NCBI RefSeq assembly: GCF_004340875.1
Contig: NZ_SLXQ01000010.1
Location: forward strand, 1 to 64,000
DNA: 64,000 bases
Direction of reading: 5' to 3'
Origin: Tamaricihabitans halophyticus
Lineage (GTDB): Bacteria; Actinomycetota; Actinomycetes; Mycobacteriales; Pseudonocardiaceae
This document shows positions 1 to 64,000 of the stretch, piece by piece. Each line of letters starts with the position of its first letter. The stretch's first letter is position 1. Position numbers and translations under genes: made by a program. The notes under the pieces were generated by a model. It saw only the letters and a list, made by a program, of their open reading frames with translations. It had not been told where the DNA came from and did no database searches.

Positions 1-145
1 GATCCAGCCACACGTGATACGCCACCACCAACAACACAGCCAACGCCCGCAACCCCTGAACCTCCGGGCGATACTTCCGCGCCACCCCACCCGAGGACGG
101 CTTGGTGGGGACAGCCACGGGCTCGGCCGCTCGGGACTGCGTCAT
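1..145 (-). CDS. Acyltransferase 3 family membrane protein, N-terminal part (cut by window edge)
   Basis: Only the first 48 codons are in the window. The reading frame starts at an ATG (145-143) and stays open to the left edge. After about 24 polar residues comes YRPEVQGLRALAVLLVV followed by AYH, which is the typical first segment of OafA/YrhL-type acyltransferase-3 proteins: the R-x-E-V-Q-G-L-R motif, then the first membrane helix with the conserved histidine. These integral membrane enzymes transfer acyl groups to cell-surface glycans, glycolipids or natural products. The substrate cannot be inferred from this fragment. The gene is divergent from the OsmC gene to its right. Confidence 0.85.
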   Translation of the reverse strand, partial: MTQSRAAEPVAVPTKPSSGGVARKYRPEVQGLRALAVLLVVAYHVWLD

Positions 146-317
146 CGCTGTTGGCCTCCGGTTCTCGGGATCTGCCAGGGGGTGGGTGCAACTGGCCGCT
201 ATGGATTACACCGTTCGGGTAGTCGGGCGGGTCGCGCGGGGGTGCAACGGACGCAAAACGGACCACCCCACCAGGCGAAAGTCCGGCTGTGTCGGGGTGC
301 GTGGCTACGCTTCCGCC

Positions 318-791
318 GTGCAACGCGAACACGAGTACGAGCTGGCCGTCGAATGGCAGGGCAACCGGGGGACGGGTACGAGCGGCTACCGCGATTTCGA
401 CCGCACGCACGAGGTACGCGCGGTCGGTAAGCCGGTGTTGTTGGGCTCCGCTGATCCCGCGTTCCGCGGCGACACCGACCGGTGGAACCCCGAGGAACTG
501 CTGGTCGCCGCGCTGTCTCAGTGCCATATGTTGTGGTACCTGCACTTGGCGTCCAGCGCCGGGGTAGTGGTCACCAGCTACCTGGATCGCCCGACCGGCA
601 CCATGGTGATGGACGAGCGGGGCGGCGGCGGTGCCTTTCGTTCGGTGACGCTGCGTCCGGAGATCATGGTGACCGAACAGTCGATGGTGACCAAGGCCGA
701 AGAGCTGCATGGCGACATCGGCCCGAAGTGCTTCATCGCGCGTTCGGTGAACTTCCCGGTGCACCACACGCCAGTGGTGCGGGTCGGGTAG
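318..791 (+). CDS. OsmC/Ohr family peroxide-handling protein
   Basis: The protein has 157 residues, the usual length for the family. I chose the GTG at 318 because the protein then begins with QREHEYELAVEW, the canonical first OsmC strand; longer in-frame starts add residues unlike the family. Two redox cysteines are in conserved settings, LSQCHMLW about 75 residues in and GPKCFIARSVNFPV near the end. OsmC/Ohr proteins reduce organic hydroperoxides in the cytoplasm with a thiol reductant. The subtype looks like the YhfA/OsmC branch rather than classical Ohr. It is monocistronic, between a divergent acyltransferase and the M23 peptidase gene. Confidence 0.87.
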   Translation: MQREHEYELAVEWQGNRGTGTSGYRDFDRTHEVRAVGKPVLLGSADPAFRGDTDRWNPEELLVAALSQCHMLWYLHLASSAGVVVTSYLDRPTGTMVMDERGGGGAFRSVTLRPEIMVTEQSMVTKAEELHGDIGPKCFIARSVNFPVHHTPVVRVG

Positions 792-818
792 CGCGAATGT
801 ATCGATGATGTAGACGGT

Positions 819-862
819 CTCCCTAGGTTGCGATCTGTTCGAGAATCCGGGCACCTAGGGAG
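819..862 (+). promoter_or_regulatory. Perfect 10-bp hairpin covering the ribosome binding site of the M23 peptidase
   Basis: CTCCCTAGGT at 819-828 and its exact reverse complement ACCTAGGGAG at 853-862 enclose a 24-nt loop. The right arm contains GGGAG, the only good Shine-Dalgarno sequence for the ATG at 871, with eight nucleotides between them. If the transcript starts upstream of 819, folding would hide the ribosome binding site. An alternative reading is a DNA operator palindrome. Confidence 0.6.
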
Positions 863-870
863 CAGCCGTC

Positions 871-1413
871 ATGAACCGTATTTCCATCAAGCGGTCGTTA
901 GCCGGGGTCGGTACGGCCGCGGCCGCGCTGGTCGTGCTGGGCACGGCCGCACCGACCGCGGCGCAGAGCGCCGAAACCGCGGAGATCAACTTCCGGACAC
1001 CGTTCGAATGCAACCAGGAGTGGAACGCGAATACCCGCGCCAACCACAATCCGCAGAATTCGGTGGATTTCCAGCGCGCCGATGCCGACGGGCAGCCGGT
1101 GCTGGCGAGCGCGGACGGCACCGTGAGCAGGGTGGAGGACCTGGGTGGCGAAAGCTACGGGAAATTCATCGTGATCGAGCACGCCGATGGCTGGACCACC
1201 TGGTACGCGCATCTGAGCGCGCAGGACGTCCAGGAAGGTGACGCGGTGAAAACCGGCGACCCGATCGGAAAGGTCGGTAACACGGGCGGTTCGACCGGAC
1301 CTCATCTGCACTACGAACAGCGGTCTGGCAGCAGCGTCGAGCGGGTGGTGCTGAACGGCGTGGCGATCAAGTACTACGGCGACACCCCGATCACCAGCAG
1401 CACCGGCTGCTGA
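871..1413 (+). CDS. Secreted M23 family metallopeptidase (cell-wall endopeptidase)
   Basis: The 180-residue protein has a Sec signal peptide: basic NRISIKR, a hydrophobic Ala/Val/Leu core, and a likely cleavage after TAAQSA near residue 33. The mature part is a compact LytM/M23 domain. Zinc ligands are visible as the HLHYE motif near residue 148 and the aspartate of NSVDF near residue 66; the histidine that normally sits four residues before this Asp is instead in ANHNPQ, seven residues before it. WYAHL supplies the second conserved His. It should cleave peptidoglycan cross-bridges or stems outside the cell. Its translation start lies behind an SD-sequestering hairpin. No wall-binding domain is present. 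Confidence 0.88.
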   Translation: MNRISIKRSLAGVGTAAAALVVLGTAAPTAAQSAETAEINFRTPFECNQEWNANTRANHNPQNSVDFQRADADGQPVLASADGTVSRVEDLGGESYGKFIVIEHADGWTTWYAHLSAQDVQEGDAVKTGDPIGKVGNTGGSTGPHLHYEQRSGSSVERVVLNGVAIKYYGDTPITSSTGC

Positions 1414-1447
1414 TCGGCGGGAAGCGGGCATCCCGGGGCAGGTGGGT

Positions 1448-4366
1448 TCACGCGCCCCGGGTACTACCCGCCTCGAGCGAGGCCCAGAGGGATCGTGCCC
1501 GCGTTCGGTAGCCGAGCGCGCGGTCCGGGCGGCCGAGTGCTTCGTGGAGCCGGCCGAGCAGTTCGGCTACCTCGGCCGCTCCCCTGCGGTCCGCCCGTCG
1601 CTGGTGCACCCGCAGCGCGTCAACCAGCAGCGGTTTTGCCCGCGCCAACTCGCCATCGTCCAGGAACACCGCGCCCAACTCCTGTCGGGCGTAGCTGACG
1701 CACTGCTCGTCGCCGAGCTCTTCGAAGATCGTGATCGCCTGCTGGAGGTGTTCGCGGGCGACCTGGAGCGCGCCGGTGAGCCTGCGTAGCCCGCCCAACC
1801 GGCTGTTCGCATGCGCTTCGCGGTGCTGGTCGCCGATCCGCGCACACAGCTGGCGCGCCGAGTCGAACCAGTCGGCCGCGGCGGGATAGGCCGAGCGTTC
1901 CAGCCACACCGAGCCGATGCCGAGCATGGCGACGGCCGAACCGGACAGATCGTCCATCGCCCGGAACCCGCTCAGCGCGGTCTCGCAGTGCGCGAGGGAA
2001 CGCTCGTTATCGCCCTGGTGGCGTGCCACGGAGGCAAGGCCGGTACGGGCGACCGCGGCACCATGCTTCTGACCAAGCGATTCGAACAGGTCATGCGCGG
2101 CCTCGAAGGCGATCCGCGCCTGCGGGTACAGATCCTGATACAGGTAGAGCTGGCCCTGGTTGCGTCGGATCACCGCTTCGCCGTGGCTGGAACCTGCTTC
2201 GCGGGCGGCGCGCAGCGCGATCTCATGGCTGTCCCGCCAGACATCGCGTAGCCCGCGCAGGTCGAAGTACGGCGTGTAGGCGGCGGCGAGTCGCCAGGCC
2301 AGATCGGGAAGTCCGCCTTCGGCGGCAACCGAGACCAGCGCTACGACGTTGGCGATTTCGGCACCCAGCCAGTCCAGCGGCGCCGTGCACGGCTGTCGGG
2401 GCGCGCTCGGCGCGGCCGGCCGCCAGTGACCGTTCTTTGGCCCCGGGGTCAGGCCGAGAAACCGTGCCGGGATCCGGCTGGTCGCGTCGCCAATCAGAGC
2501 AAGGTAGCCCTCGAGCACTCTGCGTAGCGCGGCGAGCCGGTCGCCGATGTCGTCCGTATCGGCGCATTCGATGGCGTGGCAGCGCACCAGCTCCGGTAGG
2601 CGGTAGCGGGGCTGGCCGCAGGCATCCGTGCCGGCGAGTTCGACAAGGCTGGCATCCACCAGCGTGTCCAGCACGTGCTCGGCGCCAGCCAGATCGAGCA
2701 GGGCGGCGAGTACCCAGCTGGGAAACCGCAGCTGGCCGAGGGTGCTGAGGAGTCGGAAGCCACGTGCCGCCGTGGTGTCCAGCAACGCGTAGCTGAGTTC
2801 GACGGCTGCCCGGACCTCGAGATCGCCGATCCGTAACTCGTCGAGCCGATCCCGTTCGTCCCGCAGCCGCTCGGCGAGTAACGCGAGCGACCAGTCGGAC
2901 CGGCCAGCGAGCTTCGCTCCGGCGATCCGAACCGCCAGCGGCAGCCCGCCACAGGCCCGCACGATCTCCTCGGCGCTTGGTTGCTCGGCCGCGATCCGGT
3001 CGTGGCCCGCGACCGCCGCCAGTAGCCGCAGCGCCTCCTGCTCGGGTAGCGCGGGCAGCTGCACGCTATACGCGCCGGCCAGGTCCGGCATCCGGTTCCG
3101 GCTGGTCACCAGTACCGCACTGCGGCTGGTGCCGGGTAGTAGTGGGGCAACCTGGGCCGCGCTGCTGGCGTCCTCGAGCAACAGGCACACGCGGGCGCTT
3201 GCCAAGCGGGAGCGTAGTAACGCCGCGCGTTCGGCCTGGCCGGCAGGCAGCGCCGATCCGGCTACGCCGAGTCCACGCAGCAGCTCGGCAAGTACATCGC
3301 TCGGCTGTCTCGGATGCGCCGCCGTACCACCCAGCTCGACGTGCAGTTGCCCATCTGGATACAGCCCACGCGCGGCATGCGCCAGATGTACGGCCAGTGC
3401 GGTTTTCCCGATACCTGGCGCACCGGTGAGCACGACGAGCGCCGGCTGATCGCGCAGCGCGCGGTCCCGCAGCAGTGCGGTGAGCTCGGCCACCGTGGTG
3501 TGCCTGCCGGTGAAATCCGGTACATCGAAGGGCAGCTGCCGCGCCGGTGGGATGCTCGGCGGCGCGCTGGTATGCGGCTGGAGCGCCTGGGTGTCGGCCG
3601 GGCCAGCCCGGTTGGCCAGGTCGGCGCGTAATCGCCGTAGTGGTGCCGAGGGTTCGGTGTCCAGTTCGGCGCGCAGCATCTGTTCGAGATCGGCATAGGC
3701 CTGCAGTGCCTCGGGAACCCGGTCCTGCTCGCGCAGTATGTTGATCAACTGATGCCAGAACGGCTCGTGCAACGGATGCTCGGTGAGCAGGCCACGTAGC
3801 TCGGCAAGTACCGAGGGGGCATCGGCATCCAGCTCCGCGCGCAGCGCCAGCCGGCGCTCCTGCGCCCACAACCATTGCTCACCAAGGCTGGCCACCACTC
3901 CGTCCCACGCCGGCGTGCCGGGTAGGCCGGCGAGCACCTGGCCACGCCACAGCGCGCAGGCGTTGTCCAGTGCGGCGAGCGCGGCCACCGTGTGTGCGCC
4001 GCGCAGCGCTTCACGCGCGGTATCGCAGGCAGCGCGGAACTGGCGCATATCCAGGTGCTCGTCCGCGAGTTCCAGCTGGTAGCCGGACGATTCACGGACG
4101 ATCCGGGGCGCGCCGTCGACGGTCGGGGCGGGGGTAATCAGCCGGCGCAGCTGATGCACGTAGGTATGCACGTTCGCCGTCGCCGAGGCAGGCGGTCGAT
4201 CCGGCCAGAGCACATCGATCAACGTGTCGGTGGATACCGTGCTGGACGGATGCAGGAGCAGCGTGGCCAGCAGTAGCCGAGGCTTCGGGCCGCCGAGCGG
4301 CAGCACGGCGCCGGCCCGCTCTACCTGGAGCGGACCAAGCACGCGAAACGTCGTGGCAGATGTCAA
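1448..4366 (-). CDS. AfsR/SARP family transcriptional regulator with NB-ARC and TPR domains
   Basis: The 972-residue protein has the layout of large SARPs. A winged-helix DNA-binding domain of the OmpR type spans about residues 5-95 and a BTAD domain about 100-245. An NB-ARC ATPase follows, with P-loop GAPGIGKTAL near residue 315 and RNRMPDLAG downstream. A TPR-rich C-terminus covers about 690-950. Such proteins activate specialised-metabolite clusters or act as pleiotropic regulators downstream of Ser/Thr kinases. No biosynthetic cluster lies next to it here, so the target is unknown. The annotated start is a TTG with a weak ribosome binding site; a start a few codons downstream is possible. 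A 149-bp gap separates it from the MDMPI gene upstream. Confidence 0.93.
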   Translation of the reverse strand: MTSATTFRVLGPLQVERAGAVLPLGGPKPRLLLATLLLHPSSTVSTDTLIDVLWPDRPPASATANVHTYVHQLRRLITPAPTVDGAPRIVRESSGYQLELADEHLDMRQFRAACDTAREALRGAHTVAALAALDNACALWRGQVLAGLPGTPAWDGVVASLGEQWLWAQERRLALRAELDADAPSVLAELRGLLTEHPLHEPFWHQLINILREQDRVPEALQAYADLEQMLRAELDTEPSAPLRRLRADLANRAGPADTQALQPHTSAPPSIPPARQLPFDVPDFTGRHTTVAELTALLRDRALRDQPALVVLTGAPGIGKTALAVHLAHAARGLYPDGQLHVELGGTAAHPRQPSDVLAELLRGLGVAGSALPAGQAERAALLRSRLASARVCLLLEDASSAAQVAPLLPGTSRSAVLVTSRNRMPDLAGAYSVQLPALPEQEALRLLAAVAGHDRIAAEQPSAEEIVRACGGLPLAVRIAGAKLAGRSDWSLALLAERLRDERDRLDELRIGDLEVRAAVELSYALLDTTAARGFRLLSTLGQLRFPSWVLAALLDLAGAEHVLDTLVDASLVELAGTDACGQPRYRLPELVRCHAIECADTDDIGDRLAALRRVLEGYLALIGDATSRIPARFLGLTPGPKNGHWRPAAPSAPRQPCTAPLDWLGAEIANVVALVSVAAEGGLPDLAWRLAAAYTPYFDLRGLRDVWRDSHEIALRAAREAGSSHGEAVIRRNQGQLYLYQDLYPQARIAFEAAHDLFESLGQKHGAAVARTGLASVARHQGDNERSLAHCETALSGFRAMDDLSGSAVAMLGIGSVWLERSAYPAAADWFDSARQLCARIGDQHREAHANSRLGGLRRLTGALQVAREHLQQAITIFEELGDEQCVSYARQELGAVFLDDGELARAKPLLVDALRVHQRRADRRGAAEVAELLGRLHEALGRPDRALGYRTRARSLWASLEAGSTRGA

Positions 4367-4515
4367 CGGCGCACCACCGGTCCAGCAGGGTCGTGCCGGA
4401 ATGGTATGCCGGAACTAGCCCAGGTTCACACCAGAATCGACAAATGTCGGTGAATATCTTTCGAAATCGTCGATTGCCTGTGCCGAATGGTGCACTCCAG
4501 GCCGAAAAGTGCCCA

Positions 4516-5340
4516 TCACAACACGTACGAGAGGTAACCCACGATTCGTTTACCGAGCGTTTCATCGCCGCTGATCCGAACCTCGTCGAGGTGTTTCGCG
4601 GGATCCAGCCGGCCCGCGGCGAGCCGGATGAACAGGCCGGCTGGCAGCTCAAGAGTGGTGCTCGGCTGGCCGGGTAGCTGATCGACCACCTTCGCTCTAC
4701 CGTCCACAACCACGTGCATCGTCCGCCGCGGCCCGCCGTGGACCTGGATCGTCACCGAATCGCCGTCTGGCACGCCGGCTCGTTTGCCGACGATGAAGCC
4801 GAGCGCGCGGGTGATCTCGTCGAGGACCTCTTCCGCGCTCGGGCCCGATTCACGACCAGGAATGCCCGCGGTGTCCCGAATGTCCTGTTCGTGGATCCAG
4901 CAATCGAAGTGCCGAAACTGCATGAACCTGCCATAGGTTCCCGGCCCCGCTGGAGTCCATGATGGACCATCAAAGTCCTCTTGCGACATGGCGCGTAGCG
5001 CGGCCACCCGTTGCGTGGTGACCTCACGGAACCGCTCGCGCATCGCGGCTGGCTGGTGATCACGAAACGACCGCACCCACCGCTCGTTCATCGCACCGAT
5101 CTCATTGTGCACATGCGACAGTTCGGTGACGTCGGAATCGTCGTCCGGTGGAGAGTTTCCGAGCAGCGACAGCTCGGTGCCGAGCATATGCGCCACGATG
5201 TCCTGAATGGTCCAGCCGGGCAGGTTACTCGGCGCGGTCCACATGGCCGTGGGCAGCTCGCCAAGCAGTTCGTCCAATGCGGACCATTCGGCGGCGAGCA
5301 GATCGACGAGCGGCTCTTTGGTGATTGCGGGCGCGGGCAT
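4516..5340 (-). CDS. Maleylpyruvate-isomerase-type (MDMPI/DinB) mycothiol-dependent family protein
   Basis: The 274-residue protein has an N-terminal DinB-like helical bundle with LPGWTIQDIVAHM and the later HFDCWIHEQDIR motif, the spaced histidines and acids that bind a divalent metal in the MDMPI_N fold. A C-terminal MDMPI_C-like half of about 90 residues follows. The family includes mycothiol-dependent maleylpyruvate isomerase and many uncharacterised thiol transferases of actinobacteria. It is the third gene of a TetR-DsbA-like-MDMPI operon, nine bases behind the DsbA-like gene, which suggests a small thiol-dependent detoxification unit. The true substrate is unknown; a role as a maleylpyruvate isomerase is not implied. 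Confidence 0.85.
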   Translation of the reverse strand: MPAPAITKEPLVDLLAAEWSALDELLGELPTAMWTAPSNLPGWTIQDIVAHMLGTELSLLGNSPPDDDSDVTELSHVHNEIGAMNERWVRSFRDHQPAAMRERFREVTTQRVAALRAMSQEDFDGPSWTPAGPGTYGRFMQFRHFDCWIHEQDIRDTAGIPGRESGPSAEEVLDEITRALGFIVGKRAGVPDGDSVTIQVHGGPRRTMHVVVDGRAKVVDQLPGQPSTTLELPAGLFIRLAAGRLDPAKHLDEVRISGDETLGKRIVGYLSYVL

Positions 5341-5349
5341 CGGCTGCTC

Positions 5350-6066
5350 CTAAGATGTATGCTGGAATTCGACGATCTGACCCCGATTCACGCTGTGCCA
5401 GTCGCGGCCGGCGAGGTAGGGGCGTAGCGCGGTTTCGATGGCCGCCTGGTCTACCGCGCTCTTTGGTCGCTGTAGCTCGAAGACGTTCGGGAACTGGGAC
5501 ATTCCGGTAACCACTCGCCACAGCTCGACGGCGCGCTGCCCGGTTGGTGGGTCGATCAGCACCGGGCCGAACAGGCACTGCGCGGAGCCGGAGTCGGTGC
5601 CGCGCAAGAACAGCGTGGGCACCCCGAAGCCGCCCGCGTCGATCACTCGCTGGTGGTCGGCATGCACGTCCTGATGGGTGCTTTCGTCCTCGATCGCGAC
5701 CTCGAGTAGCGCGGGGTCGTGGCCGAGTTCGGCGAGCAGCGCCCTCGCCACTTCCGGGTCATGCGGTTTGCCGCCAGCCACGTGCAACGTGTGACCGATC
5801 TTCGCGTACCAATCATCGACGAGGGCGTTGTCCGTGCGCCGTAGCAACGCACCGATCCGCATCAGCGACCAGCCGTACGACCAGGGACGCTGCCAGGGGT
5901 GTTTCTTGCCCTCGGCGCGGTTGATCTCCTCGAGGCTGAAGAATCGCCAGCGTACGGCGAATCCGAGTACCTCCCGCACCTCCCGCAGCCACACGGAGGT
6001 GTGATAAGCGAAGGGGCACATCGGGTCGAAGTGGAAATCTACGGTGTGTACCGCGCTATCGCCCAT
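5350..6066 (-). CDS. DsbA-fold protein related to mycothiol-dependent nitroreductase, single active-site Cys
   Basis: The 238-residue protein begins with [18 protein letters not shown], the first strand and active-site loop of the DsbA/2-hydroxychromene-2-carboxylate isomerase superfamily. The loop reads CPFA, so the resolving cysteine of CxxC is absent. The later [10 protein letters not shown] carries the cis-proline that is usual for the thioredoxin fold. Relatives such as mycobacterial Rv2466c use mycothiol to reduce xenobiotics. Its start overlaps the TetR gene by 11 bases and it lies nine bases before the MDMPI gene, so the three are probably co-transcribed. Without the second cysteine a monothiol, mycothiol-mixed-disulfide or isomerase chemistry is more likely than dithiol oxidation. 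Confidence 0.82.
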
Positions 6067-6688
6067 GACCGACTCCTTGGTGTTCGGCGCCTTGCCTGCC
6101 GTCCAGGTGAAGATGCGCGTCGATCAGCTCGCGCAGCGCCGCCGGTACCTCGCTCGCGGGCGAGCCGGTGGCCTTGGCGAGCAGGATGGCGCCTTGTGCC
6201 TGCCCAAGGATCAGCTTGGCCAGCCGGTCCGGGTCGGTACGCAGCGCGCCCTCGGCGGCCGCACGATGGCAGGCTTCGGCGATGCGCCGCTCCCAGCGTT
6301 GAAAAGCCCCTGCCAGATGCTCGCGGATCTCGTCATCGGTGGTGGCGACCTCGGCCGCGAGGTTGCCAAAGGGGCAGCCGACGACCCTGCCGAACCGTTG
6401 CTCGAACCGGGCCTGGATCGCGCCGATCGCCTCGGCGGTAGCCCGCAGGCGTTGTACTGGATCGTCCGTGCGGTGCTCGCTCAGTCGCGCGTCCAGCGCC
6501 TCGATATGGAGGTCGATGACCGCTTTGACCAGATCTGCCTTCGAAGGGAAGTAGTGATAGAAGCTGCCCTTGCGCACGTCCGCCGCCGCGCAGAGTTCGG
6601 TGACGCCGACGATCTGGTAGCTGCGCGTCAGAAACAGCTTCGCGGCGGCGCGGACGATGCGCTCGCGTGCGTCCGACGGCCGGCCCAT
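6056..6688 (-). CDS. TetR/AcrR family transcriptional regulator
   Basis: The 210-residue protein has the standard N-terminal TetR helix-turn-helix: [13 protein letters not shown], then [19 protein letters not shown] at about residues 28-46. The C-terminal ligand domain includes [15 protein letters not shown], typical of the YcdC/AcrR-like group with a TetR_C_6-type domain. It heads the operon with the DsbA-like and MDMPI genes, so it probably represses its own transcript in response to an electrophile or xenobiotic. A TTGAC-N6-GTCAA palindrome sits in its promoter. Confidence 0.92.
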
Positions 6689-6710
6689 AGCCGCCGACGG
6701 TAGCGAGTAG

Positions 6711-6726
6711 TTGACCAGTCAGTCAA
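6711..6726 (-). promoter_or_regulatory. Probable operator and overlapping promoter of the TetR operon
   Basis: TTGACCAGTCAGTCAA has 5-bp inverted arms around six bases. On the minus strand TTGACT within it makes a good -35 box, followed 18 bases later by TACCGT as -10, so the transcript would begin almost at the ATG (6688). An operator covering the -35 box is the usual arrangement for TetR autorepression. The same arm pattern recurs at 7858-7873. Confidence 0.5.
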
Positions 6727-6739
6727 GAACTCGTCGGTG

Positions 6740-7549
6740 TCACCAGGCGCGCCCCACCGTGTAGGAGTCCGTCCAGATCTGCTGCAGCCGGACGTGGTCG
6801 CCCGGTTCGGGCGCGCCCCAGATCTTGCCGTTGCCGGCGAAGATGCCCACGTGGTAGACGCTGCCACCGTCGTGGAAGAACACCAGATCGCCAGGGCGCA
6901 TCCGGTCCCTTGCCAGCTTCGAGGTGGCTTGCCGTTGATCGCTCGAGGTGCGCGGCAGGTTGATGCCGAGACGCTTGTGCACGTACTGGGTCAGGCCCGA
7001 GCAGTCGAACTTGTTCGGGCCCGCCGCGCCGTAGGAGTACGGCTTGCCACGTTGCGCGGCGGCGGTTTCCACGATCCGCTGATTGATCGGTTTGCTCGGC
7101 GGCGGTGGCTTGGTCGCGGTGATCTGGACGGTTTTCGAGGCGCCGGGGTCGTACAGCCGGTCGCCTCGGTAGTGCAGTCGCCATTCGGCGGTGGCGGTGA
7201 TCTTCGCCGGAATCGAGGCGATGCCCTCGTCGTTGGTCTTCCCGGTGTTGGCGCTCTGCCACGCCTGGTCGGCGTTGGCGCGGTGTTCCAGGACGACTTC
7301 CTTGTCGGTGAGCGGGCGATCGCCGATACCGGTGAGCTTGCCGCTGAAGGTGACGCTCTTACCCGACGTGATCGACTCCGGCGTTGCGTTGATGGTTTGT
7401 TCGCTTGGCACGACGGCCGCGGCCGAGGGGGCGGTGCTGATCAACAACGCACCGGTGAGCGCGGACAACAGGACGGCGCCGGTACCGCGGCGTACCGCGC
7501 GGGACCTCGGCCGGGGGCTGGCGGAATCGGATAACGCAGAGGTGGACAA
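6740..7549 (-). CDS. Secreted NlpC/P60 (C40) peptidoglycan hydrolase
   Basis: I placed the start at the TTG at 7549 because GGAGA lies seven bases upstream and a normal signal peptide follows (basic PRPRSRAVRRG, then a hydrophobic stretch ending in APSAAA). An ATG at 7630 would put a perfect hairpin inside the coding region. The 269-residue protein has an Ig-like/bacterial surface segment at about residues 45-145, a proline linker KPPPPSKP, and a C-terminal NlpC/P60 domain. The catalytic cysteine is in KFDCSGLTQYV and the histidine in SVYHVGIFAG. It should cut gamma-D-Glu-diaminopimelate bonds in the wall. It lies 51 bp upstream of the TetR gene on the same strand, but a promoter intervenes. 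Confidence 0.88.
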   Translation of the reverse strand: MSTSALSDSASPRPRSRAVRRGTGAVLLSALTGALLISTAPSAAAVVPSEQTINATPESITSGKSVTFSGKLTGIGDRPLTDKEVVLEHRANADQAWQSANTGKTNDEGIASIPAKITATAEWRLHYRGDRLYDPGASKTVQITATKPPPPSKPINQRIVETAAAQRGKPYSYGAAGPNKFDCSGLTQYVHKRLGINLPRTSSDQRQATSKLARDRMRPGDLVFFHDGGSVYHVGIFAGNGKIWGAPEPGDHVRLQQIWTDSYTVGRAW

Positions 7550-7869
7550 CGGGTTCTCCGGTGAGCTCGGGGTCGGATTCCGCGTATCGACTAATCGGGG
7601 TTGCGCCGATACGCGGAATCGCTCAATCACGGAACAATAAACACATGGCCCACGGAAAGCGCTAGACGAAACTCTGAATTCATTCGGTCAGGGGTACTCA
7701 CTGCCCGTAGTTTCCCTGCATATGGCCAGTTCAAAGAGCTCGATCAGGGTGGGTTCGCGTCCCGTGCCGCGACCGGCTGTGATTCGTGTTACCGCGCCTT
7801 GGTGATCAAGATCGCCATATCACGTGACTATTTCTTTCGCCTTGCGTGCGCATATTATTGACTGTTCTG
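7550..7869 (-). other. Intergenic region and probable long leader upstream of NlpC/P60
   Basis: These 320 bases separate the polymerase gene from the hydrolase start and are more AT-rich than the genes. I see no credible protein gene. The stretch holds the 14-bp hairpin at 7576-7620 and part of a TTGAC-N6-GTCAA palindrome at its far end. Actinobacterial NlpC and Rpf wall-hydrolase genes are sometimes controlled by ydaO (c-di-AMP) riboswitches in long leaders, but the conserved GCUAACC-type core is not visible here, so I do not call one. Confidence 0.4.
7576..7620 (-). promoter_or_regulatory. Perfect 14-bp hairpin in the 5' leader of the NlpC/P60 gene
   Basis: On the minus strand GATTCCGCGTATCG and CGATACGCGGAATC are exact reverse complements around a 17-nt loop. 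The hairpin ends 26 bases before the TTG start of the hydrolase and leaves the GGAGA ribosome binding site free. It could be an RNA stability or expression element or a DNA operator. No U-tract follows, so a simple terminator is unlikely. Confidence 0.6.
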
Positions 7870-7873
7870 TCAA
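7858..7873. promoter_or_regulatory. Second TTGAC-N6-GTCAA palindrome
   Basis: TTGACTGTTCTGTCAA shares both arms with the element at 6711-6726, with a different centre. It overlaps the stop codon of the polymerase gene and lies about 310 bases upstream of the NlpC/P60 start. It may be a second binding site of the nearby TetR protein. Confidence 0.35.
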
Positions 7874-8874
7874 TCCTGCCTTGCGCGACTGGGTGCTACT
7901 CGGGGTGGTTCGTTTGGCTGTTTTGGATACACCGGTGGCCACGGTGCGTCCATCATTCCGGCCGCGAGGTCCCGTTCGGACATCTCGAGTAACGGTTCGA
8001 GCGATTGTCCTCGCTCGTTCGCGTCCGCCCAGGGATCACCGAGTGTCGCGACACGGTCGGGAACCGTTGCGATGGTCAGCTCGGCCGGTCGCACCGACTC
8101 CAGCTCCGCCCAGCTGATCGGGGTGGACACCACGGCGGCGGCCGTGGGACGGACGCACCAGGCGCCGAATACCGTCTTATGCGGGGCGTTCTGGTTGAAG
8201 TCCACGAAAACCCGGGAGCCGCGCTCTTCCTTCCACCACTGTGCGGTGATCAACTCGCCATGCCGGCGCTCCAGCTCGCGAGCCAGCGCCACCGCGGCCG
8301 CCCGGACCTGGTAGCCGTTCCACCGGGGGGCTAGCGCGACGTAGACATGCAGGCCTCGGGAACCGGAGGTCTTCAGTCGGGCTTCGATGCCCAGCTCGGT
8401 GAGCAGTTCCCTGGTGCGCAGCGCGGCGAGCACAACCTGCTCGAACCGGACACCAGGCGAGGGGTCCAGGTCGATGCGTAGCTCGTCAGTGATGTCCGGA
8501 TTGTCCGCGCGGTAGGGCCAGACGTGGAAACCAATGCAGCCGAGGTTGACCGCCCAGATGAGATGGGCGAGATCGGCCGCGACCAGCGCATCGCTTGTGG
8601 TGCCGTTCGGTGTGGCCACCACGGTGGTGGTCAACCACTCGGGCGTCGACTTCGGCACGCGCTTCTGGAACCAGGACTTGCCACCCGCTCCGTTCGGATA
8701 GCGTTCGAGTAACAGTGGCCGACCGCGCAAGGTGGCCATGATCGGGTCGGCGACGGCCTGGTAGTACCGGACCAGATCGAGCTTGGTTTCCCCGCGTTCA
8801 GGGAAGAACACTTTGTCTGGACTGGACACCGTGACCTCGGTGCCGTCGATGTCGATGCTGACCGGTTCGCTCAT
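7870..8874 (-). CDS. Stand-alone LigD-type polymerase domain (primase-polymerase of NHEJ family)
   Basis: The 334-residue protein corresponds to the polymerase module of bacterial LigD only; the ligase and phosphoesterase modules are absent. Visible motifs are SSPDKVFFPERGETKLDLVRYY near the start, the catalytic metal-binding DxD in LRIDLDPSPG, and KTSGSRGLHVYVAL for nucleotide binding. These archaeo-eukaryotic-primase-fold enzymes add ribonucleotides and fill gaps at double-strand breaks, working with Ku and a ligase. No Ku or ligase gene is adjacent, so partners must be elsewhere if it acts in end joining. A strong GGGAGG ribosome binding site precedes the ATG at 8874. Confidence 0.9.
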   Translation of the reverse strand: MSEPVSIDIDGTEVTVSSPDKVFFPERGETKLDLVRYYQAVADPIMATLRGRPLLLERYPNGAGGKSWFQKRVPKSTPEWLTTTVVATPNGTTSDALVAADLAHLIWAVNLGCIGFHVWPYRADNPDITDELRIDLDPSPGVRFEQVVLAALRTRELLTELGIEARLKTSGSRGLHVYVALAPRWNGYQVRAAAVALARELERRHGELITAQWWKEERGSRVFVDFNQNAPHKTVFGAWCVRPTAAAVVSTPISWAELESVRPAELTIATVPDRVATLGDPWADANERGQSLEPLLEMSERDLAAGMMDAPWPPVYPKQPNEPPRVAPSRARQD

Positions 8875-9009
8875 ACCCGTCCGTCCCTCCCGGTACCGCC
8901 TGTCCCAGATGGACGGCGCGGGTCACCGAGGGCAGGCCCGGATTCCTGCGCGGTTCGCGGTCGTCTCCCGAGTGGGATCCTACGCGGACGAGCGCGAGTT
9001 CGGCCAGAT

Positions 9010-9912
9010 TCAGCCGGTCTCCACCGGCTCCGCGGCGGTGGCTCTGGCCGTACGGCGCTCGGCGAGCAGCGCGCGGATCGCGATCGTCAACGCGGTAGCC
9101 CAGCCAGCGAGGATTACCACGAGCACGGTGATCGTGGTGGCCGTGTCCACATTCCACGCGGAGAGCAGCGTGTTCGAGTTGGTGAGCACGATCAGGCCGC
9201 CCGCGGCGGCACCGAGGATGCGAGCCGGCATGATCCGCACCAGCCAGGCGGCGAACGGAGCCATGATCGCGCCACCGATCAGCAATCCGGCGATCGTCGT
9301 CCAGGACAGTTCCTGACCGCCGAGCGCGAACAGGAAGCCGATGCTCGCGGCCAGCGCGACGACGAACTCCGAGGTGTCCACCGAACCGATGACCTTGCGC
9401 GGTTCCAAGCGGCCGCTGGACAGCAGGGTGGTTGTGGCCACTGGTCCCCAGCCCCCGCCACCGGTGGCGTCCACGAAGCCGGCCACCAGGCCGAGCGGGC
9501 CAAGGAAGCGCATCCCTGGCCGCGGTTTGCGAAGTTTTTCCGCTACGTTCAGGAAGCTGAACCGGATAATCACATAAAGCCCGAGTACCAGAAGCAGTCC
9601 GGCCATCCAGGGTTCGGCGAACTCGGTGGACAGCGACGAAAGTACATAGGCGCCAAAAATGGCGCCGAGCGCGCCGGGCCCCGCGATGCGTACCACCACT
9701 CGCCAATCCACGTTCTGGAACTTCCAGTGCGCAATCCCGGAAACCAGGGTGGTGCCCACCTCCGCGAAATGTACGGAGGCCGAGGCGATCGCCGGGGTGG
9801 TGCCCGCGGCGAGTAGCAGCGTCGTGGACGTGACGCCGTAGGCCATGCCGAGCGTGCCGTCAACGAGTTGGGCGGCGGCGCCGACGAGCGCGTAGATCAA
9901 CAGCAGCTGCAT
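9010..9912 (-). CDS. TSUP (TauE/SafE) family anion permease
   Basis: The 300-residue hydrophobic protein has about eight membrane segments with the duplicated TSUP pattern, starting with LVGAAAQLVDGTLGMAYG and repeating the G-G-x-G-P element in ATGGGGWGPV in the second half. TSUP proteins export or take up sulfite, sulfoacetate and other small anions, with direction and substrate not predictable from sequence. It sits alone on the minus strand, 135 bp upstream of the polymerase gene. A second, shorter and unrelated-looking TSUP protein is encoded at 59214-60026. Confidence 0.85.
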   Translation of the reverse strand: MQLLLIYALVGAAAQLVDGTLGMAYGVTSTTLLLAAGTTPAIASASVHFAEVGTTLVSGIAHWKFQNVDWRVVVRIAGPGALGAIFGAYVLSSLSTEFAEPWMAGLLLVLGLYVIIRFSFLNVAEKLRKPRPGMRFLGPLGLVAGFVDATGGGGWGPVATTTLLSSGRLEPRKVIGSVDTSEFVVALAASIGFLFALGGQELSWTTIAGLLIGGAIMAPFAAWLVRIMPARILGAAAGGLIVLTNSNTLLSAWNVDTATTITVLVVILAGWATALTIAIRALLAERRTARATAAEPVETG

Positions 9913-10334
9913 GGTTTCCTCAACGGGGATCGGACTGGGTGGGGACCGCTTCTGGGGTCGGATTCTCGGTATGCGCGGCTTTGCGCTGCCTGCGGAATAC
10001 GGCGCCGAGACCAGTCGAGGTTAGGGTTCCTCGCGAATGGCCGGCAAGTTTTCATAAAGCCATGAAAATAACGGGTTCCGGTTTTCTCATATCCCGGAAG
10101 CGATTGACGACGGCATTCCGATGCGGCAAAGCTTGCGCACGGGAACCGGCATGTCGCCTGCTGCCGGTCAATCCGGCGGATGGTGGAGGATCGGTTACCA
10201 TAGACAACTGGACAGAACGGACACCGAACCGGTTTCGCGGAATTTCTTCCGGAAAGAACCGAACGGCCCGGAAGTCGAACAGCTGAGCCGACCGAACCCT
10301 CGGCACTTCGAAATTATGAGGTTGACTCCCAATA
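9913..10334. other. Intergenic region between the TSUP and ROK genes
   Basis: These 422 bases separate two divergent genes and should hold both promoters. The part from about 10030 to 10110 is relatively AT-rich. I see no convincing open frame, hairpin or repeat in it; an antisense open frame on the minus strand through the ROK gene extends into it but has no protein-like composition. Confidence 0.6.
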
Positions 10335-11531
10335 ATGCGCATATCGGAAAATGCCAGGGTGGGTAATCGTGCGGACAACGTGCGGGAATCGAATGCCGCG
10401 GCGGTGCTGGCGACCATCCGGAGCCGTGGCGCGCTTTCCCGTGCCGCGATTGCCAGGGCTACCGCGCTGAGCATGCCGACGGTGAGCCGGCAGGTCGCCG
10501 CGCTGATCGAGCGTGAGCTGTTACGCGAGCTGCCTGATCGTTCGCCGAATGGTGCGGTTGGCCGGCCCCGGGTGCCGGTGGACATCAACAACGAGGTGGT
10601 GGCCGCCTGTGGTGTGCACATCGGCGTGCGGACCACCACCTACGGGCTCGCCGATCTGCGCGGTGGGGTGCTCGATTCGCAGACCTTCGAGACGCCGGGC
10701 GGTGGCGCCGAAGACGCGCTGGCGCAGATCGCCGGCCGGGCGCGCGCCTTCCTGCGCCGCTGGCCACGTCGCAAGATCATCGGGATCGGCGTCGCCAGCG
10801 GTGGTGCGACCGACCCCACGCGGGGCACGCTCGCGCACGAGGGGCTCGGCTGGCGGGAGGTGCCTGCGCAGACGCTGCTTGAGCGGGCGACCGGCTTGCC
10901 GGTGCGGCTGGACGGTCACGTGCCCGCGATGGCAAGCGCCGAACTGCTTTTCGGGTCGAGTACCGGTTCGGGCAGCATGCTGTACTTCTATGCCAGGCAG
11001 ATGGTCGGCGCGGCATTCGCCGTGCACGGTCGACTGCATCGGGGTCCGGGTAGGGCATCGACGATCGCGCATCTGCCCGTCGGCGGTGACGTCCGCTGTT
11101 CCTGCGGAAGTACCGGCTGTCTGGAAGCTAACGTCGCCGAGCTAGCCGTGCTGCGTAAGGCGATCCGCGCCGGGGTGCTCACCGAACCGAGTATCCGACT
11201 GCTCAGGGAGGCGGCCAGGGATGGCGACCAGGAAGCCGTCCGGATCCTGAGCGAGCGGGCGCGGACCCTTGGCAGGGCGGTGGCGCTGCTGCGGGATGCC
11301 ATCGATCCGGATGTGGTGGTGCTCGGTGGACAGGCCATCACCGATGCGCCGGACTACCTGCCCGAGCTACTGGACAGCTTCGCCGCGCATACCGCGTTGC
11401 CGGGTACGGATCTGGTGCGGGTGACCGGATTCGGCCCCGACGTGCAGGCAATCGCGGCGTGTACCGGTTTGCTCACCCAGCTGTACGAGTTCCCGCTTTC
11501 CGTGGTGCCAAGGGTTTTCGAGTCGAACTGA
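10335..11531 (+). CDS. ROK family transcriptional regulator
   Basis: The 398-residue protein has an N-terminal winged helix-turn-helix, about residues 15-75 (GALSRAAIARATALSMPTVSRQV), followed by a ROK sugar-kinase-like domain. The ROK zinc motif is present as CSCGSTGCLE near residue 255. The phosphate-binding and Asp-containing kinase motifs look degenerate, so it is a repressor of the NagC/XylR type rather than a kinase. Such proteins sense a sugar or sugar phosphate. The neighbours are a TSUP permease (divergent) and a drug-type exporter (downstream, same strand, 154 bp gap), so there is no obvious sugar operon and the target is unclear. Confidence 0.9.
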   Translation: MRISENARVGNRADNVRESNAAAVLATIRSRGALSRAAIARATALSMPTVSRQVAALIERELLRELPDRSPNGAVGRPRVPVDINNEVVAACGVHIGVRTTTYGLADLRGGVLDSQTFETPGGGAEDALAQIAGRARAFLRRWPRRKIIGIGVASGGATDPTRGTLAHEGLGWREVPAQTLLERATGLPVRLDGHVPAMASAELLFGSSTGSGSMLYFYARQMVGAAFAVHGRLHRGPGRASTIAHLPVGGDVRCSCGSTGCLEANVAELAVLRKAIRAGVLTEPSIRLLREAARDGDQEAVRILSERARTLGRAVALLRDAIDPDVVVLGGQAITDAPDYLPELLDSFAAHTALPGTDLVRVTGFGPDVQAIAACTGLLTQLYEFPLSVVPRVFESN

Positions 11532-11685
11532 GCGCGCGCCGGGCGGATTGTGGCGCGGCGCACATGGTGTGCCTGGGAATAGATGCGCGCCTGGCTTCGC
11601 TGCACTCGCCGGAGCGTTCGCGGCTCGATGTGGCGCGGCGGGCACGGCTCGACCGACCACGGCCAGGTACCAGCTTGGGGGTTTT

Positions 11686-12951
11686 ATGGACAAGACGGCA
11701 GCGCGCGATCCGGGTGCCGTGACGGCGCCGGTCGGATCACCGGAGCTGGCCGAACCTAGTGGCGCGCGACGCATCCGGCTGATTCTGGTGCTCGGCGCGC
11801 TGGTCGCGCTTGGGCCGCTGACGATCGATATGTACCTGCCCGCGCTGCCCGCGATCCGCGACGATCTGCTCGCCTCCGACGCGGGGGTGCAGCTCACCCT
11901 GACCGGCACCCTGCTCGGCCTCGGGTTTGGCCAGCTGGTCATCGGTCCGTTCTCGGACGCGGTCGGCAGGCGAGTTCCGCTGATCGCGGGTACCGCGTTG
12001 CATATCGCGTCCTCGCTGTTGTGCCTGCTGGCGCCGAACATCGTGGTGCTCGGCGGTTTGCGGGTGCTCCAGGGCATTGGTACCGCGGCAACCGCGGTGG
12101 TGGCGCTCGCCGTAGTGCGCGATACGTTCAGCGGCCGGTCCGCGGCGACCGCGCTGTCCCGCCTGATGCTGGTGATGGGCGTTGCGCCAATTCTCGCGCC
12201 CACCGTTGGCGGCGCCGTCCTGCGGTATACCTCCTGGCGCGGCGTGTTCGGCGTACTGGCGGTGCTCGGCGTGGTGCTGCTTGTCGTCGGGTTTTTCGCG
12301 CTGAAGGAGACGCTGCCACCGGAGAAGCGGCGTTCCGGGGAGATCCGGCCGGTGCTGCGCACCTATCGGTCACTGATCACCGACTGGGAGTTCGTGGCGC
12401 TTGCGCTGACCGCCGCCATGGCGATGTCCGCGCTGTTCTCCTATGTCTCCGGGTCTTCTTTTGTCCTGCAGGAGCAGTTCGGTCTGGGGGAACAGCAGTT
12501 CGCGATCGTGTTCGGGCTCGGCGCGGTGTCGATCATCCTGGCTTCCCAGCTGAACGTAGTGCTGCTCAACCGGTATAGCCCCAAACAGATCGTCTTCACC
12601 GCACTGCTCGCGGCCACGGGCTTCGGTGCGGCGCTGGTCGTCGTCGCGGTGCTGGAGATCGGCGGGTTGGTCGGGTTCATGGTGCCGCTGTGGTTGATGC
12701 TCGGTGCGGTGGGTTTCGTCATGCCGAACGCTCCGGCGCTCGCGCTCTCCCGGCACGGCGAGGCGGCGGGGACTGCCGCGGGCATGCTGGGCACCGGTCA
12801 GTTCGGCTTGGGTGCGCTGTTCGCGCCGCTGATCGGGCTGTTCGGCAATGACGGGCCCGCGCTGGCGATCGCGATGACGGCTGGCGTGGTGATCGCGGTC
12901 TGCCTGCTCGGTTCCGTGGTGCGCGGTCAGCGACAGGCAGTGCTTGCCTGA
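11686..12951 (+). CDS. Bcr/CflA family multidrug efflux MFS transporter
   Basis: I chose the ATG at 11686, preceded by a GGGGG-rich ribosome binding site; longer in-frame starts add a polar, non-homologous N-terminus. The protein has 421 residues and 12 predicted membrane helices. The first helix carries GPLTIDMYLPALP, the family signature that includes the charged D in helix 1, and the loop between helices 2 and 3 has GPFSDAVGRRVPL, the MFS motif A. It should export drugs or metabolites with proton exchange from the cytoplasm. It may be read from the ROK regulator's promoter or its own. Confidence 0.9.
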   Translation: MDKTAARDPGAVTAPVGSPELAEPSGARRIRLILVLGALVALGPLTIDMYLPALPAIRDDLLASDAGVQLTLTGTLLGLGFGQLVIGPFSDAVGRRVPLIAGTALHIASSLLCLLAPNIVVLGGLRVLQGIGTAATAVVALAVVRDTFSGRSAATALSRLMLVMGVAPILAPTVGGAVLRYTSWRGVFGVLAVLGVVLLVVGFFALKETLPPEKRRSGEIRPVLRTYRSLITDWEFVALALTAAMAMSALFSYVSGSSFVLQEQFGLGEQQFAIVFGLGAVSIILASQLNVVLLNRYSPKQIVFTALLAATGFGAALVVVAVLEIGGLVGFMVPLWLMLGAVGFVMPNAPALALSRHGEAAGTAAGMLGTGQFGLGALFAPLIGLFGNDGPALAIAMTAGVVIAVCLLGSVVRGQRQAVLA

Positions 12952-13036
12952 TCTCGACTTGTGGCGAACGATGTCGGTTCGCTCTACCGGGCTGTGACAA
13001 CGATCATCGGATAGCGGACAGTCCGCCACCAACGTG

Positions 13037-13055
13037 GTTAGTTAGGCTAGGCAAA
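13037..13055 (+). promoter_or_regulatory. Probable iron box (IdeR/DmdR operator) of the siderophore importer operon
   Basis: GTTAGTTAGGCTAGGCAAA matches 13 of 19 positions of the actinobacterial consensus TTAGGTTAGGCTAACCTAA, with the central TTAGGCTA intact. It lies 23 bases before the ATG of the binding-protein gene, over the expected promoter. This predicts repression by iron-loaded IdeR/DmdR and expression under iron starvation. Confidence 0.6.
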
Positions 13056-13078
13056 TCTAACTACCGCGGAGGTGTCCG

Positions 13079-14077
13079 ATGCGCCGTCGTGCCGGCACGA
13101 TGTTGACGATCGCCGTGGCGGGAGCGCTTTTCGCGGCTTCGGCCTGTAGCACGGAGACGCCCGACGCGGGGTCCGGCCAGTCGGGCGCCGGCGATGCCGC
13201 TGCCTACCCGGTCACCATCGACACCGAGTTCGGTGCGGTGACGATCGAGGAGCCGCCGCAACGGGTGGTCGCGCTCGGCTGGAGCGATGCGGAGGTGGCC
13301 CTCGCGCTCGGCGTGCAGCCGGTTGGCGCGGCCGACTGGTTGGATATCGGTGGGGATGGCCTCGGCCCGTGGGTGGAGCAGAGCTACCAGGAGCCACCCG
13401 AGATGCTTGGCACTCTCGAGGTGAACAGGGAGAAGCTGGCCGAGCTCAATCCCGACCTCATTCTGGACACTCGGGCGAGCGGCGAGCAGGAGCGCTACGA
13501 CCAGCTCAGCGAGCTCGGTGTGCCCGTCGTGGGTCCACCCGAGGACGCGAATGCCTATCTGACCAGTTGGCAGGATCAACTGGCGATGATCGGCAAGGCG
13601 CTCGGCAAGCAGGCCGAGGCAACCGAACTGCGCGAGGGACTGGAGGCCGAGTTCGCTACCGCGGCACGGCAGAATCCCGAGTTCCGGGACGCCAGCGTGG
13701 TGCTCGGGGTACGCAGCGCGAGCAGCTATGCCGCCTACGTTCGCGGCGGTGGCCGGGTCGAGTTCATGGAGGAACTCGGTTTCCGCAATTCGCCCGCGAT
13801 CCAGCAGCTCGCCGGCGAGGACTTCTCGGTACCCGTTTCCGAGGAACGTCTCGATCTGCTGGACGCCGATCTCACGGTGATGTTCCTGATCGGCGTTGAC
13901 GCCAAGGAAGTCACCCAGGATCCGCTCTACCAGGCAGTTCCTTCGGTCCAAGATGGACGATCGGTCGTGTTGTCGGAGGAAACGGTTTCCCAGGCCTTCT
14001 CCAGCGCCTCCGTCGCGGGCCTTTCCTACGCGCTGGACAAGACGGTGCCGATGTTCGCCGAAGCGCTCCGCGGCTGA
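13079..14077 (+). CDS. Iron-siderophore ABC transporter substrate-binding lipoprotein
   Basis: The 332-residue protein starts with a lipoprotein signal peptide (MRRRAGTMLTIAVAG, lipobox FAASAC near residue 23), so it is anchored to the outer face of the membrane. The rest is a FecB/BtuF-type (Peripla_BP_2) domain with EEPPQRVVALGWSD, and PDLILDTRASGEQ near residue 127. It captures ferric siderophores. The genes that follow, at 14086, 15120 and 16154, encode two permeases and an ATPase with overlaps or gaps under 10 bases, so the four form a complete importer operon behind an iron box. A GGAGG ribosome binding site precedes the ATG. Confidence 0.93.
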   Translation: MRRRAGTMLTIAVAGALFAASACSTETPDAGSGQSGAGDAAAYPVTIDTEFGAVTIEEPPQRVVALGWSDAEVALALGVQPVGAADWLDIGGDGLGPWVEQSYQEPPEMLGTLEVNREKLAELNPDLILDTRASGEQERYDQLSELGVPVVGPPEDANAYLTSWQDQLAMIGKALGKQAEATELREGLEAEFATAARQNPEFRDASVVLGVRSASSYAAYVRGGGRVEFMEELGFRNSPAIQQLAGEDFSVPVSEERLDLLDADLTVMFLIGVDAKEVTQDPLYQAVPSVQDGRSVVLSEETVSQAFSSASVAGLSYALDKTVPMFAEALRG

Positions 14078-14085
14078 TCGGCCTC

Positions 14086-15123
14086 ATGTCGACGGTCGAG
14101 GCCGCCACGCGGATTCCCGGCAGGCGCCGACCGGCGCTGGTGGCGAGCCTGTTCGGACTTGGCGCCCTGCTCGCGCTGGTCGTGCTCCTCAGCATCGTGG
14201 TGGGTACCAAAGGGCTACCGCTGGGAACCGTGCTGGACGCGCTGCTTCGCTTCGACCCGGCAAACCCGGACCATCTGATCGTCCGCCAACTCCGAGTGCC
14301 CAGAACCGTCGCCGGGCTGCTCGTCGGTGCCGCCCTCGGGTTGGCCGGCACGGTGATCCAGGGCGTTACCCGCAACCCGCTGGCCGATCCCGGCATCCTC
14401 GGGATCAACGCGGGCGCGGCACTGTGTGTCGTGCTCGGCATCAGCGTGTTCGGTATCGCCAGTCTTTCCGGCTACGTCTGGTTCGGCCTCGCCGGCGCGG
14501 CGATCGCCGCCGTCCTGGTGTACGCGGTCGGCTCGCTCGGCAGAGGCGGCGCCACCCCGTTGAAACTCGCCCTTGCCGGGGCCGCGCTGACCGCCGCACT
14601 CGGTTCGTTCACCAATGCCATCCTGCTCACCGATACGGTCGCGTTCGACCAGTTCCGGTTCTGGCAGGTCGGCGCGCTCACCGGCAGGGATGCCACGATC
14701 GTCGCGCAGGGACTGCCGTTCCTGCTTGCTGGCGTGGCGCTGGCACTCGGGCTTGGTCGGGTCCTCAATGGACTCTCGCTCGGTGCCGATGTGGCTCGCG
14801 CCTGGGGGCAGAACGTGGTCGCCAACCGGATCGTCAGCGCGGTCGCCGTGGTCGTGCTCTGTGGCGCGGCGACCGCGATGGCCGGTCCGATCGGTTTCCT
14901 CGGCCTGACGGTGCCGCATATCGCGAGGATGATCACCGGTCCGGACTACCGGTGGATCCTGCCGTACGCGATGGTGCTGGCCCCGATCTTGTTGCTGGTC
15001 GCCGATGTGCTCGGCCGGATCGTGGCCCGCCCCGCGGAAGTGCAGGCGGGCATTGTCACCGCGGTGATCGGCGCGCCGGTGTTCGTGGCACTGGTGCGGC
15101 GCAGGAAGTTGGCGACGCTGTGA
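14086..15123 (+). CDS. FecCD-type iron-siderophore ABC permease 1
   Basis: The 345-residue protein has about ten membrane helices. FecCD signatures include LRVPRTVAGLLVGAALGLAG with VIQGVTRNPLADPGILGINAGA, and the ATPase-coupling region GPIGFLGLTVPHIARMITG near residue 275. It forms half of the channel that moves ferric siderophore into the cytoplasm, pairing with the product of the next gene. Its stop codon overlaps the GTG of that gene by four bases, indicating translational coupling. Confidence 0.93.
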   Translation: MSTVEAATRIPGRRRPALVASLFGLGALLALVVLLSIVVGTKGLPLGTVLDALLRFDPANPDHLIVRQLRVPRTVAGLLVGAALGLAGTVIQGVTRNPLADPGILGINAGAALCVVLGISVFGIASLSGYVWFGLAGAAIAAVLVYAVGSLGRGGATPLKLALAGAALTAALGSFTNAILLTDTVAFDQFRFWQVGALTGRDATIVAQGLPFLLAGVALALGLGRVLNGLSLGADVARAWGQNVVANRIVSAVAVVVLCGAATAMAGPIGFLGLTVPHIARMITGPDYRWILPYAMVLAPILLLVADVLGRIVARPAEVQAGIVTAVIGAPVFVALVRRRKLATL

Positions 15124-16157
15124 CCGGGCCGGCAGTCCAGGTGATCGCCAGGGCGCGCGGGCGGGAGACCGCGCGCGTGCGGGTGGTCTCCGCGGGGCTC
15201 GCGCTCGCCGTGCTCGGCGTGTTCACCGCGGGCATTGCCTACGGGGATTTCACCATCGGGGTGCCCGATCTGCTTGGCTCCCTGGTTGGGAGCGCGCCGG
15301 GGCCGGTGGAGTTCGTCGTACATCGATTGCGGTTACCGCGTGCCCTCACGGGCTTACTGGTGGGTTTCGCGTTCGGTCTTGCCGGCGCGATCTTTCAGCG
15401 GCTGCTGCGCAATCCGCTCGCCAGCCCGGACGTGATCGGGGTGACGTCGGGAGCGAGCGCGATCGCGATGCTGAGCATTCTGGTGCTCGGCGCAACGGGT
15501 GCGGTCGTCTCGTTCGCCGCGTTACTCGGTGCCGTGCTCGCCGCGAGCGTGATCTACCTGCTTTCCTGGCGCGGCGGGATCAGCGGGTACCGGCTGGTGC
15601 TGATCGGAATCGGCATCGGTGCCGCGCTGACCAGTATCGTGTCGTTCCTGCTGACCAGGGCGGGGATCAACGAGGCGGCCAGGGCACTGGTGTGGCTCAC
15701 CGGCAGTCTCTACGGCAGTTCGTGGGAACGGATCGTGCCGTTGGTAGCTTTTCTCGTCGTGCTGGTGCCAGCCGCGTTCCTGGTGAGTCGCATGCTGCCC
15801 GGCCTGCAACTCGGTGATGACCAGGCGCGCGGGCTCGGTCTGCCGGTGGAGCGCGCCCGGCTGGGCTTGTTGCTGACCGGTGTCGCGCTGGCCGGGGTGG
15901 CCACGGCGAGCGCGGGCCCGGTCGCCTTCGTCGCCTTCGTGTCCGGACCGATCGCGGCCCGGCTGGTCGGCGGCGCGCGGGCGGCGCTGCTGCCTTCGGC
16001 CCTCGTCGGGGCGCTGGTGACGTTGACCGCGGATTTCGTTGCGCAGCACCTGTTCGGCGGTCAGCAGTTCCCGGTTGGGGTGGTGACCGGGGTGGTCGGC
16101 GCGCCCTACCTGCTGTGGCTACTCGCGATGACCAACCGCGCGGGGCGCGGTGGATGA
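15120..16157 (+). CDS. FecCD-type iron-siderophore ABC permease 2
   Basis: The start is the GTG at 15120 in a GTGA overlap with the stop of permease 1; the frame is open far upstream but only as antisense-like sequence. The 345-residue protein is a second FecCD permease, with LRLPRALTGLLVGFAFGLAG, FQRLLRNPLASPDVIGVTSGA and the coupling-helix region AGPVAFVAFVSGPIAARLVG. Two different permeases per importer are the FepD/FepG arrangement. Its stop overlaps the ATPase start (ATGA). Confidence 0.92.
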   Translation: MTGPAVQVIARARGRETARVRVVSAGLALAVLGVFTAGIAYGDFTIGVPDLLGSLVGSAPGPVEFVVHRLRLPRALTGLLVGFAFGLAGAIFQRLLRNPLASPDVIGVTSGASAIAMLSILVLGATGAVVSFAALLGAVLAASVIYLLSWRGGISGYRLVLIGIGIGAALTSIVSFLLTRAGINEAARALVWLTGSLYGSSWERIVPLVAFLVVLVPAAFLVSRMLPGLQLGDDQARGLGLPVERARLGLLLTGVALAGVATASAGPVAFVAFVSGPIAARLVGGARAALLPSALVGALVTLTADFVAQHLFGGQQFPVGVVTGVVGAPYLLWLLAMTNRAGRGG

Positions 16158-17557
16158 CGGAGGTGGAGATGGCGGAAAGCGCTGGCGTGCACACCGAGCG
16201 GCTGCGTCTCGGGTACGGCGATCGCGAGGTTGTCGCTGGGCTGTCGACCCGGATTCCAGCCGGCCAGATCACCGTGATCGTGGGCCCGAACGCCTGCGGT
16301 AAATCAACGTTCCTGCGCGGCGTTGCCCGGCTGCTGCGGCCAAGCTCGGGCGCGGCGTATCTGGACGGCAAGAGCATTCACGCGATGCCGAGCAAGGATG
16401 TCGCGAAGAAGCTCGGCATCCTGCCGCAATCGCCCTCGGCGCCGGACGGCATCACCGTGGTGGATCTGGTTGGTCGGGGCCGTTCGCCGCACCAGGGCTG
16501 GTTCGATCGATGGTCTGCTGTGGACGATGAAGCGGTGGCTTCGGCGATGACCGCAACCGGCACGCTGGACCTCGCCGATCGCCAGGTTGATGAGCTCTCA
16601 GGTGGGCAGCGGCAGCGGGTGTGGATCGCGATGGCACTCGCGCAGCGCACCGGCGTGCTGCTGCTGGACGAGCCGACCACCTTCCTGGATGTGACCCACC
16701 AGGTCGAGGTGCTCGATCTGCTCGTCGACCTCAATCGCACGCAGCGTTCCACGATCGTTCTCGTGCTGCACGATCTGAACCTGGCCTGCCGGTACGCGGA
16801 CAACCTGATGGTGTTCTCCGCGGGGGAACTGGTCGCCGAAGGCGCACCCCGCGAGGTGGTTTCGGAGGACCTGGTGCGCGAGGTGTTCGCGCTGTCCTGC
16901 CGCGTCGTGCCCGATCCGGTCGCGGACACCCCGATGATCGTCCCGATCGGACGGCACGATCCGCAGCCGCAGCGCGGGCCAGACGCACACGACGTCTCGA
17001 GCGAGGAAGAGCTGCGCTCGGTGGTGCCCGAACCGGCGCCGGCGATCAGGAACAAGGCGGTGGCCGGGATCGACGAGCAGACCAAACGGTTTCTCCGCGA
17101 GGCCAGATTCTTTCTGCTCGCCACGGCGAACACCGACGGCAGCATGGATGTGTCACCACGAGGTGATGTGGCCGGCGGCCTGTGGTTCGCCGAGGACGGC
17201 CGCGCGCTCGCCTTCGCCGATCGGGCAGGGAACCGCCGGCTGGACAGTATGCGCAATATCCTGCGCCAGCCCCGGGTCGGCATGCTGTTCCTGGTACCCG
17301 GGGTCGGCCATACGGTGCGGGTGAACGGCCGAGCCCGGATCACCAGGGACCCCACCCTGCTCGAGCACCTGGCCACCAGCGAGCACCGCCCCGTACTGGC
17401 GACGGTGATCGATGTGGACGAGGTGTACGTGCACTGTGGACAGGCGTTCGCGCGCAGTGCGTTGTGGGAACCGGAAAGTTGGCCGGACCGGACCGGCCTA
17501 CCCAACCCCGGCGAACTGTTCAAGGCCCAGGCCGCACTGCGCGATGGCCAGTCCTAG
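16154..17557 (+). CDS. Siderophore importer ATPase fused to a PPOX-type flavin-binding domain
   Basis: The first 250 residues are a FepC-type ABC ATPase: Walker A GPNACGKST (residues 44-52), signature LSGGQRQRV, Walker B VLLLDEPTT, and H-loop VLVLHDLN. After a linker rich in Pro, Glu and Asp (about 255-300) comes a complete pyridoxamine-phosphate-oxidase-like domain (about 305-460), beginning FLREARFFLLATANTDG, with DVSPRGD and NILRQPRVGMLFLVPG; this resembles the MSMEG_1061-type FMN flavoproteins. A ferric reductase role at the cytoplasmic exit of the importer is a reasonable inference, analogous to the reductase domain of mycobacterial IrtA. The ATG at 16154 overlaps the permease stop; an ATG at 16169 is an alternative. 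No stop or frameshift separates the two domains. Confidence 0.9.
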   Translation: MTEVEMAESAGVHTERLRLGYGDREVVAGLSTRIPAGQITVIVGPNACGKSTFLRGVARLLRPSSGAAYLDGKSIHAMPSKDVAKKLGILPQSPSAPDGITVVDLVGRGRSPHQGWFDRWSAVDDEAVASAMTATGTLDLADRQVDELSGGQRQRVWIAMALAQRTGVLLLDEPTTFLDVTHQVEVLDLLVDLNRTQRSTIVLVLHDLNLACRYADNLMVFSAGELVAEGAPREVVSEDLVREVFALSCRVVPDPVADTPMIVPIGRHDPQPQRGPDAHDVSSEEELRSVVPEPAPAIRNKAVAGIDEQTKRFLREARFFLLATANTDGSMDVSPRGDVAGGLWFAEDGRALAFADRAGNRRLDSMRNILRQPRVGMLFLVPGVGHTVRVNGRARITRDPTLLEHLATSEHRPVLATVIDVDEVYVHCGQAFARSALWEPESWPDRTGLPNPGELFKAQAALRDGQS

Positions 17558-19185
17558 CCCATATGCGGGTAGGTGTGCTTGGTCGGCGCGTTGAAGGTTT
17601 CCTTGATCGCCCGGGGACTGGTCCACCGCTGGATGTTGAACAGCGAGCCAGCCTTGTCGTTGGTGCCCGAGGCGCGACTGCCACCGAACGGCTGCCGGCC
17701 AACGATCGAACCGGTTGGCTTGTCGTTCACGTAGAAGTTGCCCGCGGCGTGCCGCAGCTTCCGGTGCGCCTGCTCGACCGCCGCGCGGTCGGTGGCGAAC
17801 ACGGCACCGGTCAGCGCGTACGGGCTGGTCTCGTCCACCAGATCCAGGATCTCGGAGTACTTGGCGTCCTCGTACACATGCACCGCGATAATCGGTCCAA
17901 AGTACTCGGTGCTGAACACCTCGTCGGTGGGGTCGCTGCCGACCAGCACGGTGGGCTGCACGAAGTAGCCAACCGAGTCGTCATAGCCGCCGCCGGCCAG
18001 CACCTCGAGCGTGGGTTCGGCCGCCGCGCGGTCGAGAGCGGCCTTGTGCTTCGCGAAAGCACGGGAGTCGATCACCGCCCCGCCGAAATGCGTGAGGTCG
18101 GTGACATCGCCGTAGCTGATTGTCCGCGTCAGGTCGGCAAGTTCCTCGCGAAGCCCGGACTCCCAGATCGAGCGGGGCAGATAGGCGCGGCTGGCCGCGG
18201 AGCATTTCTGCCCCTGGTACTCGAAGGCGCCACGCACCAGCGCGGTCGCCAACGGGGCAGGGTCGGCAGAGGGATGCACGACGACGAAATCCTTGCCACC
18301 GGTTTCGCCGACAATGCGCGGGTAGGCGCGGTAGCGGTCCAGATTCTCCGCGATACTGCGCCAGAGCAGCTTGAAGGTCGCGGTCGAGCCGGTGAAGTGC
18401 AACCCGCCGAAACCGGGGTCGGCAAGGGCAACCTCGCTCACGGCCTTACCGTCGCCGGTGACCATGTTGATCACTCCCGGCGGCATCCCGGCCGCCTCCA
18501 GCAGACGCATCGTGAAGTGCGCGCTGAACTGCTGCGACGGGGTCGGCTTCCAGATGACCGTATTGCCCATCAGCGCCGGCGCGGTGGGCAGATTCCCGGC
18601 GATGGCGGTGAAGTTGAATGGAGTGATCGCGGTGACGAACCCGTCCAGCGGCCGGTACTCCATCCGGTTCCATTCGCCAGGAACCGAGTTCGGCTGCTCG
18701 GCCATGATCTGCCGCGCGTAGTGCACGTTGAACCGCAGGAAGTCGATCAGCTCGCAGGCCGCGTCGATCTCCGCCTGCTGGATGGATTTGGACTGGCCAA
18801 GCATGGTCGCCGCGTTGATCGTGTCCCGCCACGGACCGGCGAGCAGATCCGCCGCGCGCAGGATGACCGCCGCGCGCTCGTCGAATGACGTAGCCGCCCA
18901 GTCCGCGGCCGCGCCGGTTGCCGCCTTGACCGCCGCGGTGACATCCTCGGCCGTCGCATTGGCTGAGGTGCCAAGCACATGCGCGTGGTCGTGCGGCTGC
19001 ACCACATCGAACCGCGCACCACTTGCCAGCCGCTGCTGCCCGTCGATCGTGGCGGTCAGCTCGATCCGATCGGATTCCAGTTCGGCAAGGCGCTTCTGCA
19101 GGCTGGCGCGTTCGGCCGAGTCTGGCGCGTAGCCGTGCACCGGCTCGTTCGCCGGGGCTGGCACGTTGGTAATGCCATCAAGCAT
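17554..19185 (-). CDS. pruA: L-glutamate gamma-semialdehyde (P5C) dehydrogenase
   Basis: The 543-residue protein is a class 4 aldehyde dehydrogenase. Visible motifs are ITPFNFTAIAGNLP and VIWKPTPSQ for NAD binding, VGETGGKDFVVV with the general base Glu, and the catalytic cysteine in YQGQKCSAASRAY. It oxidises glutamate semialdehyde to glutamate, the second step of proline catabolism. It lies 33 bp behind the proline dehydrogenase gene on the same strand, so the two form an operon. Its stop codon overlaps the stop of the convergent ATPase-PPOX gene by four bases. Confidence 0.95.
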   Translation of the reverse strand: MLDGITNVPAPANEPVHGYAPDSAERASLQKRLAELESDRIELTATIDGQQRLASGARFDVVQPHDHAHVLGTSANATAEDVTAAVKAATGAAADWAATSFDERAAVILRAADLLAGPWRDTINAATMLGQSKSIQQAEIDAACELIDFLRFNVHYARQIMAEQPNSVPGEWNRMEYRPLDGFVTAITPFNFTAIAGNLPTAPALMGNTVIWKPTPSQQFSAHFTMRLLEAAGMPPGVINMVTGDGKAVSEVALADPGFGGLHFTGSTATFKLLWRSIAENLDRYRAYPRIVGETGGKDFVVVHPSADPAPLATALVRGAFEYQGQKCSAASRAYLPRSIWESGLREELADLTRTISYGDVTDLTHFGGAVIDSRAFAKHKAALDRAAAEPTLEVLAGGGYDDSVGYFVQPTVLVGSDPTDEVFSTEYFGPIIAVHVYEDAKYSEILDLVDETSPYALTGAVFATDRAAVEQAHRKLRHAAGNFYVNDKPTGSIVGRQPFGGSRASGTNDKAGSLFNIQRWTSPRAIKETFNAPTKHTYPHMG

Positions 19186-19218
19186 GACAGGCTCTCCTTG
19201 GTGGTCTCGGAATTGGGA

Positions 19219-20148
19219 TCAGCGACTGACCAGCGAGCGCAGGAAGAATCCGAGGTTCGCCGGGCGTTCCGCCAACCGCCGCATGAAATAGCCGTACCAG
19301 TCCGCGCCATAAGGTACGTAGACGCGTATCCGGTTGCCGGCGTCGGCGAGCGCACGCTGCTCAGCGACGCGGATCCCATACAGCATCTGGTATTCGAAAC
19401 TGTCTGACGGCCGGTCGTATGTGCTGGCCAGCGTACCCGCGATAGCGAGCATGCGCGGATCATGCGTGGCGATCATCGGGTAGCCCGAACCGGCGAAGAG
19501 TGTATGCATGCAGTGCACATACGCTTGATCCACCGCATGCTTGTCCTGGTATGCGACCGAGGCCGGTTCGGCGTAGGCACCCTTGACCAACCGCACCCGG
19601 GAGCCAGCGCCGGCGAGATCGGCGCAGTCGCCAAGGGTTCGCTTCAGGCAGGACTGCAGCACCGCGCCAACCCAGGGGAATTCCGCGCGCAACTGGCTCA
19701 CCGTAGCCAGCGTCGCGTCCACAGTGGTGTGATCTTCCATGTCCACGGTCACCGTGGTGCCTACCGCCGCGGCCGCCTGGCAGATCGCGACCGCGTGCTC
19801 CAGTGCGATGCGCTGCCCGTCCACTGGGAGAGCCTGGCCAAGCGCGGACAGTTTGAGCGAGACCTCGGCGCGGGCCGCGAGACCGGCATCGGCAAGGGTG
19901 GCCAGCAGCGTGCGGTAGGCGTCCCTGGTGGCGGCCGCGGCCGCCACATCGGTGGTGTCCTCGCCGAGGTGATCGAGGGTGACCGTGAGCCCGTCGTCCA
20001 CAAGGGACCGCGTGGTGGTCAGCGCGTCGGCGGTGGCTTCACCGGCGACGAACCGATCGACCAGCTTCCGGGTGGCGGGAAAGGTCGTGACCAGCTGACG
20101 AATCCGTGGACTGCGCGCGGCTACCAGCAGCGAGGAACTCAAGAGCAT
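19219..20148 (-). CDS. pruB: Proline dehydrogenase
   Basis: I chose the ATG at 20148 because GGAGG precedes it at a good distance. The 309-residue product is a monofunctional PRODH TIM barrel: VSLKLSALGQ, TVDMEDHTTVDATL, LQSCLKRT, RVRLVKGAYAEP and IATHDPRML are the strand motifs that contact FAD and proline. The enzyme oxidises proline to pyrroline-5-carboxylate at the membrane, passing electrons from FAD to quinone. It is the first gene of the proline operon, and a PucR-type activator is divergently encoded. Confidence 0.93.
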   Translation of the reverse strand: MLLSSSLLVAARSPRIRQLVTTFPATRKLVDRFVAGEATADALTTTRSLVDDGLTVTLDHLGEDTTDVAAAAATRDAYRTLLATLADAGLAARAEVSLKLSALGQALPVDGQRIALEHAVAICQAAAAVGTTVTVDMEDHTTVDATLATVSQLRAEFPWVGAVLQSCLKRTLGDCADLAGAGSRVRLVKGAYAEPASVAYQDKHAVDQAYVHCMHTLFAGSGYPMIATHDPRMLAIAGTLASTYDRPSDSFEYQMLYGIRVAEQRALADAGNRIRVYVPYGADWYGYFMRRLAERPANLGFFLRSLVSR

Positions 20149-20243
20149 GGCGGAACCTCCGGGGCACGGAACGCGGTATGGCCCCGACAGTAGGCCGACC
20201 AGATGGACCAGTCCCATAGACATGTGTAACGGAATTCCGCGCC

Positions 20244-20254
20244 TGTATCATACA
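20244..20254. promoter_or_regulatory. Short palindrome in the proline operon/PucR divergent promoter region
   Basis: TGTATCATACA has 5-bp arms around one base and lies between the proline dehydrogenase start (20148) and the regulator start (20285). On the minus strand it contains TATGAT, a plausible -10 box. It is a candidate binding site for the regulator; no second copy is seen nearby, so this is weak. Confidence 0.3.
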
Positions 20255-20284
20255 AATGCACAAGCTATTGGCGGGAGGTGCGGT

Positions 20285-21472
20285 ATGCGGCCGGAACTGC
20301 AGGACATCGTGGACGATGTCTCCCGGCTACTGTCGGCTCCCACCACGCTGGAGGACCGGGATTTCCACCTGGTCGCCTTCGGCTCGCAGGCCGCGGTGAT
20401 CGATCGGGTTCGGCAGGAATCGATCCTGCAGCGGCGTTGCTCGCCCGAGGCGCAGGCCTGGTTCGAACAGTTCGGCATCGCGACCAGCGAGCAGCCGGTG
20501 CGCACCCCAGCCGACGACGCACTCGGCGTGCTGCCAAGGGTGTGCCTGCCGGCCCGCTGGCATGGGGTCACCTATGGCTACCTGTGGTTACTCGACGAGC
20601 ACCGGCTGCTCGAGGACACCCTGCTGGTCGCGGCCATGCACCGGGCGGCTCGGGCCGGGGCGGTGATGGCCCAGCAGGCGCGCGCCCGCGAGGATCTACA
20701 GGACACCGTGCAGGATCTGCTCGCCACGGACACCACCACGGTGGAAGCCGCCGCGGATCGGATCGCCGAGCTTGGCGCGCTTGGTCGCCATGTCGAGCTC
20801 AGCGCGGTGGTGTTACGGCTGGCCGGGCCGCGGCCGCGCACCGTACCGATGAATCTCTGGCGGTTACCGCGTTCGGTGGTCGCGGCTCCCGCCGATGACC
20901 ACACCACGCTGCTTGTGCCGGGGGAGTCGACCGCGGCCGTGCGGATAGCCGAGCAGGCATGGCGGTTGCACGCGGACCGGCTGACCGACGAGGAGCGCGC
21001 CGGACTCGTCGCGGGGGTGGGCGCCCCCGTCGCCGATCTCGCCGCGGTACGGGCCAGTTGGCGACAGGCCAGCCTCGCGGTGCGCGCCGCGCATGCGGTG
21101 TCCGCCGTACGTCCGGTCGCGGTGTGGTCCGAACTCGGGGTTTACCGGTTGCTCGGCTGTGAACCCCGGCAGCGACTCGCCGAAGCGGTGCTGGACGCGC
21201 CGGTGCGGCGACTGCTGCGAGCTGAGCCAGAGCTGGTGCGCACCGCGAGCAGCTATCTGGACAACGCCGGGCATGTGCAGCGCACCGCGGCGGCGCTCGG
21301 TATCCACCGGCAGACGCTGTACTACCGGCTGCAGAAGATCGAACGGCTCACCGGGTTCGATCTGGCTGATGGCCAACACCGGCTGCGTCTGCATCTCGGC
21401 CTGACCATGGCGCCGGTACTCCCCGATGGAGTCAAGGCAGATGGAGTCAAGGCCGATGGGGTCAGGAGCTGA
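20285..21472 (+). CDS. PucR/CdaR family regulator, probable proline-responsive activator
   Basis: The start is the ATG at 20285 behind GGGAGG. The 395-residue protein has an N-terminal sensor-like region and a C-terminal PucR helix-turn-helix, SYLDNAGHVQRTAAALGIHR with TLYYRLQKIERLTG at about residues 320-360. PucR-type proteins next to proline dehydrogenase genes (PruC in mycobacteria, PutR in Streptomyces) activate proline catabolism, and the divergent position here fits that role. The last 15 residues are a short tandem repeat, DGVKADGVKADGVRS, beyond the family's normal end. Confidence 0.88.
   Translation: MRPELQDIVDDVSRLLSAPTTLEDRDFHLVAFGSQAAVIDRVRQESILQRRCSPEAQAWFEQFGIATSEQPVRTPADDALGVLPRVCLPARWHGVTYGYLWLLDEHRLLEDTLLVAAMHRAARAGAVMAQQARAREDLQDTVQDLLATDTTTVEAAADRIAELGALGRHVELSAVVLRLAGPRPRTVPMNLWRLPRSVVAAPADDHTTLLVPGESTAAVRIAEQAWRLHADRLTDEERAGLVAGVGAPVADLAAVRASWRQASLAVRAAHAVSAVRPVAVWSELGVYRLLGCEPRQRLAEAVLDAPVRRLLRAEPELVRTASSYLDNAGHVQRTAAALGIHRQTLYYRLQKIERLTGFDLADGQHRLRLHLGLTMAPVLPDGVKADGVKADGVRS
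21425..21469 (+). repeat. Three tandem 15-bp repeats at the 3' end of the PucR gene
   Basis: Units start at 21425, 21440 and 21455; the first two differ by one base and the third by four. They are in frame and encode three DGVKA-like units just before the stop. This looks like recent slippage extending the C-terminus. Confidence 0.85.
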
Positions 21473-21481
21473 TGGGCGCGC

Positions 21482-22975
21482 TCAGGAACTGAGCCGAGCG
21501 AGCCGGCCGTGGACCTCCCGCAGGGCGTGATAGCTGGACCGGTAGAGCTCATACAGCTGGTCGTAGCGCGTTCGCACGGTGCGGTCCGGCTGGTAGTCCG
21601 CGTCGTACTGGGTCAGCTCGGCCGCGCGCGCCCAGGGATCGGTGCCGGTATCCGCGCTCGCGGCCAGCACCGCGGCGCCAAGGACGGCCGTATCGGTGTT
21701 CCGGGTGCGCCGTGCGGGCCGACCGGTGATGTCCGCGATGATCTGGCACCACAGTGGATCGCGCGAGCCACCGCCGGAGATCACCAGCCGCTCGGCCCTT
21801 GCTCCTGCCGCGGCTTCGACCGCGTCGAGCAGTTCCCGCACCGAGTAACCCACGCCTTCCAGTACCGCCCTGCTGAGCTCGGCGAATCCGGTGCTCGCGT
21901 GCATCCCGGTGAACCAGGCGCGTACCTCGGTGTCCCACAGTGGCGCGCGTTCCCCGAGTAGATGCGGGGCGAAGATCACCCCGCCGGCGCCTGGCTCGGC
22001 GGTGCCCGCGGCACCGAGCACGCCGGCGACCTCGTGCCCGGTCGCCGTTGCCCACCACCGCAACGAATCCCCGCCGGACTGGGTGGGTGCGGCGTGCACC
22101 TGCCGGCCCCGATACGGCGCGAAGGTCACCACATCGGCACCGTCGGTTCCACCGATACCAACGGTGGCAACCACCGCGGTGGTGCCGAGGATCACCAGTG
22201 TGTCACCGGCTTGCCGGAGTCCGCTGCCGAGCACATCGCAGTAGGCATCCATTGTCCCGGTGGCTACCGGCGTTCCCGCCCGGACCCCGTGCCAATCCCG
22301 TCGTAGCCGGCCAACCGGATGATCGGGCTCGTACAGCGAAGGTAGGCGCTCGGCAAGCCCTGGCGCCTCGGCGATACCCGGCAGGTAGCCAGCTCCATTG
22401 GCGATCTTGAACGAGGCGAGCGGGTCACTCGCGAACTCGCCGGTCAGCCAACCGTTGATGAAGTCCTTCGGGAGCAGCAGCCACCGGGCACGGCGCCAGG
22501 CGGCCGGTTCGTGTTCGGCGAGCCAGAGCGCACGGGGGACCGGATTGGACGCATCGATCGGTTGACTGCTTGCCCAGCCCTTGGCGCGGCCGTGCGGGCC
22601 GAGCCGGGCATTCAGCGACTCGACGACAGCCGAGGTGCGCACGTCCTGCCACAGCAGTGCGGGCGCAGTCGGTTCACCAGCCTCGTCGACGAGCACATGG
22701 GTGTCCACCTGCCCGGTGACGCCGATACCGCGAACCGAGCCGAGGTCGGTATGGCGCGCCAGCTCGGCGACGCATTCCTCGGCGGCGTTGCGCCAGTCCC
22801 GCGCGTCTTGCTCGGCGCGGTCTGCTGCCGGTCGGCTGATCGCGTAGTCCACCGAGGCACCGCGTATCGGGGTGCCGTCCGGAGCGAAGGCGACCGCCTT
22901 GGTCGCCGTGCTGCCGATGTCGATGCCGAGGTATCCGGCCACGGCCGGCTCGGTGTGCGCTGACGGAGAAGTCAC
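21482..22975 (-). CDS. FGGY-family carbohydrate kinase (xylulokinase-like)
   Basis: The start is taken as the GTG at 22975, which leaves 46 bp before the divergent hydrolase gene; the frame is open further upstream but only antisense to that gene. The 497-residue protein begins GYLGIDIGSTATKAVAF, the ATP-binding phosphate 1 motif, and contains LVISGGGSRDPLWCQIIADI, the FGGY signature region, and NTDTAVLGAAVLA. It phosphorylates a sugar or polyol; xylulose or a related ketose is likely but not certain. There is no adjacent transporter or isomerase to fix the substrate. Confidence 0.87.
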   Translation of the reverse strand: MTSPSAHTEPAVAGYLGIDIGSTATKAVAFAPDGTPIRGASVDYAISRPAADRAEQDARDWRNAAEECVAELARHTDLGSVRGIGVTGQVDTHVLVDEAGEPTAPALLWQDVRTSAVVESLNARLGPHGRAKGWASSQPIDASNPVPRALWLAEHEPAAWRRARWLLLPKDFINGWLTGEFASDPLASFKIANGAGYLPGIAEAPGLAERLPSLYEPDHPVGRLRRDWHGVRAGTPVATGTMDAYCDVLGSGLRQAGDTLVILGTTAVVATVGIGGTDGADVVTFAPYRGRQVHAAPTQSGGDSLRWWATATGHEVAGVLGAAGTAEPGAGGVIFAPHLLGERAPLWDTEVRAWFTGMHASTGFAELSRAVLEGVGYSVRELLDAVEAAAGARAERLVISGGGSRDPLWCQIIADITGRPARRTRNTDTAVLGAAVLAASADTGTDPWARAAELTQYDADYQPDRTVRTRYDQLYELYRSSYHALREVHGRLARLSS

Positions 22976-23021
22976 AACGGATATTGTGGGCCATGACGTG
23001 CACAGGCGAAGGGTGGTCGCG

Positions 23022-24233
23022 ATGCGCAGCATCAGGTTGGAGTTTCCCGGCTCGCACGGTGCCGCTTTGGCGGCCCGGCTGGAACTGCCGGAACGCCGGC
23101 CGCGCGCTTTCGCGCTGTTCGCGCACTGTTTTACCTGCGGCAAGGACCTCGTCGCGGCCGCGCGGATCGCTCGCGCCCTGACCGCGCACGGAATCGCGGT
23201 ACTGCGGTTCGACTTCACTGGGCTCGGCGAGTCAGGTGGTGATTTCGGTCATACCGATTTCTCCTCGAATATCGAGGACGTGGTCCTCGCCGCGGACTAC
23301 CTGCGCGCGCACTACGACGCGCCGAGTATCCTGATTGGACATTCGCTCGGCGGTGCCGCTGTGCTCGCCGCGGCGCACTGGATTCCGGAAACGCGTGCGG
23401 TGGCGACCATCGCCGCGCCAGCAGATCCGGCGAACGTGCTTGGCCAGTTCGCCGACGACCTCGCGGAGATCGAGCAGACCGGCAGCGCCATGGTGACCCT
23501 GGCCGGGCGACAGTTCCCCGTTCGCCGGGAGTTCCTTGCCGATGTCACCGCGCAACACCAGGAGGAGCGGATTCGCGGGCTCGGCGCGGCACTACTGATC
23601 ATGCATTCGCCAACCGATGACACCGTCGATGTCGAGCAGGCTCGCCGGATATACGACACCGCGCGGCATCCGAAGTCGTTCATCGCGCTGGACGGCGCGG
23701 ATCATCTGCTTCGCGACCCCGCGGATGCCGCCTTCGTCGCCGATACGGTAGCGGTCTGGGCCGAGCGGTACCTGCCCGAACCGGAAAGCGCCGCCGAGCC
23801 GGCGGAAGGCTACGTGGTGGTCTCGGAAAACGGCGAGGGGGCATACGGCCAGTCGATTTCGGCCGGTACGCACGAGTTCCCCGCGGACGAACCGCGACCG
23901 ATCGGTTTGGACACTGGCCCTTCGCCCTACGATCTGCTGCTTGCCGCGCTCGGTGCGTGCACCTCGATGACGTTGCGGATGTATGCCGAGCGCAAGAAGT
24001 TGCCGCTGGAGCAGGTGACCGTGGCGTTGCGGCACGAGAAGGTGCATGCCAAGGATTGCGCGGAATGCGAGTCCACGGAGGGCAAGGTGGATCGCATCGA
24101 TCGAACCGTGCGGTTGGTTGGCGAGCTCACCGACCAGCAGCGTGCCCGGCTGCTGGAGATCGCGGACAGCTGCCCGGTGCACCGGACGCTGCGTTCCGAG
24201 ACGGTGATCCATACCGTGGCCGAGGACGCCTAG
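23022..24233 (+). CDS. Bifunctional alpha/beta hydrolase - OsmC fusion protein
   Basis: The 403-residue protein has two domains. Residues 1-250 are an alpha/beta hydrolase with the nucleophile Ser108 in GHSLGG, an acid in HSPTDDTVD and a histidine in LDGADHLL. Residues about 265-400 are an OsmC domain with redox cysteines in LGACTSMTLRMYA and DSCPVHRTL. This fusion recurs across bacteria; a model is that the hydrolase cleaves an ester or acyl substrate and the OsmC part reduces an associated peroxide. The start at 23022 was chosen from the beginning of the homologous region SIRLEFPG. It ends in front of a bulged hairpin terminator. Confidence 0.9.
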   Translation: MRSIRLEFPGSHGAALAARLELPERRPRAFALFAHCFTCGKDLVAAARIARALTAHGIAVLRFDFTGLGESGGDFGHTDFSSNIEDVVLAADYLRAHYDAPSILIGHSLGGAAVLAAAHWIPETRAVATIAAPADPANVLGQFADDLAEIEQTGSAMVTLAGRQFPVRREFLADVTAQHQEERIRGLGAALLIMHSPTDDTVDVEQARRIYDTARHPKSFIALDGADHLLRDPADAAFVADTVAVWAERYLPEPESAAEPAEGYVVVSENGEGAYGQSISAGTHEFPADEPRPIGLDTGPSPYDLLLAALGACTSMTLRMYAERKKLPLEQVTVALRHEKVHAKDCAECESTEGKVDRIDRTVRLVGELTDQQRARLLEIADSCPVHRTLRSETVIHTVAEDA

Positions 24234-24238
24234 CACGC

Positions 24239-24272
24239 GCCGCGGGCGCCGCTATTTCAGCGGGCCCGCGGC
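24239..24272. terminator. Hairpin between convergent genes, likely bidirectional terminator
   Basis: GCCGCGGGC plus CCGC on the left pairs with GCGGGCCCGCGGC on the right around the loop TATTTCA, with one bulged G. It lies exactly between the stop codons of the hydrolase-OsmC gene (24233) and the LGFP gene (24280). It lacks a clear U-tract, as is common in actinobacteria. Confidence 0.6.
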
Positions 24273-24279
24273 AACCTGC

Positions 24280-25125
24280 TCACCAGGGGTGATCGGCTAC
24301 CTCGCCGGTCTCCCTGTTCCAGGTGATGTAACCGCCCTCGAAGTTGCTGCGCTTACCGGTCGGGGTATCCAGCTCGTCGGTGGTCGGGTAGCCGAGGTAC
24401 GAGCCGGTCGCCCCGTTGACCGCCCAATGCGAACGGATGCGTCCCTTGATCCCGTTTGCCCCCGTTTCCTGTGACCAGTAGATCGACGCGCCCTGACCGT
24501 CATCACCAACGAAGTCACTGAACGTTCCCCGTCCGTCCGGTGTGGACTCCGTATTGGAGATCGGGTATCCATAGGTACCCGCCTCCCATTGCGCATCCTC
24601 CCAGTGCTTCCGAACGGGGCCGTACAACAGTTTCGCGCCGTACTCCGGGTGCCAGTAGATCGACGTGGTACCGCTGCTTTTCGTCCCGACGAAATGGTTG
24701 TACCTGCCGACGCCGTCGGCCGTCGGGCATTCGTCGGTAATGGGTGCGCCGAATGCCTTGTGCCCGCCCTGGTCGAGGTAGGTGCCCATGATCTGGCCGC
24801 GTATCTCGTGCACGCCGGTCTCCGCCGACCAGTACAACCGACCGTTCTGGTAGACCTTGTAGGAGATCGGGCCGTCCACGATCTCCTCCGAGATCGCCGG
24901 GCCGAGCAGTTCCCGCAGATCGGGTTCGGCGTTGTAGCGCTCATCGATTGGCGATGCGGCGGAATTCTCCGCGCTGGCCGGCTGGTAGTCACAGATTTGC
25001 CTGGCTGGAGCCGCGCTGGACTCGGCGGGGGTTGAGCCGGCCGGTCCGGCGAACAGCGTGAGCGCAAGCAGTGCGGAACCCGTTACCGGCAAGGACATTC
25101 TCGCGTATCGGCGTAGTTCGGTCAT
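24280..25125 (-). CDS. Secreted LGFP-repeat cell-wall protein
   Basis: I chose the ATG at 25125, preceded by AAGGGGAA, which gives a proper signal peptide (TELRRYARMSLPVTG, hydrophobic core, cleavage near GPAGSTPAES). The 281-residue protein then carries about four LGFP-type repeats of roughly 50 residues, each with a G-x-P element (KAFGAPITDE, GTYGYPISN, SYLGYPTTDE) and a following W-x-x-E-T-G-like strand (IYWSQETGAN, ITWNRETGEV). LGFP repeats are linked to cell-envelope attachment in mycolic-acid actinobacteria and relatives. There is no catalytic domain. Confidence 0.87.
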   Translation of the reverse strand: MTELRRYARMSLPVTGSALLALTLFAGPAGSTPAESSAAPARQICDYQPASAENSAASPIDERYNAEPDLRELLGPAISEEIVDGPISYKVYQNGRLYWSAETGVHEIRGQIMGTYLDQGGHKAFGAPITDECPTADGVGRYNHFVGTKSSGTTSIYWHPEYGAKLLYGPVRKHWEDAQWEAGTYGYPISNTESTPDGRGTFSDFVGDDGQGASIYWSQETGANGIKGRIRSHWAVNGATGSYLGYPTTDELDTPTGKRSNFEGGYITWNRETGEVADHPW

Positions 25126-25403
25126 CGAATTTCCCCTTATTCCTGATGTCTGTGGACGAACACCTGAACGACGCGAGCCGATCGCCGAGGGTTGCCCTGA
25201 TTCTCTCGTTTCTGTTGGATTTCTCGGTTCCCGCAGGTCATCACGAGCAACGCTCAATAGTCCACAGTGGATCTATTAAGCAGAGCGGGGCGAATCGTGG
25301 GACCTGCACCGGCCGTGCCGTTGGCTGGCGTCGTGGACCTTGCCTGTCCCGCGTTCGGTTGATAGACACGCATCAGTGGTGTGCGATCAGGTGGGAGGCG
25401 CCG

Positions 25404-26225
25404 GTGGACCGCGACGATCAGGACGCCCGGTTGGCGGAGATGGCCCCGGATGTCGACTTGACCAGACCGAACTCGGCCCGGATGTACGACTACTACCTTG
25501 GCGGATTCGCCAACTTCGCGGTTGACCGGGATGCCGCCGAAGCTGGTCTGGCCGCGATGCCCTACGCCAGGGATTACGCGCTGGCGAACCGGGCCTTCCT
25601 CGGCCGCGCCGTCCGGCACCTGCTCGATGCCGGCGTACGCCAGTTCCTTGACCTTGGCTCCGGTATCCCGACCGCGGGCAATGTGCACGAGATCGCGCAG
25701 GCACTCGAGCCGGAAGCCACGGTTGCCTACGTGGATCACGAGGCCGTCGCGGTAGCGCACGCCCGGTCGCTGCTCGCTGGCAATCCGCGAGTGTCCATCA
25801 CGCAGGCCGATATCCGGCGCCCGGACGAGGTGCTGACGGCGCCAGGCGTGGCCGAGCTGATCGACTTCCGGAAACCCGTGGCGATCCTAGCCGTAGCGAT
25901 CCTGCCCTTCGTGCCTGATCAAGCCGAAGCGGTCGCGTTGGTCCGGGCCTATCGGGAGGCCTGCGTGCCGGGGAGTTACTTCGCCGTTTCGCATATCTCC
26001 CAGCTCATGGCCTCTGATGCGCAGGTGGCGGCCGCCGAGGACGTCATGGCCCGAACCCCAACCCCGGTGCGCTGGCGGGACCGTACGCGGATTGCCGAGC
26101 TGCTGGACGGCTACGCTCTGGTGCCGCCCGGCCTGGTGCCAAGCCCGGAATGGAATCCGGAGTTCCCGCCCAGTGACGAGGAGATCGGCCGGGCCAATGC
26201 TTACGTCGCCGTAGGCCGCTGCTGA
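25404..26225 (+). CDS. SAM-dependent methyltransferase, PF04672/DUF574 family
   Basis: The start is the GTG at 25404, behind GGGAGG with five bases between. The 273-residue protein shows the family hallmarks in order: DLTRPNSARMYDYYLGG at the start, then QFLDLGSGIPTAGNVHEIAQ, the SAM-binding loop, and VAYVDHEAVAVAHA. The C-terminal half has YFAVSHIS and ELLDGYALVPPGLV. Streptomyces and Pseudonocardiales carry many paralogues, and their substrates are mostly unknown. It is a single gene with about 280 bp of non-coding sequence before it. Confidence 0.9.
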   Translation: MDRDDQDARLAEMAPDVDLTRPNSARMYDYYLGGFANFAVDRDAAEAGLAAMPYARDYALANRAFLGRAVRHLLDAGVRQFLDLGSGIPTAGNVHEIAQALEPEATVAYVDHEAVAVAHARSLLAGNPRVSITQADIRRPDEVLTAPGVAELIDFRKPVAILAVAILPFVPDQAEAVALVRAYREACVPGSYFAVSHISQLMASDAQVAAAEDVMARTPTPVRWRDRTRIAELLDGYALVPPGLVPSPEWNPEFPPSDEEIGRANAYVAVGRC

Positions 26226-26313
26226 CTGGGAGTAATCGTTCGGCTGGCGCCGTGGGGGCGTGTTACCGTTGCGTATCCGGATCGGATAACGGAGATATCA
26301 GGGAGGTGTGGTC

Positions 26314-26379
26314 ATGGCTGTCGTTGCGGTCGCCGCTGGGCAAATGTCGACCAACCACACACTCCCGGTCCTCGGCTGA
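26314..26379 (+). CDS. Possible 21-codon leader peptide upstream of rsgA
   Basis: An ATG at 26314 sits behind a strong GGGAGG ribosome binding site, better than that of the downstream GTPase gene, and opens a frame of 21 codons ending in TGA 54 bases before the TTG of rsgA. The peptide (MAVVAVAAGQMSTNHTLPVLG) has no recognisable domain. It could be a regulatory upstream frame that couples or attenuates rsgA translation, or a chance frame. Confidence 0.35.
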   Translation: MAVVAVAAGQMSTNHTLPVLG

Positions 26380-26433
26380 GCGTTCGCACCACTACTCGCT
26401 CGCCGCGGCCCTGAACGCAAGGGTGCTACTCCG

Positions 26434-27552
26434 TTGTCTACTCATGAGAATTCTTCTGCTGGCATGCCTTCTGGCGTGCCGGACAATACCTGCTATCTAG
26501 ATCAGTTCGGCTGGAACGACGCGGTGGCTCGTTCTTTCGCCGAATACCGCGCCGAAGGGCTGCGGCCCGCGCGGGTAGCCAGGACCGAGCGGGGCCAGTG
26601 CATGCTGGTCACCACGGACGGTGCACGAAGCGCTGAGCTGGCTGAGGCGTTACGCGGCGCTGATCCCATGTCCGCGCCCTGTACCGGCGACTGGGTAGCC
26701 TGGCAGCCGGGTGACCCGGACACCGTGCGCGCGGTGCTGCCGAGGCAGACCACACTGGCTCGCTCCTCGGCTTCCGGGCGTTCCGAAGGTCAGGTGCTGG
26801 CGACCAATGTCGACATCGTGGTGATCGTCGCTTCGCTCACCGCCACCATCGTGCTCAGCCGGATCGAACGGTTCCTCGCGCTCGCCTGGGAAAGCGGGGC
26901 GCAGCCCGTCGTCGCGCTGACCAAAGCGGATGAGGCCGAGGATCCGGATGGCGCGCTCGCCGAGGTTTCCTCGGCGGCGGCCGGCGCGGAGGTGTTCGCG
27001 ATCAGTGCGGTAACCGGATCCGGAATGGCCGAACTGACCGCCGCGCTCACCGGCACAATCGTGCTGATTGGACCGTCCGGTACCGGAAAGTCCACCCTCG
27101 GCAACGCGTTGCTTGCCGAGGATCGGCTAGCCGTTGGCCGGGTCCGCGGCCAGGACGGGAAAGGACGGCACACCACGACGAGCAGGGAGCTGGTCGCCCT
27201 GCCGTCCGGTGGGGTGCTGATCGACACTCCCGGACTGCGCGGGGTGGGCCTATGGGCGGCCGAAGACGCGACCGGGAATGGGGTGCAGCAAGCGTTTCCG
27301 GAGATCGAGGAGCTGGCCGAACAGTGCCGGTTCCGCGATTGTGGCCACGACGCCGAACCGGGCTGCGCGGTACTCGCCGCGCTGGATGCGGGCGAGTTGC
27401 CGATGCGCAGGCTGGCCAGCTACCGGAAGTTGTTGCGAGAGAACGAATGGATCGCTTCGCGCAGCGACGCGCGCAAGCGAGCCGAGCGGACAAGGCAGAC
27501 CAAGGTGATTACCAAGTCGCTCAGGCAGACCTACAAGTTCCGCAACCGCTGA
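26434..27552 (+). CDS. rsgA: Ribosome small-subunit-dependent GTPase A
   Basis: The 372-residue protein has the circularly permuted GTPase order of RsgA: G4 VALTKAD, G5 AISAVTG, then G1 GPSGTGKST and G3 IDTPGLRG. An N-terminal OB-like domain precedes it, and the C-terminal zinc knuckle is C-x4-C-x-H-x5-C (CRFRDCGHDAEPGC). RsgA helps late maturation of the 30S subunit. Its 372 residues are longer than the E. coli protein, as in the actinobacterial YjeQ-like paralogue. The start is a TTG at 26434; an ATG at 26464 is possible. It converges on the ispH gene across a strong hairpin. Confidence 0.92.
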   Translation: MSTHENSSAGMPSGVPDNTCYLDQFGWNDAVARSFAEYRAEGLRPARVARTERGQCMLVTTDGARSAELAEALRGADPMSAPCTGDWVAWQPGDPDTVRAVLPRQTTLARSSASGRSEGQVLATNVDIVVIVASLTATIVLSRIERFLALAWESGAQPVVALTKADEAEDPDGALAEVSSAAAGAEVFAISAVTGSGMAELTAALTGTIVLIGPSGTGKSTLGNALLAEDRLAVGRVRGQDGKGRHTTTSRELVALPSGGVLIDTPGLRGVGLWAAEDATGNGVQQAFPEIEELAEQCRFRDCGHDAEPGCAVLAALDAGELPMRRLASYRKLLRENEWIASRSDARKRAERTRQTKVITKSLRQTYKFRNR

Positions 27553-27567
27553 TCGGCGGGGCCGGCC

Positions 27568-27603
27568 GTGCCGCCTTCCCGGCAGGACTCGGGGAGGCGG
27601 CAC
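27568..27603. terminator. 13-bp hairpin between rsgA and ispH, likely bidirectional terminator
   Basis: GTGCCGCCTTCCC (27568-27580) pairs with GGGGAGGCGGCAC (27591-27603) over 13 positions with one G-T wobble and a 10-base loop. It lies between the two convergent stop codons (27552 and 27608). On the plus strand a short pyrimidine run CTTTCTTT follows about 15 bases later. Confidence 0.75.
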
Positions 27604-27607
27604 GTGC

Positions 27608-28861
27608 TTACCGTGCTTTCTTTGGCAGGGCGAAATCGATGGTCTCGGTGGCCACCCTGCGCTCGTGGGTCGAGACGGGGCCGAGTCCACCCAGTGCGCT
27701 GATCACCTCATCCACCAGCCGCGGTGGCGCCGAGGCGCCCGCGGTCAGGCCAATCGTATGTCGATCAGCCAACCATTCCGGCCGGATCTCCTGGGGTGTG
27801 TCGATCCGTTCGGCCGCGACCCCCAACCGGTGCGCGAGTTCCACCAGCCGCACGGAGTTGGACGAGTTCGCGGAACCGACGACCAGCACCAGATCCGCAT
27901 CGGCGCAGACCGCGTGCAACGCATCCTGCCGGTTCGTGGTGGCATAACAGATATCGTCGGAGTTTGGCCCGCGAGCGGCGGGAAACCTGGCGCGCAGGGC
28001 GCGGACGATCTGCTGTGCTTCGTCCACCGCGAGCGTGGTTTGCATCAGATAGCTGATCCGCCGTGGATCGGGCACCTCGAGGGTGGCCACCTCGTCGACG
28101 CTTTCCACCACGACGGTGTGTTCCGGCGCCTCGCCACGGGTGCCGACGACCTCCTCGTGTCCACGATGGCCGATCAATACGATGGTATCGCCCCGAGCCG
28201 CGAACCGGCGAGCTTCGTGATGCACCTTGCTGACCAATGGACAGGTCGCGTCAATCACGTCCAGTTCACGCTCGCGCGCCTGGCTGTGTACCTCGGGCGC
28301 GACGCCGTGCGCGGAGAACACCACCGTCGCACCAGCCGGCACCTCGTCCAGCTCCTCGACGAATACCGCACCCCGTTCGGCCAGATCATCGACGACCGCG
28401 GTGTTGTGCACGATCTGCTTGCGCACATACACCGGACTTCCGCGTTTTTCCAACACTCGTTCGACAACATCGATGGCTCGTTCCACTCCGGCGCAGAACG
28501 ATCGTGGCCCGGCGAGCAGGATCCGGCGGGGGTGGGCGACCGCGGACCACGCGGCGATACTTGTGCTCATCGCGGTGAGCTCCGGGCGGGTTTCGGCCGC
28601 GGCCGCGAACAGCCCTGGGCCGTCGAAGGGATTTGGCGCGCGCAGCCCAATGAGATCGGCGAACCCTGATCGGTCCAACTGGGTGAGTATCACCCTTCGG
28701 GTCGAGATCCCCTGCCGGGCCATGCTGCCTTCCAGCAGCGGCATCGCTGGGTAGTCCTCAGGATCTCCTCCGGCGTGGTTCAGTCGGGTGGCCAGCGCGA
28801 CTGAACCAGATCCTGGTGGGTCCGCGTGCGCCGGAAACAGTTCACAATCGAGCGTGTTCAT
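27608..28861 (-). CDS. ispH: 4-hydroxy-3-methylbut-2-enyl diphosphate reductase with N-terminal extension
   Basis: The C-terminal 320 residues are a complete IspH/LytB: cluster-ligand cysteines in [25 protein letters not shown] and [11 protein letters not shown], plus [16 protein letters not shown] and LTAGASAP. It makes IPP and DMAPP in the last step of the MEP pathway using a [4Fe-4S] cluster. About 95 residues precede the normal start ([14 protein letters not shown]); the frame runs back without stops to an ATG at 28861, 14 bases from the GGPP synthase stop and behind AGGAG. The extension (including [18 protein letters not shown]) matches nothing I recognise. Either a second, internal start is used or this is a long paralogue. 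It is the second gene of a GGPP synthase-IspH operon. Confidence 0.88.
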
Positions 28862-28875
28862 GCGTGGCACGGCTC

Positions 28876-29910
28876 CTAGTGATCGCGGGCGGTGATCAGC
28901 TCGGCGAGGCGGTGCAGATCCTGAGCCGCCCGCGGCTCCGGGTTGGCCGCCGCCAAGTAGTCGAGCGCGGCGCGATGTCGTTGCGCGATCTGCTCGAGCG
29001 CCCAGGCCCGGCCGCCGGCACGTTCGACCAGTTCGGCCGCGGTGCTCAGCTGTGCGGTGGAAAGCGCGGTTGGCCGTGCGTAGAGTTCGGTGAACTCCCG
29101 CGCGGCCGCGTTATCCGCGTTCATGGCCGCGGCTACCGGCAGCGATTTCTTGCGTGTGGCCAGATCCGAGTACACCGGTTTACCCGTTCGTTCCGGCGAA
29201 CCCCAGATGCCAAGGAGATCATCCACCAGCTGGAAAGCAATGCCCAGCTGGGTGCCGAAGGAGCCGAGCAACCGGACCTGTTCGGTTGTGCCGCCACCGA
29301 CTAGTGCGCCAAGTTCGCAGGCGCAGTTGAGTAGCGCGGCGGTTTTGCATTCGGCCATGGCGAAACACTCGGCAACGGAGACGGTTTCCCGCCCCTCGAA
29401 GGCAACATCACGTGCCTGGCCGTCACAGAGCCGAAGTAGCGCGGTGGACAGCTTCGGGACGGCGGCACTGGATTCGGCCGCGAGAATCTCGGTCGCGAGC
29501 ATCAACAGCGCATCGCCGGCCAGAATCGCGGCCGAGTCGCCGAATACCGTCCACACCGTCGGTCGATGGCGGCGGGTGCTGTCCCTGTCCATCACATCGT
29601 CGTGCAGCAGGGTGAAGTTGTGCGCAAGCTCGACCGCGACGGCGGCTTGCAACGCAGCGGTTTCCCGCCCGCCGACCGCCCGGGCGCAGGAACCGACCAG
29701 CAGCGGACGGATTGCCTTGCCAGATGGCGCGGAGATGGGTTCGCCAGCTTCGTTCTGCCAACCGAAGTGATATGACACGCAGTCACGCACGGACTCGGGC
29801 AAGCGGGTGATCGCGTCCCGCAGCTCGGTCACCACGAGTTCCCGAAAATGATCTCGCTGTGGTGGCACCCTCGCTGAGGTAGGGGAAGCGGTGGTGGTTT
29901 CGGCCGTCAT
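28876..29910 (-). CDS. Polyprenyl (geranylgeranyl-type) diphosphate synthase
   Basis: The 344-residue protein is a trans-prenyltransferase. It has the first Asp-rich motif in [20 protein letters not shown], the K/R motif [10 protein letters not shown], and the second Asp-rich motif in [15 protein letters not shown]. Residues upstream of the first Asp motif set chain length; the N-F-T-L-L pattern suggests C20 or similar, but this is not decisive. It supplies prenyl diphosphate for terpenoids, carotenoids or quinones. The ATG follows GGAGG. The ispH gene comes directly after; no terpene cyclase or carotenoid gene is seen nearby. Confidence 0.9.
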
Positions 29911-30074
29911 AGGCGGCCTCCATTCGCACGCGTTTTGTGGTTACACCATCACCCAGAGTACAAAATGGTTGGCGGCTAACGCTAGCGTACGTTTCAGCGA
30001 ATCAGACGAGTCGCACTTTCTTCCCGATCCGAACTGTCTACAGTGTACTGATGAGATAGGGTGGCAGATCAGTG

Positions 30075-31328
30075 CTAGCCGAGCGAGATCCGAACCTCGC
30101 CGCCGTCCGGTCGTGCACCGGAAAGCATCTCGCTCGGAATCCGGAACACCCTGCCCGGCACCGCTGGCCAGGGCAATCGACGTTGCGCGATAACCCGGCC
30201 GCCTTGCCGTGCCACGACTTTCGGGAACGGGACGTAGCCGTCGACCCAGGCGAGCAAGCGCTTGCGGGCGGGTGGTCGCGCGCCGACTCGCTGGATCATC
30301 GGGGCTATCCACCGCAGTGGTTGATCCGCCGTGATCCGCACATGCTGGCCATCACGCCGTTGTTCGGCAAGATAGTCAAGGACACCCGCTGCCACCTGCA
30401 CCCCGTCGAGCGCCGCGATATCGGCGGTGTCCACCGGATGCAGCACATTACCTGCGGCGAACAATCCCGGTCGGTCGGTACGCAGCTCGGTATCCACGAC
30501 CGGCCCACGCGTTGCGGGATCCAGCGCTATCCCCGCGGACCGGAACAACTCGTTGTCCGGAATCCAATCACCGGTCAGCACCACGGTATCGCACGGTATG
30601 GTCGTGCGGTTACCGCTCGGCGACTCCTCGATTTCCACCGCCCGCACCCGTGGGCTGCCGATGATCCGGGTCACCCTAGTGCTGGTACGCACCGGGACTC
30701 GCAGTAAGTGCTTGCCAGGCAGGGAAAACAGAGAGTACGCCTCGACGCGCGGCTGCTCGCTGGTCATCAGCACGGTTTCGCAGCCCGCATGCCGCAGGGT
30801 CAGCACGGCCGACCAGCTCACCAGCTCGCTACCGACGATCACGGCGCGACGACCGACCGCGCGCTCCTGCAAGTGCACCATATTCTGCAGGTAACCGGTG
30901 GTGTAGACGCCATCGGCGCGATCACCGGGGATCATCCGCGCGCTGCGCGGCCGCTCCCGCGCGCCGGTCGCCACCACCACCGCTCTGGCGTGTACCTCGA
31001 AAAGCCCGTCCGGACTGGTCACCTCGAGACCACCGGTGGCCGACCAGCCGGTCACCATCGCCGAGCTACGCAGTACGGCGCCGGCGCGCTCCGCCGCGCG
31101 GACCATCCGCGTGGCGTACGCCGGACCACCGAACATCCTGCGCTCATCCCGGATGCCGAAGCCAGTATGCGCGCAGTGCCGGGGAATTCCGCCCGCGCGT
31201 GACTCGCGGTCCAGCACGAGTACAGCGCCGGAAACGGCCGGCGCCAGCTCGCGAGCGGCCCGCAGCCCTGCCGGGCCACCGCCCACGATGGCCACGTCCG
31301 GTTCCAGCCGGGCACGTGCCGCGGTCAT
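30075..31328 (-). CDS. FAD-dependent oxidoreductase subunit (GlpB/HcnB-like), last gene of glp-type operon
   Basis: The 417-residue protein has an N-terminal dinucleotide-binding motif VAIVGGGPAGLRAA (residues 12-25), a second nucleotide motif near AVIVGSELVSWSAV, and the C-terminal FAD signature GLFAAGNVLH. This is the pyridine nucleotide-disulfide-oxidoreductase fold without a redox disulfide, as in the partner subunits of amine or glycerol-phosphate dehydrogenases. Its start overlaps the stop of the dehydrogenase gene by four bases (31325-31328). It probably passes electrons from the partner dehydrogenase. Confidence 0.87.
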   Translation of the reverse strand: MTAARARLEPDVAIVGGGPAGLRAARELAPAVSGAVLVLDRESRAGGIPRHCAHTGFGIRDERRMFGGPAYATRMVRAAERAGAVLRSSAMVTGWSATGGLEVTSPDGLFEVHARAVVVATGARERPRSARMIPGDRADGVYTTGYLQNMVHLQERAVGRRAVIVGSELVSWSAVLTLRHAGCETVLMTSEQPRVEAYSLFSLPGKHLLRVPVRTSTRVTRIIGSPRVRAVEIEESPSGNRTTIPCDTVVLTGDWIPDNELFRSAGIALDPATRGPVVDTELRTDRPGLFAAGNVLHPVDTADIAALDGVQVAAGVLDYLAEQRRDGQHVRITADQPLRWIAPMIQRVGARPPARKRLLAWVDGYVPFPKVVARQGGRVIAQRRLPWPAVPGRVFRIPSEMLSGARPDGGEVRISLG

Positions 31329-32764
31329 CGGGACTCCTCCTCGTTGGCAGGTGCATCGGCGGGTTCTTCGTTGATCGCTTCGGCGAGCATGCCGGTCACC
31401 GTGGCGCCGCAGTAAAAGCCTTGGCAGCGACCGTTCATCGCCCTGGTCCGCCGGCGCAGCCCGCCGAGGTCCCGTGGCGGGATGGTGCTGTGCAACGCAT
31501 CGCGGATCTCTCCCCGGGTGACCCGTTCACAGAAACAGGTCACCGTGCCGTACTCCGGATCGCGCGCGATGCGCTCCGCGTCCGCGTACGGGCGCAGGCC
31601 GGCCTCGCCGATGTTCGGCATCCGCGGTGGCGCGGGCAGGGCGGTTCGTTCGGTGAGCCGGAGCCCAGCCTTGCCCAGCTGGTCCACCAGGTACTCCGCG
31701 ACGGCCATACTGGAAGTCAGCCCGGTGGAACGAATCCCGCCGGCCACGGCATAGCGCTGTCGATCGTCCACCTCGATGAGGTAGTCGCCAAGATTGCTTG
31801 CCGCGCGCAACCCCGCGTAGCTCGCGGTCACCTCCTCGTCCAGCAACGCCGGCATGATTCGCTCGCCCTTGTCCCGCAAGAAAGCAAAACCATCGGCGGA
31901 GGTCGAGCTGTCCTCGCGATCCTCGCGGTCCTCGGCGGTCGGGCCGAGCATCACGTTGCCATAGATCGTGGGACTGATCAGCACACCTTTACCGAGTTTG
32001 CTCGGCACGGGCAGGACAATCGGGTCCACCAGCGACCTTGCCTGCTTGTCGTAGACGAGCAGTTCGCCCCGGCGCGGGTGTAGCTGAAAGCGGTCGAAGC
32101 CGAACAGGGCGTCGATCGTGTCGGAGCCGAGCCCGGCGGCGTTCACCACCCAGCGGGCACGCACCTCACCCGCGTTGGTGTGCAGCACCGTGTACTCGGA
32201 CTCGCGGCGGACCGAGCTGACCCGATGTGCCCGGCGCAACCGGGCGCCACGGTTGACCGCATCGGTGGCCAGCGCCAGAGTGGCGGTCCAGGTACAGATG
32301 ATCGACTCGTCGGGCACGGTCAATCCGCCAAGCGCGCCGGGGCCGAGCGCGGGAATTCGCCGGTACACCTCGTCCGCGTCGATGATCTCGGTTTCCCGGT
32401 AGCCGTTGCGTTCGGCCTTCTCGCGCAGCCCCGGTAGGGCCGCCAGTTGCTCGGCGTCCCAGGCAACCAGCACGGCACCGGTTGGTTCGTACGGGATACC
32501 CGTACGGTCGGCGTAGTCCTTCAGCAGGTGGTAGCCCTCGGCGACCAGCCGGGACTCCAATGTGCCCGGTGCCGCGTCGAACCCGGTGTGCAGGATCGCG
32601 GTATTGGCCTTACTCGTCCCGTCACCCACGTCATCGCGCGCGTCCAGCAGCGTCACGTCCAGCTGGTATCCGGAAAGCAGCCGGGCTATCGCCGAACCGA
32701 CGACCCCGGCGCCGATCACCGCGACGTCGGCTGGTTCACTGCCGGCGTCCTGCGGGGCAATCAT
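31325..32764 (-). CDS. FAD-dependent glycerol-3-phosphate dehydrogenase-like protein with BFD-type [2Fe-2S] domain
   Basis: The 479-residue protein starts with a DAO-type FAD motif (VAVIGAGVVGSAIARLLSGY) and contains IRSTGLTSS typical of GlpA-like dehydrogenases. The last 75 residues are a BFD-like cluster domain with cysteines CFC and CQGFYC, which bind [2Fe-2S]. This is the layout of anaerobic-type GlpA and of related polyol-phosphate dehydrogenases. It should oxidise glycerol 3-phosphate or a related phosphate ester. Four-base overlaps with the kinase gene before it and the GlpB-like gene after it show tight coupling. Confidence 0.9.
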   Translation of the reverse strand: MIAPQDAGSEPADVAVIGAGVVGSAIARLLSGYQLDVTLLDARDDVGDGTSKANTAILHTGFDAAPGTLESRLVAEGYHLLKDYADRTGIPYEPTGAVLVAWDAEQLAALPGLREKAERNGYRETEIIDADEVYRRIPALGPGALGGLTVPDESIICTWTATLALATDAVNRGARLRRAHRVSSVRRESEYTVLHTNAGEVRARWVVNAAGLGSDTIDALFGFDRFQLHPRRGELLVYDKQARSLVDPIVLPVPSKLGKGVLISPTIYGNVMLGPTAEDREDREDSSTSADGFAFLRDKGERIMPALLDEEVTASYAGLRAASNLGDYLIEVDDRQRYAVAGGIRSTGLTSSMAVAEYLVDQLGKAGLRLTERTALPAPPRMPNIGEAGLRPYADAERIARDPEYGTVTCFCERVTRGEIRDALHSTIPPRDLGGLRRRTRAMNGRCQGFYCGATVTGMLAEAINEEPADAPANEEESR

Positions 32765-34212
32765 GGTGTCTCCTTGCTGATCGCTGCCCGATCAACCGCA
32801 TCGCGCCAGCGAGCGCGGAACTCCGCCGCGGTCCGTTCGGGTAGTTGGGGGGAGAAACTGGTACTTGGCGCCCAGCTGACGATCGCCTCGGGCAGTGCCA
32901 GCTCCGGCGCGTACGCGGTGCGCGCGAAGGCGGCGGCGCCCAACGCGGTCGCATGCGCCGAGGGATACACCTCGACCTGGATCTGTAGGAGATCCGCGAG
33001 GGTTTGCAGTAGTACCCGACTTCGGGTGAGTCCACCGTCCACCCGCAGGCTGCGCAGCGGGCGGCCGAGGTCCCGGCTCGCGCAGTCGGCGAGCTCGGCG
33101 ACCTGCGCCGCGATCCCGTCCAGCACCGCCTTGATCACATGTCCGGCCGAAGTGGACAGTGTCATGCCGGTGAGCGCCGCGGTGGCGGTGGGTTCCCACC
33201 ATGGCGCGGACAGTCCGGCGAGCGCCGGCACGCAGAGCACGCCGCCCGCGTCGTGGGCGGCGAGCCGGTCCAGCTCCGCCGCGTCACCGAGCAACCCGAG
33301 GTCCTGTAACCAGCGCACGGCCGAGGCGGCGGTGGGAACCTGGCCGTCCAAGCAGTACGTGGTTTGCCCACGTACCCGCCAGGCGACCGAGGAAGCCAGT
33401 CCGGCGGTCGATCGTGCCGCGGAGGTGCCCATATTGGTCAGTAGGAAGGCCCCGGTGCCGAAGGTGCATTTCGCTTCGCCGGGGTCGAGACAGGACTGGG
33501 CAAGCAGTGCAGCCTGCTGGTCGACGACCAGACCACCAACCGGAATCGCCCTGCCGAACGCGGTCGTCTCGCCGATCACCTCGTCGCAGGCGACGATCCG
33601 CGGCAACCGCTCGCCGTCAAGGCCGAACAGCGTGAGCAGTTCGGCGTCCCAACCTCCGTCGGTATCTCCAGCCAGGGAGTCCAGATTCGTCAGCAGCGAC
33701 CGGGAAGCGGTGGCCGCATCGGTGACGAACTCGCCGGTGAGCTGGTGCAGCAACCAAGTGTCCGATGTGGTCACTACGCCGCCCGTGCCGTGGTTGTCGC
33801 GAATCCATCGCATCTTGGGCGCGGAGAAGTACGGGTCGAGTACCAACCCGGTCCGCTCGGCGACGAGTTCCGCCGAATCACTGAGGTTGCGGCAGATATC
33901 CGCGGACCTCCGGTCCTGCCAGACCACCGCGTTGCTCAGTGCTCGTCCCGTCGCAGGATCCCAGGCAAGTACCGTCTCGCCCTGGTTCGCGAGGGTGACG
34001 CAGTCGATCGGCACACCGGCCTGGGCGACGGCGGCACGTCCGGATTCCAGTACCGATTCCAGTAGCTCGGCGGGATCCTGCTCGACGCCGCCGCCGGCGA
34101 GATAATCGGGGCGAACCGGCAGTTCCACCACACCGCGCACCTGATCGTCGCCATCCACCACCATCGCCTTGGTGCCCGAGGTTCCCTGGTCGATGGCCAG
34201 TACGACGGTCAT
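32761..34212 (-). CDS. FGGY-family glycerol kinase-like protein
   Basis: The 483-residue protein has the FGGY kinase layout: LAIDQGTSGTKAMVVDGD at the start (phosphate 1), AVVWQDRRSADIC, FGTGAFLLTNMG (phosphate 2), and VDGGLTRSRVLLQTLADLLQ (adenosine motif). It is closest to glycerol kinases by these motifs, though the substrate could be another short polyol. It is the second gene of the DeoR-kinase-dehydrogenase-oxidoreductase operon, with overlapping stops and starts on both sides. Confidence 0.88.
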   Translation of the reverse strand: MTVVLAIDQGTSGTKAMVVDGDDQVRGVVELPVRPDYLAGGGVEQDPAELLESVLESGRAAVAQAGVPIDCVTLANQGETVLAWDPATGRALSNAVVWQDRRSADICRNLSDSAELVAERTGLVLDPYFSAPKMRWIRDNHGTGGVVTTSDTWLLHQLTGEFVTDAATASRSLLTNLDSLAGDTDGGWDAELLTLFGLDGERLPRIVACDEVIGETTAFGRAIPVGGLVVDQQAALLAQSCLDPGEAKCTFGTGAFLLTNMGTSAARSTAGLASSVAWRVRGQTTYCLDGQVPTAASAVRWLQDLGLLGDAAELDRLAAHDAGGVLCVPALAGLSAPWWEPTATAALTGMTLSTSAGHVIKAVLDGIAAQVAELADCASRDLGRPLRSLRVDGGLTRSRVLLQTLADLLQIQVEVYPSAHATALGAAAFARTAYAPELALPEAIVSWAPSTSFSPQLPERTAAEFRARWRDAVDRAAISKETP

Positions 34213-34994
34213 ACCGACTCTCCCTTGGCCGAGTCCGGGCAGATGATCCGGCCCCCGGCGCCAGTGATCGTGCGGGCCAGTTCCTCGGGTGGATAGCGAT
34301 CAGTGATCACGCCGCCGGTCTGTTCCAGTGGCGCCACCCGGTAGGGCGCGATCCGCTGGTGCTTACCGCTGTCCGCGAGTACGTAGTTCATCGCGGAGTT
34401 GCGCATGATGATCCGGCGGACATGACATTCGTCGAGATAGAAGTCGGTCAGCCCGGCTTCGGCGTGTACCCCGCCGGAACCAAGGAAAGCCACGTCCGCG
34501 AATACGTCGTCGAAGAAGTTCTGCGCGGCTGGGCCGGACAGTGCCAGGTCACCCTTGCGCATCCGGCCGGCGCTGAGGTGGACCTCGATACCGCTTGCCT
34601 CGGCCAGCTCGTTGGCCACCAGTACCGAGCAGGTCAGCACGACGCCGGTGAACTCACCAGCCAGCGCGCGGGCCACCTGCATCGCCGTGGTGCCCACGTC
34701 GATGACGACGGTCTGTCCTGGTTGCAGCACGCTCAGGGCGAGCGTGCCAATCACCGATTTGGCCTCGTTCGCGGATCCGGACCGTTCCGCGAACGGCGCT
34801 TCGTCGCCAAGGTGGTTGGTGCGAGTGGCGCCACCGCGAACGCGTCGCAGCAGGCCCTTGGTCTCGAGCTCGGCAAGATCGCGGCGAATGGTCTCGGTGG
34901 AAACCCGCAGCAACTCGGCAAGCTCCACGGTCGATACGACGCGATCGCCCTGGACGGCTTGGGCGATTCGAGCGTGCCGTTCGGCTGCGAGCAT
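34209..34994 (-). CDS. DeoR/GlpR family transcriptional repressor
   Basis: The 261-residue protein has the DeoR helix-turn-helix (ERHARIAQAVQGDRVVSTVE with LLRVSTETIRRDLAELE, residues 4-45) and a DeoR C-terminal sensor domain with VIDVGTTAMQVARAL and the conserved region FLGSGGVHAEAGLTD. These proteins sense phosphorylated sugars or polyols. It is the first gene of the operon that encodes the kinase and flavoproteins, and the intergenic region upstream carries repeated CAGAAAC elements shared with the divergent symporter promoter. Confidence 0.92.
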   Translation of the reverse strand: MLAAERHARIAQAVQGDRVVSTVELAELLRVSTETIRRDLAELETKGLLRRVRGGATRTNHLGDEAPFAERSGSANEAKSVIGTLALSVLQPGQTVVIDVGTTAMQVARALAGEFTGVVLTCSVLVANELAEASGIEVHLSAGRMRKGDLALSGPAAQNFFDDVFADVAFLGSGGVHAEAGLTDFYLDECHVRRIIMRNSAMNYVLADSGKHQRIAPYRVAPLEQTGGVITDRYPPEELARTITGAGGRIICPDSAKGESV

Positions 34995-35006
34995 GGCGTC
35001 CGACCG

Positions 35007-35215
35007 TTTCTGTGGAAAGTTGTGACTAGTTGTGGAGAGTATGGCCAGTGCTGGCTGTTCTCGTCAAGGCGGCAGTCCGGGCCGTAAGGGCATCACCTCG
35101 GGTATTCGGTGCGTATCCGACGGTGAACAGGGTGTTTCGAAATGATCTCCAGCACAAGAGGGGCTTGCCAATAACCACAGAAACAGTCAACATTGCTCAT
35201 CTAAAGGCAGAAACA
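35007..35215. promoter_or_regulatory. Repeated CAGAAAC(A) motifs in the DeoR/symporter divergent region
   Basis: CCACAGAAAC occurs at 35175-35184 and as its exact reverse complement at 35007-35016. CAGAAACA occurs at 35178-35185 and again exactly 30 bases later at 35208-35215, that is on the same face of the helix. A tandem GTTGTG pair, 10 bases apart, is at 35020 and 35030. These are candidate DeoR operators serving both operons. Confidence 0.45.
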
Positions 35216-35287
35216 CACGCTTTCAGTCATGGTGTTCGCCGTACCCGCTGTGCCTGTCGGGAGGCACGACATAACCCAGGAAGTGTT

Positions 35288-36754
35288 ATGACCGAGAAGT
35301 ACGCGATGGTTATCGCTTTCACCGTCTTGTTGATTGGTCTTGCCTACCGGTCGTACCGGCGGATCAAGAGCTACCAGGACTACAACCTGGCAGGGCGAAA
35401 CACCGGGTTTCCCGCGTTGGTCGCCACGTTGGGCGCGGCGGAGTTCAACACCGCGACGCTGATTGGTGGCGCCTCGGTCGCCTACCTGTATGGCACCGTG
35501 GGGCTCTGGTACACGTCGTTCATCTTCGTCTTTGTCTTCGGGATCTACGCGTTCACCGTGGCGAAGCCCTATCGCCGACTGCGTATCGCGACGATCGCGG
35601 AGTTCTTCGAGCGGCGTTTCCACGGCCGACTGGCAGAGACGACACGGGCACTGGCCAGCGTGGTCACCCTGACGTTCACCTGGATCGCGCCGGCCACCTA
35701 TCTTGCTGGACTGTCCGTTGTGGCCTCCGTGCTGCTCGGGGTCGATCCACTCACGACGGTCATTGTGATCACCACGCTGTGTCTGTTCCTGGCACTGGCC
35801 GGTGGGTTCATGACCGCCGTCTCGTTCGACGTCGTCGCCTACACGATGATCGTGATCTTCGTGCCAGTGATCTTCTTCGTCGGCTTCTTCAACGCGGGAG
35901 GGTTCGGCGAGCTGAGCAAGGTCTTCGATCCGGAGTACCTGTCCTTCGAGCCCATCTGGGACCTGGACAACTACGGTTTCGCCGCGATCATGACCTGGTG
36001 TTTGCAGAACATCCTGCTGTATGTCGCGGCGCCGTGGTACGGCCAGCGGATCTTCTCCGCGCGTAACGAACGCATCGCCTACCGCGCGATGCTCACCAAC
36101 ACCGTGCTGATCGTGGTGCTCTACGCGCTGGTCGCACTGGCCACGATGTTCAGCAGGGTCGTGTTGCCCAATCTGGACAACCCAGAGGAAGCGCTTCCCA
36201 GACTGGTACTCGAGTACACGCCGCCCATCATTCAAGGGCTGCTACTGGTGACGTTGTTGCTGGTCGGGATCAGCACGATGGTCGCGATCTGGAACTCCGC
36301 GGTGTCGATCGTGGTCAACGACCTGCTCAAGCGGTACCTGTTCCGGGCGCGTACCGACCGGTTCTACGTGCTCTCCAGCCGGGTCGTCTTCCTCGTGCTC
36401 GGCGCCTCGACGTTGGTCTTCGCGCTCACCTTCGTCGGCAATATCCTGCTCGCGCTCACCTATGTTTCGGTGTACACGGCGATGCTCGCGTTCCCGATTC
36501 TCGCCGGTCTGTACTGGAAGCGGTTCACCACCGAGGCGGCACTGAGCTCGCTTGCGGTCGGCGTCGGGTACGTGACCGTGGCGTTGCTTGCCAACTTCCC
36601 CTATCACCTGGTCAGTCCGGTTGGGATCGTGCTGAGCGCGATCGTCGGCACCACGGTGACCTTTGCGCGGCGCAAGACGACGGTTGATCCTAGGGTAGAA
36701 GAGTTCTTCGCGATCGCGCACGGCAGGAAGGAGCTCAACCATGCAGAGGTCTGA
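35288..36754 (+). CDS. Sodium:solute symporter (SSS) family transporter
   Basis: The start is the ATG at 35288 behind AGGAAG; the frame upstream lacks membrane character. The 488-residue protein has about 13 hydrophobic segments. Family motifs include YRSYRRIKSYQDYNLAGRN in the first loop, TLGAAEFNTATLIGGAS in helix 2, and EFFERRFHGR in the following loop. It should import a small organic solute with Na+. Its last 14 bases overlap the start of the dimethylformamidase-like gene, so the two are translationally coupled and the imported solute is probably related to that enzyme's substrate. Confidence 0.9.
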   Translation: MTEKYAMVIAFTVLLIGLAYRSYRRIKSYQDYNLAGRNTGFPALVATLGAAEFNTATLIGGASVAYLYGTVGLWYTSFIFVFVFGIYAFTVAKPYRRLRIATIAEFFERRFHGRLAETTRALASVVTLTFTWIAPATYLAGLSVVASVLLGVDPLTTVIVITTLCLFLALAGGFMTAVSFDVVAYTMIVIFVPVIFFVGFFNAGGFGELSKVFDPEYLSFEPIWDLDNYGFAAIMTWCLQNILLYVAAPWYGQRIFSARNERIAYRAMLTNTVLIVVLYALVALATMFSRVVLPNLDNPEEALPRLVLEYTPPIIQGLLLVTLLLVGISTMVAIWNSAVSIVVNDLLKRYLFRARTDRFYVLSSRVVFLVLGASTLVFALTFVGNILLALTYVSVYTAMLAFPILAGLYWKRFTTEAALSSLAVGVGYVTVALLANFPYHLVSPVGIVLSAIVGTTVTFARRKTTVDPRVEEFFAIAHGRKELNHAEV

Positions 36755-39029
36755 TCGCGACTACCTTCGGATGCGAGAACAGGGCGATATCCTGAATATC
36801 ACCGGTTACGCGAACCGGTGGGGCGTTCGTGCGGGAGAGTCGATCGCGTTCTGCGTGAGTACCAACCGGGATACCTACGATGCCGATATCGTGGAACTGC
36901 TTGGTGGGATGACCGATCCGAGCTCGACGGAACTGCCGCTGCGCGAAGTCGCCACCCCGGTCAGCGGCAGCTACCCGGGCGCGATCCAGCACACCGACCC
37001 CGGTTCGTACGCGACGTTGCCGCTGCCGGCCGACTGGCTCGGCACCAAGGCCTTCAGCCTGCAGCTGCGGTTTCTGCCCACCTTGCCAGAAGCTGGGCAC
37101 GAGCAGGTCATTTTCAGCTCGGCGGACGCCGAGCAGCGTAACCAGCTCAAGCTCGCGCTGAGCGCCGAGGGCCAGCTGCGATTCGCCCTGCGCGGGGTGG
37201 ACACCCCCGAGGTCGAGTTGGTCTCGGCTATCGAACCGCGCGCAGGGTGTTGGTTCTCGGTGAGCGTGGTCGGGGATGCCGGAACCGGACTGCTGCGGCT
37301 GCACGCCGCACAGGAATCCGGGTGGCAGCGCCACATCCAAGCGGAAACGACGGAAACCTCGGGGACGACGGTAAGCGCCGTGCTGGCCGCGCTCGCGGGT
37401 GCCCGGCTCACCGATACACATCTGGCTGGCGCGACCGTGTGGATCGACGGTTCGCGATACGTCGACGATCACTTCAACGGCAAGGTCGAGAACCCGCGGT
37501 GCTACGCGCGTGCGCTGACCGGAGCCGAGGTGGCCGCGGCGCGGAATGGTGCCGCCGTACGCGCGACCGGACTGATTGCCGACTACGACTTCGGAGCGGA
37601 GTTCGCCGGTACGACATTGCGGGACGTATCCGGGAACAACCGGCACGGTGTGCTTTACCAGTCCCCGCAGCGTGGGGTCACCAGCAGCGCCTGGGATGGG
37701 CGCTTCACCGATTACACGGTGGCTCCTGAGCACTATGCGGCCGTGCACTTTCACGAAGACGACCTCGAGGACGCCGCGTGGCAGCAGTCCGTGAGTTGGG
37801 ACGTGCCAAGCGATACCCCACCCGGTGCATACGCGCTGCGGCTGCGGATCGACGGCGAGCTCGACTACATCCCGTTCTTCGTGCGGCGCCCCGCGAACGC
37901 GTCGGCCAAGGTGCTCTTCCTGGTGCCCAGCTTCACGTACCAGGCCTATGCGAACGAGCAGCTGTTCCAGTCGGGCCTGCAGGAAGACTTCATGGTTCAC
38001 CGGATGTCCCTCGCCCCGCAGGACGAGTTCATGGTCAGCCATATGGAAGTGGGGAAATCGCTCTACGACACGCATTCCGACGGCAGCGGGGTGACCTACT
38101 CCTCGCGGTTGCGTCCGGTGCTGAACATGCGTCCGCACTACCACAACTGGCTTTCCGGGCATGTCCGGCATCTGGCGGCAGACCTGTTCATCCTTGGCTG
38201 GTTGCGCTCCTTGGGCGAGGATTACTCGTTCGACATCGCGCTCGATGAGGACCTGCACCGGGAAGGTCCGAGCCTGCTTTCCCGCTACCGCACCGTAGTG
38301 ACCGGCTCGCATCCCGAGTACTGGACCCGGAACATGATGGATTCGCTTTCCGGCTACCTTGGCGATGGCGGCCGGCTCATGTACCTGGGTGGGAACGGGT
38401 TCTACTGGGTCACCAGTGCCTTCGAGGACCGGCCGCATCTGGTCGAGGTTCGCAGGGGCAATTCGGGAACACGGTGTTGGGATTCGCCACCCGGCGAGCT
38501 GGTGCACAGTGCGAGCGGCGATCGTGGTGGGTTGTGGCGATTCAACGGGTATGTTCCGCAACAGCTGGTTGGTATCGGTATGGCAGCCCAGGGTTGGGGG
38601 AAGGCGGCAGGATACGAGCGGCTACCGGACAGCTTCGACGAGCGCGCGACGTTCATCTTCGCCGGGTTGGCCGACGATGAGCCGATCGGCGAGTTCGGCT
38701 ACGTGCTCGGCGGCGCGGCCGGCGATGAGGTTGACCGGTTCGGTTTCGATCTCGGCACACCCGCGCACGCGCTGCGGTTGGCGACCTCGACCGAACTGGA
38801 CGATCGCTATCAGATCACGCAGGAAGAGCTGCTGATGACCGCGCCGGGACAGGGCGGTACGGAGAACGAGCTGGTTCGCTCCGATCTGACCTACTTCGAG
38901 ATCGACGGTGGGGGAGCGGTGTTCTCGGTTGGCTCGATCTGCTGGGCGGGCAGCCTGGCGTGGAACGACTACCAGAACAACGTAGCCACACTCTCCGGCA
39001 ATGTCCTGGCCAAGTTCGTCCAGGACTGA
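36741..39029 (+). CDS. N,N-dimethylformamidase large-subunit-like amidohydrolase
   Basis: The 762-residue protein has the length and order of the DMFase large (beta) subunit: an N-terminal strand-rich region, a LamG-like domain (about 85-300), and the catalytic region (about 375-760). In Paracoccus DMFase an unusual iron site uses Tyr399, Tyr440 and Glu521, with His519 close by (from memory of that structure). Here Tyr400 in SFTYQAYANE, Tyr442 in LYDTHSDGSG, and His524 plus Glu526 in GSHPEYW match in order and spacing. It should hydrolyse an amide. The small alpha subunit of DMFase is not visible. Its gene overlaps that of a Na+/solute symporter. The natural substrate may not be dimethylformamide. 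Confidence 0.86.
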   Translation: MQRSDRDYLRMREQGDILNITGYANRWGVRAGESIAFCVSTNRDTYDADIVELLGGMTDPSSTELPLREVATPVSGSYPGAIQHTDPGSYATLPLPADWLGTKAFSLQLRFLPTLPEAGHEQVIFSSADAEQRNQLKLALSAEGQLRFALRGVDTPEVELVSAIEPRAGCWFSVSVVGDAGTGLLRLHAAQESGWQRHIQAETTETSGTTVSAVLAALAGARLTDTHLAGATVWIDGSRYVDDHFNGKVENPRCYARALTGAEVAAARNGAAVRATGLIADYDFGAEFAGTTLRDVSGNNRHGVLYQSPQRGVTSSAWDGRFTDYTVAPEHYAAVHFHEDDLEDAAWQQSVSWDVPSDTPPGAYALRLRIDGELDYIPFFVRRPANASAKVLFLVPSFTYQAYANEQLFQSGLQEDFMVHRMSLAPQDEFMVSHMEVGKSLYDTHSDGSGVTYSSRLRPVLNMRPHYHNWLSGHVRHLAADLFILGWLRSLGEDYSFDIALDEDLHREGPSLLSRYRTVVTGSHPEYWTRNMMDSLSGYLGDGGRLMYLGGNGFYWVTSAFEDRPHLVEVRRGNSGTRCWDSPPGELVHSASGDRGGLWRFNGYVPQQLVGIGMAAQGWGKAAGYERLPDSFDERATFIFAGLADDEPIGEFGYVLGGAAGDEVDRFGFDLGTPAHALRLATSTELDDRYQITQEELLMTAPGQGGTENELVRSDLTYFEIDGGGAVFSVGSICWAGSLAWNDYQNNVATLSGNVLAKFVQD

Positions 39030-39258
39030 TCGCGACCCCGTTCCGTGACTCACGCCCGCGCTTTCGCGCAATAAACGGAGTCCCGGGTATTGGGTAGGCG
39101 AGCCACAGCCCCTATCGTTGGATGACGAGTCCTAGCGTGCTACGCCGGGAATATTGTCAGCGCGCCCGTGGTTGTCGCGGGTACTTCGGCGCGACAGCCG
39201 GCCGGTAGCCACGGCTGGACCCGTGGGTCCGGTAGTCAGGGGCGAGAGGCGATGTGGC

Positions 39259-39687
39259 ATGCCTAGCGTGTTTCAACGGGTATGGCGCTGGCTGCGCGAT
39301 TTCGAGCGAGAAGTCCAGCGCGGGTCTGACCTGCGACCGCTACGGGCGGACGAATCGACACAGCGGCTGTTCACACCGTGGGAACCAGCCGTTGACTGCA
39401 TCGAGCAGCGCGACCGGTTCGTGATCCGCGCTGACCTGCCTGGGATCCGGGCGGCCGATCTCGACTACCGGCTGACCCGCCGGGGCTTCACGCTTTCCGG
39501 GATTCGCCAGGCGGCGCCCCGCACGGGATGCTGCCTCGGCGATGTGCCGGTGGGTCCGTTCCGCCGGATCGTGACGATCCCCTCGGCGCTCACCGAGACC
39601 AAGATCCTGTGCGCCACGCTGCACGACGGGATCCTCGAAGTGACCATCGGCGGTCGTCGTGGCATCGGGCGGGGCGCCACGGAATGA
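39259..39687 (+). CDS. Small heat-shock protein (Hsp20/alpha-crystallin family)
   Basis: I placed the start at the ATG at 39259; the longer frame upstream is Arg-rich and not family-like. The 142-residue protein has an alpha-crystallin core with FVIRADLPGIRAADLDYRL, then GFTLSGIRQ, and the final ATLHDGILEVTIGG, where the usual A-x-L-x-x-G-V-L motif reads A-T-L-H-D-G-I-L. These chaperones hold unfolded proteins. Two adjacent cysteines (TGCC) in the middle loop are unusual. No CIRCE or HAIR-type heat-shock operator was recognised in the roughly 230 bases upstream. Confidence 0.85.
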   Translation: MPSVFQRVWRWLRDFEREVQRGSDLRPLRADESTQRLFTPWEPAVDCIEQRDRFVIRADLPGIRAADLDYRLTRRGFTLSGIRQAAPRTGCCLGDVPVGPFRRIVTIPSALTETKILCATLHDGILEVTIGGRRGIGRGATE

Positions 39688-39730
39688 GACGGTTGCCTTC
39701 TCGTGTACGGCAACGTTTAGCGTCGGGTAA

Positions 39731-40141
39731 ATGCGGATCGGTGAACTTGCCAAGCGTGCTGGGACGACTACCCGTGCGTTGCGCTTCTACGAGTCTTTGG
39801 GGCTGCTGGGGGCGCGGCGCGCCGCGAACGGCTACCGGGAGTACGACGAGGCGGACTGCCGGTTAGTTCGCGAGATCCAGATGCTGCAGGCCATCGGATT
39901 CAGCCTGGAGGACACCAAACCCTTCGTCGCTTGCCTGCGAGCAGGAAACGAGATGGGTGATTCGTGCGCCGATTCGATCGCCGTCTACCGGCGCAAACTG
40001 GGCGAGGTGGATGCCTATATCGCCCAGCTCGAAGCCGTTCGCGCGGACCTTTCGGCCAAGCTGGCCGGCGCGCTGCACCGGGAGACCGGGCGGTGTCCAG
40101 TCGGGCGAACCGTAGGCGCGAGCGAGGATGGGCAGGACTGA
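39731..40141 (+). CDS. MerR family transcriptional regulator paired with thioredoxin
   Basis: The 136-residue protein begins MRIGELAKRAGTTTRALRFY, the MerR winged helix, followed by the wing YREYDEADCRLV and a dimerisation helix (about 85-120). Five cysteines are spread over the protein (positions near 46, 70, 79 and the RCPVG end), which could sense redox state or thiol-reactive compounds, but they do not form the SoxR or metal-site pattern. Its stop overlaps the thioredoxin ATG by one base (TGATG), so it very likely controls that gene. Confidence 0.9.
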   Translation: MRIGELAKRAGTTTRALRFYESLGLLGARRAANGYREYDEADCRLVREIQMLQAIGFSLEDTKPFVACLRAGNEMGDSCADSIAVYRRKLGEVDAYIAQLEAVRADLSAKLAGALHRETGRCPVGRTVGASEDGQD

Positions 40142-40494
40142 TGGTGACGGCGAGATCCGGCGAGATCACGACGGTTTCCGAAGCGACCTTCGAGGAGGCC
40201 GTGCTCGGTTCGCGGGGCCCGGTGGTGGTGTACTTCTGGGCGCGCTGGTGCCCGCATTGCCCGATGATCGCCGCGGTCCTCGGGGAGATCGCCGCAGAGC
40301 GAGCGGATTCGCTTGCGGTGTGCAAAGTCGACGCGGACGCGAATCCGTTGCTGACGCGCGGCTATCAGGTCATGTCGCTGCCTACCGTACTGCTGTTCGT
40401 CGCCGGGCAGCCGGTGCGTTCGGTGGTTGGCGCGCGGTCGAAGTCTCGGCTGCTCGCCGAGCTGGACGACGCGCTGCGACTGGAGCTCGGCTAA
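40141..40494 (+). CDS. Thioredoxin
   Basis: The 117-residue protein has one thioredoxin domain: VVVYFWARWCPHCPMIAAVL with active site WCPHC in place of WCGPC, DADANPLLTRGYQV, and SLPTVLLFVAGQPV with the cis-proline. The Pro-His dipeptide is the DsbA-like combination, which should make it more oxidising than a typical cytoplasmic thioredoxin. There is no signal peptide. It is the second gene of the MerR-thioredoxin pair and ends four bases inside the convergent TetR gene. Confidence 0.9.
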   Translation: MVTARSGEITTVSEATFEEAVLGSRGPVVVYFWARWCPHCPMIAAVLGEIAAERADSLAVCKVDADANPLLTRGYQVMSLPTVLLFVAGQPVRSVVGARSKSRLLAELDDALRLELG

Positions 40495-41201
40495 TCCTGG
40501 TACGTCAGCCCGAGCATCCCGCTGAGTTCGCGCAAGCACTCTTCGAAGACCGGCTCCGCATCGGCGTAGGCGAAGTCCAGCTGATGCAGCACTTCCATGC
40601 ACAGCAGGCCGTAGAGCCGGATCCAGCAGGTGAGGTACACATGCGCGGCCGCCGGCGGCAAGCGGGATTCGATCGTCGTCACGTAGTCCGTTAGCTGCGC
40701 GCGCATACTCGGCGCCAGCTCGTCGAGTTCGGGAACCTCGAACGGGCGCTGCTGCCAGAGCACGACGACTTGGTCGAGGAAGATCTGCTCGAACCGGTGC
40801 ACCGCGGCCAGTCGCGTCGCGTCAGGACAGTCCCGAAGCTGCGCCGGGCTGGCGAAGATCCAGCCGAACTCCGCCGGGTGGGCGATGGCCCAGGCACGCA
40901 TACCGCGACAGGTCGCGAGCAGCCGGCGGTCCACGTCGCCCGCCGGCTGCGCGTCCCGTGCGCCTTCCATCGCTTCGCTTAGCTCGCGGAAGAACTCCGT
41001 GGTGACCGCGCCGACGAGTTCGTCGTGCCCGGTGAAGTAGTGGTACAGCGCCGGCCCGCTCATGCCGACTTCCCTGGCAACCGCGTTGATCGTCACCGCA
41101 GCCGAGCCGCCCGTGGTCAACAGCTTCCGCGCGGCGGCGTGAATATCCGCCAGCGTCGCCTGCCGTAACCGGTCCCGCCGACTCGTGCTCCGTGTCGTCA
41201 C
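40491..41201 (-). CDS. TetR/AcrR family transcriptional regulator (divergent to siderophore-interacting protein)
   Basis: The start is the GTG at 41201 behind GAGAAGGGA. The 236-residue protein has the TetR helix-turn-helix TLADIHAAARKLL then VTINAVAREVGMSGPALYHYF (residues 15-53), and a C-terminal WHG-type domain with WIFASPAQLRDCPDATRLAA. It is divergent from the SIP gene, with an AT-rich 90-bp region and a palindrome between them, so the SIP gene is its likely target. The GC content of the intergenic region is far below that of the flanking genes. Confidence 0.9.
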   Translation of the reverse strand: MTTRSTSRRDRLRQATLADIHAAARKLLTTGGSAAVTINAVAREVGMSGPALYHYFTGHDELVGAVTTEFFRELSEAMEGARDAQPAGDVDRRLLATCRGMRAWAIAHPAEFGWIFASPAQLRDCPDATRLAAVHRFEQIFLDQVVVLWQQRPFEVPELDELAPSMRAQLTDYVTTIESRLPPAAAHVYLTCWIRLYGLLCMEVLHQLDFAYADAEPVFEECLRELSGMLGLTYQD

Positions 41202-41224
41202 TGCCGTCCCTTCTCCTCGATACG

Positions 41225-41274
41225 TTGACAGCCTAGACCATCTATGCATACTTAATACATCTAGATTATCTAGA
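41225..41274 (+). promoter_or_regulatory. Promoter and TetR operator for the siderophore-interacting protein gene
   Basis: TTGACA (41225-41230), 16 bases, then CATACT (41247-41252) make a fair sigma-70-type promoter pointing to the SIP gene. TCTAGATTATCTAGA (41260-41274), a TCTAGA inverted repeat around three bases, lies just downstream over the expected transcription start. AAGGAG follows before the ATG at 41291. The arrangement fits repression by the divergent TetR protein. Confidence 0.6.
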
Positions 41275-41290
41275 GATATTAAGGAGTCAG

Positions 41291-42043
41291 ATGAGAACCA
41301 CCCGACGTAACCCGCTGGCCCGTTCGCTGGCGAAGTACGTGGTGACCGCGCGAATCAGCGAGACCGAGCTGGTCACGCCGACAATGCAATGGATTCGCCT
41401 GGTGGCCGATCAGCCGATCAGCTTCGCCTACCGGCCCGGCCAGCACATTCGGGTTCAGCTGCACGATCCGCTTTCGCTGTACGGGATCGTGCGGCCGGCC
41501 GAGACGCTGCGCACCTACACGATCTGGCGATTCGATCCCGCCGAACGTGCCGTGGAGCTACGGGCGCATCTTTACGAAGGGGACGGGATCGGGCTGCGGT
41601 GGGTGCGGTCCGTGCGGCCAGGTGACCCCGTGACGTTCTGGTGGCCGCAGAGTGACTACCACACCGGCGACGCGTCATACCACCTGTTTGCCGGGGAGGA
41701 AACGGCAAGTGCCGCATTCGGGCCGATGACCGCCGCGCTCGCCGCCAGCGAGCGGGTGTACGGCGTGCTGGAAAGCGAGAATCCGGCGCAGGACCCGCCG
41801 ATGCCCGGACCGCACCAGTTTCACCGGGTGTACCGGCACGGTGCCTCCGCTGTCGCGTCCGAGGCGCTGATCAACGCGGTGACCACACTGGACTTGCCCG
41901 CGGATCCGGGTGCCGCGTACCTCGCGGGCGAGGCGAGAACGTGTCAGCGGATTCGGGATCACCTGGTGCGGGATCGTGGCTGGCCGCGTACCGCGATCAA
42001 GGTCAAACCGTTCTGGGCGGTGGGTAAACGGGGTCTGCACTGA
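41291..42043 (+). CDS. Siderophore-interacting protein (flavin-dependent ferric-siderophore reductase)
   Basis: The 250-residue protein has the SIP layout: an FAD-binding barrel with YRPGQHIRVQL and LRTYTIWRFDP, where R-x-Y-T contacts FAD, and a C-terminal NAD(P)H-binding part ending in the SIP signature KPFWAVGKRG (about residues 238-247) with GEARTCQRIRDHL before it. These ViuB/YqjH-type enzymes release iron from siderophores in the cytoplasm. It complements the importer at 13079-17557, whose ATPase already carries a flavin domain. Control appears to be by the divergent TetR protein; no iron box was seen here. Confidence 0.92.
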   Translation: MRTTRRNPLARSLAKYVVTARISETELVTPTMQWIRLVADQPISFAYRPGQHIRVQLHDPLSLYGIVRPAETLRTYTIWRFDPAERAVELRAHLYEGDGIGLRWVRSVRPGDPVTFWWPQSDYHTGDASYHLFAGEETASAAFGPMTAALAASERVYGVLESENPAQDPPMPGPHQFHRVYRHGASAVASEALINAVTTLDLPADPGAAYLAGEARTCQRIRDHLVRDRGWPRTAIKVKPFWAVGKRGLH

Positions 42044-42148
42044 GTGTGGCGGCTGTGCCGGAATGCGAGGCTAAACGGTTCGCGGGCAGGCGATCACGTG
42101 GCTACGCTGGCGAGAATCCAGTGAACTCCTGCCGGTAGGGAGGAATCC

Positions 42149-42718
42149 GTGCCAGCTGCCGCGCGGTACACCGCATTGTCGCCGCACCTTTCGCTGCCGG
42201 CGGTCGACAAGGAGATCCTGCGATTCTGGCGCGAGCACGACATTTTCGCCCGCAGCCTCGCCCAAACCGAGGATGGCGCGGAATGGGTGTGTTATGAAGG
42301 GCCACCCACCGCGAATGGCAGACCCGGCGTGCACCACGTCGAAGCTCGGGTGTTCAAGGACGTCTTTCCGCGATACCAGACAATGCGAGGATTCCACGTG
42401 CGGCGCCAGGCAGGCTGGGACTGCCATGGGTTGCCGGTGGAGATCGCGGTGGAGAAGGAGCTCGGGCTGGCTCGGGAAATCGTTCGCCTGGTACAGGCCG
42501 CCCGCAAGGAAGCCGGGTTCGCGGTGACCGATCGTATTCGGCTGTTCTGGTCCGCTGCCGGCGCCACCGCTGAAGCGATGCGGGAGCACGCCGAGGACAT
42601 CGCGGACACGGTGCTTGCCACCGAGGTCACCGAGCGCGTGTCCGGTACAGCCGGCGGTCCGCACGAATGGGCCGGCGAGGAAACCGAGCTGGGCATTCGA
42701 TTCTGGCTGACGAGGTAG
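42149..42718 (+). pseudogene. Mini isoleucyl-tRNA synthetase: N- and C-terminal ends joined in frame, centre deleted
   Basis: The 189-residue frame starts at a GTG behind a strong GGGAGGA site. Residues 1-106 are the normal start of actinobacterial IleRS, including EGPPTANGRPG, HHVEAR (the HIGH-region variant) and AGWDCHGLPVEIAVEKELG. Residues 107-189 correspond to the far C-terminal tail of the roughly 1040-residue enzyme (LAREIVRLVQAARKEAGF and TDRIRLFWS). The editing domain, KMSKS loop and anticodon-binding domain are missing, so it cannot charge tRNA. The frame is intact, and a 7-bp direct repeat GCTCGGG at 42460 and 42470 marks the junction. It is either a deletion remnant of a second ileS copy or a retained small protein. 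A full ileS must exist elsewhere. Confidence 0.85.
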
Positions 42719-42770
42719 GCTCCCGGCAGAACCTGGACGTGAGCATGGCAGGTGACGAGGGGCGGAGACG

Positions 42771-44189
42771 GTGACCGTGCAGGAACCCGACGAGCTGGCC
42801 GATACGCTCGATCGTGCCTATCGGCTGATCCTCGGCCGTCCGGCCGATCCGGATGGCGCCACCGGATACCTCGTGGCGCTGCGCGCGGGCGAACTGGACA
42901 TAGCGGATGTCTGCGCGACACTCGCCGGCTCCGCCGAGTTCACCGAACGACTGCGTCCCACCACACCGACCGAGGAGGCGGTGGACGGCCCGGCGCCTGC
43001 CGACGATCCGGACTGGGTGGATGTGGCCGAGCTGATCAACACGACGAGCGTTGCCGAACTCGCGGAGACCGCGGAGAACTATTTCCGTGCCGTGGAGGAT
43101 CCGGACAACCTGCTCGCCAAGCCGGTGAAGGACGCGGGCGAAGCGCCGGACCTGTTTGTCACCTTCGGCCAGGTGCTACGCGGACTGCAGGTGCTACCTG
43201 GGATGACGGTGCTTGATTTCGGCGCGGGGACCTGCTGGACAAGTCGGTTACTCGCCCAGCTCGGCTGCCGGGTCATCGCGCTGGACGTATCCCCGACGGC
43301 CCTGGAGTTCGGTCGCCAGCTGTTCGACCGGCAGCCGCTCATTGGTGCCCAGCCCACGCCCGAGTTCCTTGTCTTCGACGGTAAACACATCGACCTGCCG
43401 GACGCCAGCGTGGATCGCGTGCTGTGTTACGACGCGCTCCATCATGTGCCCAATGTGGACGAGGTGATCACCGAGCTGGCTCGGGTGCTCCGTCCCGGTG
43501 GTATCGCGGCCTTCTCCGAACCGGGCGAAGCGCACTCCGCGCATCCGCAATCCCAGTACGAAATGCGGCACTACGGCGTGCTGGAAAACGATCTGTCCAT
43601 TACGGATATCTGGCAGACCGCGGGCAACGCCGGTTTCACCGAGCTACGGCTGTGCTTGCTCGACATCAATCCACAATGGGTCGATCTAGCCACCTTCCAG
43701 GACATTGTTGCCGGCCGCGCGGGTACCGACTGGTTTGTCGACGCCACCCGCGCGGCCGTCGGCAGTCGCCGAATGTTCTGGCTGCGTAAGGTTGGTACCG
43801 AGCCGCTGGACAGCAGGGCAGCGCAGGGGCTGGTTGGCGAGCTGGCGATCGACGACCTCGAGGTGGACACGTCGGGCGGGAATCCGGTGTGGACCGGTAC
43901 CTGCCGGGTGCGCAACCCGGGGCCGCGGAGCTGGTTGCCGTCCGACGCGGGCTTCGGCGCGGTTTCGCTCGGTGTACGCCTGCACCTCGGCGACCGGACA
44001 ACGCGAACCCTGGCGCGGATTCCGTTGCCCGGCCACGGGTTTGAGCCGGGACAGGAGACGAGCTTCCCGGTGCGGGTGGAGATCCCCACGCAGCCCGAGC
44101 GCATCACGGCCGTCGAGTTCGATCTGGTCAGCGAGAAGGTTTGCTGGTTCAGCGTGAACGGTTCGCCCGTGGTGACCGTCGGCCTTTAA
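42771..44189 (+). CDS. Multidomain SAM-dependent methyltransferase with N-terminal DUF4214-like domain
   Basis: The 472-residue protein starts with a GTG. Residues 10-60 look like a DUF4214 repeat (LDRAYRLILGRPADPDGATG), known from glycosyl- and methyltransferases of surface glycan loci. Residues about 125-270 are a class I methyltransferase with the SAM loop VLDFGAGTCWTSRLL, acidic strand VIALDVSP and the DALHHVPNVDEVI motif. The last 110 residues (from about 360) are a strand-rich domain of unknown function ending in FSVNGSPVVTV. The target could be a sugar or lipid-linked glycan. No glycan cluster is adjacent. Confidence 0.82.
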   Translation: MTVQEPDELADTLDRAYRLILGRPADPDGATGYLVALRAGELDIADVCATLAGSAEFTERLRPTTPTEEAVDGPAPADDPDWVDVAELINTTSVAELAETAENYFRAVEDPDNLLAKPVKDAGEAPDLFVTFGQVLRGLQVLPGMTVLDFGAGTCWTSRLLAQLGCRVIALDVSPTALEFGRQLFDRQPLIGAQPTPEFLVFDGKHIDLPDASVDRVLCYDALHHVPNVDEVITELARVLRPGGIAAFSEPGEAHSAHPQSQYEMRHYGVLENDLSITDIWQTAGNAGFTELRLCLLDINPQWVDLATFQDIVAGRAGTDWFVDATRAAVGSRRMFWLRKVGTEPLDSRAAQGLVGELAIDDLEVDTSGGNPVWTGTCRVRNPGPRSWLPSDAGFGAVSLGVRLHLGDRTTRTLARIPLPGHGFEPGQETSFPVRVEIPTQPERITAVEFDLVSEKVCWFSVNGSPVVTVGL

Positions 44190-44192
44190 ACC

Positions 44193-45197
44193 TCAGCTCC
44201 GCAGCGGGGTGTGCTCGGCTGGCACCCGCTCATCGGCCGGCGGTGGCGGCGGGGGAGTGCCGGTACCGAATGGCCGACCACCAAGAGCGTCCCTGCCGTG
44301 TGGGGCGAGCCAGTTGGCCAGGTCTGGCCCGGCCGGCACGACTCCGGTGGGATTGACGTCCCTGTGCACCTCGTAATAGTGCTGCTTGATGTGCACGAAG
44401 TCGGTGGTGTCGCCGAAACCCGGAGTCTGGAACAGGTCACGGGTATACGCCCACAGCACGGGCATCTCGCTGAGCTTTGCCCGGTTGCACTTGTAATGCC
44501 CGTGGTAAACCGGGTCAAATCGGGCCAGCGTCGTGAACAGGCGGATATCCGCTTCGGTGATCGTGTCACCCACGAGGTAACGCTGCCCGCTCAGCCGCTC
44601 GGACAACCAGTCCAACCGGTCGAACAGTGCGTGGTAGGCCTGTTCGTAGGCCTGCTGCGTGGTGGCGAAACCGGCCCGGTACACGCCGTTGTTGACGTCG
44701 CGGAAGACAACCTCGTTGACTTCGTCGATCTCCGCGCGCAGCGCTTCCGGGTACAGCTCGGGCGCGCCCTCGCGGTGCAGGGCTCGCCATTCGAGCGACA
44801 GATCGATGGTGATCTGGTTGAAGTCGTTGGTTACCAGCTGACCGGTCGGCACCTCGACGATCGCGGGAACGGTGATTCCCTTTTCATAATCGGGAAACCG
44901 TGCGAAATAGGCTTCCCGAAGCCGCTCGATGCCGAGTACCGGGTCGCGTCCGCCAGGGTCGAGATCGAAGGTCCAACTGCGTTCGTCATGGGTTGGACCC
45001 GCGATTGCCATGGACAGCGCGCCCTCCAGGCCGAGCAGACGTCGCACGATCATCGCGCGGTTCGCCCAGGGACAGGCGCGGCTGACCACCAGCCGATAGC
45101 GCCCGCTTTGCACCGGGTAGCCATCCCTGCCGTCCTCGGTGATGCGCGTCGTCACATAGTTCATGTCCCTGGTGAACTCGCCGGTATCCGCCGTCAT
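44193..45197 (-). CDS. Glutathionyl-hydroquinone reductase-like (xi-class GST) protein
   Basis: I chose the ATG at 45197, preceded by GGAGGA; nine extra codons upstream are possible. The 334-residue protein has the xi-class GST layout: RLVVSRACPWANRAMIVRRL with catalytic cysteine in CPWA (near residue 44), VPAIVEVPTGQLVTNDFNQI, and the helical domain ending with DFVHIKQHYYEVH and NPTGVVPAGP. Family members remove thiol adducts from hydroquinones; actinobacteria have mycothiol in place of glutathione, so a mycothionyl-hydroquinone reductase role is likely. A proline run (GTPPPPPPADE) near the end is an extra tail. Confidence 0.9.
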   Translation of the reverse strand: MTADTGEFTRDMNYVTTRITEDGRDGYPVQSGRYRLVVSRACPWANRAMIVRRLLGLEGALSMAIAGPTHDERSWTFDLDPGGRDPVLGIERLREAYFARFPDYEKGITVPAIVEVPTGQLVTNDFNQITIDLSLEWRALHREGAPELYPEALRAEIDEVNEVVFRDVNNGVYRAGFATTQQAYEQAYHALFDRLDWLSERLSGQRYLVGDTITEADIRLFTTLARFDPVYHGHYKCNRAKLSEMPVLWAYTRDLFQTPGFGDTTDFVHIKQHYYEVHRDVNPTGVVPAGPDLANWLAPHGRDALGGRPFGTGTPPPPPPADERVPAEHTPLRS

Positions 45198-45252
45198 CGT
45201 TCCTCCGTCCTCGGCTTCTCCCACCAGCCTAGCGTTGGACGAGACGCCCCGG

Positions 45253-45870
45253 TCAGTGTTTCAGCTCGCGGAAACTGGGTGCCGCGGCCAACACGGTGCA
45301 GGCCTGCCAGATTCGGATGGCCTCGGCCGGTTCGGGAACGTTGCTGAGCACCGGGCCGAAGATCGTGTGCGGTTCACCAGTTGCCGTGCTGAGCGCCAGG
45401 ATCGGCGTGCCGACCTCGGCCTCGATGCGGCCAACCGCGTCCTGGTGAGACGCGCGAAGCACGGTGTCGTAGTCGGTGCTCCAGCCGGCGCCGGCCAGCG
45501 CGGTGGGTAGCCCGCCGCGGTGTAGCGCCTCCTCGAGATCACCGAGCCATTCGCGTTCCGTGCCGTCCGGTTCCGTCCACAAAGCCCAGTAGAAGGACCG
45601 CAGGGCGGCGCTGCCGTGTTCGTGCCGTACGGCAGCGCCGATCCGGGCGGGAATCCACAGGTAGCCTTCCTCGTCACCCTCCGGGTCGACCTCGCGATGT
45701 TCGTTGAGGATGGAAAGGCTCATGATCCGCCAATGCACCTCGATCGCCAGTTCGCGGGCGACTAGCTCGAGCCAACGGGCCGTGTTCCTGGTGAGTGGGC
45801 AAGCGGGGTCAAGCCAGAAGTCGACGGTCCACGGGCCGTCGCTAGTGGCTGGTTCCGGCACGGTAGACAC
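45253..45870 (-). CDS. DsbA-fold Rv2466c-like oxidoreductase with CPLT active site
   Basis: The 205-residue protein, with a GTG start, aligns along its length with mycobacterial Rv2466c (mycothiol-dependent reductase): VDFWLDPACPL near the start, VHWRIMSLSILNEHRE, IFGPVLSNVPEP and the end SFRELKH. The CxxC site is CPLT, so the resolving cysteine is lost, and the usual cis-Pro threonine loop reads VGTPILAL. It is the last gene of the AraC-VOC-DsbA operon, nine bases behind the VOC gene. It probably acts by a monothiol mechanism or has lost reductase activity. Confidence 0.86.
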   Translation of the reverse strand: MSTVPEPATSDGPWTVDFWLDPACPLTRNTARWLELVARELAIEVHWRIMSLSILNEHREVDPEGDEEGYLWIPARIGAAVRHEHGSAALRSFYWALWTEPDGTEREWLGDLEEALHRGGLPTALAGAGWSTDYDTVLRASHQDAVGRIEAEVGTPILALSTATGEPHTIFGPVLSNVPEPAEAIRIWQACTVLAAAPSFRELKH

Positions 45871-45879
45871 CGGAACATC

Positions 45880-46344
45880 CTATGCGGAACCACCCTTCCA
45901 GCGGTCGATATCCGCCTGGGTGATCTCCACCGGCTGGCTGGCCGGCTGGGTGATACGGAGGTGATTGCCGAACGGGTCACGCAGCGCGCAGTCGATTCCG
46001 TACGGCTGCTCGGTCGGCTCCTCGGTGAACTCGACGCCGTCCGCGCGGAGCTTGTCGTAGGTCGCCTGGCAGTCGTCGGTATTCAGAATCGCGACCGCAC
46101 CGAGAGCGCCCTTGGTCACCAGATCCCTGAGCTGGGCCGCGGTCTCCGCGCTGTGTTGTGGCGATCCTGGCACTTCGAGCAGCAGGTGCCGGTCCGGGTC
46201 GGTGGGAAGCGCGATGGTCAGCCAGCGCATGAAACCCATATCGACATCGGCGGTTACCTGAAAGCCGAGCTTGCCTACGTAGAAGTCGAGCGCCTGTTGC
46301 TGATCGAGAACGGTTACCGAGGTGATGCTGATTTTGCTGAACAT
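45880..46344 (-). CDS. VOC (glyoxalase/bleomycin resistance) superfamily protein
   Basis: The start is the ATG at 46344; sequence upstream in the same frame belongs to the AraC gene's antisense. The 154-residue protein has two beta-alpha-beta-beta-beta modules, with ITSVTVLDQQQALDFYVGKLGFQVTAD at the start, cited here in two parts, and CALRDPFGNHLRI at the end, the usual second metal-ligand strand. Function could be a metal-dependent lyase, isomerase or drug binder. It lies between the AraC regulator and the Rv2466c-like gene with gaps of about ten bases. Confidence 0.87.
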   Translation of the reverse strand: MFSKISITSVTVLDQQQALDFYVGKLGFQVTADVDMGFMRWLTIALPTDPDRHLLLEVPGSPQHSAETAAQLRDLVTKGALGAVAILNTDDCQATYDKLRADGVEFTEEPTEQPYGIDCALRDPFGNHLRITQPASQPVEITQADIDRWKGGSA

Positions 46345-46354
46345 ACTCGGAACA

Positions 46355-46789
46355 CTACGGGCGCGATGACTCCGGCCGCTTATCCAAAACGACCGGTCTG
46401 GTCCACGCCTTGACGAAACAACGCGGAACCTCCAGCGGGCGCGAGTTCGCCCGGTATTCGGTTGGCGAGACGCCGACGATCGTCCGGAAAGTACGGCTGA
46501 ACGTGCCGAGGCTTTCGAAACCGACCTGGCCGGCGACATCGGTCACCTGCGCTTCCGGTTTGCGCAGCAGTGCCATCGCGCGCTCGATCCGGCGTCGCTG
46601 GAGGTACCGGTGCGGTGTTTCGCCGAACGTGGCGCGAAACGAGCGGGTGAAATGCGTGGGTGACATGACCGCGATTCGTGCCAGCGCGGGTACGTCGAGC
46701 GGCTGGTCGAAGTCCCGGTCCATGGCGTCCTTGGCGCGCAGCAGCCGCAGGTTCTGCTCTTCGCGTGGAGTCAGGAAAGCGCTCGTCAC
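46355..46789 (-). CDS. AraC family transcriptional regulator, DNA-binding domain only
   Basis: The 144-residue protein is almost entirely the double helix-turn-helix of AraC: LDVPALARIAVMSPTHFTRSF at about residues 31-51, and VTDVAGQVGFESLGTFSRTFR then VGVSPTEYR. There is no separate sensor domain, as in SoxS/MarA-type activators. It is the first gene of an operon with the VOC protein and Rv2466c-like protein, so it probably controls them in response to a toxic or redox-active compound. Confidence 0.9.
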   Translation of the reverse strand: MTSAFLTPREEQNLRLLRAKDAMDRDFDQPLDVPALARIAVMSPTHFTRSFRATFGETPHRYLQRRRIERAMALLRKPEAQVTDVAGQVGFESLGTFSRTFRTIVGVSPTEYRANSRPLEVPRCFVKAWTRPVVLDKRPESSRP

Positions 46790-46840
46790 GGACTCCAGCC
46801 TACGTTCACCCGGACCGGGGCGCGCGGTTTCCTCGCCCGG

Positions 46841-47815
46841 CTAGCGGCCGAGGATCGTCGAGTTGCCGAACACGAAGGGACTCGCGGCCGATTCGGTCAG
46901 GAAATCCGCGTACGGGCCTGGTTCGAATGGTGCCGCGGCCTCCAGAGTGATGACCGTCTCCGCCGGTAGCCGCAGCTCGACCGCGGCCAGGCTGTCCGGG
47001 ACGCGGTCAGCGTGCCGGAAACCAACGATCGGATGCACCACGGCCGAGCGGGCCATGGTCCACGCAATGGCCACCTGACCTGGGCTCGCGCCCAGCTCAC
47101 CGGCGACCTCGCGGAGCGCGGCGACCACCCGCCGTTGGCGCTCGGTCGGCTCCGCCACCCTGGACGATCCGGTGAGCCCGCCGTGGTCCAACACGCCCCA
47201 CGCCGCGATGCTCAGCCCAAGATGTTCGGCGAGCGGCACGATATCCCGTTCGATATCGCGGTTGACCAGGCTGTACGGCACCTGGATACCGGCGAACGCG
47301 GTCCAGCCGCGCCATTCGGCGAGCAGATCGGCACGGCTGATCACCCAGGCTGGCGTGTCCGATACGCCGATATAGCGGATCTTGCCGGCGCGCACCAGGT
47401 CGTCAAGGGCACGCAGGGTCTCCTCGATGGGCGTGTGCCGGTCCCAGGTGTGCACCCACAGCACGTCGAGATAGTCCGTACGCAGTCGGCGCAGGCTCTG
47501 TTCGAGCGATCCGATGAGGTTCTTGCGGTGATTACCGGCCGCGTTCGGGTCCTGCTGGTCCCTGCTGAGCGTGTACTTGCTCGCGAGCACGAAGCGGTCC
47601 CTTTCGGTCGACGGGAACCGTCCTCGGCCGGCCAGTGCCTCGCCGAGCAAACGTTCGCTGTCGCCGTAGGCCGAGGCCGTGTCCAGCACATTGCCGCCCG
47701 CTTCCGCGTAGGCAGCCACAATGCGCCGGGTTTCGGCCGCATCGCTGAGCGTCATCGCGCCGAGAAACAGCTCCGAAACCCGTAACCCGGTACGCCCGAA
47801 AAGTCGATATCGCAT
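46841..47815 (-). CDS. Aldo/keto reductase
   Basis: The start is the ATG at 47815, giving RYRLFGRTGLRVSELFLGAM, the standard AKR opening. The 324-residue protein has the tetrad residues in NVLDTASAYGDSE (Asp and Tyr), FVLASKYTLSRD (Lys) and VLWVHTWDRHTP (His), and an NADPH-binding end with IVGFRHADRV. It reduces aldehydes or ketones with NADPH, substrate unknown. The gene is divergent from an XRE regulator gene 100 bp away that may control it. Confidence 0.92.
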   Translation of the reverse strand: MRYRLFGRTGLRVSELFLGAMTLSDAAETRRIVAAYAEAGGNVLDTASAYGDSERLLGEALAGRGRFPSTERDRFVLASKYTLSRDQQDPNAAGNHRKNLIGSLEQSLRRLRTDYLDVLWVHTWDRHTPIEETLRALDDLVRAGKIRYIGVSDTPAWVISRADLLAEWRGWTAFAGIQVPYSLVNRDIERDIVPLAEHLGLSIAAWGVLDHGGLTGSSRVAEPTERQRRVVAALREVAGELGASPGQVAIAWTMARSAVVHPIVGFRHADRVPDSLAAVELRLPAETVITLEAAAPFEPGPYADFLTESAASPFVFGNSTILGR

Positions 47816-47915
47816 GCCGTCATCCTCACTGGTCGGCGGGCATCCTGGGAGGCCGTGCCAGGGCCAGCCAGAAGAACGGCGAGCCAGAAGGAAGCCAGCC
47901 AGTAGACTCGCGACC

Positions 47916-48704
47916 ATGGGGCAGACCGCGGCCGGGGCGCTTGGCGATACGGACAACGCCCTTGGCGCGTTCCTGCGCGCCCGCCGCGAAGGCGTACCGC
48001 CCTCGGCGGTCGGTTTGCCGAGTGATCCCGCCCGGCGTACCCCTGGCCTGCGGCGGGCCGAGCTGGCCGAGCTCGCCGGCATGAGCGTGGACTACCTCAC
48101 CCGGCTGGAACGTGGCGCCGACCGTCGGCCATCGCCGCAGGTACTCGGCGCCCTCGCGGACGTACTCCGGCTCACCGAGGACGAGCACGTCCACCTGCTG
48201 CGGCTGGTCAAGGCGGGGGGAGGCATGGGTTGCACGGGCGAGACACCGCCAGCTCCGCGGCCTTCCCTGTGTGCGCTGCTTGACCAGCTCGAACCCGCGC
48301 CCGCGGTGCTGCTCAACCGGTGCGGCGACATCCTCGCCCGTACCGAGGGGTTTCGGGTGTTCGGTGTTCCCGAGGAGCTGACGAACCTTCCCCAGTTCGT
48401 CTTCACCAATACCCGCGCTCGCCGGCTGCTGCCGGACTGGGACGTGATCGCCGACGAGTGGGCCGCCCGGCTGCGTGCCGCGGTGGACCTCGGGGATCCG
48501 TATGCCCGGCTGTTCGCGACCGAACTGGCGCTGCGGGTTGGCGCCGAATTCGTCGCTAGGTACGACCGCGCGACGCGAGTTCCGATGTGGACCGGTACCG
48601 AGCGGTGGGCGGATTCCGCCGGTGTCATCCGCGACTGGCGGTACGAGGCGCTTGGGTTGCCGGAAACCGAGGAGCACCGGTTGCTCGTGTACTTGCCCGG
48701 CTAG
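47916..48704 (+). CDS. XRE family regulator with MmyB-like ligand-binding domain
   Basis: The start at the ATG at 47916 begins the homologous region. The 262-residue protein has an N-terminal XRE helix-turn-helix, LGAFLRARREGVPPSAVG and RRAELAELAGMSVDYLTRLERG (to about residue 70), and a C-terminal MmyB-like domain (about 110-260) with PAVLLNRCGDILA near the start and FVFTNTRARRLLPDWD. MmyB-like regulators bind fatty-acid-like ligands and often control a divergent reductase gene, which fits the aldo/keto reductase to the left. Confidence 0.9.
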   Translation: MGQTAAGALGDTDNALGAFLRARREGVPPSAVGLPSDPARRTPGLRRAELAELAGMSVDYLTRLERGADRRPSPQVLGALADVLRLTEDEHVHLLRLVKAGGGMGCTGETPPAPRPSLCALLDQLEPAPAVLLNRCGDILARTEGFRVFGVPEELTNLPQFVFTNTRARRLLPDWDVIADEWAARLRAAVDLGDPYARLFATELALRVGAEFVARYDRATRVPMWTGTERWADSAGVIRDWRYEALGLPETEEHRLLVYLPG

Positions 48705-48732
48705 CAGGTAGCGGTACCGGCGTCATTGTGTG

Positions 48733-48755
48733 CAACCACCACCACCCGGTGGTTG
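48733..48755. promoter_or_regulatory. 8-bp palindrome upstream of the CoA-ligase operon, candidate operator
   Basis: CAACCACC (48733-48740) and GGTGGTTG (48748-48755) are exact reverse complements around seven bases, about 100 bases before the ATG at 48854. It lies in the promoter region of the five-gene degradation operon and could bind the PucR-type regulator encoded at its far end. It also overlaps the 3' flank of the XRE gene, so a weak terminator is possible. Confidence 0.4.
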
Positions 48756-48853
48756 TTCCGTCCATTGTTGAGGCCCCCGGCCGCTTCTAGCGTGATGTAC
48801 GGCCCGAGCGATCGTCGCGGATCGGGCGTCCAGACGCTTCGGAGGGTCATCTG

Positions 48854-50392
48854 ATGGACCTGGTGAGTTTACTGCGTACCGGTGCCGAACGGTACGCCGA
48901 GCGCCCGGCGATCAGCTGCGATGGTGGTACCCAGAGCTATGCGATGGTCTACGAGCGGTGCTGTCGACTGGACAACGCGCTCGCTGGGCTGGGGCTACAA
49001 CCGGGGGACCGGGTAGCCACCCTGACTGACAACAGCCCGGAGGCCCTCGAGCTGATCCTCGGCATCGCGCTTGGCGGGTACGTGCGTGCTTCGCTGTACA
49101 CGCACAACAGCATCGACACCAACCTCTACCTGCTCGACAGGGTCGGTGCCAGCGTGCTGATCGTGCAGCGCGATCACTACGACACCATCGCCGCGCATCT
49201 GGGCGCGGCGCGCACGCTGCGGCATGTTCTTGTCCTGGATGGTCCCGCGCCAAGCGGGGTGCTCGACTACGCGGAGCTGCTCGCCGCCGCGTCGAATGTG
49301 GACCGAGGAGTCGAGCTGCCGCTGGACGCGCCGCAGACGATCCGCTTCTCCGCGGGCACTACGGGGAAGCCCAAGGGCATCATGCATTCGGTCCGTGCCT
49401 GGACCGGCCTTGGCAGTGAGACGGCGTCCACGCTGCCCGAACTGACCACCGAGGACTGTTATCTCGCCGGCGGCCCCCTTTCCCATGCCACGATCATGCC
49501 GGTACCCGGGGTACTCGCGGCCGGCGGCTCGGTCGTCGTGCTGCGCGCCTTCGACCCTGCCGAGTTCCTGGCCGCGATCGAGCGGCATAAGTGCACGCTG
49601 ACCTTCGGTGTGCCAACGATGGTTCAGCTGGTGGCGCGGCACCCAGCCGCACGGCAGACCGATCTGAGCAGTCTGCGGGCGATCATCTATGGCGGGTCGC
49701 CGATGACCGAGACCGCACTGCACGAGGCGCGCGCCGTGTTCGGCGACATCATGATCCAGCTGTACGGGCAGAGCGAAGGCGCACCGGTCACCTATCTGCC
49801 GCCCGAGGACCACACCGCGCAGGGTGGCCGGCTGCTGCGTTCGGCTGGCAAGCCAACGATCAACTCACGGATCACCATCGTCGACGAGCAGGGCGCCAAG
49901 CTGTCGCAGGGTGAGGTGGGGGAGATCGCGTTCCAGTCGCCAAGCGCGTTCACCGAGATCTGGGGCGATCCAGCGGCGACCCGAGCCCGCAAACTGCCGG
50001 ATGGTTCGGTGCTGACCAGGGATATGGGTTATCTGGACGAGCAGGGTTATCTCTTCCTGACCGACCGCAAGGAAGACATGATCATCTCCGGCGGCTTCAA
50101 CATCTGGCCGGCTGAACTGGAGAACGCGCTGGTCGCCCATCCGGCCGTAGCCGAGGCCTCGGTGGTCGGGATCCCGCACGACAAATGGGGCGAGACGCCG
50201 ATGGCTCTCGTGGTGCTTGTGGACGGTGCCAGTGTTACCGAGGACGAGCTGATCGCCTGGACCCGCGAGAAAGTCGGTCCAGTCAAACGTGTCACCAGCG
50301 TCCGTTTCGGTACGGAACTACCGAAGACTCCGGTGGGCAAGGTGCTGCGCCGGCAAGTGCGGGTCGAGTACGGCCCGCGTGTTACCCAGTGA
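48854..50392 (+). CDS. AMP-forming acyl-CoA synthetase/ligase
   Basis: The 512-residue protein is an ANL-superfamily enzyme: P-loop [20 protein letters not shown]-binding YGQSEGAPV, hinge [16 protein letters not shown] and C-terminal lysine region [10 protein letters not shown]. It activates a carboxylic acid to its CoA thioester. It heads an operon with a thiolase, a crotonase and two SDRs, so the acid is probably then degraded by beta-oxidation-like steps. The substrate cannot be set from sequence; a branched, aromatic or alicyclic acid is possible. GGAGG precedes the ATG. Confidence 0.92.
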
Positions 50393-50411
50393 CGATCGGA
50401 AACCAACCGCT

Positions 50412-51599
50412 ATGAAACGCGTATTCGTTGCCGGTGTCGGCATGACCAAGTTCGACAAACCGGGCAAGCCTGACCCCAACTATCCCGAACTCGCCCAGCA
50501 GGCCGGAACCGCGGCGCTCGCGGACGCCGGAATCAGCTACGCTGATATCGAGCAGGCCTGCGTGGGTTACGTGCACGCCGATTCCACCGCCGGCCAGCGC
50601 GCGGTGTACGGCCTGGGCATGACCGGTATCCCGGTGCTGAACGTGAACAACAACTGCGCGAGTGGTTCCTCGGCGCTGTACTACGCCCGGCAACTGGTCG
50701 CCGGCGGGCTGGCGGACTGTGTACTCGCGCTCGGTTTCGAGAAGATGCGGCGTGGTTCGCTCGGCACCGCGGTTCATCCACAAGCGACCGATCCGGTCGG
50801 GAAGTTCGTCAAGGCGGCGGCCCAGTTGCGGGAGCCAACCGGCGCTCCGGTGGTACTGGAGATGTTCCGCGCGGCGGGGCTGGACCATATGGAGCGGTAC
50901 GGCACCACCCGCGAGCAGTTCGCCAAGGTGGCGGAGAAGAACCACCGGCATTCCGCTGCCAATCCGAACGCGCAGTTCCAGGATGTCTACTCACTCGAGG
51001 AGATCCTGTCGGCGAACCTGGTGTGCGATCCACTGACCAAACTGCAGTGCTCGCCGACCTCGGACGGCTCAGCGGCGGCTATCGTGGTCTCCGAAGAATT
51101 CGTCGATCGACACGGCCTCGCCGATCAGGCTATTGAGATCGTGGCGCAGGCGCTCACGACGGACACCCCGGACGCCTACGACAACGCGTTCAATCTGGTA
51201 GGTAAGGGCGTCAGCGAGCAGGCCGCGCGGCAGGCCTACGCGCAGGCGGAACTCGGCCCTACGGACGTCGACGTGATCGAACTGCACGACTGCTTCTCGA
51301 TCAACGAGATCCTGAGTTACGAAGCGCTCGGGCTGTGCGCGGAGGGCGAAGGCGCGACGCTGATCGATGCCGGGGCGACGACCTACGGTGGCAAGTGGGT
51401 GGTCAACCCTTCCGGCGGGTTGATCTCGAAAGGACACCCGCTCGGGGCGACCGGTCTGGCGCAGTGCGCCGAGCTGAGCTGGCAGCTGCGTGGCGAAGCC
51501 GATCGGCGGCAGGTGGAAGGCGCGCGGGTCGGGCTGGCCCACAACGTCGGTCTTGGCAGCGCCGCCGTGGTGACCATTTACCGTAAGGCGGCCGCATGA
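50412..51599 (+). CDS. SCP2-type thiolase / lipid-transfer thiolase
   Basis: The start is the ATG at 50412, 19 bases after the ligase. The 395-residue protein has the thiolase fold with acylated cysteine in [14 protein letters not shown], then HDCFSINE and the C-terminal [14 protein letters not shown]. The SCP2-thiolase group, HDCFs in place of the usual NEAFA, acts on branched-chain and steroid-side-chain acyl-CoAs, including retro-aldol cleavage. Its stop overlaps the crotonase start (ATGA), showing coupling. Confidence 0.92.
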
Positions 51600-52360
51600 G
51601 TGATCAGGTGTTGTTCGAGCGCCGCGAGCATATCGCGGTGATCACGATCAACCGGCCGGAACGCAAGAACGCCTTCGACCGGGCGACCGCGTACGCGATG
51701 GAAGCGGCCGTGGACACGTTCGAGGCCGATGACGAGTTGCGGGTAGCCGTACTGACCGGCGCTGGCGGCGTGTTCTGTGCGGGTCAGGACATCATCGCCG
51801 CCGGCAAGGGCGAACTCGGGCTGACCGAACGCCGTGGCGGCGGTGGGATCATGGCGCTACCACCGGAGAAGCCGGTGATCGCCGCCGTTGAGGGACATGC
51901 TGTCGGCGGTGGGCTCGAACTCTGCTTGAGTTGTGATCTCGTTGTCGCGGCGAGTACCGCCAAGCTGGGGCTTCCCGAGGCGAAACGCGGTTTTCCCGCA
52001 ATGGGCGGCGGGTTGTTCCGGTTGCCACGGCGGATCCCGTACGCCATCGCGATGGAGGCCGCGATCACCGGGGCTGTCTGGCCGGCAACCAGGTTTCACG
52101 AGCTCGGGTTGGTCAATCGCGTCACCGAACCGGGCGAGGCGTTGTCGGGCGCGCTCGAGCTCGCTGGCGAAGTGGCGGCCGCCGGTCCGGTCGCGGTGCG
52201 CGCGAGCAAGGCCATCGTGCGTCACAGTTCCGAATGGACAGACGAGGACAGCTGGCAGAACCAGCAGCCGTTCGTCGACCAGGTAGTGAATTCCGCTGAC
52301 TACCGCGAAGGAATGACCGCCTTCGCTGAAAAACGTGCACCGGTATGGAAGGGACGTTGA
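51596..52360 (+). CDS. Enoyl-CoA hydratase/isomerase (crotonase) family protein
   Basis: The 254-residue protein has the crotonase core: [13 protein letters not shown] (oxyanion hole), [19 protein letters not shown], and [20 protein letters not shown], where the second catalytic position is Gly-rich rather than a clear Glu. It should hydrate or isomerise an unsaturated acyl-CoA in the degradation pathway of this operon. A four-base overlap joins it to the thiolase gene; the next gene follows after four bases. Confidence 0.92.
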
Positions 52361-52364
52361 GCCG

Positions 52365-53165
52365 ATGAGCCAAACTCGACAGATCATCGATATCGAGGGC
52401 CGTGTTGCCGTCGTCACCGGCGCGGGCCAGGGCGTTGGCCGTCAGATTGCCCTGGACCTTGCCGCGCACGGCGCGGGCGCGGTGGTGGTGAACGATATCG
52501 ACGCCGCGCGCGCTCAGCGGGTCGCCGATGAGATCAGCGAGCAGGGCACCAAAGCCATGGGATTGCGCTGTGACGTATCGAATTTCGACGCGGTCGGCGA
52601 GATGTTCGCGACGATCCAGGAAGCCTACGGCCCGGTCGGCGTGTTGGTGAACAACGCCGGAAACCAGGGTGGGGACAAGGCGCCACCATCGCAACCGTTC
52701 TGGGAACAGGGGCCAGCCGAGTGGTACCCGTCGATCGGGGTGAACCTGCACGGCGTGCTCAACTGTGCCAGGTATGCGCTCGGGCAGATGGTGAACGCTT
52801 CGGGCGGCGGCCGAATCGTCACGGTCATTTCGGATGCGGGCAGGGTCGGCGAGATCAACGGACTCGAGGCGTATTCCGGAGCCAAGGCCGGCGCGGCCGG
52901 GCTTACCAGGGCACTGGCCCGGCTCGGCGGCAGGTACCAGGTCACCGCGAACTCCGTCGCGCTCGGCGCCACGCGTACGCCCGCGACCGAGGAGTACCTT
53001 GCTGACCCGGATATGCGGAAGCGGGTTCTCGGGCAGTACATGGTGCGCAGGGTCGGAGAGCCCACCGATGCCTCGGGCATGGTGGCTTTCCTGGCATCGG
53101 CCGCCGCCGGCTGGATCTCCGGGCAGACCATCCCGGTCAACGGCGGATACTCGGTGACGCTATGA
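52365..53165 (+). CDS. Short-chain dehydrogenase/reductase 1
   Basis: The 266-residue protein has the SDR cofactor motif VVTGAGQGVGRQIA, the NNAG strand, catalytic Ser in VISDAG, and Y-x-x-x-K in AYSGAKAG. The acidic ND after the second strand (VVVNDID) suggests NAD(H). In a beta-oxidation setting it would oxidise the 3-hydroxyacyl-CoA made by the crotonase. Its stop overlaps the start of the second SDR by four bases. Confidence 0.92.
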   Translation: MSQTRQIIDIEGRVAVVTGAGQGVGRQIALDLAAHGAGAVVVNDIDAARAQRVADEISEQGTKAMGLRCDVSNFDAVGEMFATIQEAYGPVGVLVNNAGNQGGDKAPPSQPFWEQGPAEWYPSIGVNLHGVLNCARYALGQMVNASGGGRIVTVISDAGRVGEINGLEAYSGAKAGAAGLTRALARLGGRYQVTANSVALGATRTPATEEYLADPDMRKRVLGQYMVRRVGEPTDASGMVAFLASAAAGWISGQTIPVNGGYSVTL

Positions 53166-53965
53166 CCGGTGACGCCACCGATTTCACCGCGGAACTGTTT
53201 GGCATCGCGGGCAAGACCGCCGTGGTGACCGGTGGTACCAGCGGGATCGGCCTGATGATCGCCGAAGGGTTGGTCCGTGCCGGTGCCACGGTGCTGGTCT
53301 CCTCGCGCAAACCGAAGGCGTGCGCGGATACCGCCGAGCTGCTCAGCGAGTTCGGTAGGTGCACTGGTGTGCCCGCGGATGTGGCCACCCCCGCCGGCGC
53401 GGAGACGTTGCGCGAAGCCGTGGACGAGCGGTTCGGCGGCCAGCTGGACATCCTGGTGAACAACGCGGGCGCGACCTGGGGAGCTCCGCTGGAGGAATTC
53501 CCGGACGCGGCGTGGGACAAGCTGGTGAACCTCAACCTCAGCGGCGTGTTCCGGCTGACCGTGGCGCTGCTGCCGGCCTTGCGGAAGGCGGGCAGCGCAC
53601 CGGATCCAGCGCGGGTCATCAACATCGGATCGATCGCCGGGATGCGGGTGCCGGCGATGCAGAACTATGCGTACAGCTCGACCAAGGCGGCCGTGCATAT
53701 GTTGACGCGGCATCTGGCCAGTGAGCTCACCACGGACCACGTGACCGTCAACGCGCTCGCGCCCGGCTATTTCGAGAGCCGGATGAGTGCCTTCGTTTTC
53801 GAGGATCCCGAGGCGAAGCAGGCGCTCGATGCGTCGATCCCGATGGGCAGGACGGGCGCCGCCATGGATATCGCCGGTGTCGTGCAGTTCCTGTCCGCGC
53901 GGGCGGGTGCCTACCTGACGGGGGCGGTTATCCCGGTGGACGGGGGTATCGTCGACTGCACCTGA
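53162..53965 (+). CDS. Short-chain dehydrogenase/reductase 2
   Basis: The 267-residue protein has VVTGGTSGIGLMIAEG, NNAGATWG, a Ser in NIGSIAGM, and Y-x-x-x-K in YAYSSTKAAV. Basic residues after strand 2 (SSRKPKAC) favour NADP(H), in contrast to the preceding SDR, which suggests two different redox steps. It is the last gene of the operon; 18 bp separate it from the convergent PucR regulator. Confidence 0.92.
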   Translation: MTGDATDFTAELFGIAGKTAVVTGGTSGIGLMIAEGLVRAGATVLVSSRKPKACADTAELLSEFGRCTGVPADVATPAGAETLREAVDERFGGQLDILVNNAGATWGAPLEEFPDAAWDKLVNLNLSGVFRLTVALLPALRKAGSAPDPARVINIGSIAGMRVPAMQNYAYSSTKAAVHMLTRHLASELTTDHVTVNALAPGYFESRMSAFVFEDPEAKQALDASIPMGRTGAAMDIAGVVQFLSARAGAYLTGAVIPVDGGIVDCT

Positions 53966-53983
53966 GTTGGCCGGAAGCGGGCT

Positions 53984-55240
53984 CTATGGTGGGTCACCAC
54001 TGAACGGTGCCAGTTCCACCGCGACGCGTAACGCGAGGCTTCCCGGATCGACGGGTCGGCCGAGGATTTCCTCGATCCGCTCGACTCGCTTGATCACCGT
54101 GTTCGGGTGTACGTGCAGGCGCCGTGCGGTTTTCGTTGGGCTGGCGAGCTCTTCGAGGTATACGGCAAGGGTGCGGAGCAGCCGGTGCGCGGACTCGTCG
54201 GAGCTGGCCAGTCTGCCCAGCTGGCGGTGCACGAACGCGTTGGCCGCGACGAGGTCGCGGGAGGCGAGTGAGGCGACGGCGATGTCGTCGAAGAGCACCG
54301 GCTTGTTAATGGCGGTGAGCCCGACGGCCACGCTGACCCTGCGGGCTTCCAGCGCTTCCAGATGGCTGGCGCGAAAACCGTCCACGCCTTGCTGTGGCGC
54401 GCCGAGCGCGAGGTGAATGCCGTCCGGCAGGGTTTCCTCACGAAGGGCCGTATGCCAGGCGTCCCCGCTGGAGATCCAGCCGAACAGGCTGCGTTCGCCA
54501 TTCGGCACGGCGAGGTGCTGACGAGGGCGTAGCCGTTCGAACAGTCGCGTGGTGACACTGTCCAGCCTGTCCAGTTCGGACAGCGCGTCCACCCAGGCGA
54601 TATAGCCGACATGGCTGGTGTTGAACTCGTACCCGAGGGTCGATTCGGCTTCGGTGACGGGAATCGAGCCGGCGAGTAGGGCGGCGATGACTTCCGCGCG
54701 CCGGGACATGCTTCGCCGTTCAATCAGGGCTCGTTCGCTGGCGTAGGCCGTCGCGGTCGCCTTGGTCGCGGTCTGGAAGTAGGCGAACAGGTGCGCCGAG
54801 GCTAGTTCGAGTACTTCGGCTCGATGTTCCGGGGCAAGCTGATAGGGGCCGTCCCGCAATGCCGCGGCCAGCCTCCGCCACAGCCCGGCGTGCACGATCT
54901 CGAAAGCACGCAGTAGTGCGGTCAGGGGTGGCATGTCCTGGCGGGCAAGCGCCCTGGCGTGTCGATCGATCAGCGGGGGCATGGCGATCTGCCCGCCCCG
55001 CGGCGACTGGCCGACGCAGTTGACGAGGCTGACCAGGTGTACCCGGACAGCCAGCCGGATCGCCGCTCGTGGGTCCTCCCGCGCGATGGCCAGCTCGGGG
55101 ACCTCGGCGAGTTCACCGTCCACCAGGGAGTCGAGTACCTCGTCGAGTTCCGTGTTCAGCCAACGGACCAGCCAACCGAGTGGCTGCTCCGTGAGATCCG
55201 CGTGCCCAGGCGGTTGCTCGGGCGTGCTGAACGTCGCCAT
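53984..55240 (-). CDS. PucR/CdaR family transcriptional regulator
   Basis: The 418-residue protein has a helical N-terminal region (about 20-180), a GGDEF-like CdaR middle domain, and a C-terminal PucR helix-turn-helix, LLRTLAVYLEELASPTKTAR then LHVHPNTVIKRVERIEEILGR near residues 350-400. It is convergent with the five-gene CoA-thioester operon and probably regulates it, with the acid or its CoA ester as signal. The palindrome at 48733-48755 is a candidate target. Confidence 0.88.
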   Translation of the reverse strand: MATFSTPEQPPGHADLTEQPLGWLVRWLNTELDEVLDSLVDGELAEVPELAIAREDPRAAIRLAVRVHLVSLVNCVGQSPRGGQIAMPPLIDRHARALARQDMPPLTALLRAFEIVHAGLWRRLAAALRDGPYQLAPEHRAEVLELASAHLFAYFQTATKATATAYASERALIERRSMSRRAEVIAALLAGSIPVTEAESTLGYEFNTSHVGYIAWVDALSELDRLDSVTTRLFERLRPRQHLAVPNGERSLFGWISSGDAWHTALREETLPDGIHLALGAPQQGVDGFRASHLEALEARRVSVAVGLTAINKPVLFDDIAVASLASRDLVAANAFVHRQLGRLASSDESAHRLLRTLAVYLEELASPTKTARRLHVHPNTVIKRVERIEEILGRPVDPGSLALRVAVELAPFSGDPP

Positions 55241-55299
55241 GGCCGGATTCTAGACCGGGCGAGCCCAGTAGACCGCATCCTTGCGGATATCGCGGTTGC

Positions 55300-57789
55300 T
55301 CAGAGACGGGGGTCGACCGGTTCGGACTCCAGGGCCAGTACCGCGAAGACCGGTTCGTGTACCCGCCACAGTGGCTCCGCGGCCACGAACCGGGAGAGCG
55401 ATTCGATACCGAGGGCATACTCGCGCAGTGCCAGCGACCGTTTCCGGCCAAGGGAACGCTGGCGCAGCCGGTCCAGATGCCGTGGCTCGGTGTAGTCCGG
55501 TCCGTAGACGATCCGCAGGTACTCGCGACCACGGCATTTCACCCCTGGCTGGACCAGCTTTCCGGCCACGGGCTCGGCCGGTTTGACCACCATGCCCTCG
55601 CCGCCGGCTTCGGTGAGTTCAGTCCACCAGTCGATGCCAGCCGCCACCGATGCTTCGTCGGCAAGATCCACCCGCAGCCTTCGGGTCGACCGCAGCAGTG
55701 CGGGATCCGCCGCGACGAAGCGGTCCAAGAGCGCGCTGTGCCAGTCCCTCGGCTTGGTCGCATGGACCTGGCCTTCTGCCGCGAGCACGGTGAACGGAGC
55801 AAGCGAGATCCCCTCCAGACCGTCCACCGGCCAGCAGTACCGCCCGTAGGCCGCCACGTAGCCGCGCGCGTTCGACAACCGGCTTCGCTGTTCGGCCAGC
55901 AGACCGGTGAGGTCTACGCCGCGTGCGGTCGCTTGCTCGAGGGCGGAGATCGCGGCCGGCAGCGCCGAGGTCGCCGCCGCGCCGACCGGGGCGTACTGCC
56001 GCTTGAGTAGTTCGTCCGCCTTCGCTGACCACGGCAACAGTTCAGCGTCCAGCACAACCCAGTCACTGTCCAACGTGGACCACAAGTCAGCCGCGTTCGC
56101 CGCCGCGCGTAGCCGGTCAAGGAAACCGTTCCGCTCGTGGAAGAACGCACGGCCGGTGCGGGTGTACACGGCGCCGGCCGCGCCGTCCAGAGCGCCGAAC
56201 CGGCGCCGGCCGACCTCCTGATCGCGACACAGCACCACGACAGCGCGGGAACCCATGTGCTTCTCTTCGCACACCACGGCCGGCACGCCGTCGGAGCGGT
56301 AGGCGTTGAACGCTTCCCTGGGATGCTCCAGCATCCCATCCATAGTGGACGTCGCGCACGGCGCCATCGTCGGTGGTAGATATGGCAACCACTGCGGCGC
56401 GATCGCGAACCGGCTCATCACTTCGAGCGCGCCAGCGGCATTCTCCTCGCGGATCTTGAGTTTGCCCATCAGCCGCGTGTCCACATGCCGGGCGCCGAGC
56501 ACATCGTCGATGCGCAGGACATCCGGCGCGCGGGTCGGCGTTTCGAGCGGTTTTGCCGGCTCGTAGTACATCCGCTCAGCGGGTACCGAGACCAGTTCCT
56601 TGGCCGGCCAACGCATCGCCGTGAGTGCGCCGCCGAACACACAGCCGGTATCCAGGCAGATGGTGTTGTTCACCCATTCCGCCTCTGGCACCGGTGTATG
56701 GCCGTAAACCACGGTCGCCGCTCCCCGGTAGTCGTCCGCCCACGGGTAGCGCACCGGCAAGCCGTACTCGTCGGTTTCCCCGCTCGTCTCGCCATAGAGG
56801 CAGAAGGAGCGCACCCGGGCAGAGGCGCGGCCGTGGTATTCCTCCTTCAGCCCGGCATGCGCGACAACGAGCTGGCCGCCGTCCAGCCGGTAGTGGCTGA
56901 CCAGCCCGTACATGAACTCGCGGGCCGCCGTGCGAAACTCCTCGGATTCCTCGGAAAGTTGCGCCAGCGATTCGGCGAGTCCGTGCGAGACCTTGACATT
57001 CTTGCCACCCAGCGCGCGAACAAGCTTGTGCTCGTGGTTACCCGATACGCACAACGCGTTGCCCGCGTTGACCATTCCCATCACCAGGCGCAGTACCCCT
57101 GGAGTGTCCGGGCCGCGATCGACCAGATCGCCGACGAACACGGCGGTACGGCCCTCCGGGTGATACGCCGTATCGGGGCTGACCACGTATCCCAGCTTGG
57201 TCAACAAGGACACCAGTTCGGCGTGGCAGCCGTGCACATCGCCAATGATGTCGAACGGGCCAGTCAGTTCCCGTTTGTCGTTGTAGGCCCTCTCGTACTC
57301 GATGGACACACTGTCCTCTGGAGACAGTACGTGGACCTTGCGGAACCCTTCCTTGGCGAGGTGCCGGATGGACCTGCGCAGCGCGTCGTGCTGCCGGCGG
57401 ATTACATGCTCGGGCAGGTCGCGGTGGCCCTTGTTCCGTTCCCGCAGTGTCCCCAGCGGGACATCCAGGACGACCGCGACCGGCAACACATCGTGTTCCC
57501 TGGCGAGCGTGACAAGTTTCGCGCGGTCATCGCGCTGCACATGCGTGGCGTCGACAACGGTGAGCCGGCCGGCGCGTAGCCGGGTTCCCGCAACGTAGTG
57601 CAGCGCGTCGAACGCGTCGCTGGTCGCCGACTGGTCGTTCTCGTCGTCGGCGACCATGGCGCGAAACGCATCAGAGGACAGGATCTGGGTCGCGGCGAAA
57701 TGCTCGCGGGCGAAGCTCGACTTCCCGGAGCCGGTGACGCCGACCAGCGCGACGAGGCTCAGGTCGGGGATGGCGATGCGCTTGGTCAT
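55300..57789 (-). CDS. pnkp: Polynucleotide kinase-phosphatase with RNA ligase domain
   Basis: The 829-residue protein has the three modules of bacterial Pnkp. A 5'-kinase (about 1-170) has P-loop VGVTGSGKSSFAREHF. A metallophosphatase (about 175-430) has DIIGDVHGCHAEL, GDLVDRG and GNHEHKL. The C-terminal adenylyltransferase (about 440-829) has nucleotidyl lysine K510 in CEEKHMGSRAVV and further motifs ending in EGMVVKPAEP. With Hen1 it repairs RNAs cut by ribotoxins, healing and sealing 2',3'-cyclic phosphate ends. Its start overlaps the hen1 stop by four bases, the standard arrangement. Confidence 0.95.
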   Translation of the reverse strand: MTKRIAIPDLSLVALVGVTGSGKSSFAREHFAATQILSSDAFRAMVADDENDQSATSDAFDALHYVAGTRLRAGRLTVVDATHVQRDDRAKLVTLAREHDVLPVAVVLDVPLGTLRERNKGHRDLPEHVIRRQHDALRRSIRHLAKEGFRKVHVLSPEDSVSIEYERAYNDKRELTGPFDIIGDVHGCHAELVSLLTKLGYVVSPDTAYHPEGRTAVFVGDLVDRGPDTPGVLRLVMGMVNAGNALCVSGNHEHKLVRALGGKNVKVSHGLAESLAQLSEESEEFRTAAREFMYGLVSHYRLDGGQLVVAHAGLKEEYHGRASARVRSFCLYGETSGETDEYGLPVRYPWADDYRGAATVVYGHTPVPEAEWVNNTICLDTGCVFGGALTAMRWPAKELVSVPAERMYYEPAKPLETPTRAPDVLRIDDVLGARHVDTRLMGKLKIREENAAGALEVMSRFAIAPQWLPYLPPTMAPCATSTMDGMLEHPREAFNAYRSDGVPAVVCEEKHMGSRAVVVLCRDQEVGRRRFGALDGAAGAVYTRTGRAFFHERNGFLDRLRAAANAADLWSTLDSDWVVLDAELLPWSAKADELLKRQYAPVGAAATSALPAAISALEQATARGVDLTGLLAEQRSRLSNARGYVAAYGRYCWPVDGLEGISLAPFTVLAAEGQVHATKPRDWHSALLDRFVAADPALLRSTRRLRVDLADEASVAAGIDWWTELTEAGGEGMVVKPAEPVAGKLVQPGVKCRGREYLRIVYGPDYTEPRHLDRLRQRSLGRKRSLALREYALGIESLSRFVAAEPLWRVHEPVFAVLALESEPVDPRL

Positions 57790-59144
57790 GCGGCCCTCCT
57801 GGTGAATACCGCGAGCTGGGTCGGCGAGCCGACTTCGGGGTCAACGGGTCCAATCGGCACATGTCGTACGTCGTAGCCGTGCGTCGCGCAGATGTCGTCC
57901 GCCCACGAGCCCAGCTCCGCGCGGGTCCACTCGAAGCGATGATCCGGGTGTCGAAGGTGGCCTGCTGGCAGCGATTCCCACCGGACGTTGTACTCCGAAT
58001 TGGGAGTCGTCACGAGCACGTGTCGTGGCGCGGCTGCACCGAAAACTGTTGCCGCGAGCGCGGGAAGTCGAGGTAGGTCGATATGTTCGACTACTTCGGA
58101 CAGTACGATCGCGTCGAAATCGGCGATCCGTGGGTCCGCGTAGCTCACCGAGCCCTGGTGCAGACTCACTCGCTCACGCTGCCGATCGGCGAATCGTTCG
58201 ACCTGCCGCGCGGCCGAACGCAGTTGGCCGGCTGCGACCTCCACGCCAACGATCTCGGTGAAGGTGGGCTCGGCAACCAGTTCGTGCAGCAACTTTCCTT
58301 CGCCGCAACCCATATCCACGACACGGTGTGCGCCGATGGCGCGTAGCTCGTCTACAATGGTCGCGCGCCGTTGTTGCGCGAGTGACCGTTCCCGCGCGGG
58401 CGGCTCCGCGTGTTCGGCATCCTCGGCTGGCCGATCGTCGAGTTCGGTCAACCGCTCGAGTGCCTCTGCGGCATAGCGGCCCTGGTGCGCGAGGTAGCGG
58501 GTGGTGATCAGTTCGCGATCCGGATGCGTCGCGAGCCAGTTCGCGCCGACCCGCAGTAGTTTGTCGATCTCGTCGGCAACAACCCAGTAGTGCTTCCCGT
58601 CATCGAGCACGGGCAGCAGCACATACAGCTGCGCGAGTGCGTCCGAGAGGCGAAGCGTGCCGGTCAACCGCAGGTCGGCGTACGGGCTCTCGCCCCAGTC
58701 AGCGAAGCTGGGATCGAGCTGTTGGCTGGTGACGGCCACGGTCCAGCCCAGCGGCGTGAACAGCCGCTCGGCCAGCGCCGAGGGGCAACAGGGTAGGTGA
58801 ATTTCCAGCGGGATCGGGGTTTCCGCCAGTTCGGGCCGAGCATCGCAGCGACCGCGCAGCGCGGTGCCGAACACCTTGCCGATAGCGACAGCCAGCAGCG
58901 ACGAGGCGGCGTACGGGCGATCGTTGACATACTGACCGAGCGTGTTACCTGCTTTGCGGACAAGCCCGATCGGGTCGACGTCCAGCAAGAGGGTCGCCGT
59001 GCAGCGTTGCGCGGACGCCTCGGGGTAGAAGACGTGCGCGGTGCCGGTGGATACCTCGAACCGTTGCGCGCGGTCCGGGTGCTTGTGCAGGAGGTATCCG
59101 AGATCGGTCGCGGGCTGGTGCGTCGTCGTGATGCTGACAAGCAT
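57786..59144 (-). CDS. hen1: 3'-terminal RNA ribose 2'-O-methyltransferase Hen1
   Basis: The 452-residue protein has an N-terminal half (about 1-230) that activates the Pnkp ligase and a C-terminal methyltransferase. The latter has RVVDMGCGEGKLLHEL (SAM loop), and the Mn2+-binding E-x-x-E-H in LSEVVEHIDLPRL. Hen1 methylates the repaired 3' ribose so that the junction cannot be cut again by the same ribotoxin. The gene is directly upstream of pnkp on the same strand with a four-base overlap. The ATG or a GTG nearby starts the protein; MLVSITTTHQPATDLGYLL matches known N-termini. Confidence 0.95.
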   Translation of the reverse strand: MLVSITTTHQPATDLGYLLHKHPDRAQRFEVSTGTAHVFYPEASAQRCTATLLLDVDPIGLVRKAGNTLGQYVNDRPYAASSLLAVAIGKVFGTALRGRCDARPELAETPIPLEIHLPCCPSALAERLFTPLGWTVAVTSQQLDPSFADWGESPYADLRLTGTLRLSDALAQLYVLLPVLDDGKHYWVVADEIDKLLRVGANWLATHPDRELITTRYLAHQGRYAAEALERLTELDDRPAEDAEHAEPPARERSLAQQRRATIVDELRAIGAHRVVDMGCGEGKLLHELVAEPTFTEIVGVEVAAGQLRSAARQVERFADRQRERVSLHQGSVSYADPRIADFDAIVLSEVVEHIDLPRLPALAATVFGAAAPRHVLVTTPNSEYNVRWESLPAGHLRHPDHRFEWTRAELGSWADDICATHGYDVRHVPIGPVDPEVGSPTQLAVFTRRAA

Positions 59145-59213
59145 GACGACGAGTATCCCGTAGCCCGCAATTGGTTTGGCGTGAGGTGGGGTGCGTGCCG
59201 ACGACGGCGACCG

Positions 59214-60026
59214 TCAGATCGTGGTGCCGATCATGGTGGCGGTGGACAGTCCGAGCAGCGCCACATAGCTCCACGCGTAGGGTCGGTCGGGTATGCGCGG
59301 CGGGCGCCGCCGCAGTATCACGATCACCGGTAGCGCGCCGGCGAGCAGCGCGGCAGCCGAGCCGAGATCCACCGCACCGACCAGTGCGATGCCGCCATTG
59401 CCCGCGATATCCGGGCGCTGGGCAAGAAACACCAGGAACGCGGGGACCGCGATGGCAAGGGTTAACGGGTTGGCGAGTGTGGTCGCGACCCGCATGGGCT
59501 GGCCAGCTCGGCGCAGCAGCGGCACTGTCATCACGCTGCCGCCCACGCCAAGAAACGCCGCGATCGTGCCGATCGGCAGCCCAGCCACGGTGCCGATGGC
59601 CATTCCGCCCGGTGTGCGGTCGGCGGCGGTTGCCGGGCGCAGGAATCCAGGTCGGGCGAGAACGTCCACGATGGTTCCGAGCATGTAGCAGACGAAGCTC
59701 CAAGTGATCAGCGCGGCAGGGGCGAGTTGTGCCGCACTCGCGCCGATCGCGCCGCCGAGCCCAAGCAGTCCGAGAAGTCCCGTCCTGCCGCGTAGCAGCG
59801 CAAGTATCTGGCGGTCGGTCGCGGCGGTGGCCACCAGCGCGTTGACGATCATGACAGCGCTCGAGGTGGCGACGGCGATATGCGCGACGTCAGAGCCGGT
59901 GGCGCCGTGCACCGCGACGATCGCGGGTACGGTCACGAATCCACCGCCGAAGCCGAAGAGCACCGTCGTCGTACCGGATAGCAGCCCGACAGCGAACAAG
60001 AGCAGCAGTTCACCCACGAGCATCAA
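59214..60026 (-). CDS. TSUP (TauE/SafE) family permease, second copy
   Basis: The 270-residue protein has about eight membrane segments and the repeated TSUP glycine elements, SGTTTVLFGFGGGFVTVP near residue 17 and FLGVGGSVMTVPLLRRAG near 158. Transported anion unknown. It differs in length and signature from the copy at 9010-9912. It is divergent from an AraC-type regulator only 31-76 bp away that may control it. Confidence 0.87.
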   Translation of the reverse strand: MMLVGELLLLFAVGLLSGTTTVLFGFGGGFVTVPAIVAVHGATGSDVAHIAVATSSAVMIVNALVATAATDRQILALLRGRTGLLGLLGLGGAIGASAAQLAPAALITWSFVCYMLGTIVDVLARPGFLRPATAADRTPGGMAIGTVAGLPIGTIAAFLGVGGSVMTVPLLRRAGQPMRVATTLANPLTLAIAVPAFLVFLAQRPDIAGNGGIALVGAVDLGSAAALLAGALPVIVILRRRPPRIPDRPYAWSYVALLGLSTATMIGTTI

Positions 60027-60057
60027 TTCCAGCGGCTGACTAGCTGGCAGACAATCG

Positions 60058-60864
60058 ATGTTCCGCCAAGATATTTCGAGAGTTGGTCAGTATCCTGGCC
60101 ATGTGCGGAACGTGTCCTATGAGTGTTATGACCGGGTACCGAGGGACGTGCTGCCGATCGGAACCGACTACGAACCCGGCTACCTGCTGGACTGGCATAC
60201 CCACCGCAGGGCGCAGTTTCTGTACAGCGCGACCGGCAGCATGATCGCCGAAACCGAGGACGGCACCTGGACCGTGCCGAGCGACCGGGCGGTACTCATC
60301 CCGGCGGGTACCCGGCACCGCATCCGCATGCTGGAGGCGAGCACCCGCAGCCTCTACATCGAGCCGTCCGCCGTGCCGTGGTGGCCGCGCGTATGCACCG
60401 TCGTCGATGTCACCCCGCTGTTGCGCGAACTGCTGCTGGTCGCCGTCGACTTCGGACCGGACTATGACCTTGCGGGGCGGGCTGGCGCCGTTGCTCAGCT
60501 GCTGCTGTTCGAGCTCGCGGGGCTGGCGCCGCTGCCGCTACACATCGGGCTGCCCGCGACACCGGAGCTCGGCGCGCTGTGCCGGGAATACCTCGCGCAT
60601 CCGGAACCGGGTGTCACGAACGCGGACTGGGCACGGCGGCTCGCGCTCAGCGAGCGCGGGCTCGCCAGGCGCTTCCACCTCGAACTGGGCATGAGCCCTG
60701 CGGCCTGGCGGGTGCGCGCTCGGCTCATCGCCGCCGTCCCGCTGTTGCGCGCGCATCCGATCGCCCGCGTCGCTGGCGAACTCGGTTACGCCTCACCAGC
60801 GGGGTTTACCGCGGCATTCAGCCGGGTCTTTGGCCTGCCGCCCTCGGCGCTGCACGGCAGGTGA
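60058..60864 (+). CDS. AraC family regulator with N-terminal cupin sensor
   Basis: The 268-residue protein has a cupin-type sensor (about 30-115) with LLDWHTHRRAQFLYS and VLIPAGTRHRIRM, and a C-terminal AraC helix-turn-helix with WARRLALSERGLARRFHLEL and IARVAGELGYASPAGFTAAF (about 185-265). A GTG at 60103 is an equally good start because homology begins there and neither start has a strong ribosome binding site. This type often senses an aromatic or sugar-like ligand through the cupin. The divergent TSUP gene is the likely target. Confidence 0.9.
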   Translation: MFRQDISRVGQYPGHVRNVSYECYDRVPRDVLPIGTDYEPGYLLDWHTHRRAQFLYSATGSMIAETEDGTWTVPSDRAVLIPAGTRHRIRMLEASTRSLYIEPSAVPWWPRVCTVVDVTPLLRELLLVAVDFGPDYDLAGRAGAVAQLLLFELAGLAPLPLHIGLPATPELGALCREYLAHPEPGVTNADWARRLALSERGLARRFHLELGMSPAAWRVRARLIAAVPLLRAHPIARVAGELGYASPAGFTAAFSRVFGLPPSALHGR

Positions 60865-60963
60865 GCGTCGACCGGCCGTCGGGTGATGATCAGGAATCGA
60901 GAAGTCCAGCGCCGCCTTCCGGGTTAGCGTGGCAGTACCTCGATAGCGAAGGAGTGCGACACG

Positions 60964-61425
60964 ATGGCTGCGGGAAAGTCCGGTGACAAGGCGGCACCGG
61001 GGTTCAACGAGCAGGAGCGCGCCGCGATGAAGGCGCGTGCGGCTGAGGTGAAGGCCGAAGCGCGTGGCGGCAAGGGGGCAAAGAAGGCCGCGGCCGATGA
61101 AGCCGCGATGCTGGCGAAGATCGCCGAGATGTCCGAACCGGACCGGCAGCTGGCCGAGCGGGTACACGCCGTGGTCACCGCGGCGGCGCCGGATCTCGCA
61201 CCGAAACTCTGGTACGGCCAGCCAGCGTGGGCCAAGGCGGGAAAGGTGCTGTGCTTCTTCCGGAGTGGGCAGGTGGACAAGGAACGTTATTCGACCTTCG
61301 GGTTCAGCACCGAGGCCGAGCTCGACGAGGACAGTGGCCTGTGGGCAACCTCGTTCGCGCTCACCGAACTCAGCTCGGCAGGCGAGAAGACGATCACGAA
61401 GTTGGTGCGCAAGGCCGTGGGCTGA
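60964..61425 (+). CDS. DUF1801/YdhG-like protein
   Basis: The 153-residue protein starts with a lysine- and alanine-rich, probably disordered segment (to about residue 55), followed by a DUF1801 domain with LAPKLWYGQPAWAKAGKVLCFF. Proteins of this domain include the frataxin-like B. subtilis Fra (YdhG), proposed to bind iron. Function here is not known. It stands alone, convergent with the two-component system. Confidence 0.82.
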   Translation: MAAGKSGDKAAPGFNEQERAAMKARAAEVKAEARGGKGAKKAAADEAAMLAKIAEMSEPDRQLAERVHAVVTAAAPDLAPKLWYGQPAWAKAGKVLCFFRSGQVDKERYSTFGFSTEAELDEDSGLWATSFALTELSSAGEKTITKLVRKAVG

Positions 61426-61434
61426 GGTCTCGGG

Positions 61435-62112
61435 CTATCCGGCTTCCGTTGTCGAATCGGTGGAACCCGGGGTGATCAAGCCGGTCTCGTAGGCGGTTGC
61501 CACCAGCTGCGCTCGGTCGCGCGCCCCCAACTTGCTGAACAGACGGCCAACATGGGTGCGCGCGGTGGCTGGGCTCATGTGCAGACTGCGCCCGATCTCG
61601 GTGTTCGACTGTCCCTCCCCGACCTTGGCCAGTACCTCGCGCTCCCGCTCGGTCAGTACGTCGAGTGCGGCTGAGCGCGTGACGGGCCCACTCGCCGCCG
61701 CTCGCATCACGCGTCTGGTGACCGAAGGGGAGAGCAGCGCATCGCCGTTGGCGACGACCCGCACGGCCGCGCGCATGTCGTCCGGGCTGGTGTCCTTGAG
61801 GAGAAATCCCGCCGCGCCGGCACGCACCGCGTCCAGAATGTGCTCGTCGGTGTCGAACGTGGTGAGCACGATGACCTGCACCCGATGCAGTTCGGGATCG
61901 TCGACGATCCGCCGGGTCGCCACGATCCCGTCCTCGCCGGGCATCCGGATGTCCATCAGCACCACATCGGGCCGTTCCCGTGTGATGATCCGGATTCCGG
62001 CTTCCGCTTCCGCGGCCTCCCCGACGATGGTGATGTCGTCGGCGCGATCCAGGAGAGCGCGCAGTCCGGCCCGGATCAGCTGCTGGTCGTCGACCAGGAC
62101 CACGCGGATCAT
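61435..62112 (-). CDS. LuxR/NarL family response regulator
   Basis: The 225-residue protein has a receiver domain (about 1-120) with acidic pocket VVLVDDQQLI, phosphorylated Asp in VVLMDIRMPGEDG and Lys in FLLKDTSPDD, and a C-terminal GerE-type helix-turn-helix (LTEREREVLAKVGEGQSNTE, residues about 150-205). It is co-transcribed with the histidine kinase, with a four-base overlap. Confidence 0.95.
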   Translation of the reverse strand: MIRVVLVDDQQLIRAGLRALLDRADDITIVGEAAEAEAGIRIITRERPDVVLMDIRMPGEDGIVATRRIVDDPELHRVQVIVLTTFDTDEHILDAVRAGAAGFLLKDTSPDDMRAAVRVVANGDALLSPSVTRRVMRAAASGPVTRSAALDVLTEREREVLAKVGEGQSNTEIGRSLHMSPATARTHVGRLFSKLGARDRAQLVATAYETGLITPGSTDSTTEAG

Positions 62113-63218
62113 GCCGGCACCCGCGCAGGAATGCGCGCCTCGACGGCGAATCCGGCACCCGGTCTCGACGTCGTGTGTAGCTCGCCGCCGAGCAGGGCGA
62201 GGCGCTCGCGCATTCCGATGATGCCAAGGCCCGTGTGGTCCACGGTGGCAGTGGTCGACCCGCCACGGCCGTTGTCGGTAACCCGAATCAACACGGTTTC
62301 CTCGCTGTAGTTCAGTTCAATGTGTACGGTACTGGCGGCCGCGTGCCGCAGCACGTTGCTGAGCGCTTCTTGAATGACTCGGTAGGCGGTGGCATCCGAG
62401 ATCGCCGGCAGCGCTACCGGCGTGCCGCTTGCGCTCACTCGAACGTCCAGCCCGGTAGCCGTGGCCGTATCGACAAGGGCGTCGAGTCGGTCCAGTCCCA
62501 ATACCGGGGTGTTCTCGGCGCAGTCGGGTGCGCGCAAGGCATGCAACGTCGCCCGCAACTCCTGACCGACATCCCCGCACGCCGCGCGCGCCGAGGCGAG
62601 GGAACGCTCCGCGGTGTCCGGATCATCGCGTAGCGACTCCCGTGCTACGTCGGTGTGCAGGGAGATCACCGAAACCGTGTGGGCGAGCAGATCGTGCAGG
62701 TCTCGTGCGATGCGCAGACGCTCCTGCTCGACCAACCGGGCAGCCGTACGCTCGCGCTCCAACTCGGCGGCGTGGGTTTGACGCGCCAGTTCGGCACGCC
62801 AACCGCGACGCGAGCGGAGGCTGTCCCCGAGCGCGATCACCGTGGCCATCAGCGCGGCCGAGGTCGGTATCTCCAGACCAAGCACGAAACTCAGGTCATC
62901 GCCCTGGCCGATACGTACCCCGGTCGAGATGGCGAGCAGCGCAAGCGCCGTGCCCATGGCCCAGTACAGCCGGCCGAGTTCGGCGGCGGAGAACAACGCT
63001 GCGGCCACCGGTACGGCGAGCCCGATGGGTGGATAGGACAGCGCGTAGTAGCCGAGCAGTCCGGTGGCGGTCACCATCAGCGTCGCTACCGGCCAGCGCC
63101 GGCGTACCAGCATGAGCGCGCCGAAGAATGCCCCGAATGCATAGGCGGGCAGTCCGGGTGGACCGGTCCGCCCGAAGTTCGCGGTGATCGCGGTGCCGAC
63201 TGCGATCAGCACGAGCAT
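62109..63218 (-). CDS. Membrane sensor histidine kinase (HisKA_3 family)
   Basis: The protein has about five N-terminal membrane helices (to about residue 140), then a dimerisation/phosphotransfer helix with His in RIARDLHDLLAHTVS and an HATPase domain with VIQEALSNVLRHA and VTDNGRGG. It controls the LuxR-type regulator. The annotated ATG at 63218 has no good ribosome binding site. The frame stays open for 20 more codons to an ATC at 63278, preceded at five bases by AGGAG (63284-63288), and that extra stretch (ADRRNLAVDTGLG) looks like the normal N-terminus of such kinases. The true start may thus be a rare ATC codon. Confidence 0.92.
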   Translation of the reverse strand: MLVLIAVGTAITANFGRTGPPGLPAYAFGAFFGALMLVRRRWPVATLMVTATGLLGYYALSYPPIGLAVPVAAALFSAAELGRLYWAMGTALALLAISTGVRIGQGDDLSFVLGLEIPTSAALMATVIALGDSLRSRRGWRAELARQTHAAELERERTAARLVEQERLRIARDLHDLLAHTVSVISLHTDVARESLRDDPDTAERSLASARAACGDVGQELRATLHALRAPDCAENTPVLGLDRLDALVDTATATGLDVRVSASGTPVALPAISDATAYRVIQEALSNVLRHAAASTVHIELNYSEETVLIRVTDNGRGGSTTATVDHTGLGIIGMRERLALLGGELHTTSRPGAGFAVEARIPARVPA

Positions 63219-63296
63219 GCCAAGGCCCGTATCGACGGCGAGATTCCGTCGGTCCGCGGCGTCGGTGTGCGGGCTGATGACTGCTCCTGGTGGTTG

Positions 63297-63746
63297 TCAC
63301 TGTGGCCGGAACGCGGGTACCAGTCTGGCCAATAGCCAGCTCGCCGCGCCGGTACCCGCGCCAAGCAGCACTCCGGTGAACAGACTGCTGCCAAACGCGA
63401 ATAGTCGCACGACCACAGCTTCCATTCCTGGCGACAGCGTGCCCGCGAGGTTGCCGCCCAATTGTGGCGGATCGCCCGCGAAGGCCGCTGTCCACAGGAT
63501 CTGGTGGGTGATCCCGAGCAGGGCACCATAGGCAAGGCCGACCGCGAGCAGCGTCACCAATGGATTCGGCACCCGCTTCCACAGCACGTAGGCGATCCAG
63601 ACGGCGATCGGCACGAACACCAGCAGCCCGTTGACCAGCGGGCCGACCAGGGCGAGGTCGTGCGCGATAACCCTGGGTACGCCGAGCGCGGCAAGGGCGA
63701 GGACGGTCAGCGGCCCCAGGCCGATCTTGCGCGGTCCGTCGCTCAT
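63297..63746 (-). CDS. Hypothetical four-helix membrane protein
   Basis: The start is the ATG at 63746 behind CAGGAG. The 149-residue protein has about four hydrophobic segments and no recognised domain; the polar opening SDGPRKIG is followed by PLTVLALAALGVPRVIAHDLALVGP. It lies 18 bases upstream of the histidine kinase's likely ribosome-binding region on the same strand and overlaps the next upstream gene by four bases, so it is part of the same operon and might modulate the kinase. Confidence 0.7.
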   Translation of the reverse strand: MSDGPRKIGLGPLTVLALAALGVPRVIAHDLALVGPLVNGLLVFVPIAVWIAYVLWKRVPNPLVTLLAVGLAYGALLGITHQILWTAAFAGDPPQLGGNLAGTLSPGMEAVVVRLFAFGSSLFTGVLLGAGTGAASWLLARLVPAFRPQ

Positions 63747-64000
63747 GCCCGGCTCCTGACGAGCGTGCGTTCGCGCTGGTAGCGCAGGAATCCGACGAAT
63801 GCCAGGGTGGCGGTGAGCGCGCTCATCCCGAGCCGAAGCCAATGGCCGGTTTCGAACTCTACGGCCGTTTGCCGTAGCACTTCCGCCGTGTGCACGGCGA
63901 TTCCTTCCTCGAACATGAGGTCGTTTCGCGGCCAGAAGTACAGCACGGAAAACAACCATTCGCCGATCGCGAGGCTGCCAAGGCTGGCGGTGACCCACCA
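63743..64000 (-). CDS. Hypothetical membrane protein, C-terminal part (cut by window edge)
   Basis: The frame is open to the right edge, covering the last 85 residues. It has a membrane segment (VTASLGSLAIGEWLFSVLYF) and a second (ALTATLAFVGFLRY) with a short acidic loop between. No domain is recognised. Its stop overlaps the ATG of the next gene (ATGA). It is the most upstream visible member of the two-component operon. Confidence 0.7.
   Translation of the reverse strand, partial: WWVTASLGSLAIGEWLFSVLYFWPRNDLMFEEGIAVHTAEVLRQTAVEFETGHWLRLGMSALTATLAFVGFLRYQRERTLVRSRA

Follow-up and report, generated by a model that had tools for sequence, protein, structure and literature searches.

The window, that is the whole stretch of 64,000 nucleotides of Tamaricihabitans halophyticus DNA that was analysed, contains a short open reading frame that combines the two ends of an isoleucyl-tRNA synthetase (IleRS). 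The question raised by this locus is whether such a frame is what remains of a complete ileS gene, and if so of which one, or whether it encodes a small protein retained for another purpose. In our view the fragment is a young in-frame deletion relic (pseudogene-like) of a spare IleRS of the GxHH type, with a probability of about 0.84. The features on which the following discussion depends are:

42138..42144, + strand: GGGAGGA, Shine-Dalgarno-like sequence ahead of the GTG at 42149 (from the sequence).
42149..42718, + strand: probable in-frame ileS relic, 189 codons plus stop (ORF list, translation, PF00133 and PF19302 matches).
42149..42466, + strand: N part, codons 1-106, catalytic-domain start with GVHH and AGWDCHGLPVE (identity to the second ileS of G001, motif comparison).
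42464..42469, + strand: probable deletion joint GGGCTG (Gly-Leu), its exact position deduced from the edge residues in relatives.
42470..42715, + strand: C part, last portion of the IleRS C-terminal domain (DUF5915; identity to G001 and G115, PF19302).

According to the ORF list and its translation, the frame runs from a GTG start to a TAG stop, and is open throughout its 189 residues (197 when counted between stops). It links the first ~107 IleRS residues to the last ~83. PF00133, the class I synthetase domain, matches residues 23-110 (E 1.9e-22), and PF19302 (DUF5915), the C-terminal end in both full IleRS kinds studied, matches residues 103-167 (E 1e-13). Since the E values with the full-length enzyme of G001, the only other genome of the genus examined, are 5.3e-55 for the N part and 1.7e-20 for the C part, the resemblance is not due to chance. 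The base composition at the codon positions resembles that of neighbouring genes (GC3 77% versus about 80%). A GGAG stretch also precedes the corresponding start in G001 and G115, and the GGGAGGA of the fragment was presumably carried over from the parent gene.

The segment that holds KMSKS, the editing region and the anticodon domain in full enzymes is missing, and a domain search of the fragment gave no match to Anticodon_1. The NCBIfam ileS model TIGR00392 reaches 126 bits, over residues 13-110 only, compared to a cut-off of 621, and the fragment has none of the KMSKS loop, editing domain and anticodon-binding domain of an isoleucine--tRNA ligase. Among solved structures, the best matches to the N part are those of IleRS, headed by 1ile. 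Of the Rossmann fold of class I synthetases just half is kept. Judging from this domain content, the product should be unable to charge tRNA, because it consists of half a catalytic fold without KMSKS, editing or anticodon domain. A sequence-only reading of this DNA had described the frame, its coordinates, the intact stop, the ribosome binding site and the lost domains correctly; the lost segment is absent from the locus and also from the rest of the genome.

For a full ileS elsewhere, a check proposed in the same reading, the genome (a draft of 6.39 Mb in 50 contigs, 98.7% complete) provides a clear answer. On another contig it carries a housekeeping ileS that is open over 1056 codons, has the motif HYGH and contains PF00133, Anticodon_1 and DUF5915; its score against the ileS model is 812 bits. 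This resident gene is 46% identical to the fragment over residues 14-110, and the full enzymes of the two kinds share about 39% identity. Hence the parent of the fragment was not the cell's own ileS, and a decay of the resident gene, which is complete and open, is ruled out as the origin. When the whole genome was searched with the full protein of G001, just the two ends of the fragment's kind were matched and the missing middle was not found elsewhere. Beyond these, the search retrieved the housekeeping ileS (40%) and frames of lower similarity (27-36%).

The parent is best identified by comparison with the second ileS of G001, which has an open frame of 1059 codons. The N part of the fragment is 74-75% identical to it (residues 2-109) and the C part about 51-52% (residues 103-188); in the C part G115 is closest, with 66% over the aligned columns. 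In place of HxGH, the class I signature of the fragment is GVHH, the motif that characterizes the GxHH-type IleRS2. GxHH is present in each of the 78 full-length frames that were assigned to this kind because they exceed 55% identity to the fragment's N part (two are duplicate records; the count covers these frames rather than each of the 68 family genomes discussed below), whereas all three housekeeping-type frames carry HYGH. Nearly all relatives behind this and the following counts of joint edges and conserved columns were chosen by similarity to the fragment.

In the literature, G/AxHH in IleRS2 is described as raising mupirocin resistance up to about a thousandfold (hyper-resistance), mupirocin-insensitive isoleucine activation is given as a property of GxHH-type IleRS2, and the IleRS2 of Streptomyces griseus and that of Deinococcus radiodurans (ALHH) are presented as examples (PMC10485003). 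The fragment resembles these enzymes in its GVHH N part and its DUF5915 end, but lacks 858 codons including the KMSKS, editing and anticodon domains, and mupirocin-insensitive isoleucine activation is not expected of the fragment itself. As a second-copy IleRS it is also related to the acquired mupirocin-resistant enzymes MupA and MupB. Models of MupB and MupA match its N part (E 8e-30 and 2e-27), but with 103 and 95 bits versus cut-offs of 1900, and plasmid MupA is about half identical to this part. Thus the earlier suggestion of a second ileS with a link to mupirocin agrees with our results: the fragment is distinct from the resident gene, nearest to the full-length GxHH kind in G001, and belongs to a kind whose motif is tied to hyper-resistance. 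The full gene in G001 (L115:9374-15224, G001:C131) adjoins two ORFs with nitroreductase domains, possibly part of a peptide-modifying cluster.

In the G001 enzyme a Gly-Leu pair closes the N part, and another one, 858 codons (2574 bases in G001 coordinates) downstream, opens the C part; both are in frame. Consequently, joining the two pairs preserves the frame, which otherwise has a chance of one in three. A glycine is present at both edges of the missing segment in all 76 distinct relatives. Gly-Leu at both edges is found in 9 of the 76, including G001 and several close ones; at the first edge most relatives have Gly-Phe, and at the second G115 has Gly-Gln. Because G001 has Gly-Leu at both edges, the pair GGG CTG is the likelier joint compared to the GCTCGGG repeat proposed earlier, but this model is not firm, since so few relatives have Gly-Leu at both edges and G115 differs at the second. 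As the parental sequence is lost, the shared bases can only be inferred and would comprise at most about GGGCTG.

GCTCGGG does occur at 42460 and 42470, as had been noted, but as a deletion scar it is weak, and the pair is probably coincidental. The window contains 30 copies of this word with 26.5 expected by chance, and the two at the junction are read in different frames (GAG-CTC-GGG and GCT-CGG-GAA). Furthermore, a deletion between direct repeats leaves one copy and not two. A repeat finder applied to 42400-42560 did not report the pair, although it reported two other short repeats.

The following course of events would account for these observations. The lineage would have carried a second ileS (GxHH) beside the housekeeping gene (HYGH). 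An internal deletion of about 858 codons, through slippage or recombination involving no more than about six shared bases, would have joined two Gly codons, probably those of the two Gly-Leu pairs, and preserved the frame. The rest of the catalytic fold, KMSKS, the editing and anticodon domains and part of the C-terminal domain would thereby have been lost, while start, ribosome binding site and stop would be inherited from the parent. The resident ileS would carry the tRNA-charging function, and the time since the deletion may have been too short for stops or frameshifts to appear. This relic reading is favored because both ends match one IleRS kind, in order and in frame; relatives possess the full-length homologue, and parts essential to it are lost here. 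The deletion mechanism, its recency and the lack of function are what we infer from the evidence as a whole.

Matches to the fragment at E 1e-32 or better were found in 68 of 390 family genomes and 14 of 46 genera, the own genome included. The frames of 67 of the 70 matches comprise at least 1018 aa; the three short ones are the fragment (197), G094 (557; one stop within the match, in a draft that is 83% complete) and G265 (270). The joint itself was searched with a degenerate pattern (E-K-E-L-G followed by two loosely set positions, R and finally D or E), which requires an exact fit and would miss other joints. Among the family genomes it was found in 1 of 390, the Tamaricihabitans halophyticus genome itself, and in an even sample of the order that includes family members in 2 of 397, the own genome and G586. 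The match in G586 is a 44-codon frame at a locus without IleRS match and thus unrelated. Hence the search for relatives with the same junction, also proposed in the sequence-only reading, yielded none among the 390 family and 397 order genomes; within the genus the comparison covered G001. Among the papers listed in literature searches, titles and abstract openings pointed to no account of such an ileS relic.

The housekeeping kind was matched in 361 of 390 family genomes at E 1e-55. It had no match in at least 19 genomes with the fragment's kind (G074, G076, G080-G089, G091-G097), which means that the two kinds occur together or alone. Within genus g60 (G080-G097), 17 of 18 genomes have the fragment's kind and 0 of 18 a housekeeping match, a pattern that looks like a genus-wide swap; the exception with neither kind is G090, which is 59% complete.

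Further copies deserve mention. The second copy in G265 (L147, G265:C1:2396000-2406000, reverse strand, ALHH) is without roughly residues 220-483 in G001 numbering, which we take to be the editing region. At this loss the frame shifts, so that two frames hold the two catalytic halves; this could be a relic or a split, editing-less enzyme. The loss of an inner segment together with a changed frame indicates that spare copies have been lost more than once. In G019 there are three full-length ileS frames. At one locus of this genome (L118, G019:C1:742000-760000) the starts of two of them, one belonging to the fragment's kind and the other a divergent copy with HYGH, are separated by about 4.5 kb. 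The ORFs upstream look, by eye, like genes for amino-acid adenylation and asparagine synthase, a setting that suggests self-resistance to an IleRS inhibitor.

The surroundings of the fragment bear on whether the deletion took place at this locus or before the gene reached it. Upstream are genes for a TetR regulator (- strand) and a siderophore-interacting protein (+), downstream those for a methyltransferase (+) and a GST-like protein (-). G060 has the TetR and siderophore-interacting genes side by side as well; its locus, which reaches about 1.5 kb past the pair, has no significant IleRS match. In G001 (91% complete) the two flanking genes have no relatives closer than 32% and 35% identity, and these align over part of the length. 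No location shared with the full copy of G001 or other full ileS copies was detected in the stretches compared. For an upstream RNA leader, no Rfam family reached gathering score in 41000-44000, and the 64,000 nucleotides contain no tRNA gene. As far as these comparisons go the locus looks lineage-specific, and both readings stand.

A relic that was already deleted when it arrived by horizontal transfer, together with an accessory neighbourhood, would be in line with these unshared surroundings. Horizontal transfer of IleRS2 genes is described in PMC4861432, and a tree with 16 relatives places the fragment beside G115 rather than beside its congener, albeit with weak support (68). No carrier of the same joint was found, however, and among 208 plasmid records that matched, not one covered 80% of the fragment at a single place. 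We therefore consider this origin unlikely.

The sequence-only reading had also considered a small protein retained for another job. In such a case the deletion product would now be under selection, e.g. as a binder of tRNA-Ile or isoleucyl-adenylate, a decoy or a regulator. The open frame with its good ribosome binding site is compatible with this idea, and so is the conservation of the residues. Of the columns conserved to at least 90% among the 76 similarity-chosen relatives, the fragment keeps 52 of 54 in the N part and 12 of 12 in the C part; two departures in the N part compare with a mean of 0.33 for intact enzymes, and 6 of the 76 have as many. For branch tests, the 76 distinct full-length relatives were reduced to 16 that were selected as close to the fragment. 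They revealed no relaxation on the fragment branch, with omega 0.036 versus 0.051 in the background for the N part and 0.101 versus 0.102 for the C part. These values are only roughly known, since silent changes are saturated on this branch and optimisation was limited (60 rounds for the omega test; 60, then 15 per step, for a constrained-then-neutral model). The branch is long (0.42 versus 0.16), the fragment holding only part of the columns. A fully neutral branch was rejected (2dlnL 31.2 for N, 8.95 for C).

The retained residues and the rejected neutrality speak against a relic in that they fit a selected protein, but they fit equally a branch that was mostly lived as an intact enzyme. The constrained-then-neutral model fitted best with a neutral part near zero; the log-likelihood loss was 1.4 units at 0.2 neutral substitutions per codon and 3.2 at 0.3, which sets the upper limit of the neutral period at about 0.2 (a little above), a bound that leans on the model. 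As only 58 of 1701 possible single-base changes create a stop, a young relic should still have an open frame. Thus recency may explain the lack of decay as well: either the deletion happened recently or the product is under constraint, and one genome cannot tell these apart.

Several observations weigh against a retained protein. Its joint was found in no second genome searched, so that conservation is lacking, and the gene in G001 is full length and lies in a different place. Half of a Rossmann fold is all that is present, and the flanking siderophore-interacting protein and methyltransferase genes suggest no functional link. The predicted structure is uninformative and lends no support to a stable fold (mean pLDDT 45, 0 residues at 70 or above; thin alignment of 10 rows, no control). 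Glu-Q-RS/YadB and HisZ are named in PMC9437257 as synthetase paralogues with other jobs. The fragment resembles them as a synthetase relative without ordinary tRNA charging. However, Glu-Q-RS/YadB and HisZ keep the whole catalytic domain and are conserved across species, whereas the fragment is half a fold found in one genome. Taken together, a retained protein appears very unlikely. Slightly more doubtful still is the specific version in which a single deletion gave rise to a 189-residue protein with a GVHH half-site and a C-terminal tail, selected as a tRNA- or adenylate-binding regulator or decoy. We prefer a young relic to a retained protein because of parsimony and the uniqueness of the joint; the selection data fit both.

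That a complete second ileS was collapsed or mis-joined here during assembly is highly improbable: the genome is indeed a draft of 50 contigs, but the joint lies inside a contig of 237,867 bases and at matching glycines in frame, which is rare for a random mis-join, the missing middle is on no other contig searched, and with about 46% identity over the N part the resident ileS is too dissimilar to cause a collapse.

The deletion relic of a spare IleRS represents a known kind of event in a fresh instance, and as a single gene it is ordinary. Since genes like its parent are patchy in the family and the housekeeping match is absent from a number of the genomes that carry them, members of the family seem to acquire, exchange and lose the two IleRS kinds. 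Within this traffic the fragment would record how an actinobacterial lineage lost a spare, drug-tolerant tRNA synthetase, an event that usually shows itself only as an absence.
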